Below the pieces are notes generated by a model. The model did not search any database, was not told where the DNA came from, and saw nothing but the letters and a program-made list of their open reading frames with translations. From the NCBI GenBank assembly GCA_018902545.1, contig JAHIQM010000019.1, positions 1 to 64,000 of the forward strand: a stretch of DNA of 64,000 bases, read 5' to 3'. A program made the position numbers and the translations under genes. This DNA is from Pseudomonadota bacterium. Lineage in GTDB: Bacteria > Desulfobacterota > Desulfovibrionia > Desulfovibrionales > Desulfomicrobiaceae. Positions 1 through 64,000 of the stretch are shown here, piece by piece (positions within the stretch are counted from its first letter, which is position 1; each line of letters starts with the position of its first letter).

Positions 1-45
1 AGCGGTGCGTGAAAAACCGGCCATGTTCAGCGGGACATAATCCGT

Positions 46-212
46 AGGGGCGGACCTATGTGTCCGCCCTGCTGCGTGTCGGTCGGAATTGGGCGAACAC
101 GCAGGTTCGAAGAAGGGCGAACACGCAGATTCGAAGAAGGGCGAACACGCAGATTCGAAGAAGGGCGAACACGCAGATTCGAAGAAGGGCGAACACGCAG
201 GTTCGCCCCTAC
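46..212. repeat. 24-bp tandem repeats with REP-like inverted partner
   Basis: Four full 24-bp units starting GGGCGAACACGCAG lie at 91-186, followed by a partial unit to 205. The last unit runs into GTTCGCCCCTAC (201-212). Bases 46-70 (GTAGGGGCGGACCTATGTGT and following) are an imperfect reverse complement of that last unit plus its flank. The stretch therefore looks like one palindromic REP-type element whose right arm has been expanded in tandem. It lies just past the stop codon of the minus-strand methyltransferase gene. All six frames are open through it only because 24 is a multiple of three. Confidence 0.85.
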
Positions 213-961
213 GCCCCCCTGTCCTTGGCGATGCCGACGATCCGTTTCATCTGGCGGCACAGGCCCATGAGCAGGTTGTATTCGTTTACGCGCGGGTTGA
301 TGCGGTTGAAAAAGCGTTTCAGGGGCAGCATGAAATATTCGGGGTTATCCTTGTTGAGGAAGTCGATCTCGATCAGGGTCTCGCGCAGCTGGTTGAAGAG
401 GACTTCCCGCTCTTCGTTGTTGATGTGGCGCTCCTTGGGCTGCCCCGCCACCCCGAATGGTCTGGTCAGGGATTTCTTGAAGCACTCGTAGAGCACGACC
501 ATGACCGCCTGGCTCAGATTGAGCGAGGTCAGGTTCTCGGTGGTGGGGATGGTCAGGAGCTGGTTGCAGAGGTCGGTTTCCTCGTTGGTCATGCCCTTGT
601 CTTCGGGGCCGAAGACGATGGCTACCCTGCCCCCTGCGTTGCGTTGTTCGATGATGCGCGGGGCGGCCTCCTCCGGCGTCTGGATGGCCTGGCGCCATCC
701 GCCGGTCCTGGCCGTTGTGCCATAGGAAAAGGAATAGGGAGCCAGCGCCTCGGCCAGGGTCGGGTGAATGCGGACGCTTTTCAGCAGATGCCCGGCGTGA
801 TGGGTGGCCAGGGGCAGGGCTTTGTCCAGATCCCAGTTCAATGGTTCCACCAGCACGATCTGGCCGCAGCCCATGTTCAAGCAGGCCCGGGCCACCGAGC
901 CGATATTCTCCGGATACTTGGGTCTGCAGAGGATGACGTCGATGTTCTCAAGCATGTTCAT
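209..961 (-). CDS. trmJ: TrmJ-like tRNA/rRNA 2'-O-methyltransferase (SPOUT)
   Basis: This encodes a SAM-dependent SPOUT-class RNA 2'-O-methyltransferase of about 250 residues, likely cytoplasmic. In Escherichia coli, TrmJ modifies the wobble-adjacent position 32 of tRNAs. Visible family motifs are PENIGSVARAC near residue 20, VFGPEDKGM in the middle, and the knot region IPTTENLTSLNLSQAV, which forms the trefoil SAM site. The C-terminal stretch of about 80 residues is the usual helical extension of TrmJ. An in-frame TTG lies at 970 and further ATGs at 961 and 955. I chose 961 because GGA precedes it at a plausible distance, but 955 is equally possible. It stands apart from ychF by a repeat element. 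The exact RNA target cannot be told from sequence; the family call is firm. Confidence 0.85.
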   Translation of the reverse strand: MNMLENIDVILCRPKYPENIGSVARACLNMGCGQIVLVEPLNWDLDKALPLATHHAGHLLKSVRIHPTLAEALAPYSFSYGTTARTGGWRQAIQTPEEAAPRIIEQRNAGGRVAIVFGPEDKGMTNEETDLCNQLLTIPTTENLTSLNLSQAVMVVLYECFKKSLTRPFGVAGQPKERHINNEEREVLFNQLRETLIEIDFLNKDNPEYFMLPLKRFFNRINPRVNEYNLLMGLCRQMKRIVGIAKDRGA

Positions 962-976
962 CAAATCCAAAGGTTG

Positions 977-1096
977 AGGCCGTTCAAAACCCGTTGCGGC
1001 AAGGCGCGAGTCGATTTTGAAGGGTGAAGTGAAGCCGACTCCATGAGCTCTTCAAAATCGGGGAGCAACGCAGTCCAGAACGGGTTTTGGGCGACC
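977..1096. repeat. Intergenic hairpin element, copy C of GGCCGTTC family
   Basis: This nested imperfect palindrome fills the trmJ-ychF gap. The outer arms are CCGTTCAAAACCCGTTGCG (980-998) against CAACGC...AACGGGTTTTGGGCG (1075-1093). An inner pair, CGATTTTGAAG and CTTCAAAATCG, faces it. The left end GGCCGTTCAAAA matches the right end (reverse complement) of the element at 42807-42916, so I place it in the same dispersed family. It may also terminate ychF transcription, but no long U-run is visible. Confidence 0.6.
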
Positions 1097-1098
1097 TC

Positions 1099-2199
1099 CT
1101 AGACGTTGAAGAGGAAATGCACCACATCGCCGTCTTTTAAGACGTATTCCTTGCCCTCGACCCGCAGCACCCCGGCGGCGCGGCACTTGGCTTCCGTGCT
1201 GTGCTTGACGTAGTCGTCATAGGCGATGACCTCGGCTCGGATGAAGCCGCGCTCGAAGTCCGTGTGGATCACGCCCGCGCCCTGGGGAGCCTTGCAGCCC
1301 TGGCGGATGGTCCAGGCACGCACTTCCTTGGGTCCGGCCGTGAAGTAGGAGCACAGGCCGAGCATTTCGTAGCCAGTGCGGATGACCATATCCAGGCCCG
1401 ACTCGCTGACTCCGTACGAGGCCAGGAATTCCTGCGCTTCCTCTGGGGTCAGGCCAACCAGCTCTTCCTCGATGCGGGCCGAAATCTTCACGGCGCAGGC
1501 GCCCCGGGCAGTGGCCAGTTCACGGACCTTGGTCACGAAATGGTTGTCTTCGGCCAGCGCGACTTCATCCACGTTCATGCCGAAGATGACCGGCTTGAAG
1601 GTGATCAGCAGCAGGTCCTTGCGCAGTTCCGCACCCAGATCGCTCTTGAGCTCTTCCATTTCCGAGGCGGGCTTGCCCGTGTTCAGGTGGGCCGTGAGCC
1701 TCTGCAACAGGTCCAGCTGCGGAGCGAGGCGCTTGTCGGCCCTGAGCTGCTTGGACAGGCGTTCAGCCTTGCGCTCCACAGCCTGCAGGTCGGCCAGGAT
1801 AAGCTCCGTGTCGATGACCTCGATGTCGCGGATGGGGTCCACGGACCCGTCCACATGGATGACGTCGTCATTCTCGAAGCAGCGCACCACATGCAGGATG
1901 GCGTCACATTCGCGGATGTTGGCCAGGAACTGGTTGCCGAGCCCCTCGCCCTGGCTCGCGCCTTTGACCAGCCCGGCGATGTCGATGAAGTCCACCGTGG
2001 CCTGGATGAGCTTCTGCGAATTCACCAGCTCGACGAGCTTTGCCAGGCGCGGGTCCGGCACCGGGACCACGGCCTTGTTGGGCTCGATGGTGCAGAATGG
2101 GTAGTTGGCGCTTTCGGCATTCTGGGCCTTGGTCAGCGCGTTAAAAAGAGTGGATTTGCCCACGTTGGGCAGACCCACGATGCCTATGCTCAGTCCCAT
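1099..2199 (-). CDS. ychF: Redox-regulated ATPase/GTPase YchF (Obg family)
   Basis: This is a 366-residue P-loop NTPase of the Obg/YchF family, a ribosome-associated protein that prefers ATP in most bacteria and dampens oxidative stress responses. The P-loop GLPNVGKST is at residues 8-16, the G3 region DIAGLVKGAS is near 73, the G4-type NVDE is in the second half, and a C-terminal TGS-type domain ends in GDVVHFLFNV. The length is normal for the family. GGAGATATC directly precedes the ATG at 2199, giving a clear start. It is transcribed alone, divergently from the aminotransferase. Confidence 0.95.
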   Translation of the reverse strand: MGLSIGIVGLPNVGKSTLFNALTKAQNAESANYPFCTIEPNKAVVPVPDPRLAKLVELVNSQKLIQATVDFIDIAGLVKGASQGEGLGNQFLANIRECDAILHVVRCFENDDVIHVDGSVDPIRDIEVIDTELILADLQAVERKAERLSKQLRADKRLAPQLDLLQRLTAHLNTGKPASEMEELKSDLGAELRKDLLLITFKPVIFGMNVDEVALAEDNHFVTKVRELATARGACAVKISARIEEELVGLTPEEAQEFLASYGVSESGLDMVIRTGYEMLGLCSYFTAGPKEVRAWTIRQGCKAPQGAGVIHTDFERGFIRAEVIAYDDYVKHSTEAKCRAAGVLRVEGKEYVLKDGDVVHFLFNV

Positions 2200-2620
2200 G
2201 ATATCTCCTTCATTCCCGTCCTGTCAGCAGGGTCGCAAGCGAGGTCCCGTCAGGCGCAAGGCGCGTCGCTCTTGCGCAGTGGACTCTTATGCCGGCTGGC
2301 GTCTGTATGGTGGGAATGGTTTGCGTGCGAATTGCCCCGCGACCGTCTCCCGGCCGCAAGGTGGCGAACCCATAATATGATCGTCCCCATGACGCAAGAC
2401 GAGATATGGCGGGACAATTGCGGGGCGCAGGCTGGCCTGGTTGGGGTTTGCAGGCGGGATACACCGGATAAGTGGAAATGATTGTGGCCGGTTTCGAGGC
2501 AAAGTGGAAAAAATCGTTACCACTTCCGAGGGATTGCCGCCCTGGCCCAGATGGAAGGATTTGAGCTTTCCCGCGAAGGAGTATAAGCCGCCCGTAACAC
2601 GAATCGCGAGGGGGAAATTT
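2200..2620 (+). other. Divergent intergenic region with leader stem-loop
   Basis: About 420 bp without a convincing gene lies between ychF and the aminotransferase. The downstream part can fold as GGCAA(2498-2502)-AGTGG(2503-2507) ... CCACT(2520-2524) ... TTGCC(2534-2538), about 80 nt before the aminotransferase start. This suggests a structured 5' leader. I do not recognise it as a known riboswitch class. Promoters for both genes must lie here, but I cannot place them with confidence. Confidence 0.3.
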
Positions 2621-3775
2621 ATGAACGAATGCCGCATCAACCCATGCTGCCAGGACCTGAGTTCCTTCAAGGTCATGGACGTACTGGAGCGGGCCTGTGC
2701 GCTGGAGAAACAGGGACGGGACATCGTGCACCTGCAGATCGGCGAGCCCGACTTCGACACGCCCGAGTGCGTCAAGGACGCCGCCTGCAAGGCCATCCGC
2801 GACGGGCGCTGCCAATATACCCATTCCCTGGGCATCATCGAGCTGCGCGAGGCCATCTGTGCGCACTATCACTCCAAATACGGCGTTGAGGTCCATCCCG
2901 ATCAGGTGCTTGTCACTGCGGGCACCTCGCCGTCCATGCTGATGGTCTTTTCGCTCCTGCTCCAGCCAGGCGATCGGGTGCTGCTCTCGGACCCAAGCTA
3001 TGCCTGCTATCCCAATTTCATCCGCTTCACCGGCGCGGTGCCCGATTTCGTGCCCGTGCGCGAGGAAGACGGTTTCCAGTTCCGCGTGGACAAGGTCAAG
3101 GAACGCATGGGCGAGGACGTGCGGGGCATCCTGGTCAATTCGCCCTCCAACCCCACGGGAACGCTGGTCAGTCCCGAAGTATACTGCGGCCTGGCGGAGC
3201 TCGGCGTGCCGCTTTTCTCCGATGAGATCTATCACGGCCTGGTCTACGAGGGGCAGGAGCGCACGGCCCTTGAGTTCACGGACAACTGCTTTGTCTTCAA
3301 CGGCTTCTCCAAACTCTACGCCATGACCGGCTGGCGGCTCGGCTATGTCATCGCGCCCCGGATTTATATGAAGCGGCTGCAGACCATGCAGCAGAATTTT
3401 TTCCTGTGCACCAGCTCCATCGCCCAGTGGGCCGGGCTGGCCGCCCTGACCCAGGCCGGGGACGACGTGGCGCGCATGAAGGCCGTCTACGACCAGCGCC
3501 GCCGGTACATGATCGACCGTCTTCGGGAACTGGGATTTGGCATCAAGGTCGAGCCCACGGGGGCCTTCTACGTGTTTGCCAACGCCAAGAAATACACGAA
3601 TGATTCCATGCAGTTCACCTTCGATCTGCTGGAGAGGGCCGGAGTCGGCGTGGCGCCGGGCGTGGATTTTGGGCCGGGAGGCGAAGGCTACATCCGCTTT
3701 TCCTACGCCAACTCCATCGAGACCATCGAAGAGGGCATGCGCCGTCTTGAAAAATATCTGGGAGGATTGAAATGA
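2621..3775 (+). CDS. PLP-dependent class I/II aminotransferase
   Basis: This is a fold-type I aminotransferase of 384 residues in the AspC/AlaT-like group. It has the substrate-side IGEPDFDTP motif near residue 40, the VNSPSNPTGT loop, the SDEIYHGLVYEG segment, and the PLP lysine K231 in GFSKLYAMTGWRLGY. The C-terminal Arg that binds the substrate carboxylate is in GYIRFSYA. The reading frame is open upstream, but the ATG at 2621 is preceded by GAGGGG and begins just before the conserved fold, so I chose it. It overlaps the next gene by four bases (ATGA), which couples a small ferredoxin to it. The exact amino donor and acceptor are not decided by sequence; aspartate, alanine or branched substrates are possible. 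Confidence 0.9.
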   Translation: MNECRINPCCQDLSSFKVMDVLERACALEKQGRDIVHLQIGEPDFDTPECVKDAACKAIRDGRCQYTHSLGIIELREAICAHYHSKYGVEVHPDQVLVTAGTSPSMLMVFSLLLQPGDRVLLSDPSYACYPNFIRFTGAVPDFVPVREEDGFQFRVDKVKERMGEDVRGILVNSPSNPTGTLVSPEVYCGLAELGVPLFSDEIYHGLVYEGQERTALEFTDNCFVFNGFSKLYAMTGWRLGYVIAPRIYMKRLQTMQQNFFLCTSSIAQWAGLAALTQAGDDVARMKAVYDQRRRYMIDRLRELGFGIKVEPTGAFYVFANAKKYTNDSMQFTFDLLERAGVGVAPGVDFGPGGEGYIRFSYANSIETIEEGMRRLEKYLGGLK

Positions 3776-3966
3776 ACATGGTCGAAGTGGCCCTGAACCG
3801 GCCCTGCTGTTCCGGATGTCTGGCCTGCGTGGAGCTGGCGCCGGAGATTTTCGCCTACGACGAAGACGCCCACGTCGCCGTGATCCTGCAAAACCCCTGC
3901 GAAGAGGACCTGGCCCGCAAGACCGTGTCCTACTGTCCGGACGACTGCATCGAGATCATCGAATAA
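3772..3966 (+). CDS. Small 4Fe-4S ferredoxin
   Basis: This is a 64-residue acidic ferredoxin. The cluster ligands are probably C13, C16 and C19 of the CSGCLAC run (next to C12) and a later Cys in YCPDDCIEI. The spacing resembles monocluster Fd of the CxxCxxC...C type. The start overlaps the aminotransferase stop (ATGA), so the two are made together. A role as electron carrier for an enzyme encoded elsewhere is likely; there is no visible redox enzyme in this pair. It is followed at once by a strong hairpin terminator. Confidence 0.85.
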   Translation: MNMVEVALNRPCCSGCLACVELAPEIFAYDEDAHVAVILQNPCEEDLARKTVSYCPDDCIEIIE

Positions 3967-3989
3967 GTGTTGGCCTTTATGGAAAATCG

Positions 3990-4020
3990 AAAGGGGCGCG
4001 CCGAATCGGAGCGCCCCTTT
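3990..4020 (+). terminator. Rho-independent terminator after ferredoxin
   Basis: Stem AAAGGGGCGC (3990-3999) pairs with GCGCCCCTTT (4011-4020) around an 11-nt loop, and the T-rich 3' side follows the ferredoxin stop by about 25 bp. Confidence 0.85.
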
Positions 4021-4117
4021 CTCATATGGTCCGTCGCGATCGGTCCAAGCTTGACTGCACGTCTTGCCTCCTTATCAAGACTTTTTGTTATTTAATCTGA
4101 AAATTTCGGAGGCAGTC

Positions 4118-5317
4118 ATGACCGCCATTTCGACCGATACTCTGGCCAACATCCTGTTCCGCCTGCACTGGGAAGAGCATGGGGTGCGCCACGAAGACAG
4201 TTTCTATGCCCAGAACGTGAACCTGTGGCGGGACGTTTTTCCTGCCGGGCTTGAAAGGGAGATTCTGGGAATGAAGGTGGGAGAGTCCCGTCATGTCGAT
4301 CTGTGTCCCGGAGCGCATGTGGCGGTGCGCGACATGCGCAAAGTCCTGACCGTGCCGCGCAAGGAGTTCAAGGTCGCGCCCTCCCTGCCGGATATCGTCC
4401 CGCTCCAGGGCCGCTTTTATCCCCAAGGTGTGCTGCGCGGAGTGCCGGGCATTTATCAGCAAAACGTCCAGCCCTTTCGCATCATCACCATGGACCAGAA
4501 CACGTTGACCGTTGATCTCAATCACCCCATGGCCGACGCGGAACTGAAACTGGAGATCACCGCCCTTGATGTCTGGCCCAAGTCGGCGGAGTTCGGCGGT
4601 CAGTGTCAGGACTGGATCTGCGCCATTACCGACGGGCTAGGCCTGAAGCGCAGGGCGAGGAATGGCACTGATTTCGGGCTGGGTGCGCCCTTGGACAAGC
4701 CGTTGGGGGAAAATGACGCAGCATTTTACTCTACGCCGCGCAAGGTGGCCCATGTGGATAGCCAGGCGGAAAAGAATATCGCCAAAGTCTATTCGCACCT
4801 TTTACCCGGCAGGAAAAGGGTTCTGGACCTCATGGCCGGCTGGCAGTCTCATCTTCCGGATGGTGTCACGGCCACGGGCCTGGGCATGAACGAGGAGGAG
4901 ATGAACGAGAATCCGGCCCTGTCGTCCCACGTGGTTCATGACCTGAACGCCGACCAGGCCCTGCCTTTCGCAGACTCAGCTTTTGACGCCGTGATCTGCA
5001 GCCTGTCCGTGGAATACCTGACCCGGCCCCTGGAGGTCTTCCGCGAGATCGCGCGCGTGCTGGAACCAGGCGGGCTGTGCGTCATGGTCTTTTCGCATCG
5101 CTGGTTTCCGGATCAGGCCGTACGGATTTGGACCGAGCTGCACGAGTTCGAGCGGACCGGGCTGGTCACGGAGTATTTTCGAGACAGTGGACTCTTCAAG
5201 GATTTGACCACTCTCTCGGAGCGCGGCTGGCCCAGACCTATGGACGCGCGGGATCGCTATTATCCCCTGATCCAGCATTCGGATCCGGTGCATGCGGTCT
5301 GGGCAGTGAGGCCCTGA
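4118..5317 (+). CDS. SlyD-like FKBP domain fused to SAM methyltransferase
   Basis: This is a 399-residue two-domain protein. Residues 1 to about 160 resemble SlyD/FKBP-type prolyl isomerases: an early FPAGLE...MKVGESRHV segment, then GRFYPQGVL, PFRIITMD and VDLNHPMAD, which correspond to the SlyD flap and the conserved (D)xNHPLAG strand. Residues from about 205 onward form a class I methyltransferase: KRVLDLMAGWQSH stands at motif I, followed by DLNADQALPFADSAFDAVICSLSVEYLTRP and an EIARVLEPGGLCVMVF segment typical of Methyltransf_11. The methyltransferase glycine loop is unusual (DLMAGWQS rather than DxGxGxG). GGAGG precedes the ATG at 4118. The protein is probably cytoplasmic, with an unknown substrate. 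The gene stands alone between two terminators. Confidence 0.8.
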   Translation: MTAISTDTLANILFRLHWEEHGVRHEDSFYAQNVNLWRDVFPAGLEREILGMKVGESRHVDLCPGAHVAVRDMRKVLTVPRKEFKVAPSLPDIVPLQGRFYPQGVLRGVPGIYQQNVQPFRIITMDQNTLTVDLNHPMADAELKLEITALDVWPKSAEFGGQCQDWICAITDGLGLKRRARNGTDFGLGAPLDKPLGENDAAFYSTPRKVAHVDSQAEKNIAKVYSHLLPGRKRVLDLMAGWQSHLPDGVTATGLGMNEEEMNENPALSSHVVHDLNADQALPFADSAFDAVICSLSVEYLTRPLEVFREIARVLEPGGLCVMVFSHRWFPDQAVRIWTELHEFERTGLVTEYFRDSGLFKDLTTLSERGWPRPMDARDRYYPLIQHSDPVHAVWAVRP

Positions 5318-5359
5318 CAACTCGACTGACGCCTCCATGACTCGGGGGGGTGAATGAAA

Positions 5360-5389
5360 AATGGCCGCATCCTTTTGTTTGCGGCCATT
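5360..5389. terminator. Bidirectional hairpin between convergent genes
   Basis: AATGGCCGC (5360-5368) pairs with GCGGCCATT (5381-5389). On the minus strand the stem is followed by TTTTTCATT, on the plus strand by ATC only, so it ends the peptidase transcript better than the methyltransferase transcript. Confidence 0.65.
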
Positions 5390-5410
5390 ATCATGTGCGC
5401 AGAGGGTGGC

Positions 5411-5441
5411 AATTCAAGATTCAAGATGCGACCCCGCTTCT
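5411..5441 (+). repeat. Solo copy of RAYT-associated end sequence
   Basis: ATTCAAGATTCAAGATGCG followed by ACCCCGCTTCT (5412-5441) matches the right border of the transposase unit at 9203-9250, which has ATTCAAGAATCAAGATCTG and then also GACCCCGCTTCT. It is a lone end without a transposase. Confidence 0.6.
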
Positions 5442-5518
5442 CGCTTTTTTGATGGAAGGCCTGATTTCTTGCTGTCCACCGTCCTTCTATTGAGATGCCA
5501 AACCGACCCTTCCGGCTT

Positions 5519-6505
5519 CTACATGACCCGTGTCCCCAAGGTTCGGACGGCCTCGAACACGGCCACAGCGACCTGAGCCATGCGCCGGTAGTCCAGTTTC
5601 TCGGGGGTGTCTTCGGGGGTATGGTAGTAGGGGTTGCGGTAGAAGGCCGTGTCGGTGACCATGAGGGACGGGATGCCGTGGGGCCAGTAGTTCATGTGGT
5701 CAGACAGGTCGATGCCCGGAACGAAGGACGGGGAGCGCAGGGAATGGATGGGCATTTCGGTGGTCCCCTTCATGGCGGCCTTGACCGCCCTGATCCAGTC
5801 GCTCTGATCCCAGCGGCTGACCACGGCGATGAAGTCTCCCCGGCCAGGGTACATCAGGCGCAAGAGCGGCGACGGGTAGCCTTGGGAGCCCGGTGCGTCG
5901 CTGAAGAAGCCGACCATCTCGAGCACGATGACACCCAGACAGGCTGTTCCGCCCTTCGCGACGCTGGCCGCGTGCACGGCGCTGCCCATCAGCGGCGTGC
6001 CGAAGAAGGGCGGTTCCTCCAGGCTGTAGGCCACGAGGTCGACGGCCAGGCCCGGGGCATGGGCGCCGATGAGTTCCGCCAGCGCCAGGAGCACGGCCAC
6101 GCCGCTGGCGTTGTCGTCGGCCCCGGGCAACTTCCCGAAGGTGTCGTAGTGCGCCCCGACCACGATGCGGGGAGCGCCGCCGATCCCAAACCGACCGATG
6201 ACGTTCCGGTATTCCCGCCCCTGAACGGCGAACTCCTGAACTTCCACCTCTGCCCCGGCTTGCCTGAAGCGCAGGGCGATGAAGTCCGCGCACCTGTCCA
6301 GGTTTTCGGTATGCAGCCAGTCGCGCGGGTGGAAGCGAGTGGTCAGCGTCTCCACATCCTCGCGCAGCCGAAGCTGCCAGGTCTCGACGGAAGAGGGGGA
6401 GGCGCCCCCCAGCATGGGCTGGGCCAGGAGGAGCCAGCCGATGCCCGCGGCGGCGAGCAGCGCGAGGACAATGCCGATGATCATGGTCGGGTATCTCGGT
6501 GTCAT
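5519..6505 (-). CDS. Membrane-anchored M28 family zinc aminopeptidase
   Basis: This is a 328-residue metallopeptidase of family M28. An N-terminal hydrophobic segment (residues 8-30) with no Cys lipobox suggests a signal anchor, so the catalytic domain faces the periplasm. The two-zinc site is complete: HYD in VVGAHYDTFGK, ADDNASGVA with the bridging Asp, LEEPPF with the catalytic Glu and ligand, and the last His in YYHTPEDTPEKL. M28 enzymes release N-terminal residues from peptides. It is convergent with the FKBP-methyltransferase gene and has no operon partners. Confidence 0.9.
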   Translation of the reverse strand: MTPRYPTMIIGIVLALLAAAGIGWLLLAQPMLGGASPSSVETWQLRLREDVETLTTRFHPRDWLHTENLDRCADFIALRFRQAGAEVEVQEFAVQGREYRNVIGRFGIGGAPRIVVGAHYDTFGKLPGADDNASGVAVLLALAELIGAHAPGLAVDLVAYSLEEPPFFGTPLMGSAVHAASVAKGGTACLGVIVLEMVGFFSDAPGSQGYPSPLLRLMYPGRGDFIAVVSRWDQSDWIRAVKAAMKGTTEMPIHSLRSPSFVPGIDLSDHMNYWPHGIPSLMVTDTAFYRNPYYHTPEDTPEKLDYRRMAQVAVAVFEAVRTLGTRVM

Positions 6506-6603
6506 GGTTTTTGACGACTGATTTTCATGCGCGCTTTCAAGATTGAGTGAGAACCGTATCTCAAGTTTTGACTGCGTTGAAAAGAGTCGGGCAGGTCACC
6601 CCC

Positions 6604-7227
6604 TTAATAGTCTGGCTTCCAATTCTGTCTCAAATCATTGCGAATCTCTTCAAGCGACTTAGTTGAGTGTAGGTCAGAGTAATTCTGTGTGATATGATTT
6701 TTCAAATGAACAACCCAATAATCGATAGACATAGTTAATACATCTTCAATGAATTTTTTGTCTTTGCCTGCATCTATCCCAACATATCCATTACCTGCGA
6801 CATATGTTTCGTGTCGAATAACAATCGTTGGATCATTGGTGAGATGGTTGAAAGGTGGTTTTTGGCGTAATTCAAAATTTCCATTAACATTCAGGATGAG
6901 AACGTTACTTACTGAGTCATTACCTAATGTTATTGTTTCTCTTAGCTGTTCAAATGTAGGTTCTGACGGATATAGTCGCCGAAATACCCTTGATGAAAAA
7001 TTGAGCTGTTCATGATTTGTTGGCCACATGCGCGGATCAATATCATAAGTAATTCCTTCAAGTTTAATTGTTTTTTTACAATAACTTCGTGAAGTGATTT
7101 CATATGCACGCTTAGTAGTAAAGTCGTTTGTCATAAGTTCTTGATTTTCTGCCGTGTTTCTCCATGATTCATCTTTTTGCAATCTATAACAGACTCCAAT
7201 GCCTTCCAATTCGAGTGTAAATAACAT
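6604..7227 (-). CDS. Unknown AT-rich protein
   Basis: This is a 207-residue protein with no motif I recognise. It is soluble, has no signal peptide, is rich in Asn, Thr and aromatic residues, and contains the segments AYEITSRSYCKKTIK and YVAGNGYVGIDAGKDK. A longer frame opens at 7254, but GGAG sits seven bases before the ATG at 7227, so I chose that start. The gene is much richer in AT than its GC-rich neighbours, which suggests recent acquisition. Nothing around it gives a function. Confidence 0.6.
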   Translation of the reverse strand: MLFTLELEGIGVCYRLQKDESWRNTAENQELMTNDFTTKRAYEITSRSYCKKTIKLEGITYDIDPRMWPTNHEQLNFSSRVFRRLYPSEPTFEQLRETITLGNDSVSNVLILNVNGNFELRQKPPFNHLTNDPTIVIRHETYVAGNGYVGIDAGKDKKFIEDVLTMSIDYWVVHLKNHITQNYSDLHSTKSLEEIRNDLRQNWKPDY

Positions 7228-7564
7228 ATTTTCTCCATTGTGGAAACTCCACAACGATCCGTTCGGTTTTTTAACCGAGTTCTTTCACAAGACGGCGCTC
7301 AATATTCTGCGCACATACTCTTCCAGCGTGTCATTGCGAATGGTTCAGTCAATGAAATCTCAGAGCTTGCCATCGGGGATCGTGGTGATGACTTGCTGAT
7401 TTTGCGGTGCCATTATTTTCACATGCTGTTGGCAAAATTTATTAATTCTTAAACAATTTATTCACATAAGCGCAACAATTTATTATTTATAGATATCTAT
7501 GTGTACTTTTTGCATAATATCAATACATATATTTTTGCATATAACTTAATGCGTCTGTATTTCA

Positions 7565-7793
7565 CTATGAGATTTTATACGTAGATAGTTCTAGTAAAGT
7601 GTGGAGTTGTTTTTCAATTTTTGGGGCTATACTGATATCCTCGAATCGGTCTTGCGCTGCCTGTTGGGCGGCGGGGAGTCCGTAGGTAGTAGGGACAATG
7701 GGATCGTCGGTGACCAGTTCGGAGCCCCCACGGAGATCGATATCCACGGGGGCTTCGAGTTTTTCGACGCGGTGAAGTTCAATTGAACGTTGC
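7565..7793 (-). pseudogene. Possible 3' remnant of an interrupted gene
   Basis: The minus-strand frame that ends at 7565 reads like genuine protein over about 70 residues, with segments such as RVEKLEAPVDIDLRGG and ELVTDDPIVPTTYGLP. Upstream it turns into Cys/Arg/Gly-rich nonsense exactly where the first hairpin element begins (near 7800). This fits a gene whose 5' part was lost or displaced by that element. I do not recognise the family, and chance is not excluded. Confidence 0.3.
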
Positions 7794-7820
7794 CCGCCGC
7801 AGGCATGCTTTTGACGGGAA

Positions 7821-7994
7821 ACGCATTCCGTCGCGGGCCGGGCAAGGCCTGCCGGAACTCCGTCGCGGTCCTCGTAATGCTCCCGGCCTTGTGTTTTGGG
7901 CAGGGGAGAGAGCATTGTCCGCCAGACGGCCGGGAAGCAAACGATGCCTGGCTCGGTCAAACAGCACAACCCTGCCCGGCCCGCGACGGAACGC
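7821..7994. repeat. Hairpin element, copy 1 (about 174 bp)
   Basis: The left arm ATTCCGTCGCGGGCCGGGCA (7825-7844) pairs with the right arm TGCCCGGCCCGCGACGGAAC (7973-7992). The middle (CTCGTAATGCTCCCGGCC and GGCCGGGAAGCAAACGATGC) holds a second inverted pair around GGCCGGGA. Copy 2 at 8083-8260 has the same order of parts with changed but still complementary arms. Confidence 0.75.
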
Positions 7995-8082
7995 TTGATC
8001 AATGAGGGGTGAGGAAAGAAATATGTGATTGGGGTGCAGGGACGCGTCCCCTGCCCGCCACCGCATGTTTTTTTGTTGGGAA

Positions 8083-8260
8083 ACGCGTTCAGTTGCGGTG
8101 CGGGCAAGGACTGTCGAAACTCCTTCGCTGGCCTCGTAATGCTTCCCAGCCTTTTGCCTTATTCATCGGGGCGAGCGTTTTCCGTCACACGGCCGGGAAG
8201 CAAACGATGCCTGGCTCAGTCAGACAGTCGACAGCCCTTGCCCGCACCGCAACGGAACGC
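8083..8260. repeat. Hairpin element, copy 2 (about 178 bp)
   Basis: The left arm GTTGCGGTGCGGGCAAGG (8092-8109) pairs with CCTTGCCCGCACCGCAAC (8236-8253). The middle again has CTCGTAATGCTTCCCAGCC and ACGGCCGGGAAGCAAACGAT, nearly identical to copy 1. Relative to copy 1 both arms changed together, so pairing is kept. It ends about 60 bp before the transposase unit. Confidence 0.75.
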
Positions 8261-8317
8261 TTGTGCCTGTGTTGGTCGAGGGAAATCGACATACATGGGG
8301 TGCAGCAAGAAAGGATT

Positions 8318-9222
8318 CAGATCTTGAATCTTGAATTACCTAAATTTATTGATGATTTTGCTCACCGTTGAATAGTGCAATCCTGTGGCGGCGGCAATTT
8401 GTGCTTGGGTATATCCATACTCCTGGCAAGCCTTGAAGATGGCTGCGTCACGCTGAGTCCGGTCTTCTATGCCAAGTAAAATATCTTCCAGGGCCGGTCG
8501 GTCGGCAAAGCGTTGCACACGAGGAATTTCCTTCAGGGCGCTTTTGTCCTTGAGCAAGGGAAAGAGTTTCTCCAGAAACGGATCGTCTCCGAGCAGGCAC
8601 TGTCCTTTGAGGTCATTCCAGGGCGATTCCGCATCAAGGCCTGCCTTGACAAAGAGGCGGTACTCTTTCCGGGCCTGGACGCGATCAGCGCCGAACTGCT
8701 CCAGAATCCAGTCCACTGTCAGAAAATCCGGCTTCTTTCCGATTCCTGCCGTAGCCCGGTAACTGGACCACGGGTACTTGCCAGGCTCTTTGACCATACC
8801 GGCTCTGACCGGGTTCAGGACGATGTACCTGCACAGTTCGAGAAGATAGGCGTCCCGGTCAACGACAATTGATTTGAACCGCCCTTGCAGCACGTGACCA
8901 ACCCGGCCATGCCGCCGGTTGAACGCCTGCGTGTAGACGCTGTTGAACTGGCGTATGGCCTTTGACAGATTAGCGTCTGGAGTCTCAAGCAGCAGATGGA
9001 AGTGGTTGGTCATCAGACAATACGCATGACAGGTCACGTTGAAGCGGCGCATCGTCAGTCCGAGGACTGAGAGGAAGGTACTCCTGTCGATGCCGTCCAG
9101 AAAAATGGAAGCCTGGGCGTTGCCCCGGGATGTCACATGATAGATGGCTCCCGGAAATTCTATGCGGAGTGGTCGGGCCATGGAGAGGGGTTACTCCGAA
9201 ATGATTCAAGAATCAAGATCTG
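8318..9222 (-). mobile_element. RAYT transposase unit with 20-bp inverted ends
   Basis: CAGATCTTGAATCTTGAATT (8318-8337) and GATTCAAGAATCAAGATCTG (9203-9222) are inverted copies that bracket a single Y1-type transposase gene. The left end overlaps the gene's stop codon. Further lone ends lie at 5412 and 12515, and hairpin elements lie directly beside the unit. This is the arrangement expected of a REP-associated tyrosine transposase locus. Confidence 0.7.
8336..9181 (-). CDS. REP-associated tyrosine transposase (Y1_Tnp/RAYT)
   Basis: This is a 281-residue HUH single-strand transposase of the IS200-like Y1 family, RAYT subgroup. The start MARPLRIEFPGAIYHVTSRG is the classic RAYT N-terminus. 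The metal-binding HUH motif is HFH in NHFHLLLET (about residue 60), and the likely nucleophile is the Tyr in LCRYIVLNPVRAG (about residue 118). A C-terminal helix-turn-helix segment (AQIAAATGLHYSTVSKIINK) is an extra DNA-binding part found in one RAYT subgroup. Such enzymes cut and join REP hairpins. The start is the only sensible ATG. The gene appears intact and lies beside candidate substrate hairpins. Confidence 0.92.
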   Translation of the reverse strand: MARPLRIEFPGAIYHVTSRGNAQASIFLDGIDRSTFLSVLGLTMRRFNVTCHAYCLMTNHFHLLLETPDANLSKAIRQFNSVYTQAFNRRHGRVGHVLQGRFKSIVVDRDAYLLELCRYIVLNPVRAGMVKEPGKYPWSSYRATAGIGKKPDFLTVDWILEQFGADRVQARKEYRLFVKAGLDAESPWNDLKGQCLLGDDPFLEKLFPLLKDKSALKEIPRVQRFADRPALEDILLGIEDRTQRDAAIFKACQEYGYTQAQIAAATGLHYSTVSKIINKFR

Positions 9223-9277
9223 ACCCTAGATTTGCTCCGACCCCGCTTCTACCGCATTATATCTCGCACATTCGGAA

Positions 9278-10291
9278 TTATTCAAATTTATTATAAATAT
9301 ATATTTTTGATGCCAACAATTTAAAAACATCTTCATATAATTCAAAAAGCTTCATATTACCATGTTCTGTATTTTCGGCTATATTTGAAACGGTATAATA
9401 AGATTGAACAATTTTGTTGTCATATATAAATGTATAAACAATTCCACAACCGTATACAGTTCCGAATGTCGACTCTGAGGCGATAGAAATTTTTGTCCAT
9501 GATGCTTTCTCTCCGGCAATAGTGGTATTGCCTCGGTCAATGACTTTTGTTCCAGGAATTGCCTCTTCCCAAACGTCATTGCTAGAGATCATTTCAAGTA
9601 GTTCTTCTTGGCCAAGAAGTCTTGACGCCAACTTAACTTCGATAGGAATTTCCTTTATCAAAGGAAAGAACTGTATAAGCCCTTGGTCAACCCTTCTTCC
9701 AACAAATTTTTTAACTATATGAGGGGCACGTGCCTCTTTTTCAATCCACGTAATTGGCACTATATACCCAAGCTTTAAGCCTAAAGTTTTTTCAAGTCCT
9801 TCTGTCTTAAATTCTTTCACAAGACTATCTAAAACTTCATACAGTGGATTAGAGGAATATTGTGGATGAAACGATATGAAAGTCGAAATCATCGGAATAT
9901 CCGCCTTCCCCTGGATACGTCTCTCCACAGTCTCAATAAAATTGATAGAACTTTCTTTGTTAATCCTTGATAGATCTATATTTTTTATTTGATCGTCCAC
10001 TTTATTTTTTATTGTCTGCCATCCTTCTTTCCCTAAAATAGTTACAGCGATTTTTTCCATATTTTGTACTGACTCAAAAAAATGACTATCAAACTCTACA
10101 TCAACTTTCAAAGCGTATGTTTTTAACTCTGGATAATCATCAGCTATTCTCGATAGAAAAAATTTTTGTCCCGCATAAAATCCATATGCTTTTCCAATTT
10201 CATCTATATTTTCTTGGTTCAAAATTTTCGATGAACTTAAATTAGTACTGACTATCAAAAAAAAAATTATAAAAATAGTTATGCTTTTCAT
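9278..10291 (-). CDS. Unknown secreted protein, AT-rich
   Basis: This is a 337-residue protein with an N-terminal signal peptide (hydrophobic residues 4-16, then SSSK). It is probably periplasmic. The body is helical and Lys/Glu-rich, with FHPQYSSNPLYEVLDSLVKEF in the middle and a likely beta-rich end (TTIAGEKASWTKIS, YGCGIVYTFIYDNKIVQSYYTV). I recognise no domain. Strong AT bias and position between the transposase and a nested inverted repeat suggest horizontal gain. No clear Shine-Dalgarno precedes the ATG at 10291. Confidence 0.6.
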   Translation of the reverse strand: MKSITIFIIFFLIVSTNLSSSKILNQENIDEIGKAYGFYAGQKFFLSRIADDYPELKTYALKVDVEFDSHFFESVQNMEKIAVTILGKEGWQTIKNKVDDQIKNIDLSRINKESSINFIETVERRIQGKADIPMISTFISFHPQYSSNPLYEVLDSLVKEFKTEGLEKTLGLKLGYIVPITWIEKEARAPHIVKKFVGRRVDQGLIQFFPLIKEIPIEVKLASRLLGQEELLEMISSNDVWEEAIPGTKVIDRGNTTIAGEKASWTKISIASESTFGTVYGCGIVYTFIYDNKIVQSYYTVSNIAENTEHGNMKLFELYEDVFKLLASKIYIYNKFE

Positions 10292-10471
10292 GATTAAGAT
10301 GAGAGCATTTTATGTTACAAAATTATTTAATTTAAACAATATGACAAAAATTTGAATATTTGTAATTTATATATTTTTATCACTATTGTTTGACATATTC
10401 ATTTGATTATAATGTAATAATGAAAATTAACTTGGCACAGAAAATTTTAAGTACCCTCTGTGAGGACATAT

Positions 10472-10594
10472 TATTACTCCGAACCATATTATTTAATATT
10501 TTGCTGCAAAGCTTCCGACACGCAAGCGTTAGCGGGAAAACGACGCTAACTATTTCCTCGTCGGATTAATAACTGTTTAGAGCTCGGAGTAATA
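10472..10594. repeat. Nested inverted repeat, about 120 bp
   Basis: The outer arms TATTACTCCGA (10472-10482) and TCGGAGTAATA (10584-10594) enclose CCGAC/GTCGG and GTTAGCG/CGCTAAC pairs. The right arm overlaps the last codons of the DUF2569 gene. It may be a small non-autonomous mobile element or a structured terminator; no target-site duplication is clear. Confidence 0.55.
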
Positions 10595-11179
10595 AGTGCT
10601 TGGTGTAGTGAGGCCATATGTAGCCTTAACCCTTTTTGATTTAGACAGGTAAGCCGTCCAGGTTGCTGCGGCAATAATTGTAGCGATCATGCTCTCGACG
10701 AACTGTGAGCTAGGTTCAAACTTTCCAAAGATCAGAATTGGGAGAAATAACCCCAGTATGATGCTGGCGAGTGGCCCAATTATCCAAAGGATAATTTTGG
10801 CGCGTTTTACTGCTGATATGCTGCGTTCCTTAACGAGACCGAGGCCGGCATAAAAACTCAGGCAACAAGCGAGTAAGAATGTCCACCAGGTTGCGGATTT
10901 GTATGTTCCCCACTGTGCGACTGATTGAAGATTTGGGTATTTGTCTTCAACGGACATAAAGTCTGCATTTATGCGACCCGCACCAATTAGTGGGCCTAAA
11001 AACATGAGGCCCATGACTAGCAGCAATAACCAGCCACCAACCCCGAAAACATAACTTTGTTCTGGCGCAGCAGGAGGGTATTTTTTTGCAGTTTTCTTTA
11101 TACTGCGTGCAATAGCACATGATATTACGATGAATATCACAAGAGGTAGAAAAGTAATCAGCATTGATGGTTTGTCCAT
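10577..11179 (-). CDS. DUF2569-like integral membrane protein
   Basis: This is a 200-residue inner-membrane protein with a leading membrane segment (residues 7-25) followed by a four-segment DUF2569-like core. The core starts at GVGGWLLLLVMGLMFLGPLI (residues 46-65) and ends with the typical TAYLSKSKRVKATYG tail. DUF2569 has no established function. AAGGGG precedes the ATG at 11179. The gene lies in the AT-rich islet, reads from its own promoter, and its 3' end is inside an inverted repeat. Confidence 0.75.
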   Translation of the reverse strand: MDKPSMLITFLPLVIFIVISCAIARSIKKTAKKYPPAAPEQSYVFGVGGWLLLLVMGLMFLGPLIGAGRINADFMSVEDKYPNLQSVAQWGTYKSATWWTFLLACCLSFYAGLGLVKERSISAVKRAKIILWIIGPLASIILGLFLPILIFGKFEPSSQFVESMIATIIAAATWTAYLSKSKRVKATYGLTTPSTYYSEL

Positions 11180-11296
11180 TGATGGGCCCCTTGGAAGTGA
11201 TAATGGTTACCAAGTCTTGCTTTGGCCTTTCTGGGCAATGCTTTCGCCAGTGGCCGTCTGTTTGCTCCGATCCCGCGATTTCTTTTCTCACTTCCG

Positions 11297-11741
11297 CTAC
11301 AAGAAAAATTGCGGTAACGGCAAGTTCTTCTTTTGTTATACGTAGTTAAGTGTATGGTTGCCCTTGATTGCGTAGGTATGGACTGTCGGCAAACTTCAGG
11401 TGTTTTGTCTGCGTGACGTGCAGCGTAAGTGCGGGGGAGTGGTCAGGATGAGGCTGTGCGGGATGCGAGCAGGGCTTTGGCGCAGCCGCTGGCCATGATT
11501 GTAGCGCAGCCTGCCAGTTGCAGACTGGACAGGTTTTCACCGAACAGGGACCAGCCGAAGAAGACCACGGCCAGGGGTTCGAAATAGGCCAGGGTGCCGA
11601 AGGTTGCGGCGGGTAGACGGCTGAGGGCCGCCACGGCGAAGGTGATGGCCAGAAAGCCCGGGATCAGGCCCGTGCCCAGGAGCCAGAGTGCGTTCACGGG
11701 GGTGATTTCGGGCCGGGAATGCAGGAAGAAATCAGCATGAC
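11297..11741. repeat. Segmental duplication, copy A
   Basis: About 440 bp beginning CCGCTACAAGAAAA and ending GCAGGAAGAA...AGCATGAC repeat in the same orientation at 12638-13078, with scattered substitutions. The copy carries the 3' third of the EamA transporter gene plus its downstream flank. The two copies bracket the DUF2971 gene. Confidence 0.85.
11443..11741 (-). pseudogene. Truncated EamA-family transporter fragment
   Basis: This fragment encodes only the last 85 or so residues of the EamA permease found intact at 12789-13655, with near-identical sequence such as GTGLIPGFLAITFAVAALSR and GTLAYFEPLAVVFFGWSLFG. The first seven membrane segments are missing, and upstream sequence breaks off at about 11741. 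It cannot form a working transporter. It is a product of the segmental duplication. Confidence 0.85.
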
Positions 11742-11765
11742 AAAAAAGACAAAAGCATTACGTCA

Positions 11766-12461
11766 TTAATATTTCGGTTTTTTACACATTTTTGAGATTT
11801 CGACTTTTGAGGAATCACCTTTGAATGTATCCTTTACTAGCATTAAAACATCGTCAAACGTCTCATTTGTATAACTAGGTCCGACAACGATTCTTTCGAC
11901 CAAAACATTAAGGTCGACCGGAATGGACATCCCTACGAAAGGATTTGAAGGAGCAGCCCCGTCCAGCACTTCTTGCGACGGGCCATCATAAATGACAGCT
12001 CGAAATTCGTCCTCACTCTTGTACATTAAATCCTTATAAAAAAATGGAGTAATAGAGCTTCCTTGATGGCCTGGATTTTCATCTCTTTCAAAATCAATGT
12101 ATTTGATGGGTCCCATGACAATGAACTTATGGTAATCCAATGACCTTTTTAGTCTACTATCTGTGGTTTTTATGGCAAACCCTTTTTTGTTATCAGCATA
12201 TATCTGCCACATAGCATTTGATTCGTGTTCATTCATATGCCAACAGCTTATATATGTGTAATCTGCCAAACATCTTCTAAAATTTTCCCTCTCTAATTCG
12301 GCAAAAAACCTCTCTTTTCTGTTGGCTTTTGGTGTTGCCCCTTCATCAATAAATTTGCTGGCACGAGGAAAGAATATAGCACGGTCTTGCAAAAGCGATT
12401 TGAGCTTACCCCAATCAATATATCGCCACAGCTTGATTTCTTCGCTTTGATTGGTGTTCAT
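11766..12461 (-). CDS. DUF2971-like protein
   Basis: This is a 231-residue soluble protein with the DUF2971 hallmarks: an early LWRYIDWGKLKSLLQDRAIFFPRASKF segment (read as two parts) and the central SCWHMNEHESNAMWQIYADN core. DUF2971 proteins are often found next to phage or defence genes, but their activity is unknown. The gene is AT-rich, in contrast to the EamA copies on both sides. The ATG at 12461 is the natural start. Its position between direct duplications suggests that it entered with, or created, that structure. Confidence 0.75.
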   Translation of the reverse strand: MNTNQSEEIKLWRYIDWGKLKSLLQDRAIFFPRASKFIDEGATPKANRKERFFAELERENFRRCLADYTYISCWHMNEHESNAMWQIYADNKKGFAIKTTDSRLKRSLDYHKFIVMGPIKYIDFERDENPGHQGSSITPFFYKDLMYKSEDEFRAVIYDGPSQEVLDGAAPSNPFVGMSIPVDLNVLVERIVVGPSYTNETFDDVLMLVKDTFKGDSSKVEISKMCKKPKY

Positions 12462-12788
12462 TTAAATAATTCTGCTGTTAAAAACGGTTAAATCGCCCTA
12501 ACACAAAAGTCGCGGATCAAATCTTGAATCCTGAATTTCTCATTTTCCATGAAGCTTGGCAGGGGAGGGTATGACCGGCTTGGCTTATACCCGAATCCTT
12601 TCTGCCTCCGAGCACGTATTCTTTTTCGCACATCCGCTACAAGAAAAGTTTTACAAACAGCAAGTTCTTCTTTTGTTATACATAGTTAACTGTATGGATT
12701 CCTGTAATTGCGTAGGAATGGCTTGTCGGCAAACTTCGGGCGTTTTGCCTGCGTGACGTGACGTGCAGCGGAAGTGTAGGGGGAGTGG
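12462..12788. other. Gap holding repeat end and duplication flank
   Basis: These 327 bp contain a lone RAYT-type end (12515-12538) and, from 12638, the non-coding flank of duplication copy B. I see no gene here. Confidence 0.6.
12515..12538 (-). repeat. Solo RAYT-associated end sequence
   Basis: ATCTTGAATCCTGAATT (12521-12537), preceded by GATCAA, matches the left border of the transposase unit (ATCTTGAATCTTGAATT at 8321-8337) with one change. Confidence 0.55.
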
Positions 12789-13078
12789 TCAGGTCGATGC
12801 TGTTCGGGATGCGAGCAGGGCTTTGGCGCAGCCGCTGGTCATGATGGTGGCGCAGCCTGCCAGTTGCAGGCCGGACAGGTTTTCCCCGAACAGGGACCAG
12901 CCGAAGAAGACCACGGCCAGGGGTTCGAAATAGGCCAGGGTTCCGAAGGTTGCGGCGGGCAGGCGGCTGAGGGCCGCCACGGCGAAGGTGATGGCCAGGA
13001 AGCCGGGGATCAGGCCCGTGGCCACGAGCCAGAGCCCGTTCACGGGGGTGATTTCGGGCCGGGAGTGCAGGAAGAAGG
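12638..13078. repeat. Segmental duplication, copy B
   Basis: This is the partner of 11297-11741 in direct orientation. This copy lies in its native place: it contains the 3' end of the intact EamA gene and its downstream flank. Confidence 0.85.
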
Positions 13079-13655
13079 GCAGCATGACCAGGGCCCCGAC
13101 CAGGAGTTGGTAAAAGGCGCGGGTCATGACTGGAACGTGGGGCCGGATGCGGCGATTCATGAGGATGAAGCCCGCGTAACAGAGCATGGCCAGGGCTGCC
13201 AGGCCGAGGCCCGCCGCATGGTTCGAGCCGTCTGCGAAATCGAGCCTAAATTCCATCATGGCCGCGAAGCCGAGCATAGCCAAACCGATGAGGGCCCAGC
13301 CCGCGAAATTCAGCCGCTCTCCCATGAAAAAATGCGCGAAGATCGAGGCTGCCACCGGGGCCAGATAGACGAGCATGATGGCGTTGGCCATGGAGGTCAG
13401 GTTCATGGCCTGTACGTAGAAAATGATGAACCCGGCCAGGAGCACGCCGTTTACGATCACGGGCCAGGTCGGCCAGCGTCTGAGCGCTACGGCCTGACGT
13501 GTGCCCAGGAGAAAAATGGCCAGGAATCCGGCTCCGAGCAGGAGGCGGAAAAAGGTGATCGTTTCGGCGGGCAGTCCGGTGATTCTGGAGAAGACGCCGA
13601 TGGTGCCCATGAACAGGGCCGAGAGGATGGCCAGAGTGATGCCGGTCGAGTCCAT
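12789..13655 (-). CDS. EamA/DMT-family permease
   Basis: This is a 288-residue inner-membrane transporter with ten predicted membrane segments arranged as two EamA repeats. The first repeat starts at residue 3 (ITLAILSALFMGTIGVFSR) and the second near residue 150 (GLAALAMLCYAGFILMNRR). The family exports or imports small metabolites such as amino acids or nucleosides; the substrate is unknown here. GGAG stands about 11 bases before the ATG at 13655. The C-terminal 85 residues are duplicated as a pseudogene 1.3 kb away. Confidence 0.88.
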   Translation of the reverse strand: MDSTGITLAILSALFMGTIGVFSRITGLPAETITFFRLLLGAGFLAIFLLGTRQAVALRRWPTWPVIVNGVLLAGFIIFYVQAMNLTSMANAIMLVYLAPVAASIFAHFFMGERLNFAGWALIGLAMLGFAAMMEFRLDFADGSNHAAGLGLAALAMLCYAGFILMNRRIRPHVPVMTRAFYQLLVGALVMLPFFLHSRPEITPVNGLWLVATGLIPGFLAITFAVAALSRLPAATFGTLAYFEPLAVVFFGWSLFGENLSGLQLAGCATIMTSGCAKALLASRTAST

Positions 13656-13685
13656 GGGGAAAATTTCTCCGGGGCGAAACGGGAT

Positions 13686-13723
13686 GGGCCGGAACGCGTA
13701 TCAAGCGTCCCGGCCCTTTTTTT
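13686..13723. terminator. Hairpin between nitroreductase and EamA genes
   Basis: GGGCCGG-ACGC (13686-13697) pairs with GCGT-CCGGCCC (13705-13716), followed on the plus strand by seven T residues. The genes on both sides run on the minus strand, so the U-run faces the wrong way for an ordinary terminator of the nitroreductase. It may still weaken read-through. Confidence 0.45.
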
Positions 13724-14537
13724 ATTCGAGGATATTGACCTTGGCCGGGCCCCTTTTGACGGGGCGGTGGTACTGGACGTCCGGCGTGCCGAAGAGCAGC
13801 GCGTAGCCGATGGTGTGGTCGGCCGGGATGCGCAGGGTTTCACGCAGTTCCGGACAGACGGCCAGGGCCATCATGAACATGCCGTCCCACAGAGTGCCGA
13901 GGCCATGGGTGCTGGCCAGGAGTTCGAAGGTGGTCAGGGCGATGTGTGCGTCCTGCACTGCACAGGGCACGCCGGGAGGAGTGCTCGTCAGCAGCATGTG
14001 CGGCGCGCCCCGGAAGATGACGTCTCGTCCGTCCGTCCGCCACGCCTGGACGGCGAAGCCCAGGTACTGGGAGATAATCCCTCCCGGCAGCTTTCCGGCG
14101 TCGGCCAGCGCTCCGAGGCGGTCCAGTGTCTCGCGGCGTAGCGCGTCCATGAACGCCTTGTCCCGGACCACCGTGAACACGACGCCCTGGGCGTTGACCC
14201 CGGTAGGGGCGTGGCACGTCGTTTCGACGAGTTCGTCGATGATGTCCTTGGGAACATTGTCATCCTTGTAGCGCCGCACGGAGCGACGCCATTTGATCAG
14301 GTCCGACATCTGCTGAGGAGAGGGCAGTTCCTTTTCCACCGCGCCGTCCTCGGGCGTCAGTCCCAGAATGGACACTGCCCCCGTCGGACAGACGGTGTAG
14401 CAGTGCTGGCAGCGATAGCAGCGCCCTTCGTCGGTGATCTCGGGGAAATCCGCCATGGCGATGATGCCCGCCGGGCAGTCGGCTGCGCATTCGCCGCACT
14501 GGATGCACTTGTCCTTGTCGATGTGAAAGTCGATCAT
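13722..14537 (-). CDS. Nitroreductase with N-terminal 2x[4Fe-4S] ferredoxin
   Basis: This is a 271-residue fusion. Residues 1-60 hold two CxxCxxCxxxCP clusters (CIQCGECAADCP and CYRCQHCYTVCP). Residues from about 80 form an FMN-dependent nitroreductase domain (RRSVRRYKDDNVPKDIIDEL, then APTGVNAQG, and GLGTLWDGMF toward the end). Such proteins pass electrons from ferredoxin to FMN to reduce quinones, nitro groups or related substrates in anaerobes. GAGGGA precedes the ATG at 14537. It lies 11 bp after the flavodoxin-like gene, with which it forms an operon divergent from an HxlR regulator. A cytoplasmic location is expected. Confidence 0.93.
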   Translation of the reverse strand: MIDFHIDKDKCIQCGECAADCPAGIIAMADFPEITDEGRCYRCQHCYTVCPTGAVSILGLTPEDGAVEKELPSPQQMSDLIKWRRSVRRYKDDNVPKDIIDELVETTCHAPTGVNAQGVVFTVVRDKAFMDALRRETLDRLGALADAGKLPGGIISQYLGFAVQAWRTDGRDVIFRGAPHMLLTSTPPGVPCAVQDAHIALTTFELLASTHGLGTLWDGMFMMALAVCPELRETLRIPADHTIGYALLFGTPDVQYHRPVKRGPAKVNILE

Positions 14538-14548
14538 TGTAGTCCCTC

Positions 14549-15163
14549 TTATTCGCTCACGGTTTCAAGAACCGGAAAGCTGTCCAGATGCGGCTTGATC
14601 GCCGCCCCCAGCCAGGCGATGGTCTGCCCCAGATTCTTCATGTTGCCAAGGCCTTCGGCGTCTCCCTCAACCTCGCCTTTGTCGCGGCCGTAGCCCATGT
14701 TCCAGTACACGGAGCCGGGGATGATCATCTGGTTCATGAGGAACATGTGGTTGATGGTGTCGTAGACGTGCGTGGCCCCGCCTCGGCGCACGGCCACCAC
14801 GGCCGCTCCGATCTTGCCCTTGAAGACGCGGCCGTTGGCCAAGGCGACAAGGCCCGCGCGGTCAAGCAGGGCCTTCATCTCGGCCGAGACGTCGGTGAAA
14901 TAGGTCGGGGAGCCGAAGATCAGGGCGTCGGCGCGAAGAAGTTTTTCCATGACCCCGTTGAAGACGTCCTTTTTCATGGAGCACTGTCCGTCCTTGCGCA
15001 CAAAGCATTTGTAGCAGGCCTGACAGCCCCGGATGTTCTGTCCGCCGACCTGGACCAGTTCCGTTTCCCAGCCCGCCTTTTTCAGGGGTTCGAGGGCGTG
15101 ATTCAAAAGGATTTCAGTGTTGCCGCCCTTGCGTGGGCTGCCGTTGACTGCGATTGCGTACAT
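14549..15163 (-). CDS. Flavodoxin-fold NAD(P)H:FMN oxidoreductase
   Basis: This is a 204-residue iron-sulfur-flavoprotein-like member of the FMN_red family. NGSPRKGGNTEILL (residues 7-20) is the FMN phosphate loop. The Cys-rich stretch GCQACYKCFVRKDGQC (about residues 47-62) is typical of anaerobe members and may bind a cluster or act in redox. SPTYFTDVSAEMKALLDR forms the isoalloxazine loop. Although an open frame extends upstream to 15652, AAGGAG before the ATG at 15163 and the FMN motif show the true start. It is in an operon with the nitroreductase, and both are probably controlled by the divergent HxlR protein. Confidence 0.92.
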   Translation of the reverse strand: MYAIAVNGSPRKGGNTEILLNHALEPLKKAGWETELVQVGGQNIRGCQACYKCFVRKDGQCSMKKDVFNGVMEKLLRADALIFGSPTYFTDVSAEMKALLDRAGLVALANGRVFKGKIGAAVVAVRRGGATHVYDTINHMFLMNQMIIPGSVYWNMGYGRDKGEVEGDAEGLGNMKNLGQTIAWLGAAIKPHLDSFPVLETVSE

Positions 15164-15234
15164 ATTTTTCTCCTTGGTTTGGATTGACTGCGTGCAGTAG
15201 GCCCAGCTAGAGCACATGTCAGCGATTAAGAAAA

Positions 15235-15257
15235 GTACTGTCAAAAATGTTCGGTAC
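15235..15257. promoter_or_regulatory. Putative HxlR operator
   Basis: GTAC and GTAC flank a 15-nt spacer (GTACTGTCAAAAATG...GGTAC) in the 111-bp gap between the flavodoxin and HxlR genes, 18 bp before the HxlR start. HxlR proteins often bind such short dyads in divergent promoters. It is a suggestion only. Confidence 0.3.
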
Positions 15258-15274
15258 ATACATGGAGTATAGTA

Positions 15275-15709
15275 ATGGATAAAACCGAAGTCCTGCCCTG
15301 CCGCGTCAAGGAAATCTCCGGCAAGCGCTATCGCTGCTATTTTGAGCTTACCTTGGCGGTAATCGGCGGAAAATGGAAGCCCATCATTCTTTATCATCTC
15401 TCTTTGGCGAGCGCGGTTCGCTTTGGAGAGCTCAGGCGCGGCATGCCCGACGTGACCGAACGCATGCTGACCCGGCAGCTGCGGGAGCTGGAGGCAGATG
15501 GGCTTGTTCATCGTGAAGTATACCGCGAGGTGCCGCCCCGCGTCGAGTACTCCCTGACGGAAATGGGCCGTAGCCTCATCCCGCTGCTCCTGCAGATGCG
15601 GGCCTGGGGCGTGGACTATGAGAAGTTTCTGGGGGCTGACGTGATTTTCCAAAAGGAAGGTTACGAACGCCCGGATATGACTGAGTGCGGCCAGGGGACG
15701 TGCACGTGA
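15275..15709 (+). CDS. HxlR-family winged-helix regulator
   Basis: This is a 144-residue DNA-binding repressor or activator of the HxlR/MarR-like type. The domain begins at CRVKEISGKRYRCYFELTLAVIGGKWKP and contains the recognition region FGELRRGMPDVTERMLTRQLREL, then the wing YREVPPRVEYSLTEMG. Cys9 and Cys22 near the N-terminus match the place where redox- or electrophile-sensing HxlR proteins carry their reactive cysteine. GGAG lies seven bases before the ATG at 15275. Its divergent placement next to two flavin oxidoreductases supports control of these genes, for example in response to quinones or nitro compounds. Confidence 0.92.
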   Translation: MDKTEVLPCRVKEISGKRYRCYFELTLAVIGGKWKPIILYHLSLASAVRFGELRRGMPDVTERMLTRQLRELEADGLVHREVYREVPPRVEYSLTEMGRSLIPLLLQMRAWGVDYEKFLGADVIFQKEGYERPDMTECGQGTCT

Positions 15710-15775
15710 CCCAGCGCGAGCAATCTTTCGGGTTGCGGCTGCCGGAAAAGAGCGCGGCGGGTCATGGCTGTCTTT

Positions 15776-17017
15776 TCAGACAATGCTCTGTTCGCGATAC
15801 TCCTGTCCGATGATCGAAGGGTCGAAGAGGGAAGGAAAGAGGAAGGGTAGAGCGCTGATCGGCATTCCCATGGAGAGGGGTTTTTTCGGCGACTCCGATT
15901 TCAGAAGATCAAGTCTTTCCAATGGTACCGTCACCTTCCGCCTGGCGGTGCGTTCCGGCATGCCCACAATTTCATGAACCCGCCCCCGAGGCACCAGGCC
16001 TTCCCTGAAAACCGCGCGAAGAAGCCTTTCCGCTTCCGGAGCCAGGTCACTTTGACCTGTCCTGATCAGGGTCTGCACCAGCCACTCAATGCGTCGGTCG
16101 ATCTCTTCCAGACGAAGAAGGTTTTTCATGAAGCTGATCTGGTCCAGACAGATTTCGAAGAAGAAGCGGCAGAAGTCCGCCGTAAGTTCCTCATCGAAAA
16201 ACATCCCGCCATTTGTGCGATCCGGACTGTCTGTTGCCCGGAGGTTGAGCATGTAGCCGCTCTTGTTGCGTGAGAATCCGCGTGACAGTGACCACAGGTT
16301 GGATCGGTTCACATTGATCCGCGCCAGGTAGAGGCCGGAATGAAGGCGTGAAATGCGGCCATTGCCGTCGCGAAAAGGATGCAGCCAGGTCAGGCGATGG
16401 TGGCTGATCGCTGCTGCGATGAGCTTCTCGTCACCGTGGAAAGCATCGGGTGCGAAAGTATCATGGAAGATGGTCATGAGTCCGGGCAGATCCAGGGCGC
16501 TGGGGCCATGCCTGGTTGCACCATCCACAGAGACTTCGCTGTCACGCAGTTGACCGGGCATGACGGGTATGCCGGTAAAACCGTCGGCGTGATGGGTGCT
16601 CAGATGCTCTTCGGGGAGATGGCTGTAAAAGTGTTCATGGAGTCGCCGGATAAATTCGATGGTGCAGACATCTGTCGCGGGATGGTTGCCCAGATCTTCC
16701 ATGAATTGGCGTTCGGTGAGCACATGGGCGGCACAAAGTTCCTGGGCGTAGCGGCGATCCGGCTTTTCGACGAATTTTCTGGACAGAGCCGCTTCGATCT
16801 CGGGGATGGTGGTCTTGTGCCCTTCGATCAGGTTGGAATAATAGCTGTTGACCAGTCTCAGACGCTCACCCAGGGTGCGGGCCGTCTCAAGGGCAATGCT
16901 CCGTTCAAGTCCGGCAGACGTTGTGGCGACCTCGGTAGCCATATCCTTGAGCGGACCGATCAGCTTTCGGCCCGGAAGAATTGGCGTCAATGGAGGGCGG
17001 CTCCAATCGTATCCCAT
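15776..17017 (-). CDS. Fic-domain AMP transferase (class II, self-inhibited)
   Basis: This is a 413-residue Fic protein. The catalytic motif HPFRDGNGR (residues 213-221) is canonical, with His213 as the base. The N-terminal inhibitory helix carries SNLIEG (residues 61-66), which is the (S/T)xxxE(G/N) motif. This makes it a class II Fic protein whose Glu65 blocks ATP until released. The C-terminal part (about residues 340-400) contains RGRVHEIVGMPERTARRKV, a winged-helix domain. Fic enzymes of this class usually AMPylate cytoplasmic proteins or themselves. GGAG precedes the ATG at 17017. Several TTGGCCG sites lie directly upstream and could be bound by the winged-helix domain. Confidence 0.92.
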   Translation of the reverse strand: MGYDWSRPPLTPILPGRKLIGPLKDMATEVATTSAGLERSIALETARTLGERLRLVNSYYSNLIEGHKTTIPEIEAALSRKFVEKPDRRYAQELCAAHVLTERQFMEDLGNHPATDVCTIEFIRRLHEHFYSHLPEEHLSTHHADGFTGIPVMPGQLRDSEVSVDGATRHGPSALDLPGLMTIFHDTFAPDAFHGDEKLIAAAISHHRLTWLHPFRDGNGRISRLHSGLYLARINVNRSNLWSLSRGFSRNKSGYMLNLRATDSPDRTNGGMFFDEELTADFCRFFFEICLDQISFMKNLLRLEEIDRRIEWLVQTLIRTGQSDLAPEAERLLRAVFREGLVPRGRVHEIVGMPERTARRKVTVPLERLDLLKSESPKKPLSMGMPISALPFLFPSLFDPSIIGQEYREQSIV

Positions 17018-17336
17018 TATGGCTCCACTTGGCCGATCTTTTGGCCGGTTTATTCGCTAGTATAACATTCTATCAAGAAAAGATAAACTTATTTTTGACG
17101 ACGATTAAATCCTAAATTTTGGCCGATTATTTCTTTGCCAAATTGGCCGATCTTTTAGCCTAAATTAAATACGTTATATTTCTGAATTTAATGATAAAAA
17201 TGCTCAGGATAATATTTTGAAGGCAAAAATTGGCCGATTTCCTGGGCTCGCCCTCCGGTGCTCGGTGCCCAAGATGGATAGGATATTTTGGTTAAGACAG
17301 AAAATTTTCGGAGAATTTTTGGCCGGACCGGTGCGT
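17018..17336 (-). promoter_or_regulatory. Upstream region of fic with TTGGCCG(A/G) iterons
   Basis: Six copies of TTGGCCG(A/G) on the plus strand start at 17029, 17041, 17119, 17143, 17230 and 17319. Two of them belong to a longer repeat (TTGGCCGATCTTTTGGCC at 17029 and TTGGCCGATCTTTTAGCC at 17143). The nearest pair ends only 12-20 bp from the fic start and would overlap its ribosome site and promoter. The region is otherwise AT-rich and contains no gene. Confidence 0.6.
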
Positions 17337-18599
17337 CTAGAACGTTGCCATGAAAAAGGTCACCAGCGCTCCGGCCGGGATGAGCATCAGGCCGGGGACG
17401 AGGATGCGTGGCAGGAGCCTCGCCGGGTCCTGGTGGAAGTATTTGCAGGTCATCAGGTAGCAGATGTGCATGGGCGAGGCCATGATGCCCGCCAGGCCTG
17501 AATAGAAGCCAAGGCTCAGAATAGCCGGGATGAGGTGCGCCTGTCCGGTGGACTGCGCCAGGCCAAACAGCAGGGGGAAGGTCGCGCCGACAAAGGCGAT
17601 GGTGATGCCGGACACAAATCCCACCAGGAAGGGCAGAGTCGCGGCCATGATGAACACGGCGCTTCCGCCGCCCAGGGTCTGGGCCAGGGCATCGACGACA
17701 TGTCCCTGATGCAGGATCTCCTTGAAGACGAAGATGGCCCCGATGACGGCCAAGAGAGACAGGGTGTTGTCCTTGCGCGCTTCGCGGAGCACCTCCGTCC
17801 ACCTGGCCCGGGCCATGACCAGGCTCACCCCGGAGGCCAGGATCAGGGCCGCCACCACTCCGTATTCCATGGGCCGGTCGGGCCAGAGGGTGGCGCAGAG
17901 CCACTCGCCGCCGATGGACCCGGCAATCGCTGCGAGCAGGGGAATTCCGCCGAGCCAGTCGCTGCCGTTGCGGGACTCCGGTGCGACCAGGGGCAGGCGC
18001 GGGGCGTTTTTCAGGGCCGGGCGCAGGATGAAGAGCCAGCCGATGGCGAAGCAGACCAGCGGGCCGGGCCACATGAAGCTGATCAGTCCGGTCACCGGGA
18101 TGGCCGCCAGGGAGGATGCCAGGATCAGGCCGGGGTAGAGCGGCCAGGCCAGTTCCCAGATGTGCCGGAACCAGTAGTTGATGAGGGTCTGGTCCCTGGG
18201 CTCGATGGACAGCTCCGAGGCCGCCTTCTCGACCATGGGTGCGGAAAAGATTGCACCTCCGGGCATGGGCAGAAGGCCGATCAGCGCAGGAAAGAAGACC
18301 AGCAGCAGGGAGCGCGAGCGGACCTGGCCGCGGATGGCCTGCATGAACCTGCGCGACTGTCCGGAAGCCGAATACACCGCGCTGAAGGCCAGGATGACGG
18401 TGACGATGGCGCAGAGCACAAAGGCTTCCTCGGTCAGCAGCGCGGCCGGTATGGCGTAGATCCAGGCCAGTGGGGAGAGACCGAAAAGGAGCGCGAGCAA
18501 AAGGCTGCCCGCCAGGATGGACAGGCCCAGCCCCAGCTTGAGCCGGATTCCCGCCAGCATGACGGCGAAAACGAGGATGATGGAGAGGATTGCGCTCAT
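17337..18599 (-). CDS. DUF401-family inner-membrane permease
   Basis: This is a 420-residue polytopic membrane protein with about ten to twelve segments. The family-defining loop LPMPGGAIFSAPMVEKA is near residue 110, and the second half has the related VGATFPLLFGLA. DUF401 proteins resemble ion/solute transporters of the IT superfamily, but their substrate is unknown. The gene begins seven bases after the YchJ-like stop codon, so it probably belongs to one transcript with the YchJ and NifX-like genes. The ATG at 18599 lacks a strong Shine-Dalgarno and may rely on coupling. Confidence 0.85.
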   Translation of the reverse strand: MSAILSIILVFAVMLAGIRLKLGLGLSILAGSLLLALLFGLSPLAWIYAIPAALLTEEAFVLCAIVTVILAFSAVYSASGQSRRFMQAIRGQVRSRSLLLVFFPALIGLLPMPGGAIFSAPMVEKAASELSIEPRDQTLINYWFRHIWELAWPLYPGLILASSLAAIPVTGLISFMWPGPLVCFAIGWLFILRPALKNAPRLPLVAPESRNGSDWLGGIPLLAAIAGSIGGEWLCATLWPDRPMEYGVVAALILASGVSLVMARARWTEVLREARKDNTLSLLAVIGAIFVFKEILHQGHVVDALAQTLGGGSAVFIMAATLPFLVGFVSGITIAFVGATFPLLFGLAQSTGQAHLIPAILSLGFYSGLAGIMASPMHICYLMTCKYFHQDPARLLPRILVPGLMLIPAGALVTFFMATF

Positions 18600-18605
18600 C
18601 GGCGG

Positions 18606-19076
18606 TTAGCCGCAGCACTTCTTGAATTTCTTGCCGCTCCCGCACGGGCAGGGGTCGTTGCGTCCGATCTTGGGCCCCTCGTTGCGGACCGTCTCGGTTT
18701 CGTGCTCCCCGTCCAGGTAGAACCAGCGTCCGTCACGGCGTAAAAAACGGCTGTTCTCGGTCAGGGTCTGCGTGCCGCCTTTGTGCCGGAAGCTGGCGCG
18801 AAACCGCACCGTGCCGGAGTCCCCGTCCGCGGATGTTTCAAGGATTTCAAGGTTCTGCCAGGTGATATCCCTGTTCCAGCGGCGCACATCCGGAACGTTG
18901 AATTCCGGACGGTGCTCCTCGACCATGGTGCCTTGCAGATAGTCCATCTCGTCGCGGCAAAAGGCCGTGTAGCGTGAGCGCATCAGGGCTTCGGGATCGG
19001 GTGCGATGATTTCTCCGGCGATGATGGGGCCGCAGCAAGCCTCAAACTCCCGTCCGGAACGGCAGGGGCATTCCAT
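18606..19076 (-). CDS. ychJ: YchJ-family SEC-C zinc protein (UPF0225)
   Basis: This is a 156-residue protein with SEC-C motifs at both ends: [14 protein letters not shown] near the N-terminus and [16 protein letters not shown] at the C-terminus. Each holds a CxC...CC zinc site. The middle has a nuclear-transport-factor-2-like fold. The biological role of YchJ is unknown. Two ATGs lie near the start; the one at 19076 has GGAG at a seven-base distance, while the upstream one at 19082 directly abuts it, so I chose 19076. It lies nine bases after the NifX-like gene. Confidence 0.88.
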
Positions 19077-19085
19077 GGTCATCTC

Positions 19086-19439
19086 CTAATGGTTGCAGCC
19101 TTCGTGGTTGCAGAGGATGTTCTGGTCCTTGATTTCACCGCTTACCCAGCGTTCGAGCACGTCCTTGATTTCTCCCTCGCAGCCCCGGACCACCTTGATG
19201 CCGTGCTCGGCCATCTTGTTTATGGCACCCTGGCCGATGTTGCCGACAAGCAGGGTGGACACGCCCTTGGCCTGCATGGTCACGCCAACGGTGGACTGGC
19301 AGCCACAGCCCGAGGGCGGGAAAAAGGTTTCCTCCTCGATGACTTCATTCACGTCGTTCAAAGTGAAAATTGTGAAGGTCCGGGCGTGGCCGAAATGTTC
19401 GTCGACGCGGGTTTTGACAGTGGGAATGGCGACTTTCAT
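19086..19439 (-). CDS. NifX/NifB-type FeMo-cofactor-binding family protein
   Basis: This is a 117-residue dinitrogenase iron-molybdenum cofactor family protein with the standard start KVAIPTVKTRVDEHFGHA and the GNIGQGAINKMAEHGIKVVRG core. It has extra cysteines in PPSGCGCQ and a metal-binding tail CNHEGCNH. Outside nitrogen fixation such small proteins bind metal clusters and are common in sulfate reducers. No nif genes are in the window, so a general Fe-S or Mo cluster carrier is more likely. AAGGAG lies eight bases before the ATG. It is the first gene of a run with ychJ and the DUF401 permease. Confidence 0.9.
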   Translation of the reverse strand: MKVAIPTVKTRVDEHFGHARTFTIFTLNDVNEVIEEETFFPPSGCGCQSTVGVTMQAKGVSTLLVGNIGQGAINKMAEHGIKVVRGCEGEIKDVLERWVSGEIKDQNILCNHEGCNH

Positions 19440-19537
19440 GGGAAAACTCCTTGTTTTTCGAGTCCACCTGCCCCTATGATCGAATCAGGGCCGCGTCAAC
19501 ACGGGATCCGGCCCATTCCCATCCAAGGAGGAGAACC

Positions 19538-19849
19538 ATGAGTACGGGCAAACCCAAACACTATCAGAAATTGCAGGACATGTATCCGGATCTCATTGCG
19601 GCGGCCGAGGCCCTGGGCAAGAAGGCGCAGGAGGCCGGTCCTTTGAGCCAAAAGGAGATGCACCTTGTGCAGCTCGGCGCTTCCGCGGCCCTGCGCTCCG
19701 AAGGCGCGGTGCGCAGCCACGCTCGGCGGGCGCTGGAGGCCGGAGCTACGGCAGAGGAAATTCGGCACGCCGTCATTCTCTTGACCAGCACCATCGGATT
19801 TCCTACGGTCGCGGCTGCCTTGGACTGGCTGGAAAAGGTCCTGGATTGA
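19538..19849 (+). CDS. Carboxymuconolactone decarboxylase-like small protein
   Basis: This is a 103-residue AhpD/CMD-fold protein (HLVQLGASAALRSEGAVRSHARRALEAGAT, read in two parts). The position that holds CxxC in AhpD-type disulfide reductases reads EGAVRSHA here, so both redox cysteines are absent while the His remains. It is therefore unlikely to be a thiol peroxidase partner; it may act like the decarboxylase or have a binding role. AAGGAGGA stands before the ATG at 19538. It is divergent from the NifX-like gene. Confidence 0.85.
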   Translation: MSTGKPKHYQKLQDMYPDLIAAAEALGKKAQEAGPLSQKEMHLVQLGASAALRSEGAVRSHARRALEAGATAEEIRHAVILLTSTIGFPTVAAALDWLEKVLD

Positions 19850-19880
19850 AACGGTTTGACTACAATGCGGTTTGACGGAG

Positions 19881-19900
19881 CGGCCCGCGAGGGCCGTTCT
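19881..19900 (+). terminator. Short terminator before ridA
   Basis: CGGCCC-GCGA-GGGCCG (19881-19896) is followed by TTCTTTT, 30 bp after the CMD-like gene. The stem is only six base pairs long. Confidence 0.5.
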
Positions 19901-19914
19901 TTTATGGAGGATGT

Positions 19915-20304
19915 ATGCAGGAACTGGAATTTATCGCCACGGACAAGGCCCCGGCCGCCGTGGGTCCCTATTCCCAGGCCGTGCGTGCCGGAGGCTTTTT
20001 GTACGTCAGCGGCCAGCTCGGGCTCGTTCCCGCCACCGGCCAGCTCGCGGGCGAGGAGTTCGAGGCCCAGGCCCGGCAGGTCCTGGCCAATCTGGGAGCC
20101 ATCCTGGCCGAGGCCGAATGCGCGATCACGGACATCGTCAGCGTAGACGTGTTTATGACCGATCTGGCCAATTTCAAACTCTTTAACGCCATTTACGACG
20201 ATTTCATGGCCGGACACCGGCCCGCCCGCGCCGCTGTGCAAGTCTCGGCCCTGCCCCTTGGCGGGGTGGTGGAAATCAAATGCGTGGCCCTGGCACGCTC
20301 ATAA
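19915..20304 (+). CDS. ridA: RidA family enamine/imine deaminase
   Basis: This is a 129-residue RidA/YjgF protein. It starts with ATDKAPAAVGPYSQAV and ends with the active-site region HRPARAAVQVSALPLGG, followed by the conserved Glu in VVEIKCVALA. The Arg of RPARA binds the carboxylate of 2-aminoacrylate-type intermediates, which the enzyme hydrolyses to protect PLP enzymes. The length and all key residues are normal. GGAGG precedes the ATG. The LOG-family gene follows after nine bases, so they are likely co-transcribed. Confidence 0.95.
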   Translation: MQELEFIATDKAPAAVGPYSQAVRAGGFLYVSGQLGLVPATGQLAGEEFEAQARQVLANLGAILAEAECAITDIVSVDVFMTDLANFKLFNAIYDDFMAGHRPARAAVQVSALPLGGVVEIKCVALARS

Positions 20305-20313
20305 GGAATACCG

Positions 20314-21213
20314 ATGACCAACAGACGTACCCGCCGTTTCGGCGTTTTTCCCACGGCCAACGAAGATGCCCAGGCCGCCAAGCGCCATGTGGACACCCCT
20401 CAGTGTCAGTCCGAATCCTACCGCCTGGCTTTTCAGGATCAGAATTTTCTGCTGCGCGAGGAGCTGCGGCCCGTGCGCCTGCAGCTGGAACTTTTGAAGC
20501 CTGAACTGGCCTTGCAGGAGCAGCAGATCGAATCGACCATAGTCATCTATGGCAGCGCCCGGATCGTGGACCCCGAGACGGCCGCCACGCGGCTGGAGAA
20601 GGTGCTTGAAGGGCTCAAGAAAAATCCCGATGACTATCTGCTCAACCAGGAACTGAGCAAGGCCCGGGCCGCCGTGGCCAGCAGCCGCTATTATGAGGAA
20701 GCTCGCAAGCTCGGGCGGATCATCTCCGAGAATGTGGAGAAGTACAAGCACGTGGTCATCACCGGCGGCGGCTTCGGCATCATGGGCGCGGCCAACCAGG
20801 GAGCGCACGACGTGGGGGCCAAGAGCATCGGCATGAACATCGTGCTGCCCTTCGAGCAGGAGCCCAACCCTTACATCACCCCGGAACTGAGCTTCCAGTT
20901 CCACTATTTCGCCATCCGCAAGATGCATCTTTTGATGCGCGCCAAGGCCCTGGTGGCCTTTCCCGGCGGCTTTGGGACCATGGACGAGCTCTTCGAGGCC
21001 TTGACCCTGATCCAGACATGCAAGGTCAAACCCATCCCGGTCCTGCTCTTCGGCCGCAGGTTCTGGCGCAAGGTCGTCAACTTCGAGGCCCTGGTCGAGG
21101 AAGGCACGATCAGTCCCGAAGATCTGAACATTTTCCAGTATGTCAGCACGGCGGAAGAGGCCTGGGAGGTCATCGCCTCATTTAATGGGTTGACCACGGC
21201 GGGGAAGCCTTGA
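20314..21213 (+). CDS. LOG-family phosphoribohydrolase-like protein
   Basis: This is a 299-residue Rossmann protein of the LOG/TIGR00730 family. The key motif PGGFGTMDELFEAL (about residue 212) and the upstream Arg of RKMHLLMRAKAL form the nucleotide site; VITGGGFGIMGAANQGA is the phosphate loop. LOG proteins split nucleoside 5'-monophosphates, such as AMP or cytokinin nucleotides, into base and ribose phosphate. The first 80 residues are an extra helical, Gln/Glu-rich extension not present in short LOG proteins, as in the larger bacterial subgroup. The start ATG at 20314 has a modest AAGGAA. Confidence 0.88.
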   Translation: MTNRRTRRFGVFPTANEDAQAAKRHVDTPQCQSESYRLAFQDQNFLLREELRPVRLQLELLKPELALQEQQIESTIVIYGSARIVDPETAATRLEKVLEGLKKNPDDYLLNQELSKARAAVASSRYYEEARKLGRIISENVEKYKHVVITGGGFGIMGAANQGAHDVGAKSIGMNIVLPFEQEPNPYITPELSFQFHYFAIRKMHLLMRAKALVAFPGGFGTMDELFEALTLIQTCKVKPIPVLLFGRRFWRKVVNFEALVEEGTISPEDLNIFQYVSTAEEAWEVIASFNGLTTAGKP

Positions 21214-21214
21214 G

Positions 21215-21346
21215 GCGTTAAGCGTTAAGCGTGATGCGTGATGCGTGATGCGTTGGCGATGCGCTTGGTTTTAAGTTTTAGGGTTTTAGGGTTAAGCGTG
21301 ATGCGTGATGCGTGATGCGTAAACCGTAATTTGTAATGCGTGATGG
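21215..21346. repeat. GATGCGTG short tandem repeats in two blocks
   Basis: The 8-mer GCGTGATG occurs in short arrays at 21230-21254 and 21297-21320, with decayed copies to 21346 (GTAATGCGTGATG). The stretch between is AT-rich with GGGTTTTAGGGTT. It fills the gap between the convergent LOG and lipoprotein genes, so it may have grown by slippage in non-coding DNA. Confidence 0.75.
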
Positions 21347-21370
21347 CTTTTTGATTTTGGTTTTTATGAT

Positions 21371-22000
21371 TCAGGGTGCGGATTTCGCGATGCTTTCGTG
21401 TATGTCGGCGATGATTCTCCCTGACAGCCTCTGCATGGCCCGGCTCATGGCTTCGACCACTGAGCCGGGATTTTTTTTGGCGGCGGGCTCGGACTCGCGG
21501 TAGGTGCGCTGGAAGATGACCTGGTCGGGAAGGTCGCGGGCGCGCAGGTCGAGTAGGGTGATGGTCAGCCCGGCCGTGGCCAGCCAGCGGTCCTCCTCGT
21601 CCACTTCCATCCATTCCTCGATCATGCCTTCAAGCTGGTGCGTGGCGGCCAGGCTCGATCCGGACCTGTTTACGGCCAGGAAGAGGCCACTTTGCTGCAG
21701 GTCGCGGCGCAGATAGTCGGGCACGAGGGCCTGCGGCGTGGAGCGCCATTGATGGTAGGCGTATTCCTGGCGGCCAAAAGACAGATCCCGGTAGACGATC
21801 TTGGCGGTGTTGAACTCCGGGGCCACCCCGAAGCGGCTGAGCGCGATGACGGCCTGGCTCGGTTGACCGGTAACGACCGGGCTTTCGTACTCCAGGGTGT
21901 AGTAGCGCACGTCCGGGGCCTTGGCGCGGGGCGTGGCGCAGCCGGTCAGCGTCAGGAGCAGTGCTCCCAGTAATAACAAAAAAAGAGAACGGATGGGCAT
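21371..22000 (-). CDS. ABC-transport auxiliary lipoprotein (MlaC/PqiC-like role)
   Basis: This is a 209-residue lipoprotein with a signal ending in the lipobox LTGC (Cys at residue 20). It belongs to the ABC_trans_aux (PqiC/DUF330) family: the opening VRYYTLEYESP and the SRFGVAPEFNTAKIVYRD segment are characteristic. It would sit on the outer-membrane side of the periplasm and link the MCE protein to the envelope. It is the last gene of the four-gene transport operon, three bases after the MCE gene. Confidence 0.88.
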   Translation of the reverse strand: MPIRSLFLLLLGALLLTLTGCATPRAKAPDVRYYTLEYESPVVTGQPSQAVIALSRFGVAPEFNTAKIVYRDLSFGRQEYAYHQWRSTPQALVPDYLRRDLQQSGLFLAVNRSGSSLAATHQLEGMIEEWMEVDEEDRWLATAGLTITLLDLRARDLPDQVIFQRTYRESEPAAKKNPGSVVEAMSRAMQRLSGRIIADIHESIAKSAP

Positions 22001-22003
22001 TGC

Positions 22004-23017
22004 CTACTCCTCCACCTTGCGGGGGGCCTTGGGTTGTCCGAAAATGAGCTGGGCTGGCTGGTCTTTGACGTTGCCGATCAAGGCGTTCAGGTTATTTGAG
22101 GTCTGCTCAAGGTTCTCGGCGGTGGCGGCCATACGCGCCTCCAGATCCTTGATGACGGCTTGCATCTGAAACACCGTGGCATGACTCTGGGTCATGACCG
22201 CCTCGGCTTTGAGGGCCGTCGACGCCATGGCACCCATGGTCGTGTCCACATGCGGCCGGTTGGTTTCGACCATGGCCTGAACCTGCATCAGAATGTCATC
22301 AAGCCGGACCAATTCCTCGGCGGCCTTGTCCATCAGTTTGCGCGAAGCGATGACCGTCTGCTCCATGTTTTTGGCCATGGACTCCAGCCGCTGCGGGTTG
22401 GCCGCCGCGTTGATGCTGGCCAGCAGGGTGCGGATGTCGGCGGAGATGGCCCCGAACTGCGCCTCGGTCATGACCGTGTTGATTGTGGCGAAGGCCATTA
22501 TGGCTTGGTCCGAGATGCCCTTGAAGTCGATGGATTGGATCTTCATGGCGATCTGGTCGATTTCGCGGAACAGCTTTTTGATGTCCGAGGGCCTGGAGGC
22601 GATGACCGGATATTCCGGTGTGAAGTTGAGCCTGGGGGAAAAATCGTGCGCTTCGGGTCCTCGCTTGTCTATTTCCACGAACATGGCCCCGGTGATCCCG
22701 ACGTTGGAGATGGCCGCCACGCTGTCCACGAAACGGTTTTCGTCATCTGCGTGCTCGTCATCGATGAGGATGACAACCTCGATGAGGTGATAATCCGGGG
22801 CGATGCGGATGGCCTGGACCCGCCCCACGGGCACGCCCCGGTACTTGACCGGAGAGTCTATCCCAAGGCCCTGCACGGACTCGTCGAAATAGGTCACAAA
22901 GACCTCTCCCTTGCGCAGAAAGGAGGTCATGCCCAGCCAGATGACCGCCAGGGTGGCCAGGGCCAGGCCTGCGGTCATGAACAGTCCCACGGAAAAATTG
23001 ACGCGAGCGGAAGCCAT
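22004..23017 (-). CDS. mlaD: MlaD-like MCE-domain substrate-binding protein
   Basis: This is a 337-residue protein with a single N-terminal membrane helix (residues 9-31) and an MCE domain (about residues 38-115) marked by YFDESVQGLGIDSPVKYRGV and GRVQAIRI. A long helical periplasmic part follows. MCE rings carry phospholipid across the periplasm in Mla systems. The start overlaps the ATPase stop by one base (TAATG), so it is coupled. Longer than Escherichia coli MlaD, it resembles the YrbD/Ttg2C variants with an extended coiled tail. Confidence 0.93.
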   Translation of the reverse strand: MASARVNFSVGLFMTAGLALATLAVIWLGMTSFLRKGEVFVTYFDESVQGLGIDSPVKYRGVPVGRVQAIRIAPDYHLIEVVILIDDEHADDENRFVDSVAAISNVGITGAMFVEIDKRGPEAHDFSPRLNFTPEYPVIASRPSDIKKLFREIDQIAMKIQSIDFKGISDQAIMAFATINTVMTEAQFGAISADIRTLLASINAAANPQRLESMAKNMEQTVIASRKLMDKAAEELVRLDDILMQVQAMVETNRPHVDTTMGAMASTALKAEAVMTQSHATVFQMQAVIKDLEARMAATAENLEQTSNNLNALIGNVKDQPAQLIFGQPKAPRKVEE

Positions 23018-23778
23018 TATCTCTCCATTTCCGGCTGTCTGTTGAAGAATTGGCGCACGTAGGGGTGATCGCTTGCATTTTTCAGTTCGTGCGGATCGCC
23101 GTCGGCGATGATGGATTTGGTCTCCTTGTCGAGCATGATGACCCTTTCCGCAATGGTGAAGATGGATGAAAGTTCATGGGTCACGACGACAAAGGTCGTG
23201 CCGAGGGTGCGGTTGAGGCGCAGGATGAGGGTGTCGAGTTCGGCCGAGCTGATGGGGTCCAGGCCTGCCGAAGGTTCGTCCAGAAAAAGAATCTCCGGAT
23301 TCAGCGCCAGGGCCCGGGCGATGGCCGCCCGTTTTTTCATGCCTCCGGACAGCTCCTCCGGCAGATGGTGCTCGAAGCCTTCGAGGCCGACCTGCCGCAG
23401 CTTGAGGCTGACGAGTTCCTCCACGGCTGCTCCCTTGAGATTTGAATATTCCGTGATGGGCAGAGCCACGTTTTCGCCCAGTGTCATGGAAGAGAAGAGC
23501 GCGCCGCCCTGGTACATGACCCCGATGCGGCTCAGGATCCGCTTGAAGCTGTCATCGTTGTCGGGATCAAGGACCATCCCGGCGATGGTGATTTTTCCGG
23601 CCATGGGCTTGTAGAGGCCGACCAGATGCTTGAGCAGGGTGGACTTGCCGCATCCGCTCCCGCCCAGAATGACAAAAATTTCACCGGAGTGGATGTCGAA
23701 GTTTAGGCTCTCCATGAGGATCAGGTCCCCGAAGCCCATGGTCAGGCCGCGTGCGGAAATGACTGCTTCCTGGCTCAT
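23017..23778 (-). CDS. mlaF: MlaF-like ABC transporter ATPase
   Basis: This is a 253-residue ABC ATPase with Walker [10 protein letters not shown] (about residues 37-45), signature LSGGMKKR, Walker [15 protein letters not shown] and switch His in VTHEL. The MKKR signature and the length match MlaF. It energises phospholipid movement between the outer and inner membranes. It overlaps the permease gene by four bases (ATGA) and the MCE gene by one, giving a tightly coupled operon. Confidence 0.95.
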
Positions 23779-24917
23779 GGCCGCCAGTACCTCAGGATTA
23801 CGGCCAGGATCGAATCCACCAGGATGACGAGAAAGATGCCCGTGACCACGGCGGAAGTGGTGGCTTTGCCCACGCTGGCGGCGCCGCCGCGCACCTGGTA
23901 GCCCTTGAAGCAGCCCACCGTGGAAATGAGCACGGCGAAGATGGCGCTCTTGAAGAGGCCCCAGTTGATGTCGAAGATGGTCAGGGTGCTCATGGTCTGG
24001 GCCATGTAGGCGTTGACGGTCAGATCGAGGGTGGTCACGCCGATGAGCAGCCCTCCTGCAATGGCGAAGATGTTGGAATACATGGCCAGCAGCGGCACCA
24101 CCAGCACGGAGGCGATGATCTTGGGAGCCACCAGGAACATGGCTGGCCTAAAACCCATGGTGACCAGAGCGTCCACTTCCTCGGATACCTTCATGGTCCC
24201 GATCTCGGCGGCAAAGGCCGAGCCTGAACGTCCGGCGACGAGGATGGCGGTCATGATGGGCCCCAGTTCGCGGACCATGGCCAGCGCCACCAGGGAGGCA
24301 ACATAGATGTTGGCCCCGAACTGCTGCAACTGCACTGCAGACATGAAGGCCATGATCAGGCCCAGGAGAAAACTGATCAGCCCGACGATGGGCAATGCGT
24401 CAACACCGACCCGCTGCATGTAAAGGACCGTGTCGCCCAGACGCAACCTGCCCGGATGGCGCAGCAGGGACAGGAGGGTCACGGTGACCTCGCCCACAAA
24501 GGATACGTGCCTCCCCGACTGATCCCAGACCTGGATCGTCTTCATGCCGAAACGCGTCATGATGCCGGGCCTGGGCCGTTTGGCTCCGGCCGAGCGCGGC
24601 GGGTCGTCCACGCGCAGGAAGGCCAGCAGATCGCGCACATGGGCTGGCGTCCCCGCCAACTCCAGTTCGCAGCCGTGTTTTTCAGCCATGCGCCGCAACT
24701 GGAATATGACCAGCGCGCCGCAATCGTCCATGCCCGTGATCGCGCTCAAGTCGGCGCGGATCAACTTGGGCAGGGGCTTGTGGATATGCGCGAGCTGGTC
24801 CAGGACCTCGGGGGTCGTGCGCAGGTCCAGAACGCCGCTCAGGGTCAGACTCAGCTGGCCCGGCGTGTGTTCTATGGTGATTGGTGGCGTGGTTGTCATG
24901 CTGGCGGAGTCCGACAT
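23775..24917 (-). CDS. mlaE: MlaE permease with fused STAS (MlaB-like) domain
   Basis: This is a 380-residue fusion. Residues 1-115 form a STAS domain ([38 protein letters not shown]), equivalent to the separate MlaB protein of Escherichia coli. Residues 140-380 form the MlaE permease with five membrane segments, including the family motif [27 protein letters not shown] in two parts. No separate MlaB gene follows, in accord with the fusion. The ATG at 24917 is preceded by AGAGGT. It is the first gene of the operon, which ends with the lipoprotein. Confidence 0.93.
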
Positions 24918-25117
24918 CAGTACCTCTTAGCCCACGGCCGGGGGCGCGTCTACCGCGGGCGGCATGGGCGATCCGGCGCGGCGCATCGGAAAATCGGGTC
25001 TTGAACTGATGACCGGTGTATGACAAAGGGCTTCACAAGCGGGTCATGCGGTATTATGAAGGCCCTCATTGACGATCGTGCCGCCTCGTGCGGTGAACAT
25101 ATAACCGGAAGTTGTAC

Positions 25118-26257
25118 ATGTTAATGCGTTTTATCTGTCTGCTTGGTTTTTTTGTTTTCGGAACCGCTGTTCCGGTCCACGCCGACGCCTCGAAGTCCAT
25201 CCCGGAAGCCCTGTATCCGGAACTTGAATATCTGCTGAGCATGCCCACCTCGAACACGGACATCGCGCCCGAGAGGCTTTCCGAAATCATTGCCTTTGTG
25301 GCTTCCAGCACCGCCGAGAGCAGCATGGCCCTGCAGGACCGCGAAAAGGCCTCCGGCGCCTTTTACGCCTTCACCCTGCGCGGCGACCTGGGGCGCGTGG
25401 TGAACTACGTCTACAATCCCGACGTTCCCGTTTACGTGACCATGCCTTCATCGATTCGCGAACAGGAATGGCTGGAACCGGCCACCCGGGATGCATTGAA
25501 GCTGCTCCCCGCGGCCCTGGAACAGGGCAAGACGCTGCTGGTGCGCGGCTCCGAGCGCGAGATCATCACTCCTGACGCCAACACCGGGGGATACTATTCC
25601 TATAATCAGGATCGCGCGGTGGGGGTCTTTCAGGGCCCCACGGGACCGGTACTGGTTTCCGTGGGCATCCAGAGCGAACCTTCAGACATCGGCCGCAAGG
25701 GCTGCGTTGTCGGCGAGGATACCGACTGGAATTACCTGTATTCCGAAGAGAAGGGGCTGAACAAGACCGGGCTGGGCTGGGTCGATTCCTACATGTACAA
25801 CGCCCACTCCATCATCGTCTTCGTGACCGATTCCGCCAGCGGGACCATCCGCGTCGGCTCCTTCAAATGGCTCAACGCCGGCTGGGCCAAGGTCAACATG
25901 GTCAAGCAGAGTCATATCATCAACGGGATCAAGCGGTTCACGGCGGACTTCAAGGCCGTGCTTGAATCATCCCGCCTGCCCGAAGCGCGGGAACTGGCCG
26001 CCATGTACCAGGAGCTCAAGTCCGGTAGTGAGGAGACGCTGCGCCAGATGGTGGCCCCCTATCTGGAGGCCCTCGGCGAATCCGGAGCGCTGTCTTCGCC
26101 ATTCAAGAAGCTGCTCGCTTCCGGGGAGTATCTGCAGAGCATGAGCCAGCAGGAGATGGTCAAGGTCCTGCTTAAAGAATACCTGAAAGAGCAACTCGGC
26201 CGGGACAGCGTGATCCGGGTCGCCAAGGCCGACCAGCACTGGACGCCTCAGCCCTGA
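25118..26257 (+). CDS. Unknown secreted protein
   Basis: This is a 379-residue protein with a signal peptide (hydrophobic residues 3-17, cleavage near VHADA). The middle has a beta-rich domain (VGVFQGPTGPVLVSVGIQSEP; YMYNAHSIIVFVTDSASG), and the C-terminal 120 residues are helical (KAVLESSRLPEARELAAMY, QEMVKVLLKEYLKEQL). I do not recognise the family. GGAA stands before the ATG at 25118, which I prefer over TTG at 25112. It is divergent from the Mla operon and followed by a small inverted repeat around its stop codon (GCCTCAGCCCTGAGGC). A periplasmic role is likely. Confidence 0.75.
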   Translation: MLMRFICLLGFFVFGTAVPVHADASKSIPEALYPELEYLLSMPTSNTDIAPERLSEIIAFVASSTAESSMALQDREKASGAFYAFTLRGDLGRVVNYVYNPDVPVYVTMPSSIREQEWLEPATRDALKLLPAALEQGKTLLVRGSEREIITPDANTGGYYSYNQDRAVGVFQGPTGPVLVSVGIQSEPSDIGRKGCVVGEDTDWNYLYSEEKGLNKTGLGWVDSYMYNAHSIIVFVTDSASGTIRVGSFKWLNAGWAKVNMVKQSHIINGIKRFTADFKAVLESSRLPEARELAAMYQELKSGSEETLRQMVAPYLEALGESGALSSPFKKLLASGEYLQSMSQQEMVKVLLKEYLKEQLGRDSVIRVAKADQHWTPQP

Positions 26258-26400
26258 GGCGTTCCGCGCGCTGATCGGTCCGCACCCTTCAACGGGGGAA
26301 GCATGACGGGCATAACGATCGTAACGGTCCTCCTGCATACACGGTTTTCTCGTCTTGACGGGAAGCGCCGGGATGCCTTTGTGACCGCTGGAACGAGGCG

Positions 26401-26853
26401 ATGAGCGGGGCCGCCGAGGAAGCCCGAAACCGGGCCCGCCATATCCGTGACGAGGCCTTGGCAAGGCACGCCGAACGAGACAGGGCTTCACTGACGGCCC
26501 TGCATGCGGAGCTTGCCGAGGTGCGGGCCTTGCTCGCCGGTCAGCAGGAACAGCTTGCCCGGCTGACCTCCCTGATCGTCGATTTGACCTCCCGGCATAT
26601 TTCCCATGATCTCCCGGCCGTCTCCCCTTCGTCCCCTCGTCCTCTCTCCGCTCGAAAACGCGCTGCCCTGGAGCGCATCAGGGACCTGCGCACCCAGGAC
26701 CTTTCTTTTGCCAGCATTACAGAAATCTTCCAGGCCGAGGGCGTACCGACCCTGTCCGGCCAAGGACAGTGGTCCAAGGGTACCCTTTGGAATCTCTGGA
26801 AGAATCACGCCCACCAGCTCCCAGCAGAAGGCCTTGGCCGCGGTCCTGAATAG
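26401..26853 (+). CDS. Small coiled-coil protein with recombinase-like C-terminus
   Basis: This is a 150-residue protein. Residues 5-65 are Ala/Glu/Arg-rich and probably a coiled coil. The end, ITEIFQAEGVPTLSGQGQW followed by SKGTLWNLWKN, matches the helix pattern of the DNA-binding part of serine recombinases (AxxLNxxGxPTxxGxxW). No catalytic domain is present. It may be a DNA-binding or plasmid/phage-derived accessory protein. The start is weakly supported (GAACGAGG before ATG). The gene has the high GC of the core genome. Confidence 0.6.
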   Translation: MSGAAEEARNRARHIRDEALARHAERDRASLTALHAELAEVRALLAGQQEQLARLTSLIVDLTSRHISHDLPAVSPSSPRPLSARKRAALERIRDLRTQDLSFASITEIFQAEGVPTLSGQGQWSKGTLWNLWKNHAHQLPAEGLGRGPE

Positions 26854-26889
26854 TCCTGCTTTTTTGAGTTGCTTGCGGCCGTGGACGCC

Positions 26890-28275
26890 TCAGGGAAAGT
26901 CGCGATGGAGTTCTTCCAGCAGGCTTGGCTGATTCTCCAGAATGTCCTGCAGGGCCTCGACAGCCTGGGTGTCGAAAGCGGTTCCCTTTTTGCTGAGCAG
27001 TTCGTTCATGGATTTTTGCTGTCCAAGGCTGGGCCGGTAGGGCCGGTGCGAGGACATGGCTTCGAATGCGTCGGCCACACCGAGGATGCGGGCTTCGAGC
27101 ACGATCTCATCCTCTTCGAGGCCAAACGGATATCCGCTGCCGTCCAGCCGCTCATGGTGCTGCAGCATAATATCGGCCACGGGCATGACAAAGGGGATAT
27201 CCTTTACAATCTGGTACCCGATCTCCGGGTGGCACTTCATAAGATTCATTTCCGCTTCGCGCAGTATGCCGGGCTTGGCCAGAAATTCGGCCGGTATGTA
27301 GATTTTGCCGATGTCGTGGAGCTTGGCCGCTGTCTTCAGCCCCAGCAGTCGCTGTGAATCAAGATCCAGAGCGGTGCCGATGAGCCCGGCCAGCCTGGCC
27401 ACTCTGGCCTGGTGCCCCGCCGTGTAGGGATCGCGGATCTCCGTCATGCGGGCCAGGGCCTCCACGGTTTTGTCCAGGGTTTTCTGGAGAATGACCAGTC
27501 TCTCCGTCTGCAACAGTTCCTTTTCCTTCTGGTCTGTAATATCGCGCAATATGCCGATCAGGCGCCACGTCGTATCCGCATCGCGAAATACATCCATGTA
27601 CTGGGCGATCCAGCGCACCGTTCCGTCGTGCAGGAGGATGCGATGCTCAGCCTCGCGGGTCTGGCCGCTGTCCTTGCAGTCGTGGATGGTTCTCACCAGG
27701 GCTGCCCGGTCTTTCGGGTGCACCGATCCGAAGAGCCCGGTGAAGTCTCCTTCGACAGCGGGCGGGACGAAATGCATGAGCCGTTCAAAGCCCTGGCTCC
27801 ACTGGCACGTACCGCCCAGGATGTCCCATTCCCAACGGCCCAGTGTGTCCGTGCGGTTGAGAAGCGCCTGTTTGGTGGCTTGCAGGCGCAGGGAGCCGAG
27901 GTACTGTTGCAGGATCTCCACGAGCACGTCACTGTCCATGGGTTTGATCAGAAAGCGATGAATCTGGCCGGAATTGATGGCCTCGATGACCCGATCGATG
28001 CTGGCGTGACCGGAGAGGATGATGCGTATGGTTTCCGGATGGCGCGTGCGCACAATGGAAAGAAATTCCGAGCCACTCATGCCCGGCATCTGTTCGTCGG
28101 CGACGACGATATCGACCGGTGTCGAGTCGATCAACTCCAGAGCCTGGAAAGCGGATTGGGCGAAAAGCTTGCGAAAGGGCGCCTTGTGGAGGGCGCGGCG
28201 CAGACCGTCCAAAACAGCGGGTTCGTCATCGATGAAAAGAACGCATTGCTCGCGGTCATTCACACTCTGTATCAT
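26890..28275 (-). CDS. REC-PAS-HD-GYP c-di-GMP phosphodiesterase
   Basis: This is a 461-residue response regulator. Residues 10-125 are a receiver domain (CVLFIDDEPAVLDGL, phosphoacceptor Asp in IVVADEQMPGMSG, Lys in FLIKPMDSD). A PAS fold follows (RWEWDILGG, EHRILLHDGTVRWIAQYMDV). The C-terminal HD-GYP domain has HDIGKIYIP with His320-Asp321 and HHERLDGSGYPFGL, so it is expected to hydrolyse c-di-GMP. The ATG at 28275 has GGAG five bases ahead, which favours it over 28299. It is divergent from the histidine kinase gene, sharing a 304-bp control region, and may receive phosphate from that kinase. Confidence 0.93.
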   Translation of the reverse strand: MIQSVNDREQCVLFIDDEPAVLDGLRRALHKAPFRKLFAQSAFQALELIDSTPVDIVVADEQMPGMSGSEFLSIVRTRHPETIRIILSGHASIDRVIEAINSGQIHRFLIKPMDSDVLVEILQQYLGSLRLQATKQALLNRTDTLGRWEWDILGGTCQWSQGFERLMHFVPPAVEGDFTGLFGSVHPKDRAALVRTIHDCKDSGQTREAEHRILLHDGTVRWIAQYMDVFRDADTTWRLIGILRDITDQKEKELLQTERLVILQKTLDKTVEALARMTEIRDPYTAGHQARVARLAGLIGTALDLDSQRLLGLKTAAKLHDIGKIYIPAEFLAKPGILREAEMNLMKCHPEIGYQIVKDIPFVMPVADIMLQHHERLDGSGYPFGLEEDEIVLEARILGVADAFEAMSSHRPYRPSLGQQKSMNELLSKKGTAFDTQAVEALQDILENQPSLLEELHRDFP

Positions 28276-28579
28276 GGTGTCTCCTGGCCGAAGCGGCACG
28301 TTTCGGAATGCTCAAATTCTGTGATTGGTTCTTTTTCATGTTTCTTCTGCTTTTGGGAATTCAGGCCGGGGCGACAAGTATTTGCTTCCAGACCATCACT
28401 GCCAAGCGCAAAGCAAAGCCTATTTTTCTTTTACTTGCTTTTGGCGAATGATCAATGTAAAAATTATACGATCATACAAATATTGGTAAATCAGTGAAAA
28501 AAGATACGAAAAATCAAATTCTGCGTGTCGCATGCACCTGCCTTGGGCCAATTTCACTCGTCCAAGGAAGGTGATGCCC
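28276..28579. promoter_or_regulatory. Divergent control region of the signalling cluster
   Basis: These 304 bp are AT-rich in the middle and contain no gene. Both the HD-GYP gene and the kinase operon must be transcribed from here. A dyad GATCAATGTAAAAATTATACGATC (about 28449-28472, stated as GATC...GATC arms) stands near the centre and could be a regulator site. I cannot assign -35/-10 boxes with certainty. Confidence 0.4.
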
Positions 28580-31420
28580 ATGGATAAAGTCATCAGCCTG
28601 TTTCGCGAGAAGCAATCCTGGCTCATGGAGAGGATTCTCGGATACGCCACGGAACATGGCTATGCCCGCCACACATCGACTCTGCTGGAAGCATGGCGAC
28701 ACTCCATAGCAGGCCTGACGGAGGCCCTGGACACGGCGCTTTCAAGCACTGGCGAAGACTTTGCAAATATCACCGTTGATACGGACTGGAGTCACGACCC
28801 AGTCACCCGTTTCAGCATCGAGGAGTCCCGCAAGCATCGCGAGCGCGGCGTATCGCTGGGCATGTTTCTGGGTCTGTTTATCTATTACCGCCAGACCTAT
28901 CAGGACTGCCTGCGCGAGTTTCTTCCCCCGGGAGCGGAGCGGGACCGTTTGGAGCATCTGGTGGTGCGCCTTTTTGACCGCATGGGCGCGGCCTTTTGCG
29001 TCCAGTGGGCGCAATCCAAGGATGAAACCGTCATGGCGGGCATGTCCTCCATGCTGCGATCCATGACGAATGAGAAGAATCGCTACCTTGCTTTTTTTGA
29101 AAGCGTTACGGCTCCGGTCATTTTCGTAGACAGTTCCGGCGCCATTGTAGATCTCAATTCCGCCGCGGCCAGGCTCGTCAACGCGGACGCGAGGCCCGGG
29201 CAGGAATACTACACCACTGAGTCCGGAAACATGTCCGAAAGGCTGACTCAAAAACAAGTCGAGGACGTTTTTCCCTGGCTGGCGGAGTTGGTGCGTATCG
29301 GTCTGAGCGTGGACGATTCGCCCACGGAGCGTGAAGTGTCTTTATCCGGTCCGCTCGCAGAGAGGCATTTCAGGGCGGTTTTCAGCACGCAGCCTGGTGT
29401 GTCGGCGACGGCCATTGTTTTTTCCCTTATCTTGTACGAGGAGACCGAAGAGCGCCAAGCCAGAGAGCTTGTCATCAGGGCCAAGGAAGAATTGGAGCGC
29501 ACCTTCGACACCATCTCGGATCTTGTTTTTCTGGTCGACAACAGCTGCACCATCCTGCGGGCCAACAAGGCCCTGGCGGATCAGCTCGGGGTGTTGCCCA
29601 GGGATCTCATCGGGCGATTCTGCCGGGACGTGTTGGGATGCACCTTTTGTCTGGATCCGGACGAAGGCTGTATCCCCGATGGCGTTCCCGTTTCATTCCA
29701 GAAGATGCCGGGCAAATTTCATGTCAATCGCAATGTCCTTCGCGATGGAGAGGGAAATTCCTTTGGCAGTGTTTTCGTGGCCCGCGACGTGACCGTCATG
29801 GAGCGCATTCAAGGGACGCTTCTGAATATCGAAAAAAAGTACAAGAATATTTTTGAAAATGCTCGGGAAGGCATTTTCCAGAGCACGCCCGAAGGGCAGT
29901 TCCTGAGCCTCAATCCATCCATGGCCCGCATCTTCGGTTTTGATTCGCCCCAGGAAATGCGGGCAAGCTTTACGGATATCGGCAATCAGATGTACGTCTT
30001 TCCCGAAGACCGAAGGCGCTTACTCGAAGAAGGACTGGCCACCGGAGAGATGGCAAACAGGGATGTGCAGATGCGGTGCAAGGACGGCTCGGTCTTCTGG
30101 GCTGAATTGAATGGACGGGTAGTGTTTGATGACCAAGGCCAGGTGGACTATTTTGAAGGGTTTTTGTCGGATGTGTCCGAGCGGCACCGGTTTATCGAAG
30201 AGCTGGCGCAGAGCGAAAAACGCTTCCGAAGCCTGGTGGAGACAATGAGTCAGGGGCTCGTGCAGATTGATGACCAGGGTGTACTCATCTACTGCAACGA
30301 CCACTTCTGCGAGTTGGTGGAGGTTTCCCGGGAGGATATGCTGGGAGAACCCCTGGCCTCGCTGATTCATCCCGACGACACGGAAGTCTTCGGGGGGCTC
30401 CTCAGTTATGGCCTTGACCCGACACCCGGAGTGCATCTTGATATCCGCTTCAAGAGGAGGGATTCCCACGCGTTCACGATTGTAACTCCGGTGCGCTTTT
30501 TACCCCAGCAGGAGGACGAGCGGGGGTTTTGGCTGCTGGTCATGGATGTCACCCAGCGCAAGCTTCTGGAAGGCCAGTTGCTGCAGACCCAGAAATTGGA
30601 GGCCATCGGTCAGCTCGCGGCGGGCATTGCTCACGAGATCAATACCCCGACCCAGTATGTGCTCAACAACATGTGGTTCATCAAGGAATCCATCGAGCAT
30701 CTCCACGACGCCCTTGTCCATCACGATGAGTTCTTTGATCGGATCGCGGCCGAGCCGGCTCTGCTTGGTGAGGTCGCGGCGCTGCGCACCTTTGATGTCG
30801 ACCGTCAGATCTCCTTTTATCTTGAGGAGTTGCCGACAGCAATCTCCGAAACTCTGCAGGGACTGGAGCGGATCACCGCCATTGTCGGCTCGGTCAAGCA
30901 GTTCGCCCACCCCGGTCACGAAATGCAGCAGGATGTCAATCTCAACACGCTGGTGGAAAGCACCGTCAACCTGTCCCGCAACGAATGGAAATACGTGGCG
31001 CAGATGACCACGGACCTGGACCCGGAACTTCCTGTCGTGTCCTGCCAGATGCAGGAGATAGGGCAGGTGCTCCTGAATCTCGTCATCAATGCCGCGCACG
31101 CCATTGTCGATGTCGGGGGCGAAAAAACCGGGGCCACGGGTAACATCAGCATCAGCACGCGCCTGCAGGGCGAGTGGGCAGAGATTCGGGTGCAGGACAC
31201 GGGAACCGGTATCCCCGAGCATGCGCAGGGGCATATCTTCGAACCTTTTTTTACGACCAAGCCGGTGGGCATGGGCACAGGCCAGGGGCTCTTTATCGCT
31301 CATCGCGCGGTGGTCAAGAATCACGGCGGGACTATCAGCTTTGAAACCGGGGCCGAAGGCACAACCTTTATCATCCGGTTGCCTTTGGCGGGCAAGGGAC
31401 GGGACGGGGAGCATGCATAA
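28580..31420 (+). CDS. Multi-PAS sensor histidine kinase
   Basis: This is a 946-residue cytoplasmic kinase without membrane segments. Residues 1-165 form a helical N-terminal sensor region of unknown type. Four PAS-like domains follow (AFFESVTAPVIFVDSSG; ERTFDTISDLVFLVDNS, which includes a CTFCLDPDEGC patch; KNIFENAREGIFQSTPEG; FRSLVETMSQGLVQIDDQG). The HisKA domain carries His685 in GIAHEINTPTQYVL, and the ATPase domain has NLVINAAHAI, DTGTGIP and GMGTGQGL. AAGGAAGG fits the ATG at 28580 better than the ATG at 28574. It heads the five-gene operon with two cyclases, a B12 protein and a response regulator, and probably phosphorylates the neighbouring receivers. Confidence 0.92.
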   Translation: MDKVISLFREKQSWLMERILGYATEHGYARHTSTLLEAWRHSIAGLTEALDTALSSTGEDFANITVDTDWSHDPVTRFSIEESRKHRERGVSLGMFLGLFIYYRQTYQDCLREFLPPGAERDRLEHLVVRLFDRMGAAFCVQWAQSKDETVMAGMSSMLRSMTNEKNRYLAFFESVTAPVIFVDSSGAIVDLNSAAARLVNADARPGQEYYTTESGNMSERLTQKQVEDVFPWLAELVRIGLSVDDSPTEREVSLSGPLAERHFRAVFSTQPGVSATAIVFSLILYEETEERQARELVIRAKEELERTFDTISDLVFLVDNSCTILRANKALADQLGVLPRDLIGRFCRDVLGCTFCLDPDEGCIPDGVPVSFQKMPGKFHVNRNVLRDGEGNSFGSVFVARDVTVMERIQGTLLNIEKKYKNIFENAREGIFQSTPEGQFLSLNPSMARIFGFDSPQEMRASFTDIGNQMYVFPEDRRRLLEEGLATGEMANRDVQMRCKDGSVFWAELNGRVVFDDQGQVDYFEGFLSDVSERHRFIEELAQSEKRFRSLVETMSQGLVQIDDQGVLIYCNDHFCELVEVSREDMLGEPLASLIHPDDTEVFGGLLSYGLDPTPGVHLDIRFKRRDSHAFTIVTPVRFLPQQEDERGFWLLVMDVTQRKLLEGQLLQTQKLEAIGQLAAGIAHEINTPTQYVLNNMWFIKESIEHLHDALVHHDEFFDRIAAEPALLGEVAALRTFDVDRQISFYLEELPTAISETLQGLERITAIVGSVKQFAHPGHEMQQDVNLNTLVESTVNLSRNEWKYVAQMTTDLDPELPVVSCQMQEIGQVLLNLVINAAHAIVDVGGEKTGATGNISISTRLQGEWAEIRVQDTGTGIPEHAQGHIFEPFFTTKPVGMGTGQGLFIAHRAVVKNHGGTISFETGAEGTTFIIRLPLAGKGRDGEHA

Positions 31421-31485
31421 TCTCTGGAACAATGGCGAGAGATTGTCGACATGAGCTGGATAACGATAAATCACAGGCAGATTGA

Positions 31486-33201
31486 ATGATGATAGAATCT
31501 GAAAGAGAATCTGAATTTGAGCTTTCACTGAACAGCTGCTTCGAGCCGCAGCGGCGCTTTGAGATTATGCGCGATATTTTCGACAGCTTGAGCGAACATA
31601 TCGCGGTGCTGGATCTGGATGGGCACATCGTCGACGCCAATGCGAGCTGGCGGCGGTTCGTGTCGGAGAATTCGGGGGGAAAGTCGTGCCGGATAGAAGG
31701 CGAAAATTACATCGGGGTCTGTGAAAACTCCAGAGGAGTCTTCTCCGAGGAAGCCCGCGCCGCAGCCGCCGGAATCCGGGCCGTGCTCGCAGGAGAGATC
31801 CCTTTCTTCCGGTTGGAATATCCCTGTCATTCTCCTGGCGAGAAACGCTGGTTTATGATGACGGCCACTCCTCTTGTCTCGCACGGTGTCATTGACGGCA
31901 CGGTAGTCGCCCACATCCAGATCACGTCACGCAAGCTGGCAGAGGCGGCCCTGGTCCGCTACGAGCGCGCCATTGCCTCGTCTTCCTCCCTGGTCAGCAT
32001 CATCGATCTCGATTTTGTCTATCAACTGGTCAACGACAGCTATCTCAAGGTGCACCGCAGAAAACGCGAGGAAATCGAGGGGCATAAGGTCGTCGAAATC
32101 ATGGGTCAGGATGTTTTCGATAAGTTTGTGCAGCCGAACCTTGAACGATGTTTTGCCGGGGAAACAGTGCAGTTCGAGGCCTGGGTCGATACCACGGGTG
32201 CGGGCAGGTGCTGCTATGCGGTGACCTATTACCCCTACCGCGAGCGCGACGACTCCATCTCCGGGGCCGTGGTCACGGCCACGGACATCACCGAAGCCAA
32301 GCTCCTGCGGGATGAACTCGCCGGGAGCGCCCGTCGGCTGGCCGAGGCCCAGCGGCTGGCGCAGGTCGGCAGCTTCGAGAAGGACTACGTGCACGGCACC
32401 AAGAGCTGGTCCGAGGAATTCTGCCGCATCCTCGGGTATGACCCGGATGAGGTCGATCCGGATTTTAATCTGTTCATGCACCATATCCACCGCGAAGATG
32501 AGCCCGATTTCCAGAAAAATTTCGAGGCGGCCCAGTTCAGCGGAGAGGATTTTTCCACCGAACTGCGCATCCTCACCGTGCAGGGCGAGGAGAAGCACGT
32601 CAGCCTGACCTGCGGCTTCGACCTGCAGGAGGACGGAACGTATTTCCGCCTGCACGGAGCCATGGCCGACGTGACTTCGCGCCGCCTGGCCGAGTTGCGT
32701 CTGGAGCGGCTGGCAAACACCGATGAGCTGACAGGGTTGCCCAATCGGCGGCATTTTCTGGAGACGGTTCGCAAGGAGATCGTCCGGTCCAGACGTTTCG
32801 GCAAATCCTTGAGCGTGGGCATGGTCGACATCGACAATTTCAAGAAGGTCAATGATGTTCATGGTCACGGGGTGGGCGATCTGGCCCTGCAGCATGTTGC
32901 CAGGACCATGACGCACGGGCAAAGGGCCATTGACGTCGTCGGGCGACTTGGCGGCGAAGAATTCTGCATCCTTTTTCCGGAAACGGGGATGGATGCCGGA
33001 ACCGTCGCGGCGGAGCGCGTGGTCAAGGTTCTTGCCGATTCGGTTTTGGAACATGGGGATCTCAAGCTGCGGCTTACTGTCAGCATCGGCCTGGCCGAGC
33101 ATGCGCACGGCGAGGACGTGGATGCTCTTCTGAAGCGTGCCGACGATGCGCTGTATGAAGCCAAAAGAAGCGGAAAGAACAGGGTTTGCACGTCTGCTTA
33201 A
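31486..33201 (+). CDS. PAS-PAS-PAS-GGDEF diguanylate cyclase
   Basis: This is a 571-residue cytoplasmic protein with three PAS-type domains (about residues 25-145, 160-280, 290-405) and a C-terminal GGDEF domain (about 410-570). The active loop is GGEEF at residues 489-493, and the allosteric I-site RAID lies exactly five residues before it, so the enzyme should make c-di-GMP and be product-inhibited. Typical GGDEF starts TDELTGLPNRRHFL and VDIDNFKKVNDVHGHGVGD are intact. The start (31486 or 31489) has only a weak ribosome site. It is in the kinase operon, with no internal promoter evident. Confidence 0.93.
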   Translation: MMIESERESEFELSLNSCFEPQRRFEIMRDIFDSLSEHIAVLDLDGHIVDANASWRRFVSENSGGKSCRIEGENYIGVCENSRGVFSEEARAAAAGIRAVLAGEIPFFRLEYPCHSPGEKRWFMMTATPLVSHGVIDGTVVAHIQITSRKLAEAALVRYERAIASSSSLVSIIDLDFVYQLVNDSYLKVHRRKREEIEGHKVVEIMGQDVFDKFVQPNLERCFAGETVQFEAWVDTTGAGRCCYAVTYYPYRERDDSISGAVVTATDITEAKLLRDELAGSARRLAEAQRLAQVGSFEKDYVHGTKSWSEEFCRILGYDPDEVDPDFNLFMHHIHREDEPDFQKNFEAAQFSGEDFSTELRILTVQGEEKHVSLTCGFDLQEDGTYFRLHGAMADVTSRRLAELRLERLANTDELTGLPNRRHFLETVRKEIVRSRRFGKSLSVGMVDIDNFKKVNDVHGHGVGDLALQHVARTMTHGQRAIDVVGRLGGEEFCILFPETGMDAGTVAAERVVKVLADSVLEHGDLKLRLTVSIGLAEHAHGEDVDALLKRADDALYEAKRSGKNRVCTSA

Positions 33202-33265
33202 CCCTGAATCCCAGGATTTTTCGTGGAGCGCAGTGGGTATTTTCTCGATCATTCAAGGAGGGCTT

Positions 33266-34366
33266 ATGGCTGAACTGATGGCCCAAGCCGAGAGGCTGCC
33301 AAAGGTTTCTACCGAAGCGGCGCGACACTATGCGGAGCTGGAAGACGTACTCCTGGACGCGGTCAACGCGCGCATGACGGCGCTGACCGGTCTGGCTGAT
33401 CTCATCGGCGGCAATCCCGTGGAAGTCATGCTGACCAACCATCGCTACCATGCCTCCTTCATGACCACCGTGTTTCATTTCGGGAGCTACGGCCTTTTGG
33501 CCAAAACTCTGCCCTGGGTTTACCGGACCTACCATAACCAGGGCTTTGCCCATGCCTATTTCCTTCTGGAGCTTGAGGCCTGGCGGGATGCCATCCGCGA
33601 GGCCATGCCGGAAGACGGCACGGAAATACTTTTTGTCTACGAGTGGATGCTCGCACGGCACAAGGATGTGGTCACGCTCTCTTTGCTACCGGCCGAAGAT
33701 ATGGCGCTTGCGGATGAAAAGTGGCGGTCGGCCTCTGAAGAACTCACTGCCGCGCTTTTGGCCGGTGATGTAACGACGTGTCAGGGCTTGACCAGGCGCA
33801 TGGTTCGGAACGCATCGGAGATGGTCGAATTCTTCGTTCATGTCCTGCAACCGGCGCTGTACACTATCGGCGCGCGCTGGGAGAACGGAGTGATACGCGT
33901 GGCCCAGGAGCATCTGGCTTCGGCCGTTGTGTCCCGCATTCTGGCGTCCATCCCGGTGGCGGAATTCGCCGAAGTCACGTCGCGAGGCAATGCCGTGGTC
34001 AGCGCTGCCAACGAATTTCATGAGGTAGGGGCCTGGATGGTCGCCTATTGTCTGGAGAGTGACGGATGGGACGTTCGATATCTTGGGGCGAACCTCCCCG
34101 GCGAGGATCTTTTGGCCTTTGTGCGCGCCGAAAAGCCCGATCTGCTCTGCCTGTCCGTGACCATGGCCTTCAACCTTGCTTCGGTCAAAAGGATCATCTC
34201 TGGCGTGCGGGCTGAAACGTCCCTGGCTCAGACAAAGGTTCTTGTTGGCGGACAGGCCCTGCTGAACGACCCTTCGTTGGCGCATGATTTGGGCGCCGAT
34301 GCGTTTGCCGGGGATTGCAAGGACGCCATCGAAGCGGCCAGAAGCTTTTGTAGACGGGAGGAATGA
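33266..34366 (+). CDS. MerR-less CarH-like cobalamin-binding sensor
   Basis: This is a 366-residue soluble protein. Residues 1-160 are a helical part of unknown type. Residues about 165-235 form a B12-binding_2 cap with the CarH signature W-x9-E-H (Trp205, Glu215, His216, in ARWENGVIRVAQEH). Residues about 238-366 form a B12-binding Rossmann domain with the axial-ligand motif E-x-H-x-x-G (His252 in NEFHEVG), then LCLSVTMAF and VLVGGQAL. In CarH these features bind adenosylcobalamin and respond to green/blue light, but here no MerR DNA-binding domain is present. AAGGAGGG precedes the ATG at 33266. The stop overlaps the following GGDEF gene, so it probably controls that cyclase by contact. Confidence 0.9.
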   Translation: MAELMAQAERLPKVSTEAARHYAELEDVLLDAVNARMTALTGLADLIGGNPVEVMLTNHRYHASFMTTVFHFGSYGLLAKTLPWVYRTYHNQGFAHAYFLLELEAWRDAIREAMPEDGTEILFVYEWMLARHKDVVTLSLLPAEDMALADEKWRSASEELTAALLAGDVTTCQGLTRRMVRNASEMVEFFVHVLQPALYTIGARWENGVIRVAQEHLASAVVSRILASIPVAEFAEVTSRGNAVVSAANEFHEVGAWMVAYCLESDGWDVRYLGANLPGEDLLAFVRAEKPDLLCLSVTMAFNLASVKRIISGVRAETSLAQTKVLVGGQALLNDPSLAHDLGADAFAGDCKDAIEAARSFCRREE

Positions 34367-35301
34367 TGGATTTTTGCACACGCATTTCCTGGACGCGGGT
34401 CCTGGCGGAATTCTTGGAGCGCGCAGACAGTCTTGTGGTGATCCTGGCCGATGCAGAGGGCCGCATCGTGGAGTGCAATCTGGCCTTGATGCGCTTTCTG
34501 CATAAAGACGCGCGCCCCCTGGGCAGGCTTCTGGGTGAGATATTTCGGTCTACGGATGGCACGATTCCGGATTTTTGCGCGTTCGGCCCCGACAATCCGC
34601 CCCTGCCCCAGATCCTGAGGCTGCGCGGCAGCGACGATGTGTTCAAGGTGACCTGCTCCGTTCAGGACTCGGAGATGCTTGTCCTGGCCGAGCGCATAGG
34701 TTGTTCCAACAACGTGGTCATGCAGACCATGTCCTCACTGACCAACGAGCTGGTCGGCATCGGCCGCGAGCTGTCGCGCAAGAATCGGGAGCTCCGGGAA
34801 ACCAAAAGTCGGATCGAAGCCATCAGCCGCACGGACTCTCTGACCGGCCTTGCCAACAGAGGCTTTTTCATGGAGCGCCTTCAAGAGTCCATTTCCCTGG
34901 CCGATCGGCATAAGCAGGAGCTTTGTCTGCTCATGGCCGATCTTGACCACTTCAAGCGGGTCAACGACACGCATGGCCATGACGCGGGGGACAGGGTCTT
35001 GCAGGCCTTTTCGGCGATATTGAGCCGCTCATGCCGCAAAGAGGATCTTGCGGCCCGCGGAGGTGGCGAGGAATTCCTCGTGCTGCTGCCCATGACAAAC
35101 GAGGAGGATGCCTTGCGCATGGCCGTTCGGATTTGCGCCTCCATGCGCTTGCTTGATGTCCTGGAGCAGGGTGCGCCGGTCACGGTCAGCATAGGTGTGG
35201 CCTGCCATCATCACGGAGGCAGCCCCGATCAGGTGCTTGGCCGCGTGGATCAGGCCTTGCAGCGTGCCAAGGAGCAGGGGCGCGACCGGGTCACCCTGTG
35301 A
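34366..35301 (+). CDS. PAS-GGDEF diguanylate cyclase coupled to B12 sensor
   Basis: This is a 311-residue protein with an N-terminal PAS-like fold (ADSLVVILADAEGRIVECN), a short coiled linker (GRELSRKNRELRETKSR) and a GGDEF domain with GGEEF at about residues 233-237. RKED five residues before it is a complete I-site. It should be an active, product-inhibited cyclase. Two ATGs overlap the B12 gene stop; the second at 34366 has the better distance from GGAGG, so the start and stop overlap in TGATG. This is tight translational coupling to the B12 sensor. Confidence 0.92.
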   Translation: MDFCTRISWTRVLAEFLERADSLVVILADAEGRIVECNLALMRFLHKDARPLGRLLGEIFRSTDGTIPDFCAFGPDNPPLPQILRLRGSDDVFKVTCSVQDSEMLVLAERIGCSNNVVMQTMSSLTNELVGIGRELSRKNRELRETKSRIEAISRTDSLTGLANRGFFMERLQESISLADRHKQELCLLMADLDHFKRVNDTHGHDAGDRVLQAFSAILSRSCRKEDLAARGGGEEFLVLLPMTNEEDALRMAVRICASMRLLDVLEQGAPVTVSIGVACHHHGGSPDQVLGRVDQALQRAKEQGRDRVTL

Positions 35302-35335
35302 CGAAAACAAGCACGCTGGTCGCCATGGAGGGTGT

Positions 35336-36469
35336 GTGAGCGAAAAAATTCTTTTTGTGGATGATGAGAAATTTGTGCTCGCAACATTTAGGCGCAATCT
35401 GCACAGGCATTTCAAGATTGAGACGGCCGAAGGGCCCATGGCGGCGCTGCAGCAATTGGAGACCAACGGACCCTTTGCAGTGATCGTCTCCGATCTGAAA
35501 ATGCCGAAGATGAACGGGGTGGAACTCCTGAGCCTGGTCAAGAGCCAGTATCCTGATACGATCCGCATCATGCTCACCGGCCAGGGGGATCTGGACGCGG
35601 CCATGGCGGCCGTGAATCAGGGCGCGATCTTTCGTTTTCTGACCAAGCCCTGTTCCCCGGAAGCGCTGCTGAGCGCCGTAAACGACGGCCTGGGCCAGCA
35701 CCGCTTGGTAATGGCCGAGAGGCAACTGCTGCAAGGCACTCTGCGCGGCTGCATTCAGGTCTTGTCGGAGCTTTTGGCCCTGGTCAGCCCCAAGGCCTTT
35801 GGCCGGGGAGAGCAGGGCAAGGCGTTGGTCTCTGAGATCGTGCAGATTCTGAAGCTCGAAGGGTCGTGGAAGTATGAGCTGGCGGCCATGCTCAGCCAGA
35901 TCGGGTGCATCACCCTGCCGCCGAAAATTCTGGAGCAAAGGATTTCCGGAAAAAAACTATCCGCCGAGGAGGAGCAGATTTTCCTGATGCATCCCGGAAT
36001 CGCGGGGAACCTGCTCCGCAATATTCCCAGATTGGAGAGCGTGGCCGAGATGGTCTCCGGCCAGGAACTGCCCCTGGCAGACGGACCCACTCCGGGCGCG
36101 ATGATCCTCAAGGCCGCATTGGATTTCACGGACATGACGTCGGCCGGAATATCCGAAGATGAGGCCTTAACGCGCATGCGCGAACAGCCGAAAGTCTATG
36201 ATGCCAGGGTTGTCAATGCGCTGTGCGAGGCGCTGGGCAGGAGAAACAGGAGCGAGATGCAGTGTCTGGCCATCAGTGAATTGCGCGAAGGCATGGTCCT
36301 GATCGATCCCGTGGTGAGCGGCAAGGGCGCGGTGCTGATGCAAAAAGGCCAGGTCATCACCAGCGCCGCCTTGGCGCGTTTCAGCAACTTTGGAGCGATC
36401 CTGGGCATCAGGGAGCCGATCAGCGTTCTGGTCAAGGTGGAGCAGAACGCGCTTGCCGACGCGGAATGA
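35336..36469 (+). CDS. Response regulator with degenerate HD domain
   Basis: This is a 377-residue protein. Residues 1-125 are a receiver (KILFVDDEKFVL; Asp in IVSDLKMPKMNG; FLTKPCSPE). Residues about 130-290 align with HD-GYP proteins, but the HD site reads MLSQIGCITLPPK in place of LHDIGKI-IP, and HHE/GYP are absent (SGQELPLADG). It can therefore not hydrolyse c-di-GMP in the normal way. The last 60 residues (ISELREGMVLIDPVVSGKG, ITSAALARFSNFGAILGI) resemble the small protein at 39770-40123. The GTG at 35336 has GGAGG four bases ahead; it was chosen because the receiver begins there. It ends the kinase operon and may work as a phosphorylation-dependent adaptor. Confidence 0.88.
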   Translation: MSEKILFVDDEKFVLATFRRNLHRHFKIETAEGPMAALQQLETNGPFAVIVSDLKMPKMNGVELLSLVKSQYPDTIRIMLTGQGDLDAAMAAVNQGAIFRFLTKPCSPEALLSAVNDGLGQHRLVMAERQLLQGTLRGCIQVLSELLALVSPKAFGRGEQGKALVSEIVQILKLEGSWKYELAAMLSQIGCITLPPKILEQRISGKKLSAEEEQIFLMHPGIAGNLLRNIPRLESVAEMVSGQELPLADGPTPGAMILKAALDFTDMTSAGISEDEALTRMREQPKVYDARVVNALCEALGRRNRSEMQCLAISELREGMVLIDPVVSGKGAVLMQKGQVITSAALARFSNFGAILGIREPISVLVKVEQNALADAE

Positions 36470-36470
36470 T

Positions 36471-36492
36471 GCGGTCTTCGTGACCGCGGCAT
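36471..36492. terminator. Hairpin between convergent genes
   Basis: GCGGTC-TTCGT-GACCGC (36471-36487) lies between the end of the signalling operon and the end of the membrane-protein gene. U-runs are weak on both sides. Confidence 0.45.
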
Positions 36493-37455
36493 CTATCTTA
36501 AAAGACGCAGCAGGTCCGGCATGAAGGTAGGCACGGACCAGCCAAGATAGCGATTGAAAGTTTCCAGAATCGCGACCAGCAGCAGGCTTGCGTGCACCAG
36601 CGAGAGTGCGGCTACACCGACCATGGAGACCTTCAGGCGCATGGGGTTTTCGCTGGTGCCTACCAGAAGGGCGAGGGTCATGGACAGGCCCAGGCAGGCG
36701 GTAGCGGCGATGCCGGCGTAATAGATCTGGGGCAGGTGCAGGTTGAAGACGCCTTTCAAACTCGCATAGAGCCATATCAGCACCACAAGGACAATCAGGC
36801 CGCAGACAAGATGCCATTTGGCCAGAAAGGGGGCGGCGAAGCGGTAATAGTCCCGCCCCCAGTCATCGGCGTTGCGTCGCAGCAGCAGGTAGCACAAGCC
36901 CGCGCCCGCTGCCAGGTACAGGGACAGGGGCAGCCAGAGCGCCATGAGCGGCCACAATGCCGAACCCCACGGCGGCAGAAAGGCCGGGGAGTCGATGCCG
37001 ACATTGCGGAAGAGGAGCAGTCCCAGCCCGGCCAGCGCCCAGTATCCGTACTTGATGGGCAGGTTGGCCACGCATCCGAGCAACAGGTGGACGATCCTTC
37101 GTTCCCGGGCCATTTTCCATCCCAGATCATACCCCGCCAGAGTCAGACTGCCGAACAAGGGCAAGGCCGCCGAGGCGATGAGCAGCAGGCGGTTGTCGGC
37201 GACAAAGGCTGATTGCCAGAATGGGCGGGAAGCCAACGCAGCGGCACAAACTATGACGAGCAGCCAGAAAAGGACATGTCCGCCAAGAGCCAGCCGGGAC
37301 ATCTGCCGGGCAGTGCGGGCGGGAAATGGTTTTCCTGAGATGATGCCGATGAGTTCGCTGACCAGGGCAATGGCCGGCGCGCCCCAGAAAATGGAAGCGA
37401 CGAGCAGGGGCAGGGGCAGCAGGGCAAATGCCCAATGGGGAAGAATGAGTTCCAT
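36493..37455 (-). CDS. Unknown polytopic membrane protein
   Basis: This is a 320-residue inner-membrane protein with about nine predicted segments. The first is HWAFALLPLPLLVASIFWGA; the positively charged loops carry ARTARQMSR and KMARERR. GGHVLFWLLV and FLAKWHLVCGLIVLVVLIWL place histidines in helices, as seen in heme-binding membrane proteins, but this is not proof. I do not recognise the family. GAGG precedes the ATG at 37455, preferred over GTG at 37470. It is convergent with the signalling operon. Confidence 0.75.
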   Translation of the reverse strand: MELILPHWAFALLPLPLLVASIFWGAPAIALVSELIGIISGKPFPARTARQMSRLALGGHVLFWLLVIVCAAALASRPFWQSAFVADNRLLLIASAALPLFGSLTLAGYDLGWKMARERRIVHLLLGCVANLPIKYGYWALAGLGLLLFRNVGIDSPAFLPPWGSALWPLMALWLPLSLYLAAGAGLCYLLLRRNADDWGRDYYRFAAPFLAKWHLVCGLIVLVVLIWLYASLKGVFNLHLPQIYYAGIAATACLGLSMTLALLVGTSENPMRLKVSMVGVAALSLVHASLLLVAILETFNRYLGWSVPTFMPDLLRLLR

Positions 37456-37716
37456 GGGAACCTCGCGCACGGGTGTCGTTACAGTCGAATTTGCGGTCGT
37501 TCCATCCAGTCCAGCCGAATGCTTAAGGCTGAAGGATCGGCTCCATGAGTCCAGGTGAGCATTGCTGGGTGGGTACGACTACGGGCAGGCCGGAGTGGCC
37601 GAATGGGGGCTTTCTGCCCCAAAAGCGCGCAAGAGGCAAGGTAGCGCTACCCTTGAAAAATAAAGGGTTCTCTCCTATGCCTTGGCGTTGATGGGGGAGA
37701 CAATGGTGGCTGACAC

Positions 37717-38646
37717 ATGAGATCAACGCTGGCCTTCGCGGCCGGAATCATCGTGGGTTTCCTGCTTGCCTGGGCAAGCGGGCCCGCGATCACGCAACGT
37801 GTCAGCGATTGGTCGGCATTGCTGCGGACAGAGGTGCCTGGCCCGATGCGCATCGGTTTGGAGTCCCTGCAAGGCAAATTGTCCCCCATTATCGGACCGC
37901 CTGAAAAGCTTCCCTCGGCTGCGATTCTGCGCAGACCGGTGACCCGCTCCGTGCGCATGACCAGATCAAACCTGATCCTGGCTCTACCATCCTTCATCGC
38001 GACCAACGCGACGGCCCCTGTCGCTGCCGTTCCCGAGGCCGCGCAAACACACGCCGACAACGCGCCCATAGCTTCCCGCCCATCCCTGACCGGGTCGGTC
38101 AAAGCCGAGGCCTTGGCGGAAAATGCATCGGACGCCTTGTCGGGCCCTGCTTCTCTTGCCGAACCGGTTTCCGTGTCGGCCTCACCGGCAAGCTCCGGTG
38201 CAAAAAAGGGCTCGAAAAACAAGGTACACGCGGTGACGCCGGAAGGGGATTACGCCCGGGCGCTCAAGAGCTACCAGAGCGGGCGACACGCCTTGGCTCG
38301 CGAGCAGTTTGCCGCATTCCTGCAGGCGTTTCCTGGGCATTCGCTTGTGCCCAACGCCCTCTACTGGAGCGGGGAGACATGGTATGCCCAGGCCCATTAC
38401 GACCACGCTACCAAGTACTTTGCGCAGGTCGTGCAGGATCATCCCCGCCATGCCAAAAGCCCGGACGCACTCCTCAAGCTGGGCTACTCGGCCATGCGCC
38501 AGGGTCTGCTCGATCAGGCCCGGGTCTACCTGCGGCAGCTGGAGACCCGCTATCCGGACAGCCCGGCTTCCAGGCTCGGACGTCAGGCGCAAGGCCGTCT
38601 GCAGGGACAAAATAGCTCCAACGGGGCGGTGCTGGCCCGTGGATGA
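37717..38646 (+). CDS. CpoB/YbgF-like TPR periplasmic protein
   Basis: This is a 309-residue protein with an N-terminal signal anchor (residues 4-20) and a long Ala/Pro/Ser-rich linker. It ends in tetratricopeptide repeats (YARALKSYQSGRHALAREQF; NALYWSGETWYAQAHYDHAT; DALLKLGYSAMRQGLLDQA) like CpoB, which coordinates outer-membrane constriction with peptidoglycan synthesis. A second CpoB-like gene lies at 45158-46093. The 260 bp before it hold GC-rich inverted repeats but no gene. The gene end overlaps dprA by eight bases (GTGGATGA), so the two are coupled. The ribosome site is weak. Confidence 0.82.
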   Translation: MRSTLAFAAGIIVGFLLAWASGPAITQRVSDWSALLRTEVPGPMRIGLESLQGKLSPIIGPPEKLPSAAILRRPVTRSVRMTRSNLILALPSFIATNATAPVAAVPEAAQTHADNAPIASRPSLTGSVKAEALAENASDALSGPASLAEPVSVSASPASSGAKKGSKNKVHAVTPEGDYARALKSYQSGRHALAREQFAAFLQAFPGHSLVPNALYWSGETWYAQAHYDHATKYFAQVVQDHPRHAKSPDALLKLGYSAMRQGLLDQARVYLRQLETRYPDSPASRLGRQAQGRLQGQNSSNGAVLARG

Positions 38647-39742
38647 ACTTAGCGCCAGCCTGGCCCTGCGCCACACCCGAGGTTTGGGGCCGCGCACCTG
38701 GAAGCGACTGCTTACGTGTTATGGCAACGCTCGGACCGCTGTGGCGAACTGTTCGGCCTGGACCGCACGCGGCCTTGTCTCGGCGCGGGTGCAGGCCGAG
38801 TTCATGAGCGGAACAGGGCGGGAAAAGGCTGAAAAAGAGCAACGCAGGGTTGAGGCCTGCGGCTTTGGCGTCGTTCACTGGGCCGACCCCGCATACCCCG
38901 ACATGTTGCGCGAGATTCCGGATCCGCCCCTTTATCTGTATTATCTCGGAGATCCAAGCCTTCTGGCCCGGCCGTGCGTGGCCGTGGTAGGGTCCCGGGA
39001 CGCCTCGCGCTACGGAGCGGGCATGGCGGAGAGCATTGCCGCATCCCTCAGCTTGGCCGGAGTCTGCGTGGTTTCCGGATTCGCCCAGGGCATCGATCGT
39101 GCCGCTCATCACGGCGCTCTGCGCGGTGTGGGCGGAACCGTGGCCGTACTGGGCACGGGCCTTGATCTGGTGTATCCGGCCTCCAACGCTTCTCTCTGGA
39201 AACAGATCTCCGCACACGGGCTCATTGTCAGCGAGTTTTCTCCGGGCACCAGACCCGAAAGCATGAATTTTCCGCACCGTAACCGCATTGTCAGCGGCCT
39301 TTCTCTGGGTGTACTGGTGGTCGAAGGGGCGCTGGGCAGCGGCAGCCTGATCACCGCCAAGCTTGCCCTGGCCCAGAACCGCGACGTTTTCGCTCTGCCC
39401 GGTCCGGCCAACATGAAGACCTACCAGGGCTGTCACCAACTTATCCGCCAGGGAGCGTGTCTGGTGCAAAGCGCTGAAGACATCCTGCGAGAATTGCACC
39501 CACGCTTGGGGGCGCACCTTGCGACGGACCCGCCCACTGCTCCGGCTTGTCCCCGCGAACCGGATGACCCGGAGCAGCAGGTCTTGCACCGTCTGCTTGC
39601 AGGCGGCGAGCCCGTGCATATCGACACCCTCGGCCGACGGACGGGTTGGGCGGCAAACAAGGTCAGTTCCACGCTTCTTTTCATGGAACTTAAGGGCATT
39701 GTGAAGCAGCTCCCGGGCATGTACTATGCCTTGGCAACGTGA
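38639..39742 (+). CDS. dprA: DNA-processing protein DprA
   Basis: This is a 367-residue DprA/Smf protein. An N-terminal SAM-like helical part leads to the Rossmann domain with AVVGSRDASRYG (about residue 113), VSGFAQGIDRAAHHGAL, and FSPGTRPESMNFPHRNRIVSGLS in two parts, all diagnostic. A C-terminal winged-helix domain (DTLGRRTGWAANKVSSTLLFM) follows. DprA loads RecA on incoming single-stranded DNA during transformation. The start is GTG at 38639, inside the preceding stop region; the nearby ATG at 38643 is in another frame. Confidence 0.95.
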   Translation: MDELSASLALRHTRGLGPRTWKRLLTCYGNARTAVANCSAWTARGLVSARVQAEFMSGTGREKAEKEQRRVEACGFGVVHWADPAYPDMLREIPDPPLYLYYLGDPSLLARPCVAVVGSRDASRYGAGMAESIAASLSLAGVCVVSGFAQGIDRAAHHGALRGVGGTVAVLGTGLDLVYPASNASLWKQISAHGLIVSEFSPGTRPESMNFPHRNRIVSGLSLGVLVVEGALGSGSLITAKLALAQNRDVFALPGPANMKTYQGCHQLIRQGACLVQSAEDILRELHPRLGAHLATDPPTAPACPREPDDPEQQVLHRLLAGGEPVHIDTLGRRTGWAANKVSSTLLFMELKGIVKQLPGMYYALAT

Positions 39743-39769
39743 CCGAAAGACTATCCGGAGACACAATAT

Positions 39770-40123
39770 ATGCAAAAGATACCCCTGCAATTGGCCAAAC
39801 CGGAAATGGTGCTGGCCAAGCCCGTGACCCGCGAAAACGGCATGGTGCTCATTGCCGCCGGCACGGTCCTGACCGCGGGGCTCATCACCAAGCTGGACAA
39901 CATGGGCGTGGAATTGCTCGTGGTCGAGGGCGAAACTCTGGAGATGGGCGGCGGCTGCAGCGAGGAAGTGCTGGTCAAAAAGCGGGAGCGACTCGACCGG
40001 CTTTTCCGGAATTTCGGGGATGACAGGTACATGCAGCGGGTCAAGCAGCTCGTTTCCGAATATTATGTCCGGCAATGCGCGCTGGCTGCCGCGGCCCAGG
40101 CGGCGCGGGAAGGAGGCGAGTGA
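39770..40123 (+). CDS. Small protein related to tail domain of HD-type regulators
   Basis: This is a 117-residue protein whose first 60 residues (MVLAKPVTRENGMVLIAAGTV, ITKLDNMGVELLVVEG) match the pattern seen at the C-terminus of the response regulator at 35336 and near other HD-type signalling proteins. The rest is charged and helical. Its stop overlaps the next gene's start (TGATG), so it is made with the HDOD protein. The function is unknown; it could be an adaptor that binds HDOD or HD-GYP domains. Confidence 0.75.
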   Translation: MQKIPLQLAKPEMVLAKPVTRENGMVLIAAGTVLTAGLITKLDNMGVELLVVEGETLEMGGGCSEEVLVKKRERLDRLFRNFGDDRYMQRVKQLVSEYYVRQCALAAAAQAAREGGE

Positions 40124-40947
40124 TGGAAGAAGATCTGCGCACCAAGCAAAAGGGTCAGATCCTGGCGGTCAAGGATCTGCCCACCCTGCCGGGCGTCCTG
40201 CAGGAGGTCGCGATTCTGGTGGAGAATCCCAACTCCTCGACAGATCAGATCAGCAAGGCTATCTCAAAAGATCAGGTTCTCTCGGCCAAGGTTCTGAAGA
40301 TGGTCAATTCGCCCATCTACGGTTTTCCGGGGCGCATCGGCTCCATTCAGCACGCCCTGGTGCTGCTGGGCTTCAACGTGGTCAAGGGCATCATCATCTC
40401 CACGTCGGTCTTTGATGTTATGAACGAGAACATGAAGGGCCTCTGGGAGCATAGCCTCGGCTGCGCCCTGGCCAGTTCCGCCATCGCCCGCGCCATCGGC
40501 TGCAAGGATCCCGAAGAGTACGCCGTGGCGGGCCTGCTGCATGACATTGGCAAGGTCGTGGCGGCGGTGCAGCTCCCCGACAGCCGCGTGGCCATCGACA
40601 CCCTGGTGCGCGAAAAAGACATCGCCTACCGGCAGGCCGAGAGCGCGGTCCTCGGGTTTTCCCATGACCGCATCAACATGTGGTTGTGCAACTACTGGAA
40701 CCTGCCCGCCAATCTCAAGGAGGGGCTAACGTACCATCACCGGCCCATGTCGGCCACCCTGTACCCGAAGATCGCGCAGGTCGTGCACGTGGGCAACTTT
40801 CTGGCCCGCCTGTTCGGTGTGGGCAACGGCGGCGACGATCAGGTCAGCCCTCTGGACGAGGGAGTGCTGGAAGCTCTGGAGATCACCCCGGATGTCCTTT
40901 ACAAGATCATGGATGGTCTGGAACGAGAATTCGTGGACCTGATGTAA
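40123..40947 (+). CDS. HDOD-domain signalling protein
   Basis: This is a 274-residue HDOD protein. The region LPTLPGVLQEVAILVENPNSS opens the domain; ISKDQVLSAKVLKMVNSPIYGF and IGSIQHALVLLGFNVVKGI are typical. HDIGKV is kept (GLLHDIGKVVAAVQ), so some metal-site residues are present, but HDOD proteins generally have no shown phosphodiesterase activity and serve as scaffolds. It overlaps the preceding gene and is followed after seven bases by a GGDEF-like gene, forming a signalling operon. Confidence 0.92.
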   Translation: MEEDLRTKQKGQILAVKDLPTLPGVLQEVAILVENPNSSTDQISKAISKDQVLSAKVLKMVNSPIYGFPGRIGSIQHALVLLGFNVVKGIIISTSVFDVMNENMKGLWEHSLGCALASSAIARAIGCKDPEEYAVAGLLHDIGKVVAAVQLPDSRVAIDTLVREKDIAYRQAESAVLGFSHDRINMWLCNYWNLPANLKEGLTYHHRPMSATLYPKIAQVVHVGNFLARLFGVGNGGDDQVSPLDEGVLEALEITPDVLYKIMDGLEREFVDLM

Positions 40948-40954
40948 AACCGCC

Positions 40955-41893
40955 ATGAAGGACGCCAAACATTTTTTTCTGGTCACCGCGGACCCCAAGC
41001 TCGAAGGGGGGCTGCGCGCACTGTGGCCCGAGGACGAGGTCAAATGGACCTGCTTCGGGCGGGGCACCTCGGCGCTGGAGTTTCTTTTTACCGAGCCCCC
41101 GGATCTGCTCGTCGTGGACGAAAAGTTGCCGGACCTGGCCGGGGTGGAGCTTGTCCGGCTGATCAAGGGCGAGAATGTCTACCGCCAGGTGCCGGTGGTA
41201 CTCTGCCTGGCCGACGAGGGTGTGGCCGAAACCCTCGATTTCAGCACCCTGGAGATCGACGACTTCCTGGTCAGGCCCATCTCGCCGTCCATCGCCAAGG
41301 GCCGTCTGGTCCTGGCCTATCACCGCTCCACCCGCGAGCTCGACGCCAGCCCCCTGACCAAGCTGCCCGGCAACACCTCCATCACCAACAGGATTCAGGA
41401 CCTCATCGATCGCCGGGAAGATTTCGCCCTGGCATACATCGACCTGGATCACTTCAAGTCGTTCAACGACAAATACGGTTTTTCACGTGGGGACGAGGTT
41501 CTGCTCATGACCGCGCGGGTCATCGTCAATTCCATCCGGGGGTTCATGGGGAGCAGCACTTTCGTGGGCCACGTGGGCGGGGATGACTTCGTGTTCATCG
41601 TGCCGCCGGACAAGGCCGAAAGCGCCTGTCGGCAGGTCATCGACAATTTCGACTCCATCGTGCCGCACTTCTACGATCAGGAGGACCGCGCGCGCGGGGC
41701 CATCCGTTCCATTGATCGCCGGGGCAAGGAGCAGGTTTATCCGCTCATGGCTATCTCCATCGCCGTGGTCCTTAACCGGGACGGCAAACTCAAGCATTTT
41801 GGCGAGGCTTCCCAAATCGCCATGAACCTGAAAAAGGAAGCCAAAAAGAACCCACAGAGTTGCTATGTCATGGACAAACGCCTCGGCGCCTGA
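40955..41893 (+). CDS. REC-like protein with variant GGDDF domain
   Basis: This is a 312-residue protein. Residues 5-120 are a receiver-like fold (LLVVDEKLPDLAGVELVRLIK with Asp). Residues 130-310 form a GGDEF-like domain with AYIDLDHFKSFNDKYGFSRGDEVLL and the loop GHVGGDDF in place of GG(D/E)EF. The Glu/Asp exchange at the fourth position often weakens or removes cyclase activity, and no RxxD I-site is seen at the usual place. It may bind GTP or c-di-GMP without making it. It overlaps xerC/D by 29 bases. Confidence 0.88.
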   Translation: MKDAKHFFLVTADPKLEGGLRALWPEDEVKWTCFGRGTSALEFLFTEPPDLLVVDEKLPDLAGVELVRLIKGENVYRQVPVVLCLADEGVAETLDFSTLEIDDFLVRPISPSIAKGRLVLAYHRSTRELDASPLTKLPGNTSITNRIQDLIDRREDFALAYIDLDHFKSFNDKYGFSRGDEVLLMTARVIVNSIRGFMGSSTFVGHVGGDDFVFIVPPDKAESACRQVIDNFDSIVPHFYDQEDRARGAIRSIDRRGKEQVYPLMAISIAVVLNRDGKLKHFGEASQIAMNLKKEAKKNPQSCYVMDKRLGA

Positions 41894-42797
41894 GCCTGTC
41901 GCCCTTTTCCTGCTCTATCTGGACGCCCAGCGCGGCTATTCCCCGGCCACCGTGGCCGCCTACGAGACCGACCTCGCGGGCGCGCACCTGTTCCTTGGGC
42001 GCAGAAACAAGGGCTTTGACGCGCCGTCCGCGGTGACCAAGGCCGACATTACCGCCTACCTGGCCGATCTGCACCGGCGTGGCCTGGCCAAATCGAGCGT
42101 CTGCCGCAAGCTCTCCGCCCTGCGCGCCTTTTACCGCTTCCTGCGTCAACGCAAGATGGCCGTGGAAGATCCCTGCGCATCCTTAAGCAACCCCAAGCTG
42201 CCCAAGGTTCACCCCAAGGTGCTCAATGTCGACCAGGCCATCCACTTGGTCGAGACCGACGTCGCCCCCGACCCCGAAGGGTTGCGCAATCTGGCCCTGC
42301 TGGAGGTGCTTTACGGCTCGGGGCTGCGCGTCAGCGAGGCCCTGGGGCTTGATTTCGCCCACGTGGATCTGGATCAGAAGCTGGTGCGCGTGCTCGGCAA
42401 GGGCCGCAAGGAGCGGGTGGTTCCCCTCACGGGTCCGGCTGCGGAACGTCTGCGGCGCTATCTGGAACAGCGCGGGGCCTTCGGTCCGGCGGCGCGGGAA
42501 CAGGCCATCTTTCTGGGCAGGCGGGGCGGGCGGCTGACGCGCAAGCAGGCCGACCGCATCGTCAAGGAAATAGCCCTGCGCAGCGGAGCGCCGTGCTCCA
42601 TAAGCCCCCACACCCTGCGCCACAGCTTCGCCACGCACATGCTCCAGGCCGGGGCGGACCTCAGAAGCGTGCAGGAACTGCTCGGACATTCCCGCATCTC
42701 CACCACCCAGCGCTACACCCACCTGGACCTGGCGCAGGTCATGCGCGTCTACGACGCCTCCCACCCCCTGGCCGGGGGCGGGGACAAGGAAGACTAG
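41865..42797 (+). CDS. xerC: XerC/XerD-type tyrosine recombinase
   Basis: This is a 310-residue site-specific recombinase with an N-terminal SAM-like core-binding domain (ALFLLYLDAQRGYSPATVAAYE). The catalytic residues are complete: Arg in SGLRVSEALGL, Lys in GKGRKERVVPL, His-x-x-Arg in HTLRHSFATHML, His in LLGHSRI and the nucleophile Tyr in TTQRYTHLD. These proteins resolve chromosome dimers at dif. Whether it is XerC, XerD or a single XerH-like enzyme cannot be told here. The ATG at 41865 lies within the end of the preceding gene. Confidence 0.9.
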   Translation: MSWTNASAPEPVALFLLYLDAQRGYSPATVAAYETDLAGAHLFLGRRNKGFDAPSAVTKADITAYLADLHRRGLAKSSVCRKLSALRAFYRFLRQRKMAVEDPCASLSNPKLPKVHPKVLNVDQAIHLVETDVAPDPEGLRNLALLEVLYGSGLRVSEALGLDFAHVDLDQKLVRVLGKGRKERVVPLTGPAAERLRRYLEQRGAFGPAAREQAIFLGRRGGRLTRKQADRIVKEIALRSGAPCSISPHTLRHSFATHMLQAGADLRSVQELLGHSRISTTQRYTHLDLAQVMRVYDASHPLAGGGDKED

Positions 42798-42806
42798 CTG
42801 ACTGTT

Positions 42807-42916
42807 GCAGGCCGCTCCAAAACGGCGATCTGCTGCGTCAGCGAAAAAAGCCAGACCGCTTATGTATGCGCAATACACTGCGCTTCCTTGCATCTCACCA
42901 TTTTTGAACGGCCTGC
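42807..42916. repeat. Hairpin element, copy A of GGCCGTTC family
   Basis: The left end GCAGGCCGCTCCAAAACGG (42807-42825) and the right end CCATTTTTGAACGGCCTGC (42898-42916) are inverted. The left end plus ACGGCGATCTGCT continues as in copy B at 50585. It sits 10 bp past the recombinase stop. Confidence 0.75.
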
Positions 42917-42926
42917 AAGGCTAAGG

Positions 42927-43214
42927 CTACTGCATTTGGTCGAGTCCGGTCACGGGCACGGTCAGGTCGTTGGTCAGGACCCACAGTGCCAGCATGTGGC
43001 GCAGGGTCAGGTCGGCCTGGGCGAGGGCCTGCCTGTCCGCTTCGCGGCCAGCCATCTCCTGGATGGCCAGCATGTATTCCCTGGCCAGGGTGAAATCGGC
43101 GCAGATCTCGCGCACGAAATCTTCGTACAGGTCGGGCTCTTCCTGAAAGAGCTGGTCGAGGACGCTCATGGTCCGGGTCAAGGAGAAGAGGGTGATGTCG
43201 GAAAGCTGAGGCAT
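42927..43214 (-). CDS. Small unknown helical protein
   Basis: This is a 95-residue acidic protein, predicted to be all helical (DITLFSLTRTMSVLDQLFQEE, REYMLAIQEMAGREADRQAL). There is no signal or known motif. GGAG at eight bases before the ATG supports it as a gene. It follows the cheZ-like gene after a terminator hairpin and probably has some expression by read-through or its own promoter. The function is unknown. Confidence 0.65.
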   Translation of the reverse strand: MPQLSDITLFSLTRTMSVLDQLFQEEPDLYEDFVREICADFTLAREYMLAIQEMAGREADRQALAQADLTLRHMLALWVLTNDLTVPVTGLDQMQ

Positions 43215-43230
43215 GATCTGTCTCCATGAA

Positions 43231-43262
43231 AAGAGCCGGTTGCGGAGAATTCCGTAACCGGC
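43231..43262 (-). terminator. Terminator after cheZ
   Basis: GCCGGTTGCGGA (43235-43246) pairs with TCCGTAACCGGC (43251-43262), 11 of 12 positions. On the minus strand TCTTTTC follows. Confidence 0.75.
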
Positions 43263-43286
43263 TTGTGTTATGGTGAATGAGAAAAA

Positions 43287-44015
43287 TTACAAACCGAGTT
43301 GGCTCAAAAGATCGTCCACGTCCGTCTGGGAGCTTGCGTCCTGCGGGCCTTTGAGGCTCGTGGCCCGGGCCTTGGAGGTCTGGCGGATTTCTTCCACGGA
43401 CTGCTCGGGATTGAGCTCCAGGGCTTTCATGGACAGGCCCGTGGCCATGTAGAGTTCGAAAACCACCTTCTCGATCTGTTGCAGGGCCGCAACGATGCGC
43501 TTGATGCGCTGTCCGGTCAGGTCCTGGAAACTCAAGGCAGTCATGATTTCCATCAGATCTTCGCTTAGGGCCTGATTGCCTGCACGCAGTTCCGCGATTT
43601 CCGGGCGAGCTGCGCCGTTGTCCAGGGAGTCGAGGAGGGTCATGGCGCGCTCGCTTGAATCCAGGTGCTTTTCGACCAGCTCCATGATGCTCTCGGTGGC
43701 CTTTTCCGTGGTCTGCAGGATGGCCCCGAGCTGGGTCGATGCCTCGGAGAACATTTCGTCGGCAACGGGAGGAGCCGCCACCTGCGGTTCGGAACCGGTG
43801 CTCGTCGCGGCGGTGTTGATCTCCCTGTAGATGGACTTGAGCCCTTCCTGAAGATCCGTGCTGATGGCGCGGTAGAATTCGCCTTCGGTCAGGGCCTGAG
43901 TCAGGGCGCGGTTGATTTCTTCCGTCAGGGCCGCCGAGATGACTTCACGGATGGTGCTTTCGGCCTTGTTCGTGATCCGGGTCAAAAGCTCCTGGCTGAT
44001 CTGTTCTTTGTGCAT
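43287..44015 (-). CDS. cheZ: CheZ-like chemotaxis phosphatase
   Basis: This is a 242-residue helical protein of the CheZ family. The catalytic helix shows ALSFQDLTGQRIKRIV, the hallmark with the active Gln in DLTGQ, and the C-terminus DVDDLLSQLGL is the conserved CheY-binding peptide. CheZ removes phosphate from CheY-P. In Desulfovibrionales such genes are often free-standing, as here. The ATG at 44015 is chosen because TTGGA precedes it; another ATG lies upstream at 44048 without a ribosome site. It is separated from the PilZ gene by a terminator. Confidence 0.9.
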   Translation of the reverse strand: MHKEQISQELLTRITNKAESTIREVISAALTEEINRALTQALTEGEFYRAISTDLQEGLKSIYREINTAATSTGSEPQVAAPPVADEMFSEASTQLGAILQTTEKATESIMELVEKHLDSSERAMTLLDSLDNGAARPEIAELRAGNQALSEDLMEIMTALSFQDLTGQRIKRIVAALQQIEKVVFELYMATGLSMKALELNPEQSVEEIRQTSKARATSLKGPQDASSQTDVDDLLSQLGL

Positions 44016-44119
44016 GACGTTATCCAAGGTTATGATGAAGGAGGTCATTGCAAAAAGGTCTAAAGAGACCCCGCAAGCTATTTTTGCAAAGGCGGTAATC
44101 CTTTCTTTGCAGATGCTTA

Positions 44120-44149
44120 AAATACATTAATCCCCTTCTTCGAGGGGAT
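44120..44149 (-). terminator. Terminator after PilZ gene
   Basis: ATCCCCT-TCTTCG-AGGGGAT (44130-44149) is followed on the minus strand by TAATGTATTTTAA, shortly after the PilZ stop. Confidence 0.7.
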
Positions 44150-44162
44150 ATACTCTTGGACA

Positions 44163-44693
44163 TCATGGCGGGGCGAGGTGGCGCTCCCGGATTTTTTCGC
44201 GCTGTCTGGCCACGACGAACTGGATGATCTTTTCGCGTTCGCAGTCGTTCATATCTTTGAATTCCAGAGCCCAGAGCGCTTCGCCCTGGTGCTCCTCGGC
44301 ACGGAGGACGACGCCCATGGCACCAGCCAGGCTTTGGGGCTGGTTACTGAGCGCAATGACAACCTCCACGCCCTGGCCCAGTTCGAACTTCTGGTTCGCG
44401 CTGAACCTGATCCCGGCCCCGCTGATGTCATGGATGAGCACGGGCACGGGAAAGTCCTCGTGCAGGGTCTGCTGGGTCAGGATGGAGAGGATGGCGCTGA
44501 GTTTGTCGTTCATGGCGCGCAGGTAGTGGCCCAGACCGTCAGGCAGGCTGGACTGCGTGGTTTCAGTGAGCTGGAGCGAGCCTCCCGTCTGCGGGCAGGG
44601 AAAAAGGGAGATGAACCGGCCCGTCGGCAGCACGCGCAGGTATCCCTTCAGGGCTGCGTCAACCCGGGCGAAAGATCTTTCCACAGCAGTCAT
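44163..44693 (-). CDS. PilZ-domain c-di-GMP-binding protein
   Basis: This is a 176-residue PilZ protein. The core motif DISGAGIRF is at about residue 90, and an R-x-x-x-R motif (RSFAR) stands near residue 6, farther ahead than in simple PilZ proteins, so binding of c-di-GMP needs checking. The order resembles PilZ variants with an inserted helical part. GGAGG at a good distance precedes the ATG at 44693. It lies 10 bp after the NIL-ferredoxin gene and next to cheZ, which suggests a link to motility. Confidence 0.85.
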   Translation of the reverse strand: MTAVERSFARVDAALKGYLRVLPTGRFISLFPCPQTGGSLQLTETTQSSLPDGLGHYLRAMNDKLSAILSILTQQTLHEDFPVPVLIHDISGAGIRFSANQKFELGQGVEVVIALSNQPQSLAGAMGVVLRAEEHQGEALWALEFKDMNDCEREKIIQFVVARQREKIRERHLAPP

Positions 44694-44703
44694 GACTCCT
44701 CCT

Positions 44704-45138
44704 TCACCACGTGTTCGGGTCGACCTCCATGATCATGGCCCGGACCGGACACACGGTGACGCACATGTTGCATGCCGTACATTTCTCCTGGTCGAAATCG
44801 ACCAGCCTGGTCTGAAGGTTGAGATGCAGTGCCTTGGAGGGGCACAGGGCCGTGCACAGGCCGCAGTGCATGCACGACTCCTCGTTGCGCGAGATCTCGT
44901 GGGCCACGGGTGTGACCTTGATACCCTGTTCCTGCAGGTAGGTCACGCCTTGGCGGTAGTGTTCCCGGGTGCCCGAAAGCTCCAGGATCATGTGCCCCTC
45001 GCGGCGCGGGTTGATGTTTGCCTGCAGGATGTTGAAGGTCAGGTCGAAGTGCCTGGCCAGATGGTACATCATGGGCTGGCCCGACGATTCGGGGGGAAAG
45101 CGCAGGCTGACGATGCGGCTGTATTCGTGGGTGGACAT
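44704..45138 (-). CDS. NIL-domain 2x[4Fe-4S] ferredoxin
   Basis: This is a 144-residue protein with an N-terminal NIL domain (residues 8-78, RIVSLRFPPESSGQPMMYHL) followed by two CxxCxxCxxxCP cluster motifs (CMHCGLCTALCPSKA and CTACNMCVTVCPVRA). NIL-ferredoxins are known from methanogens and sulfate reducers, where, with a DUF39 protein, they take part in reductive formation of homocysteine. The DUF39 gene is not seen here. It is the first of a three-gene run with pilZ close behind. Confidence 0.9.
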   Translation of the reverse strand: MSTHEYSRIVSLRFPPESSGQPMMYHLARHFDLTFNILQANINPRREGHMILELSGTREHYRQGVTYLQEQGIKVTPVAHEISRNEESCMHCGLCTALCPSKALHLNLQTRLVDFDQEKCTACNMCVTVCPVRAMIMEVDPNTW

Positions 45139-45157
45139 GCGTGATCCTTGCGGGCGG

Positions 45158-46093
45158 CTAATTGCCGTCCTTCAGATATGCCTGGGCGCGCTTGGCTTCG
45201 GCGGACTGGGGGTGTTTTTTGATCAGGTCTTCAAGCACCAGTTTGCCGGCCTGGTCCTTCTTCAGCTTGAAGAAGGAGATGCCCTGCTTGAGGAGGGCGG
45301 CCGTGTATTTGTTGGATTTGCTGTGGTCCTCGATGACATTCTGATAGGTCAGGACGGCGTTGGCGTAGTCCTGCATCTGGAAGAAGCATTCGCCCTGCCA
45401 GAAGATGGCGTTGGGCACGAGGGGGTCGCTTGGGAAACCTTTGACGAACTCCGCCCACATGGTCTGGGCCTGCTGGTATTTCATGGCGTAGAAATTTTCC
45501 AGGGCCTGCTGGTATAACTCCTGTCCGGGTAGTCCGGTCGGGGCCTGGCTTTCCGGCGGTGCGACGGGTTGGGGCTCGTCCGGGATTGCAGGCTGGACCA
45601 CAGCGGGAGGTTCCGGCATTTCCGGAGCCTGGGGCGTCGTGAATCCGGGGAAAGAGTCCGTGGGCTGGGCTGCGGGAAGCGGCGGCATCTCGGCGAAGAC
45701 GATGCCCAGTTGGGTGGCCATGAACAGATTCTTGCGTTCCAACTCCACAACCCGTGTATTGAGCGTGTCTACGGTAACGAGCCCGCCGGTGGCCTGCTGC
45801 TGCATTTCCTGGCTTCTGCGCAGGTCGTCGACCTGGCCGGTCAGGCCAGCCACCTGGCTGCGCAGGGTGTTCACTTCGGCCCAGTTGTTGGCCTGGGCTG
45901 GCTGGCTTCGGGCCAGTTCGGCCTCAAGCTGGGTAATGCGTTCCTGCTGCTTGATGCGTTCCTGTTCCTGGGAATAGACCTGACTGCGCAGGCGGTCGAA
46001 ATCCGAAGTGGTGACGCAACCCGGAACTGTGCCGAGCAGAGCCGCCAGAGTTCCTGCGATCAGGATTTTTCTGCCGATGGATAAAGAGGACAT
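45158..46093 (-). CDS. cpoB: CpoB/YbgF-like lipoprotein
   Basis: This is a 311-residue lipoprotein: the signal ends in the lipobox VPGC (Cys26). A coiled-coil part (SQEQERIKQQERITQLEAELA) is followed by a Pro-rich linker and three TPR units (QALENFYAMKYQQAQTMW, PNAIFWQGECFFQMQDYANA, ALLKQGISFFKLKKDQAG). It matches CpoB, normally linked to Tol-Pal, but no tol genes are near. The ATG at 46093 gives a good signal peptide; the upstream ATG at 46120 is possible. It is a paralogue of the gene at 37717. Confidence 0.88.
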   Translation of the reverse strand: MSSLSIGRKILIAGTLAALLGTVPGCVTTSDFDRLRSQVYSQEQERIKQQERITQLEAELARSQPAQANNWAEVNTLRSQVAGLTGQVDDLRRSQEMQQQATGGLVTVDTLNTRVVELERKNLFMATQLGIVFAEMPPLPAAQPTDSFPGFTTPQAPEMPEPPAVVQPAIPDEPQPVAPPESQAPTGLPGQELYQQALENFYAMKYQQAQTMWAEFVKGFPSDPLVPNAIFWQGECFFQMQDYANAVLTYQNVIEDHSKSNKYTAALLKQGISFFKLKKDQAGKLVLEDLIKKHPQSAEAKRAQAYLKDGN

Positions 46094-46158
46094 GCGAACC
46101 TCACTGGGTGCTGTTTTCATTCATTCCGGCCGCTTTTAAAAAAGAAAAGGTCCGGTCG

Positions 46159-46377
46159 TTACTGTTTCTTGAGGGAGCGTTTCCTGCCGAAAAGGATATA
46201 GCCCACACCACCGACCACCGGCAAGACGATCTGGGCCACAATCCAGGCCATCTTTTCCTGGGGCGTGGCAAACTCGCGCGTGTGCAGATGCCAGATGGCC
46301 CATAAATTTGGCAGGATGGGTAAAATCAGGAGCGGAATTGCGTAGTAGAGGTTTTCCGCGGGAATGCTAGCGAGCAT
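46159..46377 (-). CDS. PLDc_N-domain membrane protein
   Basis: This is a 72-residue protein with two membrane segments (YYAIPLLILPILPNLWAIWH and WIVAQIVLPVVGGVGYILFG), which is the phospholipase D-N-terminal (PLDc_N) module. Free-standing copies are common and unassigned. GGAG lies before the ATG at 46377, and it overlaps lgt by 11 bases, so it belongs to the ileS-lspA-lgt operon. Confidence 0.88.
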   Translation of the reverse strand: MLASIPAENLYYAIPLLILPILPNLWAIWHLHTREFATPQEKMAWIVAQIVLPVVGGVGYILFGRKRSLKKQ

Positions 46378-47122
46378 GGGATCTCCTGTGCTGGATGATG
46401 AAGAGCCCGAGGGCGACGGCGCCGAGGGCGATGATCTGGGTCACGCTGATGGGCCCGAAGTCTCCCCGATAGTCGGCCCGGAAGATTTCGATGACAAAAC
46501 GAAATGTCCCGAAAAGGGCCAGGAAGATGCCCATGAGTTGGCCTGCGTGTTTGATTTTCGGTTTGATCGCAAGGGCCACGGCAAAGCAGAACAGTCCGGC
46601 CAGGCTGTGGTAGAGCTGGGTGGGGTGCAGCGGCACGTGCAGCGGAGCCAGGGACTCGGGGTGAAAAAAGGTCACCGCCCAGGGTAGATCGCAGGACGCG
46701 CCGTAGCAGCATCCTGCAGCCAGGCAGCCAATACGCCCCACGGCTTCACCCAGTCCGATGCCCGGTGCCAGGGTGTCCATCCACAGCCAGGGATTCTCTT
46801 TTTTAACGCGCAGAAAGGCCAGCGCAAAGATCGTGGCCAGGATGGCCCCGCCGGAAAAGACCAGCCCGCCTTTCCAGAACATTAATATTTCCAGAGGGTT
46901 GTGCCAGAAATAGGTCGGATTGATGAGCACATACAGGAGGCGAGCCCCGAGGATGGCCCCCAGGATGATGTAAAAGCCCAGGTCCGAGACGGTGTCGGGG
47001 TTCAGGCCCCGGCCCCGCGCCTCGCGCATGGACCAGGCGATGCCCAGCAGAAAACCCGCCGCCACGAACAGGCCGTAGGTGTGCAGCGCGAAGGGGCCTA
47101 TTTCAAGTATTGTCGGGAACAC
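46367..47122 (-). CDS. lgt: Prolipoprotein diacylglyceryl transferase
   Basis: This is a 251-residue integral membrane enzyme that adds diacylglycerol from phosphatidylglycerol to the lipobox Cys. It has about seven segments. The motif GRIGCLAAGCCYG with the essential Arg is present, as are HPTQLYHS and FVIEIFRADYRG near the end. It overlaps lspA by 20 bases and acts before LspA in the same lipoprotein pathway. Confidence 0.95.
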   Translation of the reverse strand: MFPTILEIGPFALHTYGLFVAAGFLLGIAWSMREARGRGLNPDTVSDLGFYIILGAILGARLLYVLINPTYFWHNPLEILMFWKGGLVFSGGAILATIFALAFLRVKKENPWLWMDTLAPGIGLGEAVGRIGCLAAGCCYGASCDLPWAVTFFHPESLAPLHVPLHPTQLYHSLAGLFCFAVALAIKPKIKHAGQLMGIFLALFGTFRFVIEIFRADYRGDFGPISVTQIIALGAVALGLFIIQHRRSHAR

Positions 47123-47639
47123 AGCGCCGCCTCTGCTGGTAAAAGGATACGAGCAGCGCCCCGGCGCCTATGCAGATGCCCATATCCGCCACGTTGAAGG
47201 CGGGCCAGTGCATGTCGGCCACGTAAAAATCCAGGAAATCGACCACCACCCCGAGACGCACGCGGTCCAGGAGGTTGCCGAGGGCCCCGCCCAGGATCAG
47301 CCCCAATCCGTAGACATAGAAAGGACCGTCGTCCTCTTTGCTTTTGGCCAGCACGCCAATGAGTCCCACGGCCACGATGGACACGGCGATGAAGAAAGGC
47401 CGCTGCCAGTCGATGTCGTCGCGGTTCAGAAAGCCGAAGGCTGCACCCCGGTTCAGGATGTGCACGATGTCGAAGAAACCGGGGATGACCGTGAAGCCCT
47501 TTTCCCAGACCGGGATGGCCTGCTGGATCCAGAGCTTGGTCAGTTGGTCCAGGACAAAGACGACGGCGGCTATCACACCAATGGTCCGATAGCGCCGCCC
47601 CATATCCGGAGTGCAGGGTACGCGGATAGGCTTAGCCAT
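47103..47639 (-). CDS. lspA: Lipoprotein signal peptidase LspA
   Basis: This is a 178-residue aspartyl peptidase in the inner membrane that cleaves lipoprotein signals. Four membrane segments and both catalytic Asp motifs are present: [27 protein letters not shown] and FNVADMGI. The ATG at 47639 has AAGGA and lies inside the ileS stop region (eight-base overlap); a later ATG at 47603 would remove 12 residues. This is the classic ileS-lspA arrangement, with lgt next. Confidence 0.94.
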
Positions 47640-50442
47640 GGTATTCCTTGAGCACCTGCGTGCAGCGCGGGCAGGCTGTGGGGTGTGCGGGGTCCGTGTC
47701 CAGGTTCTCGTCATAGATCCAGCAGCGGGCGCATTTCTCGCCCAAAGCCCTGGCGATGACCACGGCCACGCCTTCGACCTCACCCCGGACGGCTTCGTCC
47801 AAAGCGGGCTCGTCCGTGACCAGGGCCTGGCTGACGATGAACACGTCGCGCAGATCGGCGGCCACGCCGGACAGTGCCGCAAAGGTCTCGCCCGTGGCGT
47901 GGATCGTCACCCGCGCGTCCAGGGAGTGCCCCAGTGCCTTGGACTGGCGCAGGGGTTCGATGGCCCGGGTCACGTCGCCGCGTACGGCAAAGACCAGGTT
48001 CCAGACGGCCTCTTCCTCTTCGGTCAGAAGATCTCCTTCGATTTCGGGCACGCGCATGGCGAACACCGTGCTGCCTGCCGGGCGCATGGCCTGGGGCAGG
48101 TGCTGGAAGATTTCCTCTGCCGTGAAGCTCAAAATCGGGGCCATGTCGCCCATGATCATGAGCAGCATGTGGTACAGGGCGGTCTGGGCCGAGCGGCGCT
48201 TAAGGCTGGTCGCGCCGTTGACGTAGACGCGGTCCTTGATGATGTCGAGGTAATAGGAGCTAAGGTCCGTGGTGCACAGGTTGTGCAGGGTGTGGTAGAC
48301 CTTGTGGAACTCGAAACTCTCGTATGCGGCCTGGATGGTCTGGTGTCTGGCGCGGACCATGTTCAGGGCGTAGCGATCCAGGGGCAGCATGTCGGCCGTG
48401 GGCACCAGGTCCGTGGCCGGGTTAAAGTCGCTCAAATTGCCGAGGATGAAGCGGCAGGTGTTGCGGATCTTGCGGTAGGCGTCCACCAGGCGGCCGATGA
48501 TCTCATCGGAGATGCGCAGATCCTCCTGGTAGTTTTCAGAGGCCACCCACAGGCGCAGTACCTCCGCACCGTGCTTTTCGATGATCTCCTGCGGGGCGAC
48601 CACATTGCCGATGGATTTGGACATCTTGCGGCCCTTGCCGTCGAGGACGAAGCCGTGCGTGAGCACGGTCCTGTATGGCGGCACGCCGCGCGTGCCCATG
48701 GAGGCCAAAAGCGAGGAGTGGAACCAGCCGCGATGCTGGTCCGTGCCTTCGAGGTACAGATCCGCCGGAAAGGAGCATTCCTCCCGCCCCTCGACCACTG
48801 CGGCGAAGCTGGTGCCGGAGTCGAACCACACATCAAGGATGTCGTCCTCTTTTTCCCAGTGGCTGCCGCCGCATTTGGGGCAGGCCAGGCCCTTGGGCAC
48901 GACTTCGCCCAGAGGAGCCTCGAACCAGTAGTCCGCGCCCGTGGGATGCGTGGCGAAGCGGTCCACGATGGAGTGGGCCCAGTCGCCGTCGAAATAGGCG
49001 TCCCCGCAGTCCGTGCACAACAGGGCGATGATCGGCACGCCCCACATGCGCTGGCGCGAGATGCACCAGTCGGGGCGGAACTTGATCATGCTGTGGATGC
49101 GCTCCTTGCCCCAGGCCGGAATCCAGCGCACCTTGTTGTCGATGGCGTCGAGGGTCCTGCTCCGCAGGTCGGCGTGTTCCATGGCGATGAACCACTGGGT
49201 CGTGGCGCGGAAGATGACGGGCTTCTTGCAACGCCAGCAGTGCGGGTAGGAGTGCCGGATCTTCTCGCTGCCAAGGAGGTGCCCGACCTCGGTCAGCTTG
49301 GCCACGACCAGCGGGTTGGCCTCGAACACGTTCTTGCCGCCGAAGAATTCCACGCCGGGCAGGAAGCGGGCCTGGTCGTCCAGGGGAGAGAGAATCTCAA
49401 GGCCGTGGCGCAGGCCGGTCTCGTAGTCCTCGCGGCCGTGGCCCGGGGCGGTGTGCACGCAGCCGGTGCCCGCTTCGAGGGTCACGTAGTCGGCGGTGAC
49501 CACGGGAGAGGGGCGGTCGTAAAAAGGATGGCGGGCGACGAGGCCTTCGAGGCGGCTGCCCGTCACGGTGGCCAGTGCCTTCCATTCGGTCCAGCCGAAT
49601 TTTGCAGCGCAGACCTCGGCCAGTTCCCTGGCCAGGATGTAGAAAGAGCCGTCAGCCTGGATCAGGTCGTACTCGAAGTCCGGGTGTACGGCCACGGCCA
49701 GGTTGTCCGGGATGGTCCAGGGAGTAGTCGTCCAGATGACGATGAAACTTTTTCCCGGTGCCGCCTGGGGGAAAACCTCCGTCAGTTTTTCCGCCTCAAG
49801 GGGAAAGCGCACGTAGATGGACGGCGAGGAGTGGTCGTCGTACTCGACCTCCGCCTCGGCCAGGGCCGTCTCGCAGGAGCCGCACCAGTAGATGGGCTTC
49901 TTGTTGCGCTGCACGGAGCCCTTTTTGTAGAAATTGGCCAACTCACGCGCTGTGGCCGTCTCGTAGTCCGGGGTCATGGTCAGGTAAGGCTTGTCCCAGG
50001 TGCCGAGCACGCCCAGGCGCTTGAATTCTTCGCGCTGGATATCGAGGTATTTGAGTGCGTACTCGCGACATTTTTTGCGGATTTCAAGGTTGGAGAACTT
50101 GTTCTTCCCGCCCAGTTCCTGCTCGACTTTAAGCTCGATGGGCAGGCCGTGACAGTCCCAGCCCGGCACGTACTGGGCCTGGCGGCCGGTCAGGTTGCGG
50201 TGCTTGACGATGACGTCTTTCAAGATCTTGTTCATGGCGTGGCCGATATGGATGTGCCCGTTGGCATAGGGCGGGCCGTCGTGCAGGACGTAGGTTTCCC
50301 GGCCCTCATTGGCGGCGATCATGGCACCGTAGGCGTCCGTGGCGTTCCAGCCTTCCAGGACCTTGGGCTCGTTCTGGGTCAGGCTGCCCTTCATGGGGAA
50401 GGTGGTGGCGGGAAGGTTCAGGGTTTTCTTGTAATCGCTCAT
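47632..50442 (-). CDS. ileS: Isoleucyl-tRNA synthetase
   Basis: This is a 936-residue class Ia synthetase of the bacterial type. HIHIGH is near residue 64 ([15 protein letters not shown]), KMSKS in [13 protein letters not shown], and the C-terminal zinc site CARCW...CPRC is present. The editing domain includes [17 protein letters not shown]. The start ATG at 50442 has GGAGG about ten bases ahead; longer frames upstream are not coding. It heads the ileS-lspA-lgt-PLDc_N operon. Confidence 0.97.
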
Positions 50443-50752
50443 GGGACGACGTTCCTCCGGGTTATCTGCTGTGCCGACGGGCCACGGGCGGGCGTGGCGA
50501 GCACAAATTTTCGTTATTTGCGTTGCAATGAAGGGCAGAACAGTGGAATATCCCGCACCCGAAGTCAAGTTTGACGCGGTTTAAAGGCTGCTCCAAAACG
50601 GCGATCTGCTTTGTCACGGCAGCAAAGCCAGACCCTCACGTATAAACGAGCACCCTTGCGGGCACACGTACGCTTCGGGCCTGGATTATCTTTGTTTCTC
50701 GCATTCCACCATTTTTTAAGCAGCCTGGATATTTGTATGTAGTAGCAGGCAG
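50443..50752. other. Gap between ileS and galE
   Basis: These 310 bp hold the ileS promoter region and the copy-B hairpin element. No T-box or other known leader is recognisable before ileS, and no gene is seen. Confidence 0.5.
50585..50726. repeat. Hairpin element, copy B of GGCCGTTC family
   Basis: The left end AGGCTGCTCCAAAACGG (50585-50601) and the right end CCATTTTTTAAGCAGCCT (50709-50726) are inverted. ACGGCGATCTGCT follows the left end as in copy A. The outer bases differ from copy A (GGCTGC against GGCCGC) but do so in both arms. Confidence 0.75.
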
Positions 50753-51730
50753 TTAGAGCCCCTTTTCCCACCTGTAGGCTGAGAGGGCGATGGCGTGGAT
50801 GTCGTCGTGGGCGGGTTTCCAATTCATGGTTGCGCGGATACGCGTCGGATCGGAGATGAGCGCGGGCGGATCCCCTGCCCGGCGGGGGCTTTCGATGACG
50901 GGGAAATCAACACCGCTGGCTTTTTTCACGGCGGCCGCGATCTCGCGCACCGAATAGCCGTGACCGTAGCCGCAGTTGAAGATGCCTGCCGGGTTGCCGG
51001 CCTCCAGATGGCCAAGCGCGAGCACATGGGCACCGGCCAGGTCGGTTACGTGGATGTAGTCGCGGATGCAGGTTCCGTCCGGGGTGTCGTAGTCTGTGCC
51101 GAAGATCTGCAGGGCATCCCTGCGGCCGAGCGCGGCCTGGGAGGCGACCTTGATCAGGTGCGTGGCGTCGGGCGTGGACTGGCCGATGCGCCCCTCGGGG
51201 TCGGCCCCGGCCACGTTGAAGTAGCGCAGGATGACGAACGAGAAACCCGGATGCGCGGCGGCTGTGTCCTCTATGACCCATTCACTCATGAGCTTGGTGC
51301 GGCCGTAGGGGTTGATTGGTCTGGTGGGGCTTTCCTCGGTTACTGCGGCGGTGTCCGGCATGCCGTAGACTGCGGCGGTGGAGGAGAAGACGAAGCGCGG
51401 GATGGCGTTTTTCACCGCCAGACGGATCAGTTCGGTGGTGTTGTTGGTGTTATTCATATAATACTTGAGCGGATTCTCCACCGACTCGGGCACGACGATG
51501 GAGCCCGCGAAATGCAGCACCGCTGAAAATTTTTCTTCGGCCATGAGGCGGTCCAGCACATCGGTCTGCGCCAGATCGCCGACCACGAGACGGGCCGGGG
51601 GCAGCACGGCTTCGGCTTTGCCCGTGGACAGGTTGTCGTAGACCACAACCTCGTAACCGGCCTCACCCAGGGCCAGCGTTGTGTGGGAACCAATATACCC
51701 GGCACCGCCGGTGACAAGAATCTTGGACAT
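50753..51730 (-). CDS. galE: UDP-glucose 4-epimerase
   Basis: This is a 325-residue SDR enzyme that interconverts UDP-glucose and UDP-galactose. The NAD site GGAGYIGSH is at residues 7-15, SSTAAVYG has the catalytic Ser/Thr, and the YxxxK pair is in NPYGRTK. YFNVAGADPEG and a C-terminal SDPTRIRATMNWKP complete the family picture. GAGGAG precedes the ATG at 51730. It stands alone, divergent from the M16 protease. Confidence 0.95.
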   Translation of the reverse strand: MSKILVTGGAGYIGSHTTLALGEAGYEVVVYDNLSTGKAEAVLPPARLVVGDLAQTDVLDRLMAEEKFSAVLHFAGSIVVPESVENPLKYYMNNTNNTTELIRLAVKNAIPRFVFSSTAAVYGMPDTAAVTEESPTRPINPYGRTKLMSEWVIEDTAAAHPGFSFVILRYFNVAGADPEGRIGQSTPDATHLIKVASQAALGRRDALQIFGTDYDTPDGTCIRDYIHVTDLAGAHVLALGHLEAGNPAGIFNCGYGHGYSVREIAAAVKKASGVDFPVIESPRRAGDPPALISDPTRIRATMNWKPAHDDIHAIALSAYRWEKGL

Positions 51731-51874
51731 GGAATTCTCCTCTTTGAGCATTGACTTCGAACTTCCACTCTTTACAGAAGTCCTTCGTACTTGCAAAGGG
51801 ACTGGTTTGCGAAAGTGCTCAGTCCAATCCTGCGCGACAGGCACAAAAACCGCTTCCAAGGAGATCAACCGCCC

Positions 51875-54781
51875 ATGACCACCGGATTCACCCGCGTTTC
51901 AACCACGTATGTCCAGGAAATTTCATCGCATGCCGATATCTTCGTGCACGACAGGACCGGGGCGCGCATCCTGTCCGTGAAAAGTGACGACGAGAACAAG
52001 GTCTTCGGCATCAGCTTTCGTACCCCGCCGTCGGACTCGACCGGCGTGGCGCACATCCTGGAGCATTCGGTGCTGTGCGGGTCGCGCAAGTACCCGGTCA
52101 AGGAGCCCTTCGTGGATCTGCTCAAAGGCTCGCTGCAGACCTTCCTGAACGCCATGACCTATCCGGACAAGACCTGCTATCCCGTGGCCAGCCAGAACCT
52201 GAAGGATTTCTACAATCTGGTCGACGTCTACCTCGACGCGGTCTTCTTCCCGCGCATCACCCCCGATATCTTCGAGCAGGAGGGCTGGCACCTCGACCTG
52301 CCTGCGGCGGGAAGCGAACTGGCCATCAAAGGCGTCGTATATAATGAAATGAAAGGGGTATACTCCTCCCCGGATTCGCAACTCTCCGAGCTCTCCCAGC
52401 AGTCCCTTTTCCCGGACACGACCTACGGCCTGGACTCCGGTGGCAACCCTTCCGCCATCACCAGTCTGACCTACGAACAATTTCTGGATTTCCACCGCAG
52501 TTTCTACCACCCGTCCAACGCCTGGATATTTTTCTACGGCGATGACGATCAGGAGTCCCGGCTCGAACTGCTGCGCGAATACCTGGATCAGTTCGACGCC
52601 CTGGACGTGCAGTCGGCCGTGGCGCTGCAAAAGCCCTTTGGCGCCCCGCGCGAGGTGCGCCGTGGCTTCGAGGCCATGGGCGAGGAGGAGGCCCTGGGCA
52701 TGCTGACCATGAACTGGCTGCTGCCCGGCAAGGAGGACGCCGAAACCGTGCTGGCCAGCAAGATCCTCGACGGTCTCCTGACCGGCATGAACGCCTCGCC
52801 CCTGCGCAAGGCGCTCATCGAGTCGGGCCTGGGCGAGGACCTGACTGGGGCGGGCGTTGAGCATGAGATGGCTCAGATGTACTATTCGGTGGGCATGAAG
52901 GGCGTGCTGCCGGAAAATTTTCAGGCCGTGCGCGACCTCATCGTCCAGACCCTTGAGGGCATCGTGGCTCGGGGCTTCGAGGACGACCTCATCGAGGCCG
53001 GGATCAATTCCGCCGAGTTCGATCTGCGCGAGAACAACACCGGTTCCTACCCGCGCGGACTCATCGTCATGCTCCGCGCTCTGGGTTCCTGGCTCTACGA
53101 CCGCGATCCGCTGGAGCTGGTCGCTTTCGAGAAGCCGCTGGCTGACCTCAAAGCGCGACTGGCGAAGAAAGAGAGAGTCTTCGAGGACCTCGTTGAGCGG
53201 AACATCCTGAAAAATCCGCATGCCAGCGTGGTAATGCTCGAACCCGAGGACGGTCATGGGGACACGGTGGAGCGGGAAGAGCAGGAGCTTATCCAGAGGC
53301 TGCGCGGGGCGCACACAGACCTGTCCGACGAGGAACTGGCGCGGCGCACGGAAGAGCTGCGGCGCATGCAGGAGGCCCCGGATTCTCCCGAAGCCCTGGC
53401 CACGCTGCCGTGTCTGTCACGTGAAGACATCGACCCACAGGTGCGCCTCACTCCGACAGAGGTGCGGGAGTGGGACGAGGTCACGGCGCTGCTGCACGAC
53501 CTGCCCACCAACGATATCTGCTACATGGATCTGGCCCTGGACATGAGCGCTGTGCCAGACCGCCTCATCCCTCTGGTTCCGCTGTTCGGCCGCGCCCTGA
53601 CCGAGATGGGCACCACGCAGGAGGACTACGTGTCCTTTTCCAAGCGTATCAACAGCAAGACCGGCGGGGTCTATGCCCGGAGCCTTTTGTCCCAGCGCGA
53701 GGACGGGCCAGCGCCTGTGGTCCGGCTGGTGGTGCGCGCCAAGGCCGTGAGCGGGCGCGTGGACGACATGCTGGGCATCGTGCGCGACGCCCTGACCCTG
53801 GCCCGCTTCGACGACCGCGAGCGCTTCCGCCAGATGGTGCTGGAGGAGAAGGCGGGCCTCGAACACGCCCTGGTGCCCTCGGGGCATCATTTCGTGGGCC
53901 TGCGCCTGCGGTCGCGTTTCAACGTGGCCGACAGCCTGCAGGAGCGCATGGGCGGCATCACGAACCTTTTCTTCCTGCGCGAGTTGGCCGTACGCATGGA
54001 CAATGACTGGAACGGCGTGCTGTCCGACCTGGAGGAGCTGCGCCGGGCCCTGGTGCGCAGGAACGGCGCGGTGCTGAACCTGACCATGGACGAGGCCATG
54101 ATCGCCAGGCATGGGGACGGGTTCCGCGCATTCATGGCCGGTTTGCCGGGCGTTACGACTCCCGCCGCATCCTGGTCCGCACCGGGTGAGACCGGAAACG
54201 AAGGGCTCGTCATCCCCGCCCAGGTCAACTACGTAGGCAAGGCCTGTGATCTGCATCAGGCCGGCTACCGTTTTCACGGATCGAGCCTGGTGGCGGTCAA
54301 GTACCTGCGTACGACCTGGCTGTGGGAGCAGGTCCGGGTGCTCGGCGGGGCTTACGGCGGCTTTTGCAATTACGGCCGCCTCTCGGGGCTGATGAGTTTT
54401 GGCTCCTACCGCGACCCCAACGTGACCTCCACTCTGGCCGCCTTCGACGGCAGCGGAAAGTTTCTGGAGACGGTGGGCCTGGACCGGGGCGAGCTGTTAA
54501 AGGCCATCATCGGCACCTCAGGGGATCTCGACCCGTACCAGTTGCCCGACTCCAAGGGCTTCACGGCCATGAGCCAGCATCTGGCCGGGGTGACCACCGA
54601 AACCCGCCAGCGCATCCGCGATGAGGTGCTGGCCACTGACGAGGTGCATTTCCGGGAATTTGGGACCCTGCTGCGTGAGGTCGCGTCCTCGGGTCTGGTC
54701 TGCGTGCTCGGCGGCGAAGACGCCCTGACCAAGGCCGGAGTTCAGGGCCTGAAACTGGATCAGACGATTCGTCTGCTTTAA
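51875..54781 (+). CDS. M16C (presequence-protease-like) zinc peptidase
   Basis: This is a 968-residue cytoplasmic peptidase with the inverted zinc motif HILEH near residue 55 and the third ligand Glu in VVYNEMKG about 80 residues later. Four M16 repeats form two halves, as in human PreP. M16C enzymes degrade unfolded short peptides. AAGGAG lies about 11 bases before the ATG at 51875. A possible -35 TTGACT (51751) stands in the gap to galE. It ends at a strong terminator. Confidence 0.94.
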   Translation: MTTGFTRVSTTYVQEISSHADIFVHDRTGARILSVKSDDENKVFGISFRTPPSDSTGVAHILEHSVLCGSRKYPVKEPFVDLLKGSLQTFLNAMTYPDKTCYPVASQNLKDFYNLVDVYLDAVFFPRITPDIFEQEGWHLDLPAAGSELAIKGVVYNEMKGVYSSPDSQLSELSQQSLFPDTTYGLDSGGNPSAITSLTYEQFLDFHRSFYHPSNAWIFFYGDDDQESRLELLREYLDQFDALDVQSAVALQKPFGAPREVRRGFEAMGEEEALGMLTMNWLLPGKEDAETVLASKILDGLLTGMNASPLRKALIESGLGEDLTGAGVEHEMAQMYYSVGMKGVLPENFQAVRDLIVQTLEGIVARGFEDDLIEAGINSAEFDLRENNTGSYPRGLIVMLRALGSWLYDRDPLELVAFEKPLADLKARLAKKERVFEDLVERNILKNPHASVVMLEPEDGHGDTVEREEQELIQRLRGAHTDLSDEELARRTEELRRMQEAPDSPEALATLPCLSREDIDPQVRLTPTEVREWDEVTALLHDLPTNDICYMDLALDMSAVPDRLIPLVPLFGRALTEMGTTQEDYVSFSKRINSKTGGVYARSLLSQREDGPAPVVRLVVRAKAVSGRVDDMLGIVRDALTLARFDDRERFRQMVLEEKAGLEHALVPSGHHFVGLRLRSRFNVADSLQERMGGITNLFFLRELAVRMDNDWNGVLSDLEELRRALVRRNGAVLNLTMDEAMIARHGDGFRAFMAGLPGVTTPAASWSAPGETGNEGLVIPAQVNYVGKACDLHQAGYRFHGSSLVAVKYLRTTWLWEQVRVLGGAYGGFCNYGRLSGLMSFGSYRDPNVTSTLAAFDGSGKFLETVGLDRGELLKAIIGTSGDLDPYQLPDSKGFTAMSQHLAGVTTETRQRIRDEVLATDEVHFREFGTLLREVASSGLVCVLGGEDALTKAGVQGLKLDQTIRLL

Positions 54782-54810
54782 TCGGACTTCTTGTCGTAAT
54801 CTGTCCATGG

Positions 54811-54846
54811 CCGCACGTCGCAGTCTTGCCGCGTGCGGTTTTTTTT
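54811..54846 (+). terminator. Terminator after M16C gene
   Basis: CCGCACG (54811-54817) pairs with CGTGCGG (54832-54838), followed by eight T residues. Confidence 0.85.
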
Positions 54847-54972
54847 CGGCCTCTGCTTTGATTTTAAAAAGGTTTTGATAAATTATGGAGCTCGTGGCAT
54901 GAATCTGGAACAAGCTGGACCGGCTTGCGCAATTTCTTGGCCGGACTGACTTCAAGCATGCGGAGACCTTTG

Positions 54973-56541
54973 ATGAATGACATGGCCCCAAGCATTTTTC
55001 CACCCACTTCCGACGAGCTTTTCTTTGCCGACGAGCAGGAAACCGGGCTGTCCCGGACCCTGCCGGGCTGGAAGCTGCTCATCGTCGACGACGAGGAGGA
55101 AGTGCACGTCATCACGAAGATGGTGCTCGAAGGGCTCAGTTTTTCCGGCAGGGGCCTGACGTTCCTGAGCGCCTATTCCGCAGCCCAGGCCCGCGAAATC
55201 CTGCGCGAGCATCGCGACATCGCCGTCATCCTCCTCGACGTGGTCATGGAGACGGGGCAGGCGGGCCTTGAACTGATCGAATTCATCCGCTCGGAACTCG
55301 GCAACCGCTCCGTGCGGATTATCCTGCGCACCGGGCAGCCCGGGCAGGCCCCGGAGCGGGAGGTCATCACCCGCTACGACATCAACGACTACAAGCACAA
55401 AACAGAGCTCACCGCTCAGAAGCTCTTTTCCACCGTGACCACGGCCATCCGCTCCTACCGGGACTTGAACGTTATCGAAAAGAGCAGACAGGGCCTGAAT
55501 TTGATTATCGATTCCACCAGAGGGCTTTTCGAGCCGCGTAACTTGATCCTTTTCGCGCGCGGGGTGCTCGACCAGATGAATACGCTGTTGCGCATCAACG
55601 AAGACAGCCTTTTTCTGCACTCACCTTCGGGATTTGCGGCCACGGTTCGGGACGGGGATATCGCCGTTCTTGCGGGCACGGGCGAATTTGGCCATTGCGG
55701 GGTGGAAGATGTGAGCTGTGCGCTGGAAGACTCCGTGACGCAGCTCCTGCAGAAGGCCCTGCGGCAAAGAGGCGGTGTCTTTGGCGAAGACTTCTTTGTG
55801 CAGTATTTTCGCTCCCGGCGCGGGTCCGAGAACCTTCTCTATTTCCGTCTCGACCGCTCCCTCAATCCCTTTGAGCGCAGGCTTGTAGAAGTTTTTTCCA
55901 GAAACGTGGCCGTGGCCCTGGACAACATGCTCCTGAACACGGAGCTCATGCACGCCCAGAAGGAGATCATCCTGACCCTTGGAGAATGCGTGGAGTCGCG
56001 CTCCAAGGAGACGGCGGGACATGTGCGCCGCGTGTCGGAGTGCTGCAGGCTTCTGGCTGCGCAGCTCGGTTTCGAGGAGCAGGAGGTGGATCTGGTGCGC
56101 CTGGCCTCGCCCATGCATGATGTGGGCAAGATCGGCATTCCCGACTCCATTCTGCTCAAGCCCGGCAAGCTGAGCGCGGAAGAGTTCGAGATCATGAAGA
56201 CGCACACCCTGCTTGGCTACCAGATTTTGAAGGGTTCAAGCCGCCCCATCATGCAGGCCGCGGCGGTCATCGCCCACGAGCATCACGAACGCTGGAACGG
56301 GAGCGGTTATCCCCGTGGCCTGGCCGGAGAGGATATCCACCCGTACGGGCGCATCGTCTGCCTGGTGGATGTGTTCGATTCGCTCTTGTCGCGCAGGGTC
56401 TACAAAGAGCCCTGGCCTCTGGAGCAGGTGCGCGAGTTCATCCTGTCCCAGCGCGGGGAGATGTTTGACCCGCGCATGGTTGATGCGATGCTCGTGGAGC
56501 AGGATGCTTATGTGGCTATCCGTCAAGAATTTCCCGATTGA
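54973..56541 (+). CDS. REC-DUF3369-HD-GYP protein, tandem copy 1
   Basis: This is a 522-residue response regulator. Residues 30-155 are a receiver (KLLIVDDEEEVHVITKMVL, VILLDVVMETGQAGLELI). Residues 165-330 are a DUF3369-type sensory domain (RSYRDLNVIEKSRQGLNLII; FARGVLDQMNTLL). The HD-GYP domain has SPMHDVGKIGIPD (His382-Asp383) and HHERWNGSGYP (Gly445-Tyr446-Pro447), so it is expected to be active. GGAG precedes the ATG at 54973. It is the first of three close paralogues in one run and probably regulates c-di-GMP breakdown on phosphorylation. Confidence 0.94.
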   Translation: MNDMAPSIFPPTSDELFFADEQETGLSRTLPGWKLLIVDDEEEVHVITKMVLEGLSFSGRGLTFLSAYSAAQAREILREHRDIAVILLDVVMETGQAGLELIEFIRSELGNRSVRIILRTGQPGQAPEREVITRYDINDYKHKTELTAQKLFSTVTTAIRSYRDLNVIEKSRQGLNLIIDSTRGLFEPRNLILFARGVLDQMNTLLRINEDSLFLHSPSGFAATVRDGDIAVLAGTGEFGHCGVEDVSCALEDSVTQLLQKALRQRGGVFGEDFFVQYFRSRRGSENLLYFRLDRSLNPFERRLVEVFSRNVAVALDNMLLNTELMHAQKEIILTLGECVESRSKETAGHVRRVSECCRLLAAQLGFEEQEVDLVRLASPMHDVGKIGIPDSILLKPGKLSAEEFEIMKTHTLLGYQILKGSSRPIMQAAAVIAHEHHERWNGSGYPRGLAGEDIHPYGRIVCLVDVFDSLLSRRVYKEPWPLEQVREFILSQRGEMFDPRMVDAMLVEQDAYVAIRQEFPD

Positions 56542-56565
56542 TTCCGTCTGAATGGAGCCCAGCTG

Positions 56566-58095
56566 ATGAAACCCGATCAAATGATGGAAGAAGTCCATTT
56601 CGCCGACGAGACTCCGGCCCCGCAATCCGAGAGCCGCGAGCGTTGGAAGGTCATGATCGTGGATGACGATGACTTCGTGCACAAGGTCACGGAGCTGACT
56701 CTTGGGGACTATCATTACCAGAACGCACCCGTTCAGTACCTGCACGCCTATTCCGCAGCCGAAGCCCGCGCCCTTTTGCGGGATCATCCGGACACTGCGG
56801 TGATCCTGCTCGATGTGGTCATGGAGACGGAGAACGCGGGCCTGGAGTTCGCGCGACACGTGCGCCAGGAAGCGGGTAACGCTTTTGTGCGCATCATCCT
56901 GCGCACGGGCCAGCCCGGACAGGCCCCGGAACGCAAGGTCATCACCGAATACGACATCAACGATTACAAGCACAAGGCGGAGCTCAGCGAGCAGCGCCTG
57001 TTCACCTCCATCACTGCGGCCATCCGCTCCTACCGCGATCTGCGCACCATTGAGCTTGGCCGGTTGGGGCTGCAAGAGATCATCAGCGCCTCCTCGGCCC
57101 TGTTCGCGGCCTGCTCGGTCCAGGATTTCTTTGTCCTGGCCCTGGAGCACATTCTGCGCACCGGGCGATGCACGGGCTCCTGCTTCCGGGAGCACGCGCT
57201 GGTGGCCCTGTGCGTCGAGGGCGGGTTCGAGGTGCTGGAGTCCCGCGGTTTGGCTGCAAGTCCTGTAGAAGCGCTCACGAGTCGGATGCATGAACTCAAT
57301 CAGCGTGCGATCAGGGAGGGCTCGGTACTGGTGCTGGAGCAGGAGTTCGCGGCCAGGTTTTTCAATACGCACACGGACCAGAACTATTTCTTTCATGTCT
57401 TTTTCGGTCGTCCCTTGAGCGAGACGGAGCAGGGTCTTCTGCACATCCTCGGCGGCAACATCGCCGTGGCTTTGAGCAACCTCTTCCTGACCGAGGAGAT
57501 CGTGGCCACGCAGCGGGAGGTTGTGTTGACCCTGGGCGAGGTGGTGGAGACCCGTTCCAAGGAGACGGCCCATCACGTCAAACGCGTGGCCGAATATTCC
57601 TATCTGCTGGCGGTCAAGGCCGGGCTGTCCGACGAGCGGTCGCACCTGTTGCGTATGGCCTCGCCCATGCACGATGTGGGCAAGATCGGCATCCCCGACT
57701 CCATACTCTTCAAGCCCGCCAAGCTCACCGACGAAGAGTTCTCGATCATCAAAACCCATACCGTCATTGGCCACTCCATCCTCAAGGCGTCGCATCGCCG
57801 CATCATGCGCACCGCAGCGACTATCGCCCTGCAGCACCACGAGCACTGGGACGGCGGCGGCTATCCTCACGGCCTGGTGGAGGACGAAACGCACATCTTC
57901 GGACGCATCACGGCCCTGGCCGATGTCTTCGACGCCCTGTCCTGCGATCGGGTCTACAAGAAGGCGTGGCCCTTGAGCGAGGTCGTGGAATATCTTCGGG
58001 AGAAGAGAGGCAGGCAGTTCGATCCGGTCCTGGTCGACATTTTTCTGGAGAATCTGGACGAGATACTGGCCATCCGCGCCATGTATCCGGACTGA
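56566..58095 (+). CDS. REC-DUF3369-HD-GYP protein, tandem copy 2
   Basis: This is a 509-residue paralogue of the previous gene with the same order of domains: receiver (KVMIVDDDDFVHKVTEL), DUF3369-type middle (RLGLQEIISASSALFAACSV), and HD-GYP with SPMHDVGKIGIPD (His369-Asp370) and HHEHWDGGGYP (Gly432-Tyr433-Pro434). Both catalytic motifs are intact. The middle domain has diverged most, which suggests a different signal. GGAG lies eight bases before the ATG; the spacing from copy 1 is 24 bp. Confidence 0.94.
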   Translation: MKPDQMMEEVHFADETPAPQSESRERWKVMIVDDDDFVHKVTELTLGDYHYQNAPVQYLHAYSAAEARALLRDHPDTAVILLDVVMETENAGLEFARHVRQEAGNAFVRIILRTGQPGQAPERKVITEYDINDYKHKAELSEQRLFTSITAAIRSYRDLRTIELGRLGLQEIISASSALFAACSVQDFFVLALEHILRTGRCTGSCFREHALVALCVEGGFEVLESRGLAASPVEALTSRMHELNQRAIREGSVLVLEQEFAARFFNTHTDQNYFFHVFFGRPLSETEQGLLHILGGNIAVALSNLFLTEEIVATQREVVLTLGEVVETRSKETAHHVKRVAEYSYLLAVKAGLSDERSHLLRMASPMHDVGKIGIPDSILFKPAKLTDEEFSIIKTHTVIGHSILKASHRRIMRTAATIALQHHEHWDGGGYPHGLVEDETHIFGRITALADVFDALSCDRVYKKAWPLSEVVEYLREKRGRQFDPVLVDIFLENLDEILAIRAMYPD

Positions 58096-58115
58096 AACGC
58101 TCGGACGGAGGGTTC

Positions 58116-59711
58116 ATGACCGGTAACGAGTTGCGCGAAGACATTGTCTTTGCCGCCGAGGATGCCGCCGAGGCATCATTCCGCGAACGCAAGGCCTGGA
58201 AGCTGCTGATCGTCGATGACGAGGAGGACGTGCACAGCATCACGCGCATGGTTCTGGAGGGCTTCGAGTTCGAGGGCGGACGGTTGGAGTTTTTGAGCGC
58301 CTTCAGCGCGGAGGAGGGCAGGCGGGTCCTGGCCGCCAATCCTGACGTGGCGGTCATGCTTCTCGACGTGGTCATGGAGACCGGTCATGCGGGCCTCGAT
58401 CTGGCCAGACAGGTGCGCGAGGAGTTGGGCAACAGGCTGGTGCGCATCATCCTGCGTACGGGTCAGCCCGGCCAGGCTCCGGAGCGGCAGGTCATCATCA
58501 ATTACGACATCAACGACTACAAGAGTAAATCCGAACTTACGGCGCAGAAGCTTTTCACCGCCGTGACCACGGGCATCCGTTCCTACCGCGACCTGCGGGC
58601 CATCGATTCCAGCCGGCAGGGCCTCGAAGACATCATCGCCGCCTCGGCGGATCTGTTCCAGGCCGACAGCCTGGAGTTGTTCGCGCGCGGAGTGCTGACC
58701 CAGATGACCTCGCTCTTGCATCTGGAAGACAGCTCCATGTACATGGGTGATGCTTCAGGGCTCGCGGCCCGGGACAGATACGACGATTTCATCATTGTCG
58801 CGGGCACTGGCGATTTCGCCAACCAGGAGGCCCGCTTGGCCAGCGAGGTGCTCGACGCCCAGGAGATGGCTCTCATCCGCCGGGCCTCGCATGAGGACCA
58901 GTGTTTTTTCAGCCATTCCAGCTACGCAGGGTGCTTCGGCATGGCCAGCGGGGGGCGGCATGTGCTCTTTTTGCGTCTGCGGCGTGAACTGTCTGTTCTG
59001 GAGCGGGATCTGGTCCAGGTGTTCGCGGCCAACGTGACCGTGGCCTTCGAAAATCTGCAGCTCAATCAGGAGATCGCCCGGACCCACCGCGAGGTCATTT
59101 TCACCTTGGGCGAGGTGGTGGAAAACCGCGCCCTGGTAGGGGGCATGCATGTGCACCGCGTGGCGGAGATGGCCTGGCTGTTGGGGCGTCACGCAGGCTT
59201 GCCTGTGGAGGATTGCGACCTGCTGCGCCTGGCCATGCCCATGCACGACGTGGGCAAGGTGGCCATCCCCGACAGCGTGCTGCTCAAGAGCGGTCCATTG
59301 GACGAGGCCGAGCGCCGCATCATCGAGCAGCACCCGCGCCTGGGCTTCGATATTCTGAACCGCTCCGGCAACCACATCATGCAGGCTGCGGCGCGCATCG
59401 CCCTGGAACACCAGGAGTCATGGGACGGCAGCGGCTATCCGGCAGGCCTCAGAGGAGAGGCAATCCACGTTTTCGGTCGCATCGCGCGGGTCGTGGATGT
59501 GCTCGACAGCCTGCTCAGTCGCCGAGTCTACAAGGAGCCCTGGAGTGTGTCCGAGGCGCTGGCGCATCTTGAGGAGCAGCGCGGACGCATGCTTGATCCC
59601 ACGCTTGTGGACACGCTCTTGCGGCACAGGGACGAATTTCTGTCCCTGCGGGAGGAGATTATCCAGCAGAGTCAGGATCTTAAAATGGCCGAAGTCGAAA
59701 AAAATCCTTGA
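58116..59711 (+). CDS. REC-DUF3369-HD-GYP protein, tandem copy 3 (HQE variant)
   Basis: This is a 531-residue third paralogue. Receiver (KLLIVDDEEDVHSITRMVL) and DUF3369 parts (SSRQGLEDIIAASADLF) are complete. The HD-GYP domain has MPMHDVGKVAIPD (His377-Asp378), but the HHE motif reads HQE (His432-Gln433-Glu434) before SWDGSGYP. The lost His is a metal ligand in HD-GYP enzymes with a three-metal site, so activity may be lowered or altered. GGAGGG lies close before the ATG at 58116. The tRNA-Tyr gene follows 37 bp later. Confidence 0.93.
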   Translation: MTGNELREDIVFAAEDAAEASFRERKAWKLLIVDDEEDVHSITRMVLEGFEFEGGRLEFLSAFSAEEGRRVLAANPDVAVMLLDVVMETGHAGLDLARQVREELGNRLVRIILRTGQPGQAPERQVIINYDINDYKSKSELTAQKLFTAVTTGIRSYRDLRAIDSSRQGLEDIIAASADLFQADSLELFARGVLTQMTSLLHLEDSSMYMGDASGLAARDRYDDFIIVAGTGDFANQEARLASEVLDAQEMALIRRASHEDQCFFSHSSYAGCFGMASGGRHVLFLRLRRELSVLERDLVQVFAANVTVAFENLQLNQEIARTHREVIFTLGEVVENRALVGGMHVHRVAEMAWLLGRHAGLPVEDCDLLRLAMPMHDVGKVAIPDSVLLKSGPLDEAERRIIEQHPRLGFDILNRSGNHIMQAAARIALEHQESWDGSGYPAGLRGEAIHVFGRIARVVDVLDSLLSRRVYKEPWSVSEALAHLEEQRGRMLDPTLVDTLLRHRDEFLSLREEIIQQSQDLKMAEVEKNP

Positions 59712-59748
59712 CCGCCGCCCCCGGCTCATCTATCAACCGCCTCTGTCC

Positions 59749-59834
59749 GGAGGGGTTCCCGAGTGGCCAAAGGGAACAGACTGTAAATCTGTCGTCGTAC
59801 GACTTCGGAGGTTCAAATCCTCCCCCCTCCACCA
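59749..59834 (+). tRNA. tRNA-Tyr (anticodon GTA)
   Basis: This is an 86-nt class II tRNA with encoded CCA. Acceptor arms GGAGGGG and CCCCTCC pair fully; the T-arm is GGAGG-TTCAAAT-CCTCC. The anticodon stem ACAGA/TCTGT encloses CTGTAAA with GTA at 59783-59785. The long variable arm (GTCGTACGAC) fits bacterial tRNA-Tyr. Confidence 0.97.
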
Positions 59835-59844
59835 CATGCCGACC

Positions 59845-59872
59845 AAGCCCGCCTTCAAAGCGGGTTTTTTTT
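59845..59872 (+). terminator. Terminator after tRNA-Tyr
   Basis: CCCGC (59848-59852) pairs with GCGGG (59860-59864) and is followed by eight T residues. Confidence 0.85.
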
Positions 59873-60002
59873 GGCCTTGCGCCCAGGCTGGCCAAGGCCG
59901 TGCACAACGCGAAACCTTGCGCCAGTCGGCCGATTCTCCTTGCGAAAACCTTGCGGGTGTTTAACAAGAAAAGTTGAACATATTTACATCCCGGAGGTCG
60001 CC

Positions 60003-60785
60003 ATGCGTACATCATTTATTTTTGCCCTTTTTGCGCTTCTCTTGACCTGCGGCTGGTCCGCCCAGCTTTTCGCGGCAACGGACCATTCCGGTCACGGCGT
60101 TGACCCGAACGCGTTTTATCTGACTGTCACCCCCGAACCAGAAGCGGTTCAGGCGGGCGAGCAGGTGACCATCACGCTGCGACTGACCGATGCCCACGGC
60201 GCACCCGTTTCCGAGTTCGAGATCGTGCATGAGAAGAAGCTGCACCTGATCATCATCCGCGAGGGCCTCGACAAGTTCACGCACACGCACCCCGAACCAG
60301 GACCGGACGGGACGATGGTCACCGGGATGACCTTTCCGGAAGGGGGAACCTATTATTTTTATGCCGACTTCACGCCCAGAGACGGGAAAGGCCAGACACT
60401 CATGGCTGAACTGCGTGTCGAGGGCGAGTCTTCCCCCGCTCCGCCTTTGGACCCGTACGTGCCCGGAATGGTGCAGACCGACGAGCTGCTGGCAAATGTA
60501 GGCATCGAGGCCGGACAGGGCATGCACCGGGTCAGCTTCGCCCTGATGGACCTGAGTGAAGCCCCTGTCACAGACCTTCAGCCCTATCTCGGGGCCATGG
60601 GGCACTTCGTAGTGGTCAGCGCCGACGGCCGCCAGTACGTCCACTCCCATCCTATGGACGGGGGAGAGGCCAGTGAGGTCGTCTTTGAAGTTCATTTTCC
60701 CGGTCCCGGCGTATACAAAGGCTGGGGGGAGTTCCAGCGCGGCGGGACGGTTCTGGTCGTACCTGTGGTGATGCAGATAGATTAA
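60003..60785 (+). CDS. His-rich periplasmic protein, probable copper/metal binding
   Basis: This is a 260-residue secreted protein with a signal peptide (residues 1-24, cleavage near LFAATDHSGHG). Two Ig-like beta domains are likely. The segment EKKLHLIIIREGLDKFTHTHPEP and the later GHFVVVSADGRQYVHSHPMDGG repeat an HxHP pattern seen in YtkA/FixH-like and copper-resistance-linked proteins. Methionines and histidines suggest metal binding in the periplasm. GGAGG precedes the ATG at 60003. It stands between two tRNA genes, without partner genes. Confidence 0.8.
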   Translation: MRTSFIFALFALLLTCGWSAQLFAATDHSGHGVDPNAFYLTVTPEPEAVQAGEQVTITLRLTDAHGAPVSEFEIVHEKKLHLIIIREGLDKFTHTHPEPGPDGTMVTGMTFPEGGTYYFYADFTPRDGKGQTLMAELRVEGESSPAPPLDPYVPGMVQTDELLANVGIEAGQGMHRVSFALMDLSEAPVTDLQPYLGAMGHFVVVSADGRQYVHSHPMDGGEASEVVFEVHFPGPGVYKGWGEFQRGGTVLVVPVVMQID

Positions 60786-60833
60786 AGGCACGAGCGTCCA
60801 AGTTGGCGCGGCCAGACTTTCGTCAATTTCCCC

Positions 60834-60862
60834 TTGACGCTGGCCCACGCCTTGGATAGCTA
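60834..60862 (+). promoter_or_regulatory. Promoter of tRNA-Thr
   Basis: TTGACG (60834-60839) and TAGCTA (60857-60862) are 17 bp apart, 17 bp ahead of the tRNA. The -35 box matches the sigma-70 consensus at five of six positions; the -10 box is weaker. Confidence 0.55.
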
Positions 60863-60878
60863 CGACTTCGCTGTTTTT

Positions 60879-60954
<76 letters not shown>

Positions 60955-60962
60955 GTTAAAAT

Positions 60963-60995
60963 AAGGACTTAGATGTAAAATCTAGGTCCTTTTTT
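60963..60995 (+). terminator. Terminator after tRNA-Thr
   Basis: AAGGACTTAGAT (60963-60974) pairs with ATCTAGGTCCTT (60980-60991), one mismatch, and a T-run follows. Confidence 0.85.
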
Positions 60996-61452
60996 GCGTC
61001 TTGCGAGTCTGACTCACGTTTTGACTTAAATATTTTCCGCAGCGTTACTTGTGTTTTGTAGATTCTGGTTCTTATACGTTAAAGTCAAAACTGTCTTAGT
61101 CTTGCAATGCAGCTCCACCGTGTGACGATGACGGTCTTGTGATAGGACAAAGATGAAGGTGACGACGCATAGAGCGCCAAGTATGATTTGTATTTTGAGT
61201 AGCTTTGTCAGAATTAAAATTTGTAAGAATTGATGAAGCATATGTCGGTTATTGTTACAAATGATAAAGTAAAAAAGGTTCGTAAGTCGCAAATGCTAAA
61301 TGACTTACGTTCTACACGCTTAATATTTGAGGTATTTATCTGTGACATATCGTCATGCACTGGTGGCACAGTATTTGAATATCATTGGGAGCAATATCTT
61401 CTTGCGTTCTATTAGAAACACTTAACTTGCCCGAATGTGGGATGGAGGGGGT
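60996..61452. other. AT-rich gap after tRNA-Thr
   Basis: About 450 bp of AT-rich DNA has two short overlapping frames (61026-61292 minus, 61230-61415 plus). The minus one encodes a hydrophobic stretch, but neither has a good ribosome site or recognisable content, so I do not call them. It may be the edge of an insertion at the tRNA; no copy of the tRNA 3' end was found further on. Confidence 0.4.
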
Positions 61453-62178
61453 ATGAGGCGTATTATTCTGATAATGTGTATTTTCATGCTTCCCTCATCT
61501 ACTGTGCAAGCTGAATGGATTCAAGTTGGATTTACATTTGGTGATTTATCTTATTTTGACTATATTACAAATCAGCCAATAGGAGAACCTTCAGTTCTAT
61601 ATGGCGCAGAGAAAGGTGGATTTATTTCTATAGAAATAAAAGATTATGTTGGCATAGATGATGATGGCAATATTACAACTTCAGTGTTTCCGTATATATA
61701 CATGCCAACTCCTGCAATATTGAATATGTATACTAACGATAAAGAAGATCTTGGATCAATAGCATACTCTATAGTTTATGATTACTATAATTCATTTGAG
61801 TTAAAATTCGAAGCTGAAAGTTCTTGGGATGGAAAACTTGATTTTGAAGACTATTTTACAGCGCATACAGTAATCAATAATCATATTTATTTACAACCTC
61901 GAAAAGGAGATGGAACTTCTGATTATCCATTATACGGAGATATGCTTGATCAATATTTTAAATATCTAATATTAAAATCAATACCTTTGAATATTGATTA
62001 TAGTTATGCTAGATATAGTCAATCATCAGAATATATTGAAGGATTTCGTGGGTACGGAGATGCATACATAACAAATATTATATATGATAACGTACTTGTC
62101 CCTGAGCAAAATACGTCAATATTGCTTGGATTTAGCATTATCGCGTTGGCAGGAATAAGACGATTACGTCGTAATTAA
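61453..62178 (+). CDS. Secreted protein with PEP-CTERM-like sorting tail
   Basis: This is a 241-residue protein. The N-terminal signal peptide (RRIILIMCIFMLPSSTVQA) is followed by a beta-rich, Tyr/Asp-rich body. The C-terminus VPEQNTSILLGFSIIALAGIR plus RLRRN has the PEP-CTERM plan: a VPE(P) motif, a hydrophobic helix and a basic end. Here PEP has become PEQ. Such tails are cut by exosortase, and the proteins are linked to exopolysaccharide. GGAGGGG fits the ATG at 61453. The gene is AT-rich and alone; no exosortase gene is in the window. Confidence 0.75.
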   Translation: MRRIILIMCIFMLPSSTVQAEWIQVGFTFGDLSYFDYITNQPIGEPSVLYGAEKGGFISIEIKDYVGIDDDGNITTSVFPYIYMPTPAILNMYTNDKEDLGSIAYSIVYDYYNSFELKFEAESSWDGKLDFEDYFTAHTVINNHIYLQPRKGDGTSDYPLYGDMLDQYFKYLILKSIPLNIDYSYARYSQSSEYIEGFRGYGDAYITNIIYDNVLVPEQNTSILLGFSIIALAGIRRLRRN

Positions 62179-62426
62179 TCTTTAGCACATAAAATGCTGG
62201 GTCATAGAGGCTTGGGCGGGATCTGAGGGCTATCAGGCACCAGTTCAATCAAAGCTTTCTTCTCTTTATCTCCTAACGCAAAGTCATATCCCGATACCGG
62301 TTCGCCTCGAACCAGTTCACATGTTTCTCCATTGCCATGCGATGCATGCCGAGGTCGCTTTTTCCATCACGGGCGACGTATGCCAGGGCCGATGGCACGG
62401 AAATCGACTTTTTGGCTCTCGGTCAT

Positions 62427-63545
62427 TCACCCCGGTCTGTGGTCAGTGGACGTCTGGTTGCTATGGAAGGTGAGGTCGTGTGGGGCGGAATCGCCGAATT
62501 TTTGCTTGATGGTGAGCACTTCGTCGAAGCTTTCCAAAAATAAATCGAGAAGTTCCGGGTCAAAGTGGGTGCCCCTGCCTTCCCGTAGAATGTCTGCGGC
62601 CTCGGATGCGAAAAGTGGCGCCTTGTAGGGGCGTGGCGAGGTCAGAGCGTCAAACACGTCGGCCACGGCGCTTAAGCGTCCGAGGAGCGGGATGCCCGTA
62701 CCCTTGAGACCGCCCGGGTAGCCCGAGCCGTCGAACCACTCGTGGTGCGTGCGAGCGATCTCTTCCGCCACCTGCAGGATGCGGTTCGGGGACTTGTCCA
62801 GGATGCGCGCGCCGTGGAGGGTATGCGTGCGCATTATCTGCCATTCGCTCTCGTCGAGGGGGCCGGGCTTCATGAGGATGGCGTCGGGGATAGCAATTTT
62901 TCCGATGTCGTGGAGGGGACTGGCGTGCAGGATGATGTCCACTTCGTCGCTTGGTAGACCCAGTTTTTGAGCCAGCATGGCGCAGTAGTTGCTCATGCGT
63001 AGCAAATGAGCCGCGGTTTCTGGATCCTTGGATTCAGCCGCCGCGGCCAGTCGGTAGACCATATCGAGATTGGATTCACGCAGTTCGGCCAGGGCCCTGT
63101 TCAAGGCCAAGGTCCTTTCCTCGACCATGTCGGCCAGTTCCGACTGGAATTTTCTGATCTTGTCCGATTTCTGCTTCATTCGCAGCCCGGCATCGACCCG
63201 TACGCGCAGTTCCAATGGGTCCAGGGGCTTGCTGATGTAATCCATGGCCCCGGCTTGCACGGCCTTGAGCCGCGAGCTTTTGTCGCCCAGGGTCGTGACA
63301 ATGATGACGGGCACGTCATCGAAATCTGGAATCTCGCGCATCCTGCGCAACAGTTCGAACCCGTTCATTCCGGGCATCATGACGTCACTCAGGACCAGGT
63401 CGATGTCGGCGCCCAGGTTCTTCAGGGCGTCGATTCCGTTGGACGCTTCCGCCACTTCGTGCCCCATGTGCACGAGGAAGGTCTTGAGCAGCAGGAGGTT
63501 GTGTGGCTCGTCGTCCACGATGAGTATTTTTTTACCAGCGCTCAT
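62427..63545 (-). CDS. REC-HD-GYP c-di-GMP phosphodiesterase
   Basis: This is a 372-residue response regulator of the RpfG type. The receiver (residues 1-125) has KKILIVDDEPHNLLLL, LVLSDVMMPGMNGFELL with the phosphate Asp, and YISKPLDPLEL. After a coiled linker, the HD-GYP domain has SPLHDIGKIAIPD (His212-Asp213) and THHEWFDGSGYPGGL; all catalytic motifs are present. The start overlaps the histidine kinase stop (ATGA), so it is the kinase's likely partner. No DUF3369 domain is present, in contrast to the three tandem genes. Confidence 0.94.
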   Translation of the reverse strand: MSAGKKILIVDDEPHNLLLLKTFLVHMGHEVAEASNGIDALKNLGADIDLVLSDVMMPGMNGFELLRRMREIPDFDDVPVIIVTTLGDKSSRLKAVQAGAMDYISKPLDPLELRVRVDAGLRMKQKSDKIRKFQSELADMVEERTLALNRALAELRESNLDMVYRLAAAAESKDPETAAHLLRMSNYCAMLAQKLGLPSDEVDIILHASPLHDIGKIAIPDAILMKPGPLDESEWQIMRTHTLHGARILDKSPNRILQVAEEIARTHHEWFDGSGYPGGLKGTGIPLLGRLSAVADVFDALTSPRPYKAPLFASEAADILREGRGTHFDPELLDLFLESFDEVLTIKQKFGDSAPHDLTFHSNQTSTDHRPG

Positions 63546-64000
63546 GGCATATCGCTCACTTGGAGGGTCTGGCTGCCTGGGACTCTCAGGGTGAGCCGCG
63601 TGCAGTTGTCTGTGTCGGAGGTCTCCATGTCGAGACGGTATCCCATGCTCGTGGCCATGAGCTGTGCGGAATATGTGCCCAGCCCCGTGCCAGATGATTT
63701 TCCAAACGTTTTGTACTTCTCGAAAAAATGCCCCCTGATCTGTTCCGGGACGGCGCCTTTGTTCGTCAGAGTCAGTCGCGTTTCGCCGTTATGACGTATT
63801 TCGCATTGAATAGCCTCGCCCAGGGGGGAGGCCTCAGTGGCGTTCTTCAGCAGGTTCGCAAACAGCGAGTAAAGCAGACTCTCCTCGGAATAGATGAAGA
63901 AGCTGTCTTGCTGCGTGGCGGTACTTCCGTTCACGGTAATGGTAAACTCAATGTTCTTCGATATCAGAATGGTTCTGTTCTGGCTGCTGAGCTTGAACAG
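63542..64000 (-). CDS. Sensor histidine kinase, C-terminal part (runs off window)
   Basis: The ATPase domain of a histidine kinase is open to the window edge: ANLLKNATEASP is the N-box, ATP-lid residues lie in FFEKYKTFGKSSGTGLGTYSAQ, and TNKGAVPEQI stands at the G1 box (NKG for DxG). The H-box and any sensor domain lie beyond 64000. The stop overlaps the HD-GYP start. The frame is open with no start needed within the window. Confidence 0.88.
   Translation of the reverse strand: MFKLSSQNRTILISKNIEFTITVNGSTATQQDSFFIYSEESLLYSLFANLLKNATEASPLGEAIQCEIRHNGETRLTLTNKGAVPEQIRGHFFEKYKTFGKSSGTGLGTYSAQLMATSMGYRLDMETSDTDNCTRLTLRVPGSQTLQVSDMP

Follow-up and report, generated by a model that had tools for sequence, protein, structure and literature searches.

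A putative photocobilin-like cobalamin sensor paired with a signalling-helix diguanylate cyclase, and a proposed mechanism for its control in trans

How would a CarH-type cobalamin-binding domain (CBD) deliver its signal in a protein that has no DNA-binding domain? Two overlapping genes in the genome of a Desulfomicrobiaceae bacterium raise this question (Table 1); positions refer to the window, the whole stretch of 64,000 nucleotides that was analysed. The initial annotation had described the first gene product as bearing a CarH-type B12 photoreceptor signature coupled to a diguanylate cyclase (DGC), and its basic observations were confirmed. Translation of the 366-aa product places W205, E215, H216, E250, H252 and G255 where they had been reported, Pfam detects no HTH or MerR domain, and the sensor stop (TGA, 34364-34366) overlaps the start of a reading frame with GGEEF and an RxxD I-site, whether this begins at ATG 34363 or, as TGATG, at ATG 34366. 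An SD-like AAGGAGG precedes the ATG of the sensor.

Table 1 Features of the sensor-partner gene pair, in window coordinates
Feature	Position	Strand	Basis
Sensor gene: globin-like domain and CBD, 366 aa	33266..34366	+	ORF translation, stop included
N-terminal all-helical domain, sensor residues 1-145, remote photoglobin homologue	33266..33700	+	Profile match
CarH/photocobilin-type CBD	33719..34363	+	PF02607 and PF02310, photocobilin relatives, AF2 model
Partner gene: PAS-S-helix-GGDEF diguanylate cyclase, 312 aa, overlaps sensor gene	34363..35301	+	ORF
PAS-like domain of partner, residues 1-116	34363..34710	+	Weak PAS_8 match and AF2 model
Signalling (S-) helix of partner, residues 117-156	34711..34830	+	Single helix in model, conservation
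GGDEF domain of partner, GGEEF and RxxD I-site	34831..35298	+	PF00990, E 1.3e-45

The sensor matches B12-binding_2 (PF02607) at residues 158-227 and B12-binding (PF02310) at residues 244-358, which make up a four-helix cap with W205, E206 and E215-H216 and a Rossmann domain with H252 and G274xxxP278. Its motifs read G202-x2-W205-E206, E215-H216 (W205-x9-E215-H216), N249-E250-F251-H252-x2-G255 and G274-x3-P278. Among 48 full-length homologues drawn from many phyla, W205, E215 and H252 are each found in 48/48 and H216 in 47/48, and E206 is invariant. In a sequence alignment, W205, E215-H216 and H252 fall on W61, E71-H72 and H108 of the photocobilin SasPcob, all of which contact adenosylcobalamin (AdoCbl) (PMC10979010). 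The Wx9EH motif is absent from 5 of the 7 other PF02310 matches of the same genome (L001 and L008 lie outside this count), and, given its conservation among the homologues, the motif is not a chance occurrence. For the CarH equivalog NF052513 (NCBIfam), whose cut-off is 400 bits, the sensor reaches 72.

The nearest solved structures by sequence are the photocobilins 8j2w/8j2x, followed by CtMerR 8jbs, which are light-tested CBDs (PMC10979010, PMC11796333). An AF2 model of the sensor (pLDDT 92.5, pTM 0.86) aligns with photocobilins 8j2y/8j2w at Z 25 and 2.0-2.2 Å over 205-207 residues (VIA-align) and has CtMerR too among its best fold matches, results that concern the CBD, since this domain dominates the whole-model Foldseek and VIA match lists. 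The SignatureFinder signature of light-responsive CBDs is present in its GxxW element (G202 and W205, 48/48 each), its EH element (E215-H216) and its GxxxP element (G274-x3-P278; G in 47/48, P in 42/48). At the GxxH element, the sensor has N249-x2-H252, with Asn in 44/48 homologues, Gly in 2/48 and the His in all 48, and the published signature (PMC11796333) would miss the family on account of this single Gly-to-Asn change (NxxH). An AdoCbl adenosyltransferase gene is present in the genome. The CarH-type cobalamin pocket of the initial annotation is supported, and AdoCbl binding and a light response are predicted for it.

The N-terminal ~140 aa of the sensor have no Pfam match and contain the invariant residues N58, H59, H62, W84, Y98 and Y125. 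A profile of 32 such domains matches a profile of 6 photoglobin domains from CBD proteins with Prob 90 and E 1.5e-6 (hhalign), at a score of 41.7 over 101 columns, against maxima of 19.6 in 119 column shuffles and 17.7 in helical and other controls; the score stays at 34.5 or above when any one sequence is removed. One of the 6 photoglobins, L135, matches the globin that binds biliverdin in SasPcob (E 1.7e-5), an HMM of the N-terminal family finds the photoglobin-CBD protein L157 (E 4.4e-6), and the helix order in the AF2 model is compatible with a globin. Single photoglobins compared with the domain mostly fail to match it (Prob 0.3 for L144 alone, about 80 for L128 and L154), and PDB sequences give no useful match to the profile (best E 0.086, LH1 beta). 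The homology is convincing at profile level only, and by this measure the domain is photoglobin-derived, as a remote homologue. The sensor as a whole consequently appears photocobilin-like rather than a CarH that has lost its HTH; the initial annotation was right about the CarH-type pocket and had overlooked the photoglobin-like domain in front of it.

Is the association of this sensor with the downstream gene accidental? Homologue loci were gathered by the sensor motifs only, in one pattern search and not as a census, so the pairing was not selected for. Among 49 loci with a fused sensor gene and at least 600 bases downstream (L090, L108, L114 and L093 were added by reading), 47 have a same-strand S-helix partner directly after the sensor, mostly overlapping it, and the other 2, which have no adjacent partner, are close Desulfamplus sisters. 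Many of the homologues derive from MAGs and may carry incorrect taxon labels. Within the bacterium's own order, 7/7 sensors, the present one included, have a PAS-GGDEF partner. When a PAS-plus-helix profile was run on 101 genomes of the order (E 1e-5), 28 matches were obtained; all 24 that reach the helix adjoin a CarH-type CBD, which in one case (G035) is a 3' remnant, and the remaining 4 are weak and PAS-only. At split loci, in Bacteroidales and others, the CBD, a PAS-helix-kinase and a stand-alone N-terminal domain are encoded by three neighbouring genes. The sensor and its partner thus have the look of a two-protein sensing unit that is portable, and not of a one-off. As a side observation, at L156:7889-8134 a receiver-domain start lies in frame with the last ~36 CBD residues, immediately ahead of a PAS-helix partner that is intact, and this sequence is best read as a deletion remnant of a sensor.

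The output attached to the partner is not constant. The 47 partners comprise 29 with GGDEF, 15 with a CxxC..HxxC module and 3 with a histidine kinase, and the sensor tree, a quick one with SH-aLRT support only, implies at least 6 switches of output type, two or three of them required by branches with good support. L093 (CxxC..HxxC) and L096 (kinase) have sister sensors and very similar PAS-helix regions followed by different outputs. The c-di-GMP synthase proposed in the initial annotation is supported as an operon-coupled partner of a kind that the sensor keeps across phyla; the annotation had overlooked that what is conserved for coupling across loci is the signalling helix, behind which the outputs are exchanged, and not the cyclase. 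The CxxC..HxxC module, which has no Pfam or NCBIfam match, is an undescribed output module, perhaps metal-binding; the C-termini of these partners follow PICxxCKxIRDDxGYWxxxExYIxxHSxAxFSHxxCxxC (L080:3136-3759, L100:7094-7711, L114:4430-5047 and others).

In the present partner, the PAS-like domain has a weak PAS_8 match (E 0.008) and a PAS-like alpha/beta order in the AF2 model, and it is conserved in partners with three different outputs. The S-helix, with the consensus LxNELxxxxRELxxKNREL, is a single helix spanning residues 116-156 in the model; 80 distinct S-helices have a common heptad core together with the outward residues N127, N128, E129, R135 (76/80) and N141 (66/80). Some partners, such as L121 and L155, have no PAS domain and retain the helix, which weakens the PAS as the coupling element. 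The GGDEF domain carries the active site GGEEF (234-238) and, five residues upstream, the I-site RxxD (R225-D228), both invariant in 25 partners, and it is predicted to be a c-di-GMP synthase with a product-inhibition site. At L130:5950-7602, an N-terminal domain with a broken CBD stands ahead of a PAS-helix-GGDEF gene, an arrangement in which the globin-like part and the cyclase persist without the cobalamin domain.

Taken together, we consider it fairly probable that the locus encodes a photocobilin-like two-protein module, in which the globin-CBD sensor switches the output of its partner through the S-helix in trans. The sensor would bind AdoCbl base-off, with H252 as the lower ligand and the adenosyl group surrounded by W205 and E215-H216. 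Once light has removed this group, or when AdoCbl is absent, the CBD cap and the oligomeric state of the sensor would change. The presence of E206 at the position of TtCarH H132 suggests a light state that is water-ligated, as in SasPcob, and not bis-His. By analogy, the sensor may dock in trans on its partner's coiled-coil S-helix, encoded by the overlapping gene, and docking would shift the register or dimerisation of this helix and thereby switch the attached output, here the GGDEF cyclase. From the example of AbDPcob, we presume that light activates.

Two precedents make this mechanism more than a guess. Isolated photocobilin domains alter DGC activity in trans in vitro (PMC10979010), and in the AppA-PpsR crystal complex the AppA SCHIC, a domain of CBD fold, binds PpsR at the long helix that follows a PAS (PMC9144470). 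In fold, the CBD of the sensor matches the AppA SCHIC (4hh3) at Z 21.5 and 7te2 at Z 19.2. In AerR-CrtJ and AppA-PpsR alike, the partner on which a CBD-fold protein acts in trans has a PAS and a long helix, the helix being the docking site in PpsR; they differ from the present pair in that the partner is a DNA-binding regulator, and AppA binds heme and senses light via BLUF. A cyclase behind a CarH-type domain had been put forward as a new output, a claim that has to be withdrawn because AbDPcob, a photocobilin-DGC fusion, is inhibited in the dark and activated more than 10-fold by light (PMC10979010). Light-responsive CBDs with DGC, GAF, MEDS and HTH domains have also been mined (PMC11796333), and the coupling of photoglobins to CBDs is likewise known, as is its connection with signalling domains, from work cited in PMC10979010.

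Set beside these systems, the sensor resembles the photocobilins SasPcob (8J2W) and AbDPcob (8J2Y) in its W/EH/ExH CBD and globin domain, and AbDPcob also in the DGC output found at this locus. It differs from them in the N-terminal position of the globin (globin-CBD order), which is strongly diverged, with D270 replaced by N58; in the cyclase, a separate PAS-S-helix protein from an overlapping gene with outputs that vary among loci; and in a source genome without heme oxygenase. With CarH/LitR and CtMerR (8JBS) it has the CBD fold and the AdoCbl-contact residues in common, whereas the MerR DNA-binding domain is missing and E206 replaces TtCarH H132. It is therefore a photocobilin-like variant, neither CarH nor strictly a photocobilin. 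In BBAG-2 clusters (PMC10151467), as in the split loci described above, the globin and the B12-binding protein are encoded separately within a cluster; unlike those loci, they are associated with bilin reductase genes and not with S-helix outputs. Control in trans via a CBD-specific signalling helix with swappable outputs was not found in the literature searched, nor was the NxxH variant. A 2022 photoglobin paper (CSBJ) outside that literature, which reportedly agrees that photoglobins are coupled to CBDs and connected with signalling domains, may list the subfamily.

The sensor might instead read the supply of AdoCbl or the redox or alkylation state of cobalamin, with the pocket kept for discrimination of the adenosyl ligand and not for light, a reading that we regard as rather unlikely. 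Anaerobes and sediment organisms often carry homologues, the 7/7 fused-sensor genomes of the order are without heme oxygenase, and no carotenoid or photosynthesis genes occur among the neighbours examined, including the 10 neighbours of the cassette in phototrophs, where photosynthesis genes were sought. Two further points count against the two-protein module favoured here: its relatives are largely anaerobes, for which light sensing has no obvious benefit, and a strong homologue is present in only 1/15 congeners searched. Nevertheless, every light-tested CBD with the same residue set is photoactive (PMC11796333, PMC10979010), and the hosts of the family include eight phototrophic purple sulfur bacteria.

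A further reading, compatible with the two-protein module favoured here, is that the sensor is a full photocobilin, in which biliverdin or a different linear tetrapyrrole, bound by the globin-like domain, would extend the sensing range to red light. Besides the photoglobin homology itself, W84 (48/48) aligns with SasPcob W296 through the profile and L135, and W296 contacts both bilin and corrin. In two relatives, G092 and G200, heme oxygenase genes (L052:2717-3346 and L154:2020-2673) lie about 2.5 kb and less than 0.4 kb away from genes for globin/CBD proteins, which hints at the use of bilins in those organisms. Against this, the position of D270, the key biliverdin anchor of SasPcob, is aligned by the same chain with N58, an Asn invariant across the 32 N-terminal domains, and PF01126 heme oxygenase has no match in the bacterium's own genome or in 6 others of the order with a fused sensor. 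With neither a canonical heme oxygenase nor the anchoring Asp, bilin binding in the source organism is doubtful and biliverdin unlikely, and we hold the full-photocobilin reading to be distinctly unlikely. N58 was also considered as a mark of heme oxygenase loss, an idea rejected because the heme oxygenase-linked copy of G092 is likewise Asn.

Finally, sub-threshold NCBIfam matches to the corrinoid proteins MtgC and MtbC might suggest that the sensor is an ordinary shuttle protein for methyl-corrinoids and that the neighbouring cyclase is unrelated to it. This is highly improbable, given Wx9EH, ExH instead of DxH, photoreceptor CBDs as the closest matches, no adjacent methyltransferase gene, and a partner conserved at 47/49 loci.

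The two-protein module with its helix in trans may belong to a broader pattern, which we find plausible while stopping short of calling it probable. Split B12 photoreceptors would be widespread and horizontally mobile; the globin-CBD sensor and its dedicated docking helix would be kept while the effector (cyclase, kinase or the undescribed CxxC..HxxC module) is swapped behind it; the globin of anaerobes without canonical heme oxygenase would have lost biliverdin and taken another ligand or a mechanical role; and the published signature would have missed a family found over many phyla. If so, B12 photochemistry would feed c-di-GMP and kinase signalling via a portable protein-protein interface in anaerobes and phototrophs alike. 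It would also allow a direct test of whether signal transfer from CBDs amounts to one helix surface serving many outputs, and would offer a green-light tool in two parts, with interchangeable coiled-coil-driven effectors.

The surroundings of the gene pair hold further signalling genes. Upstream, at window 28532-31420, lies a multi-PAS histidine kinase whose homologues adjoin the same cassette in G013 (L039) and, in a shorter form, in G018 (L040); the family may thus conserve a larger cluster of signalling genes. The next gene downstream (window 35336-36469) encodes a REC-HD_5 protein that is probably an inactive HD-GYP, as its HD pair is replaced by SQ ('AMLSQIGCITLPPKIL') and the HHxxxDGSGYP stretch is absent. 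A homologue of this protein also adjoins the cassette in G018 (L040).
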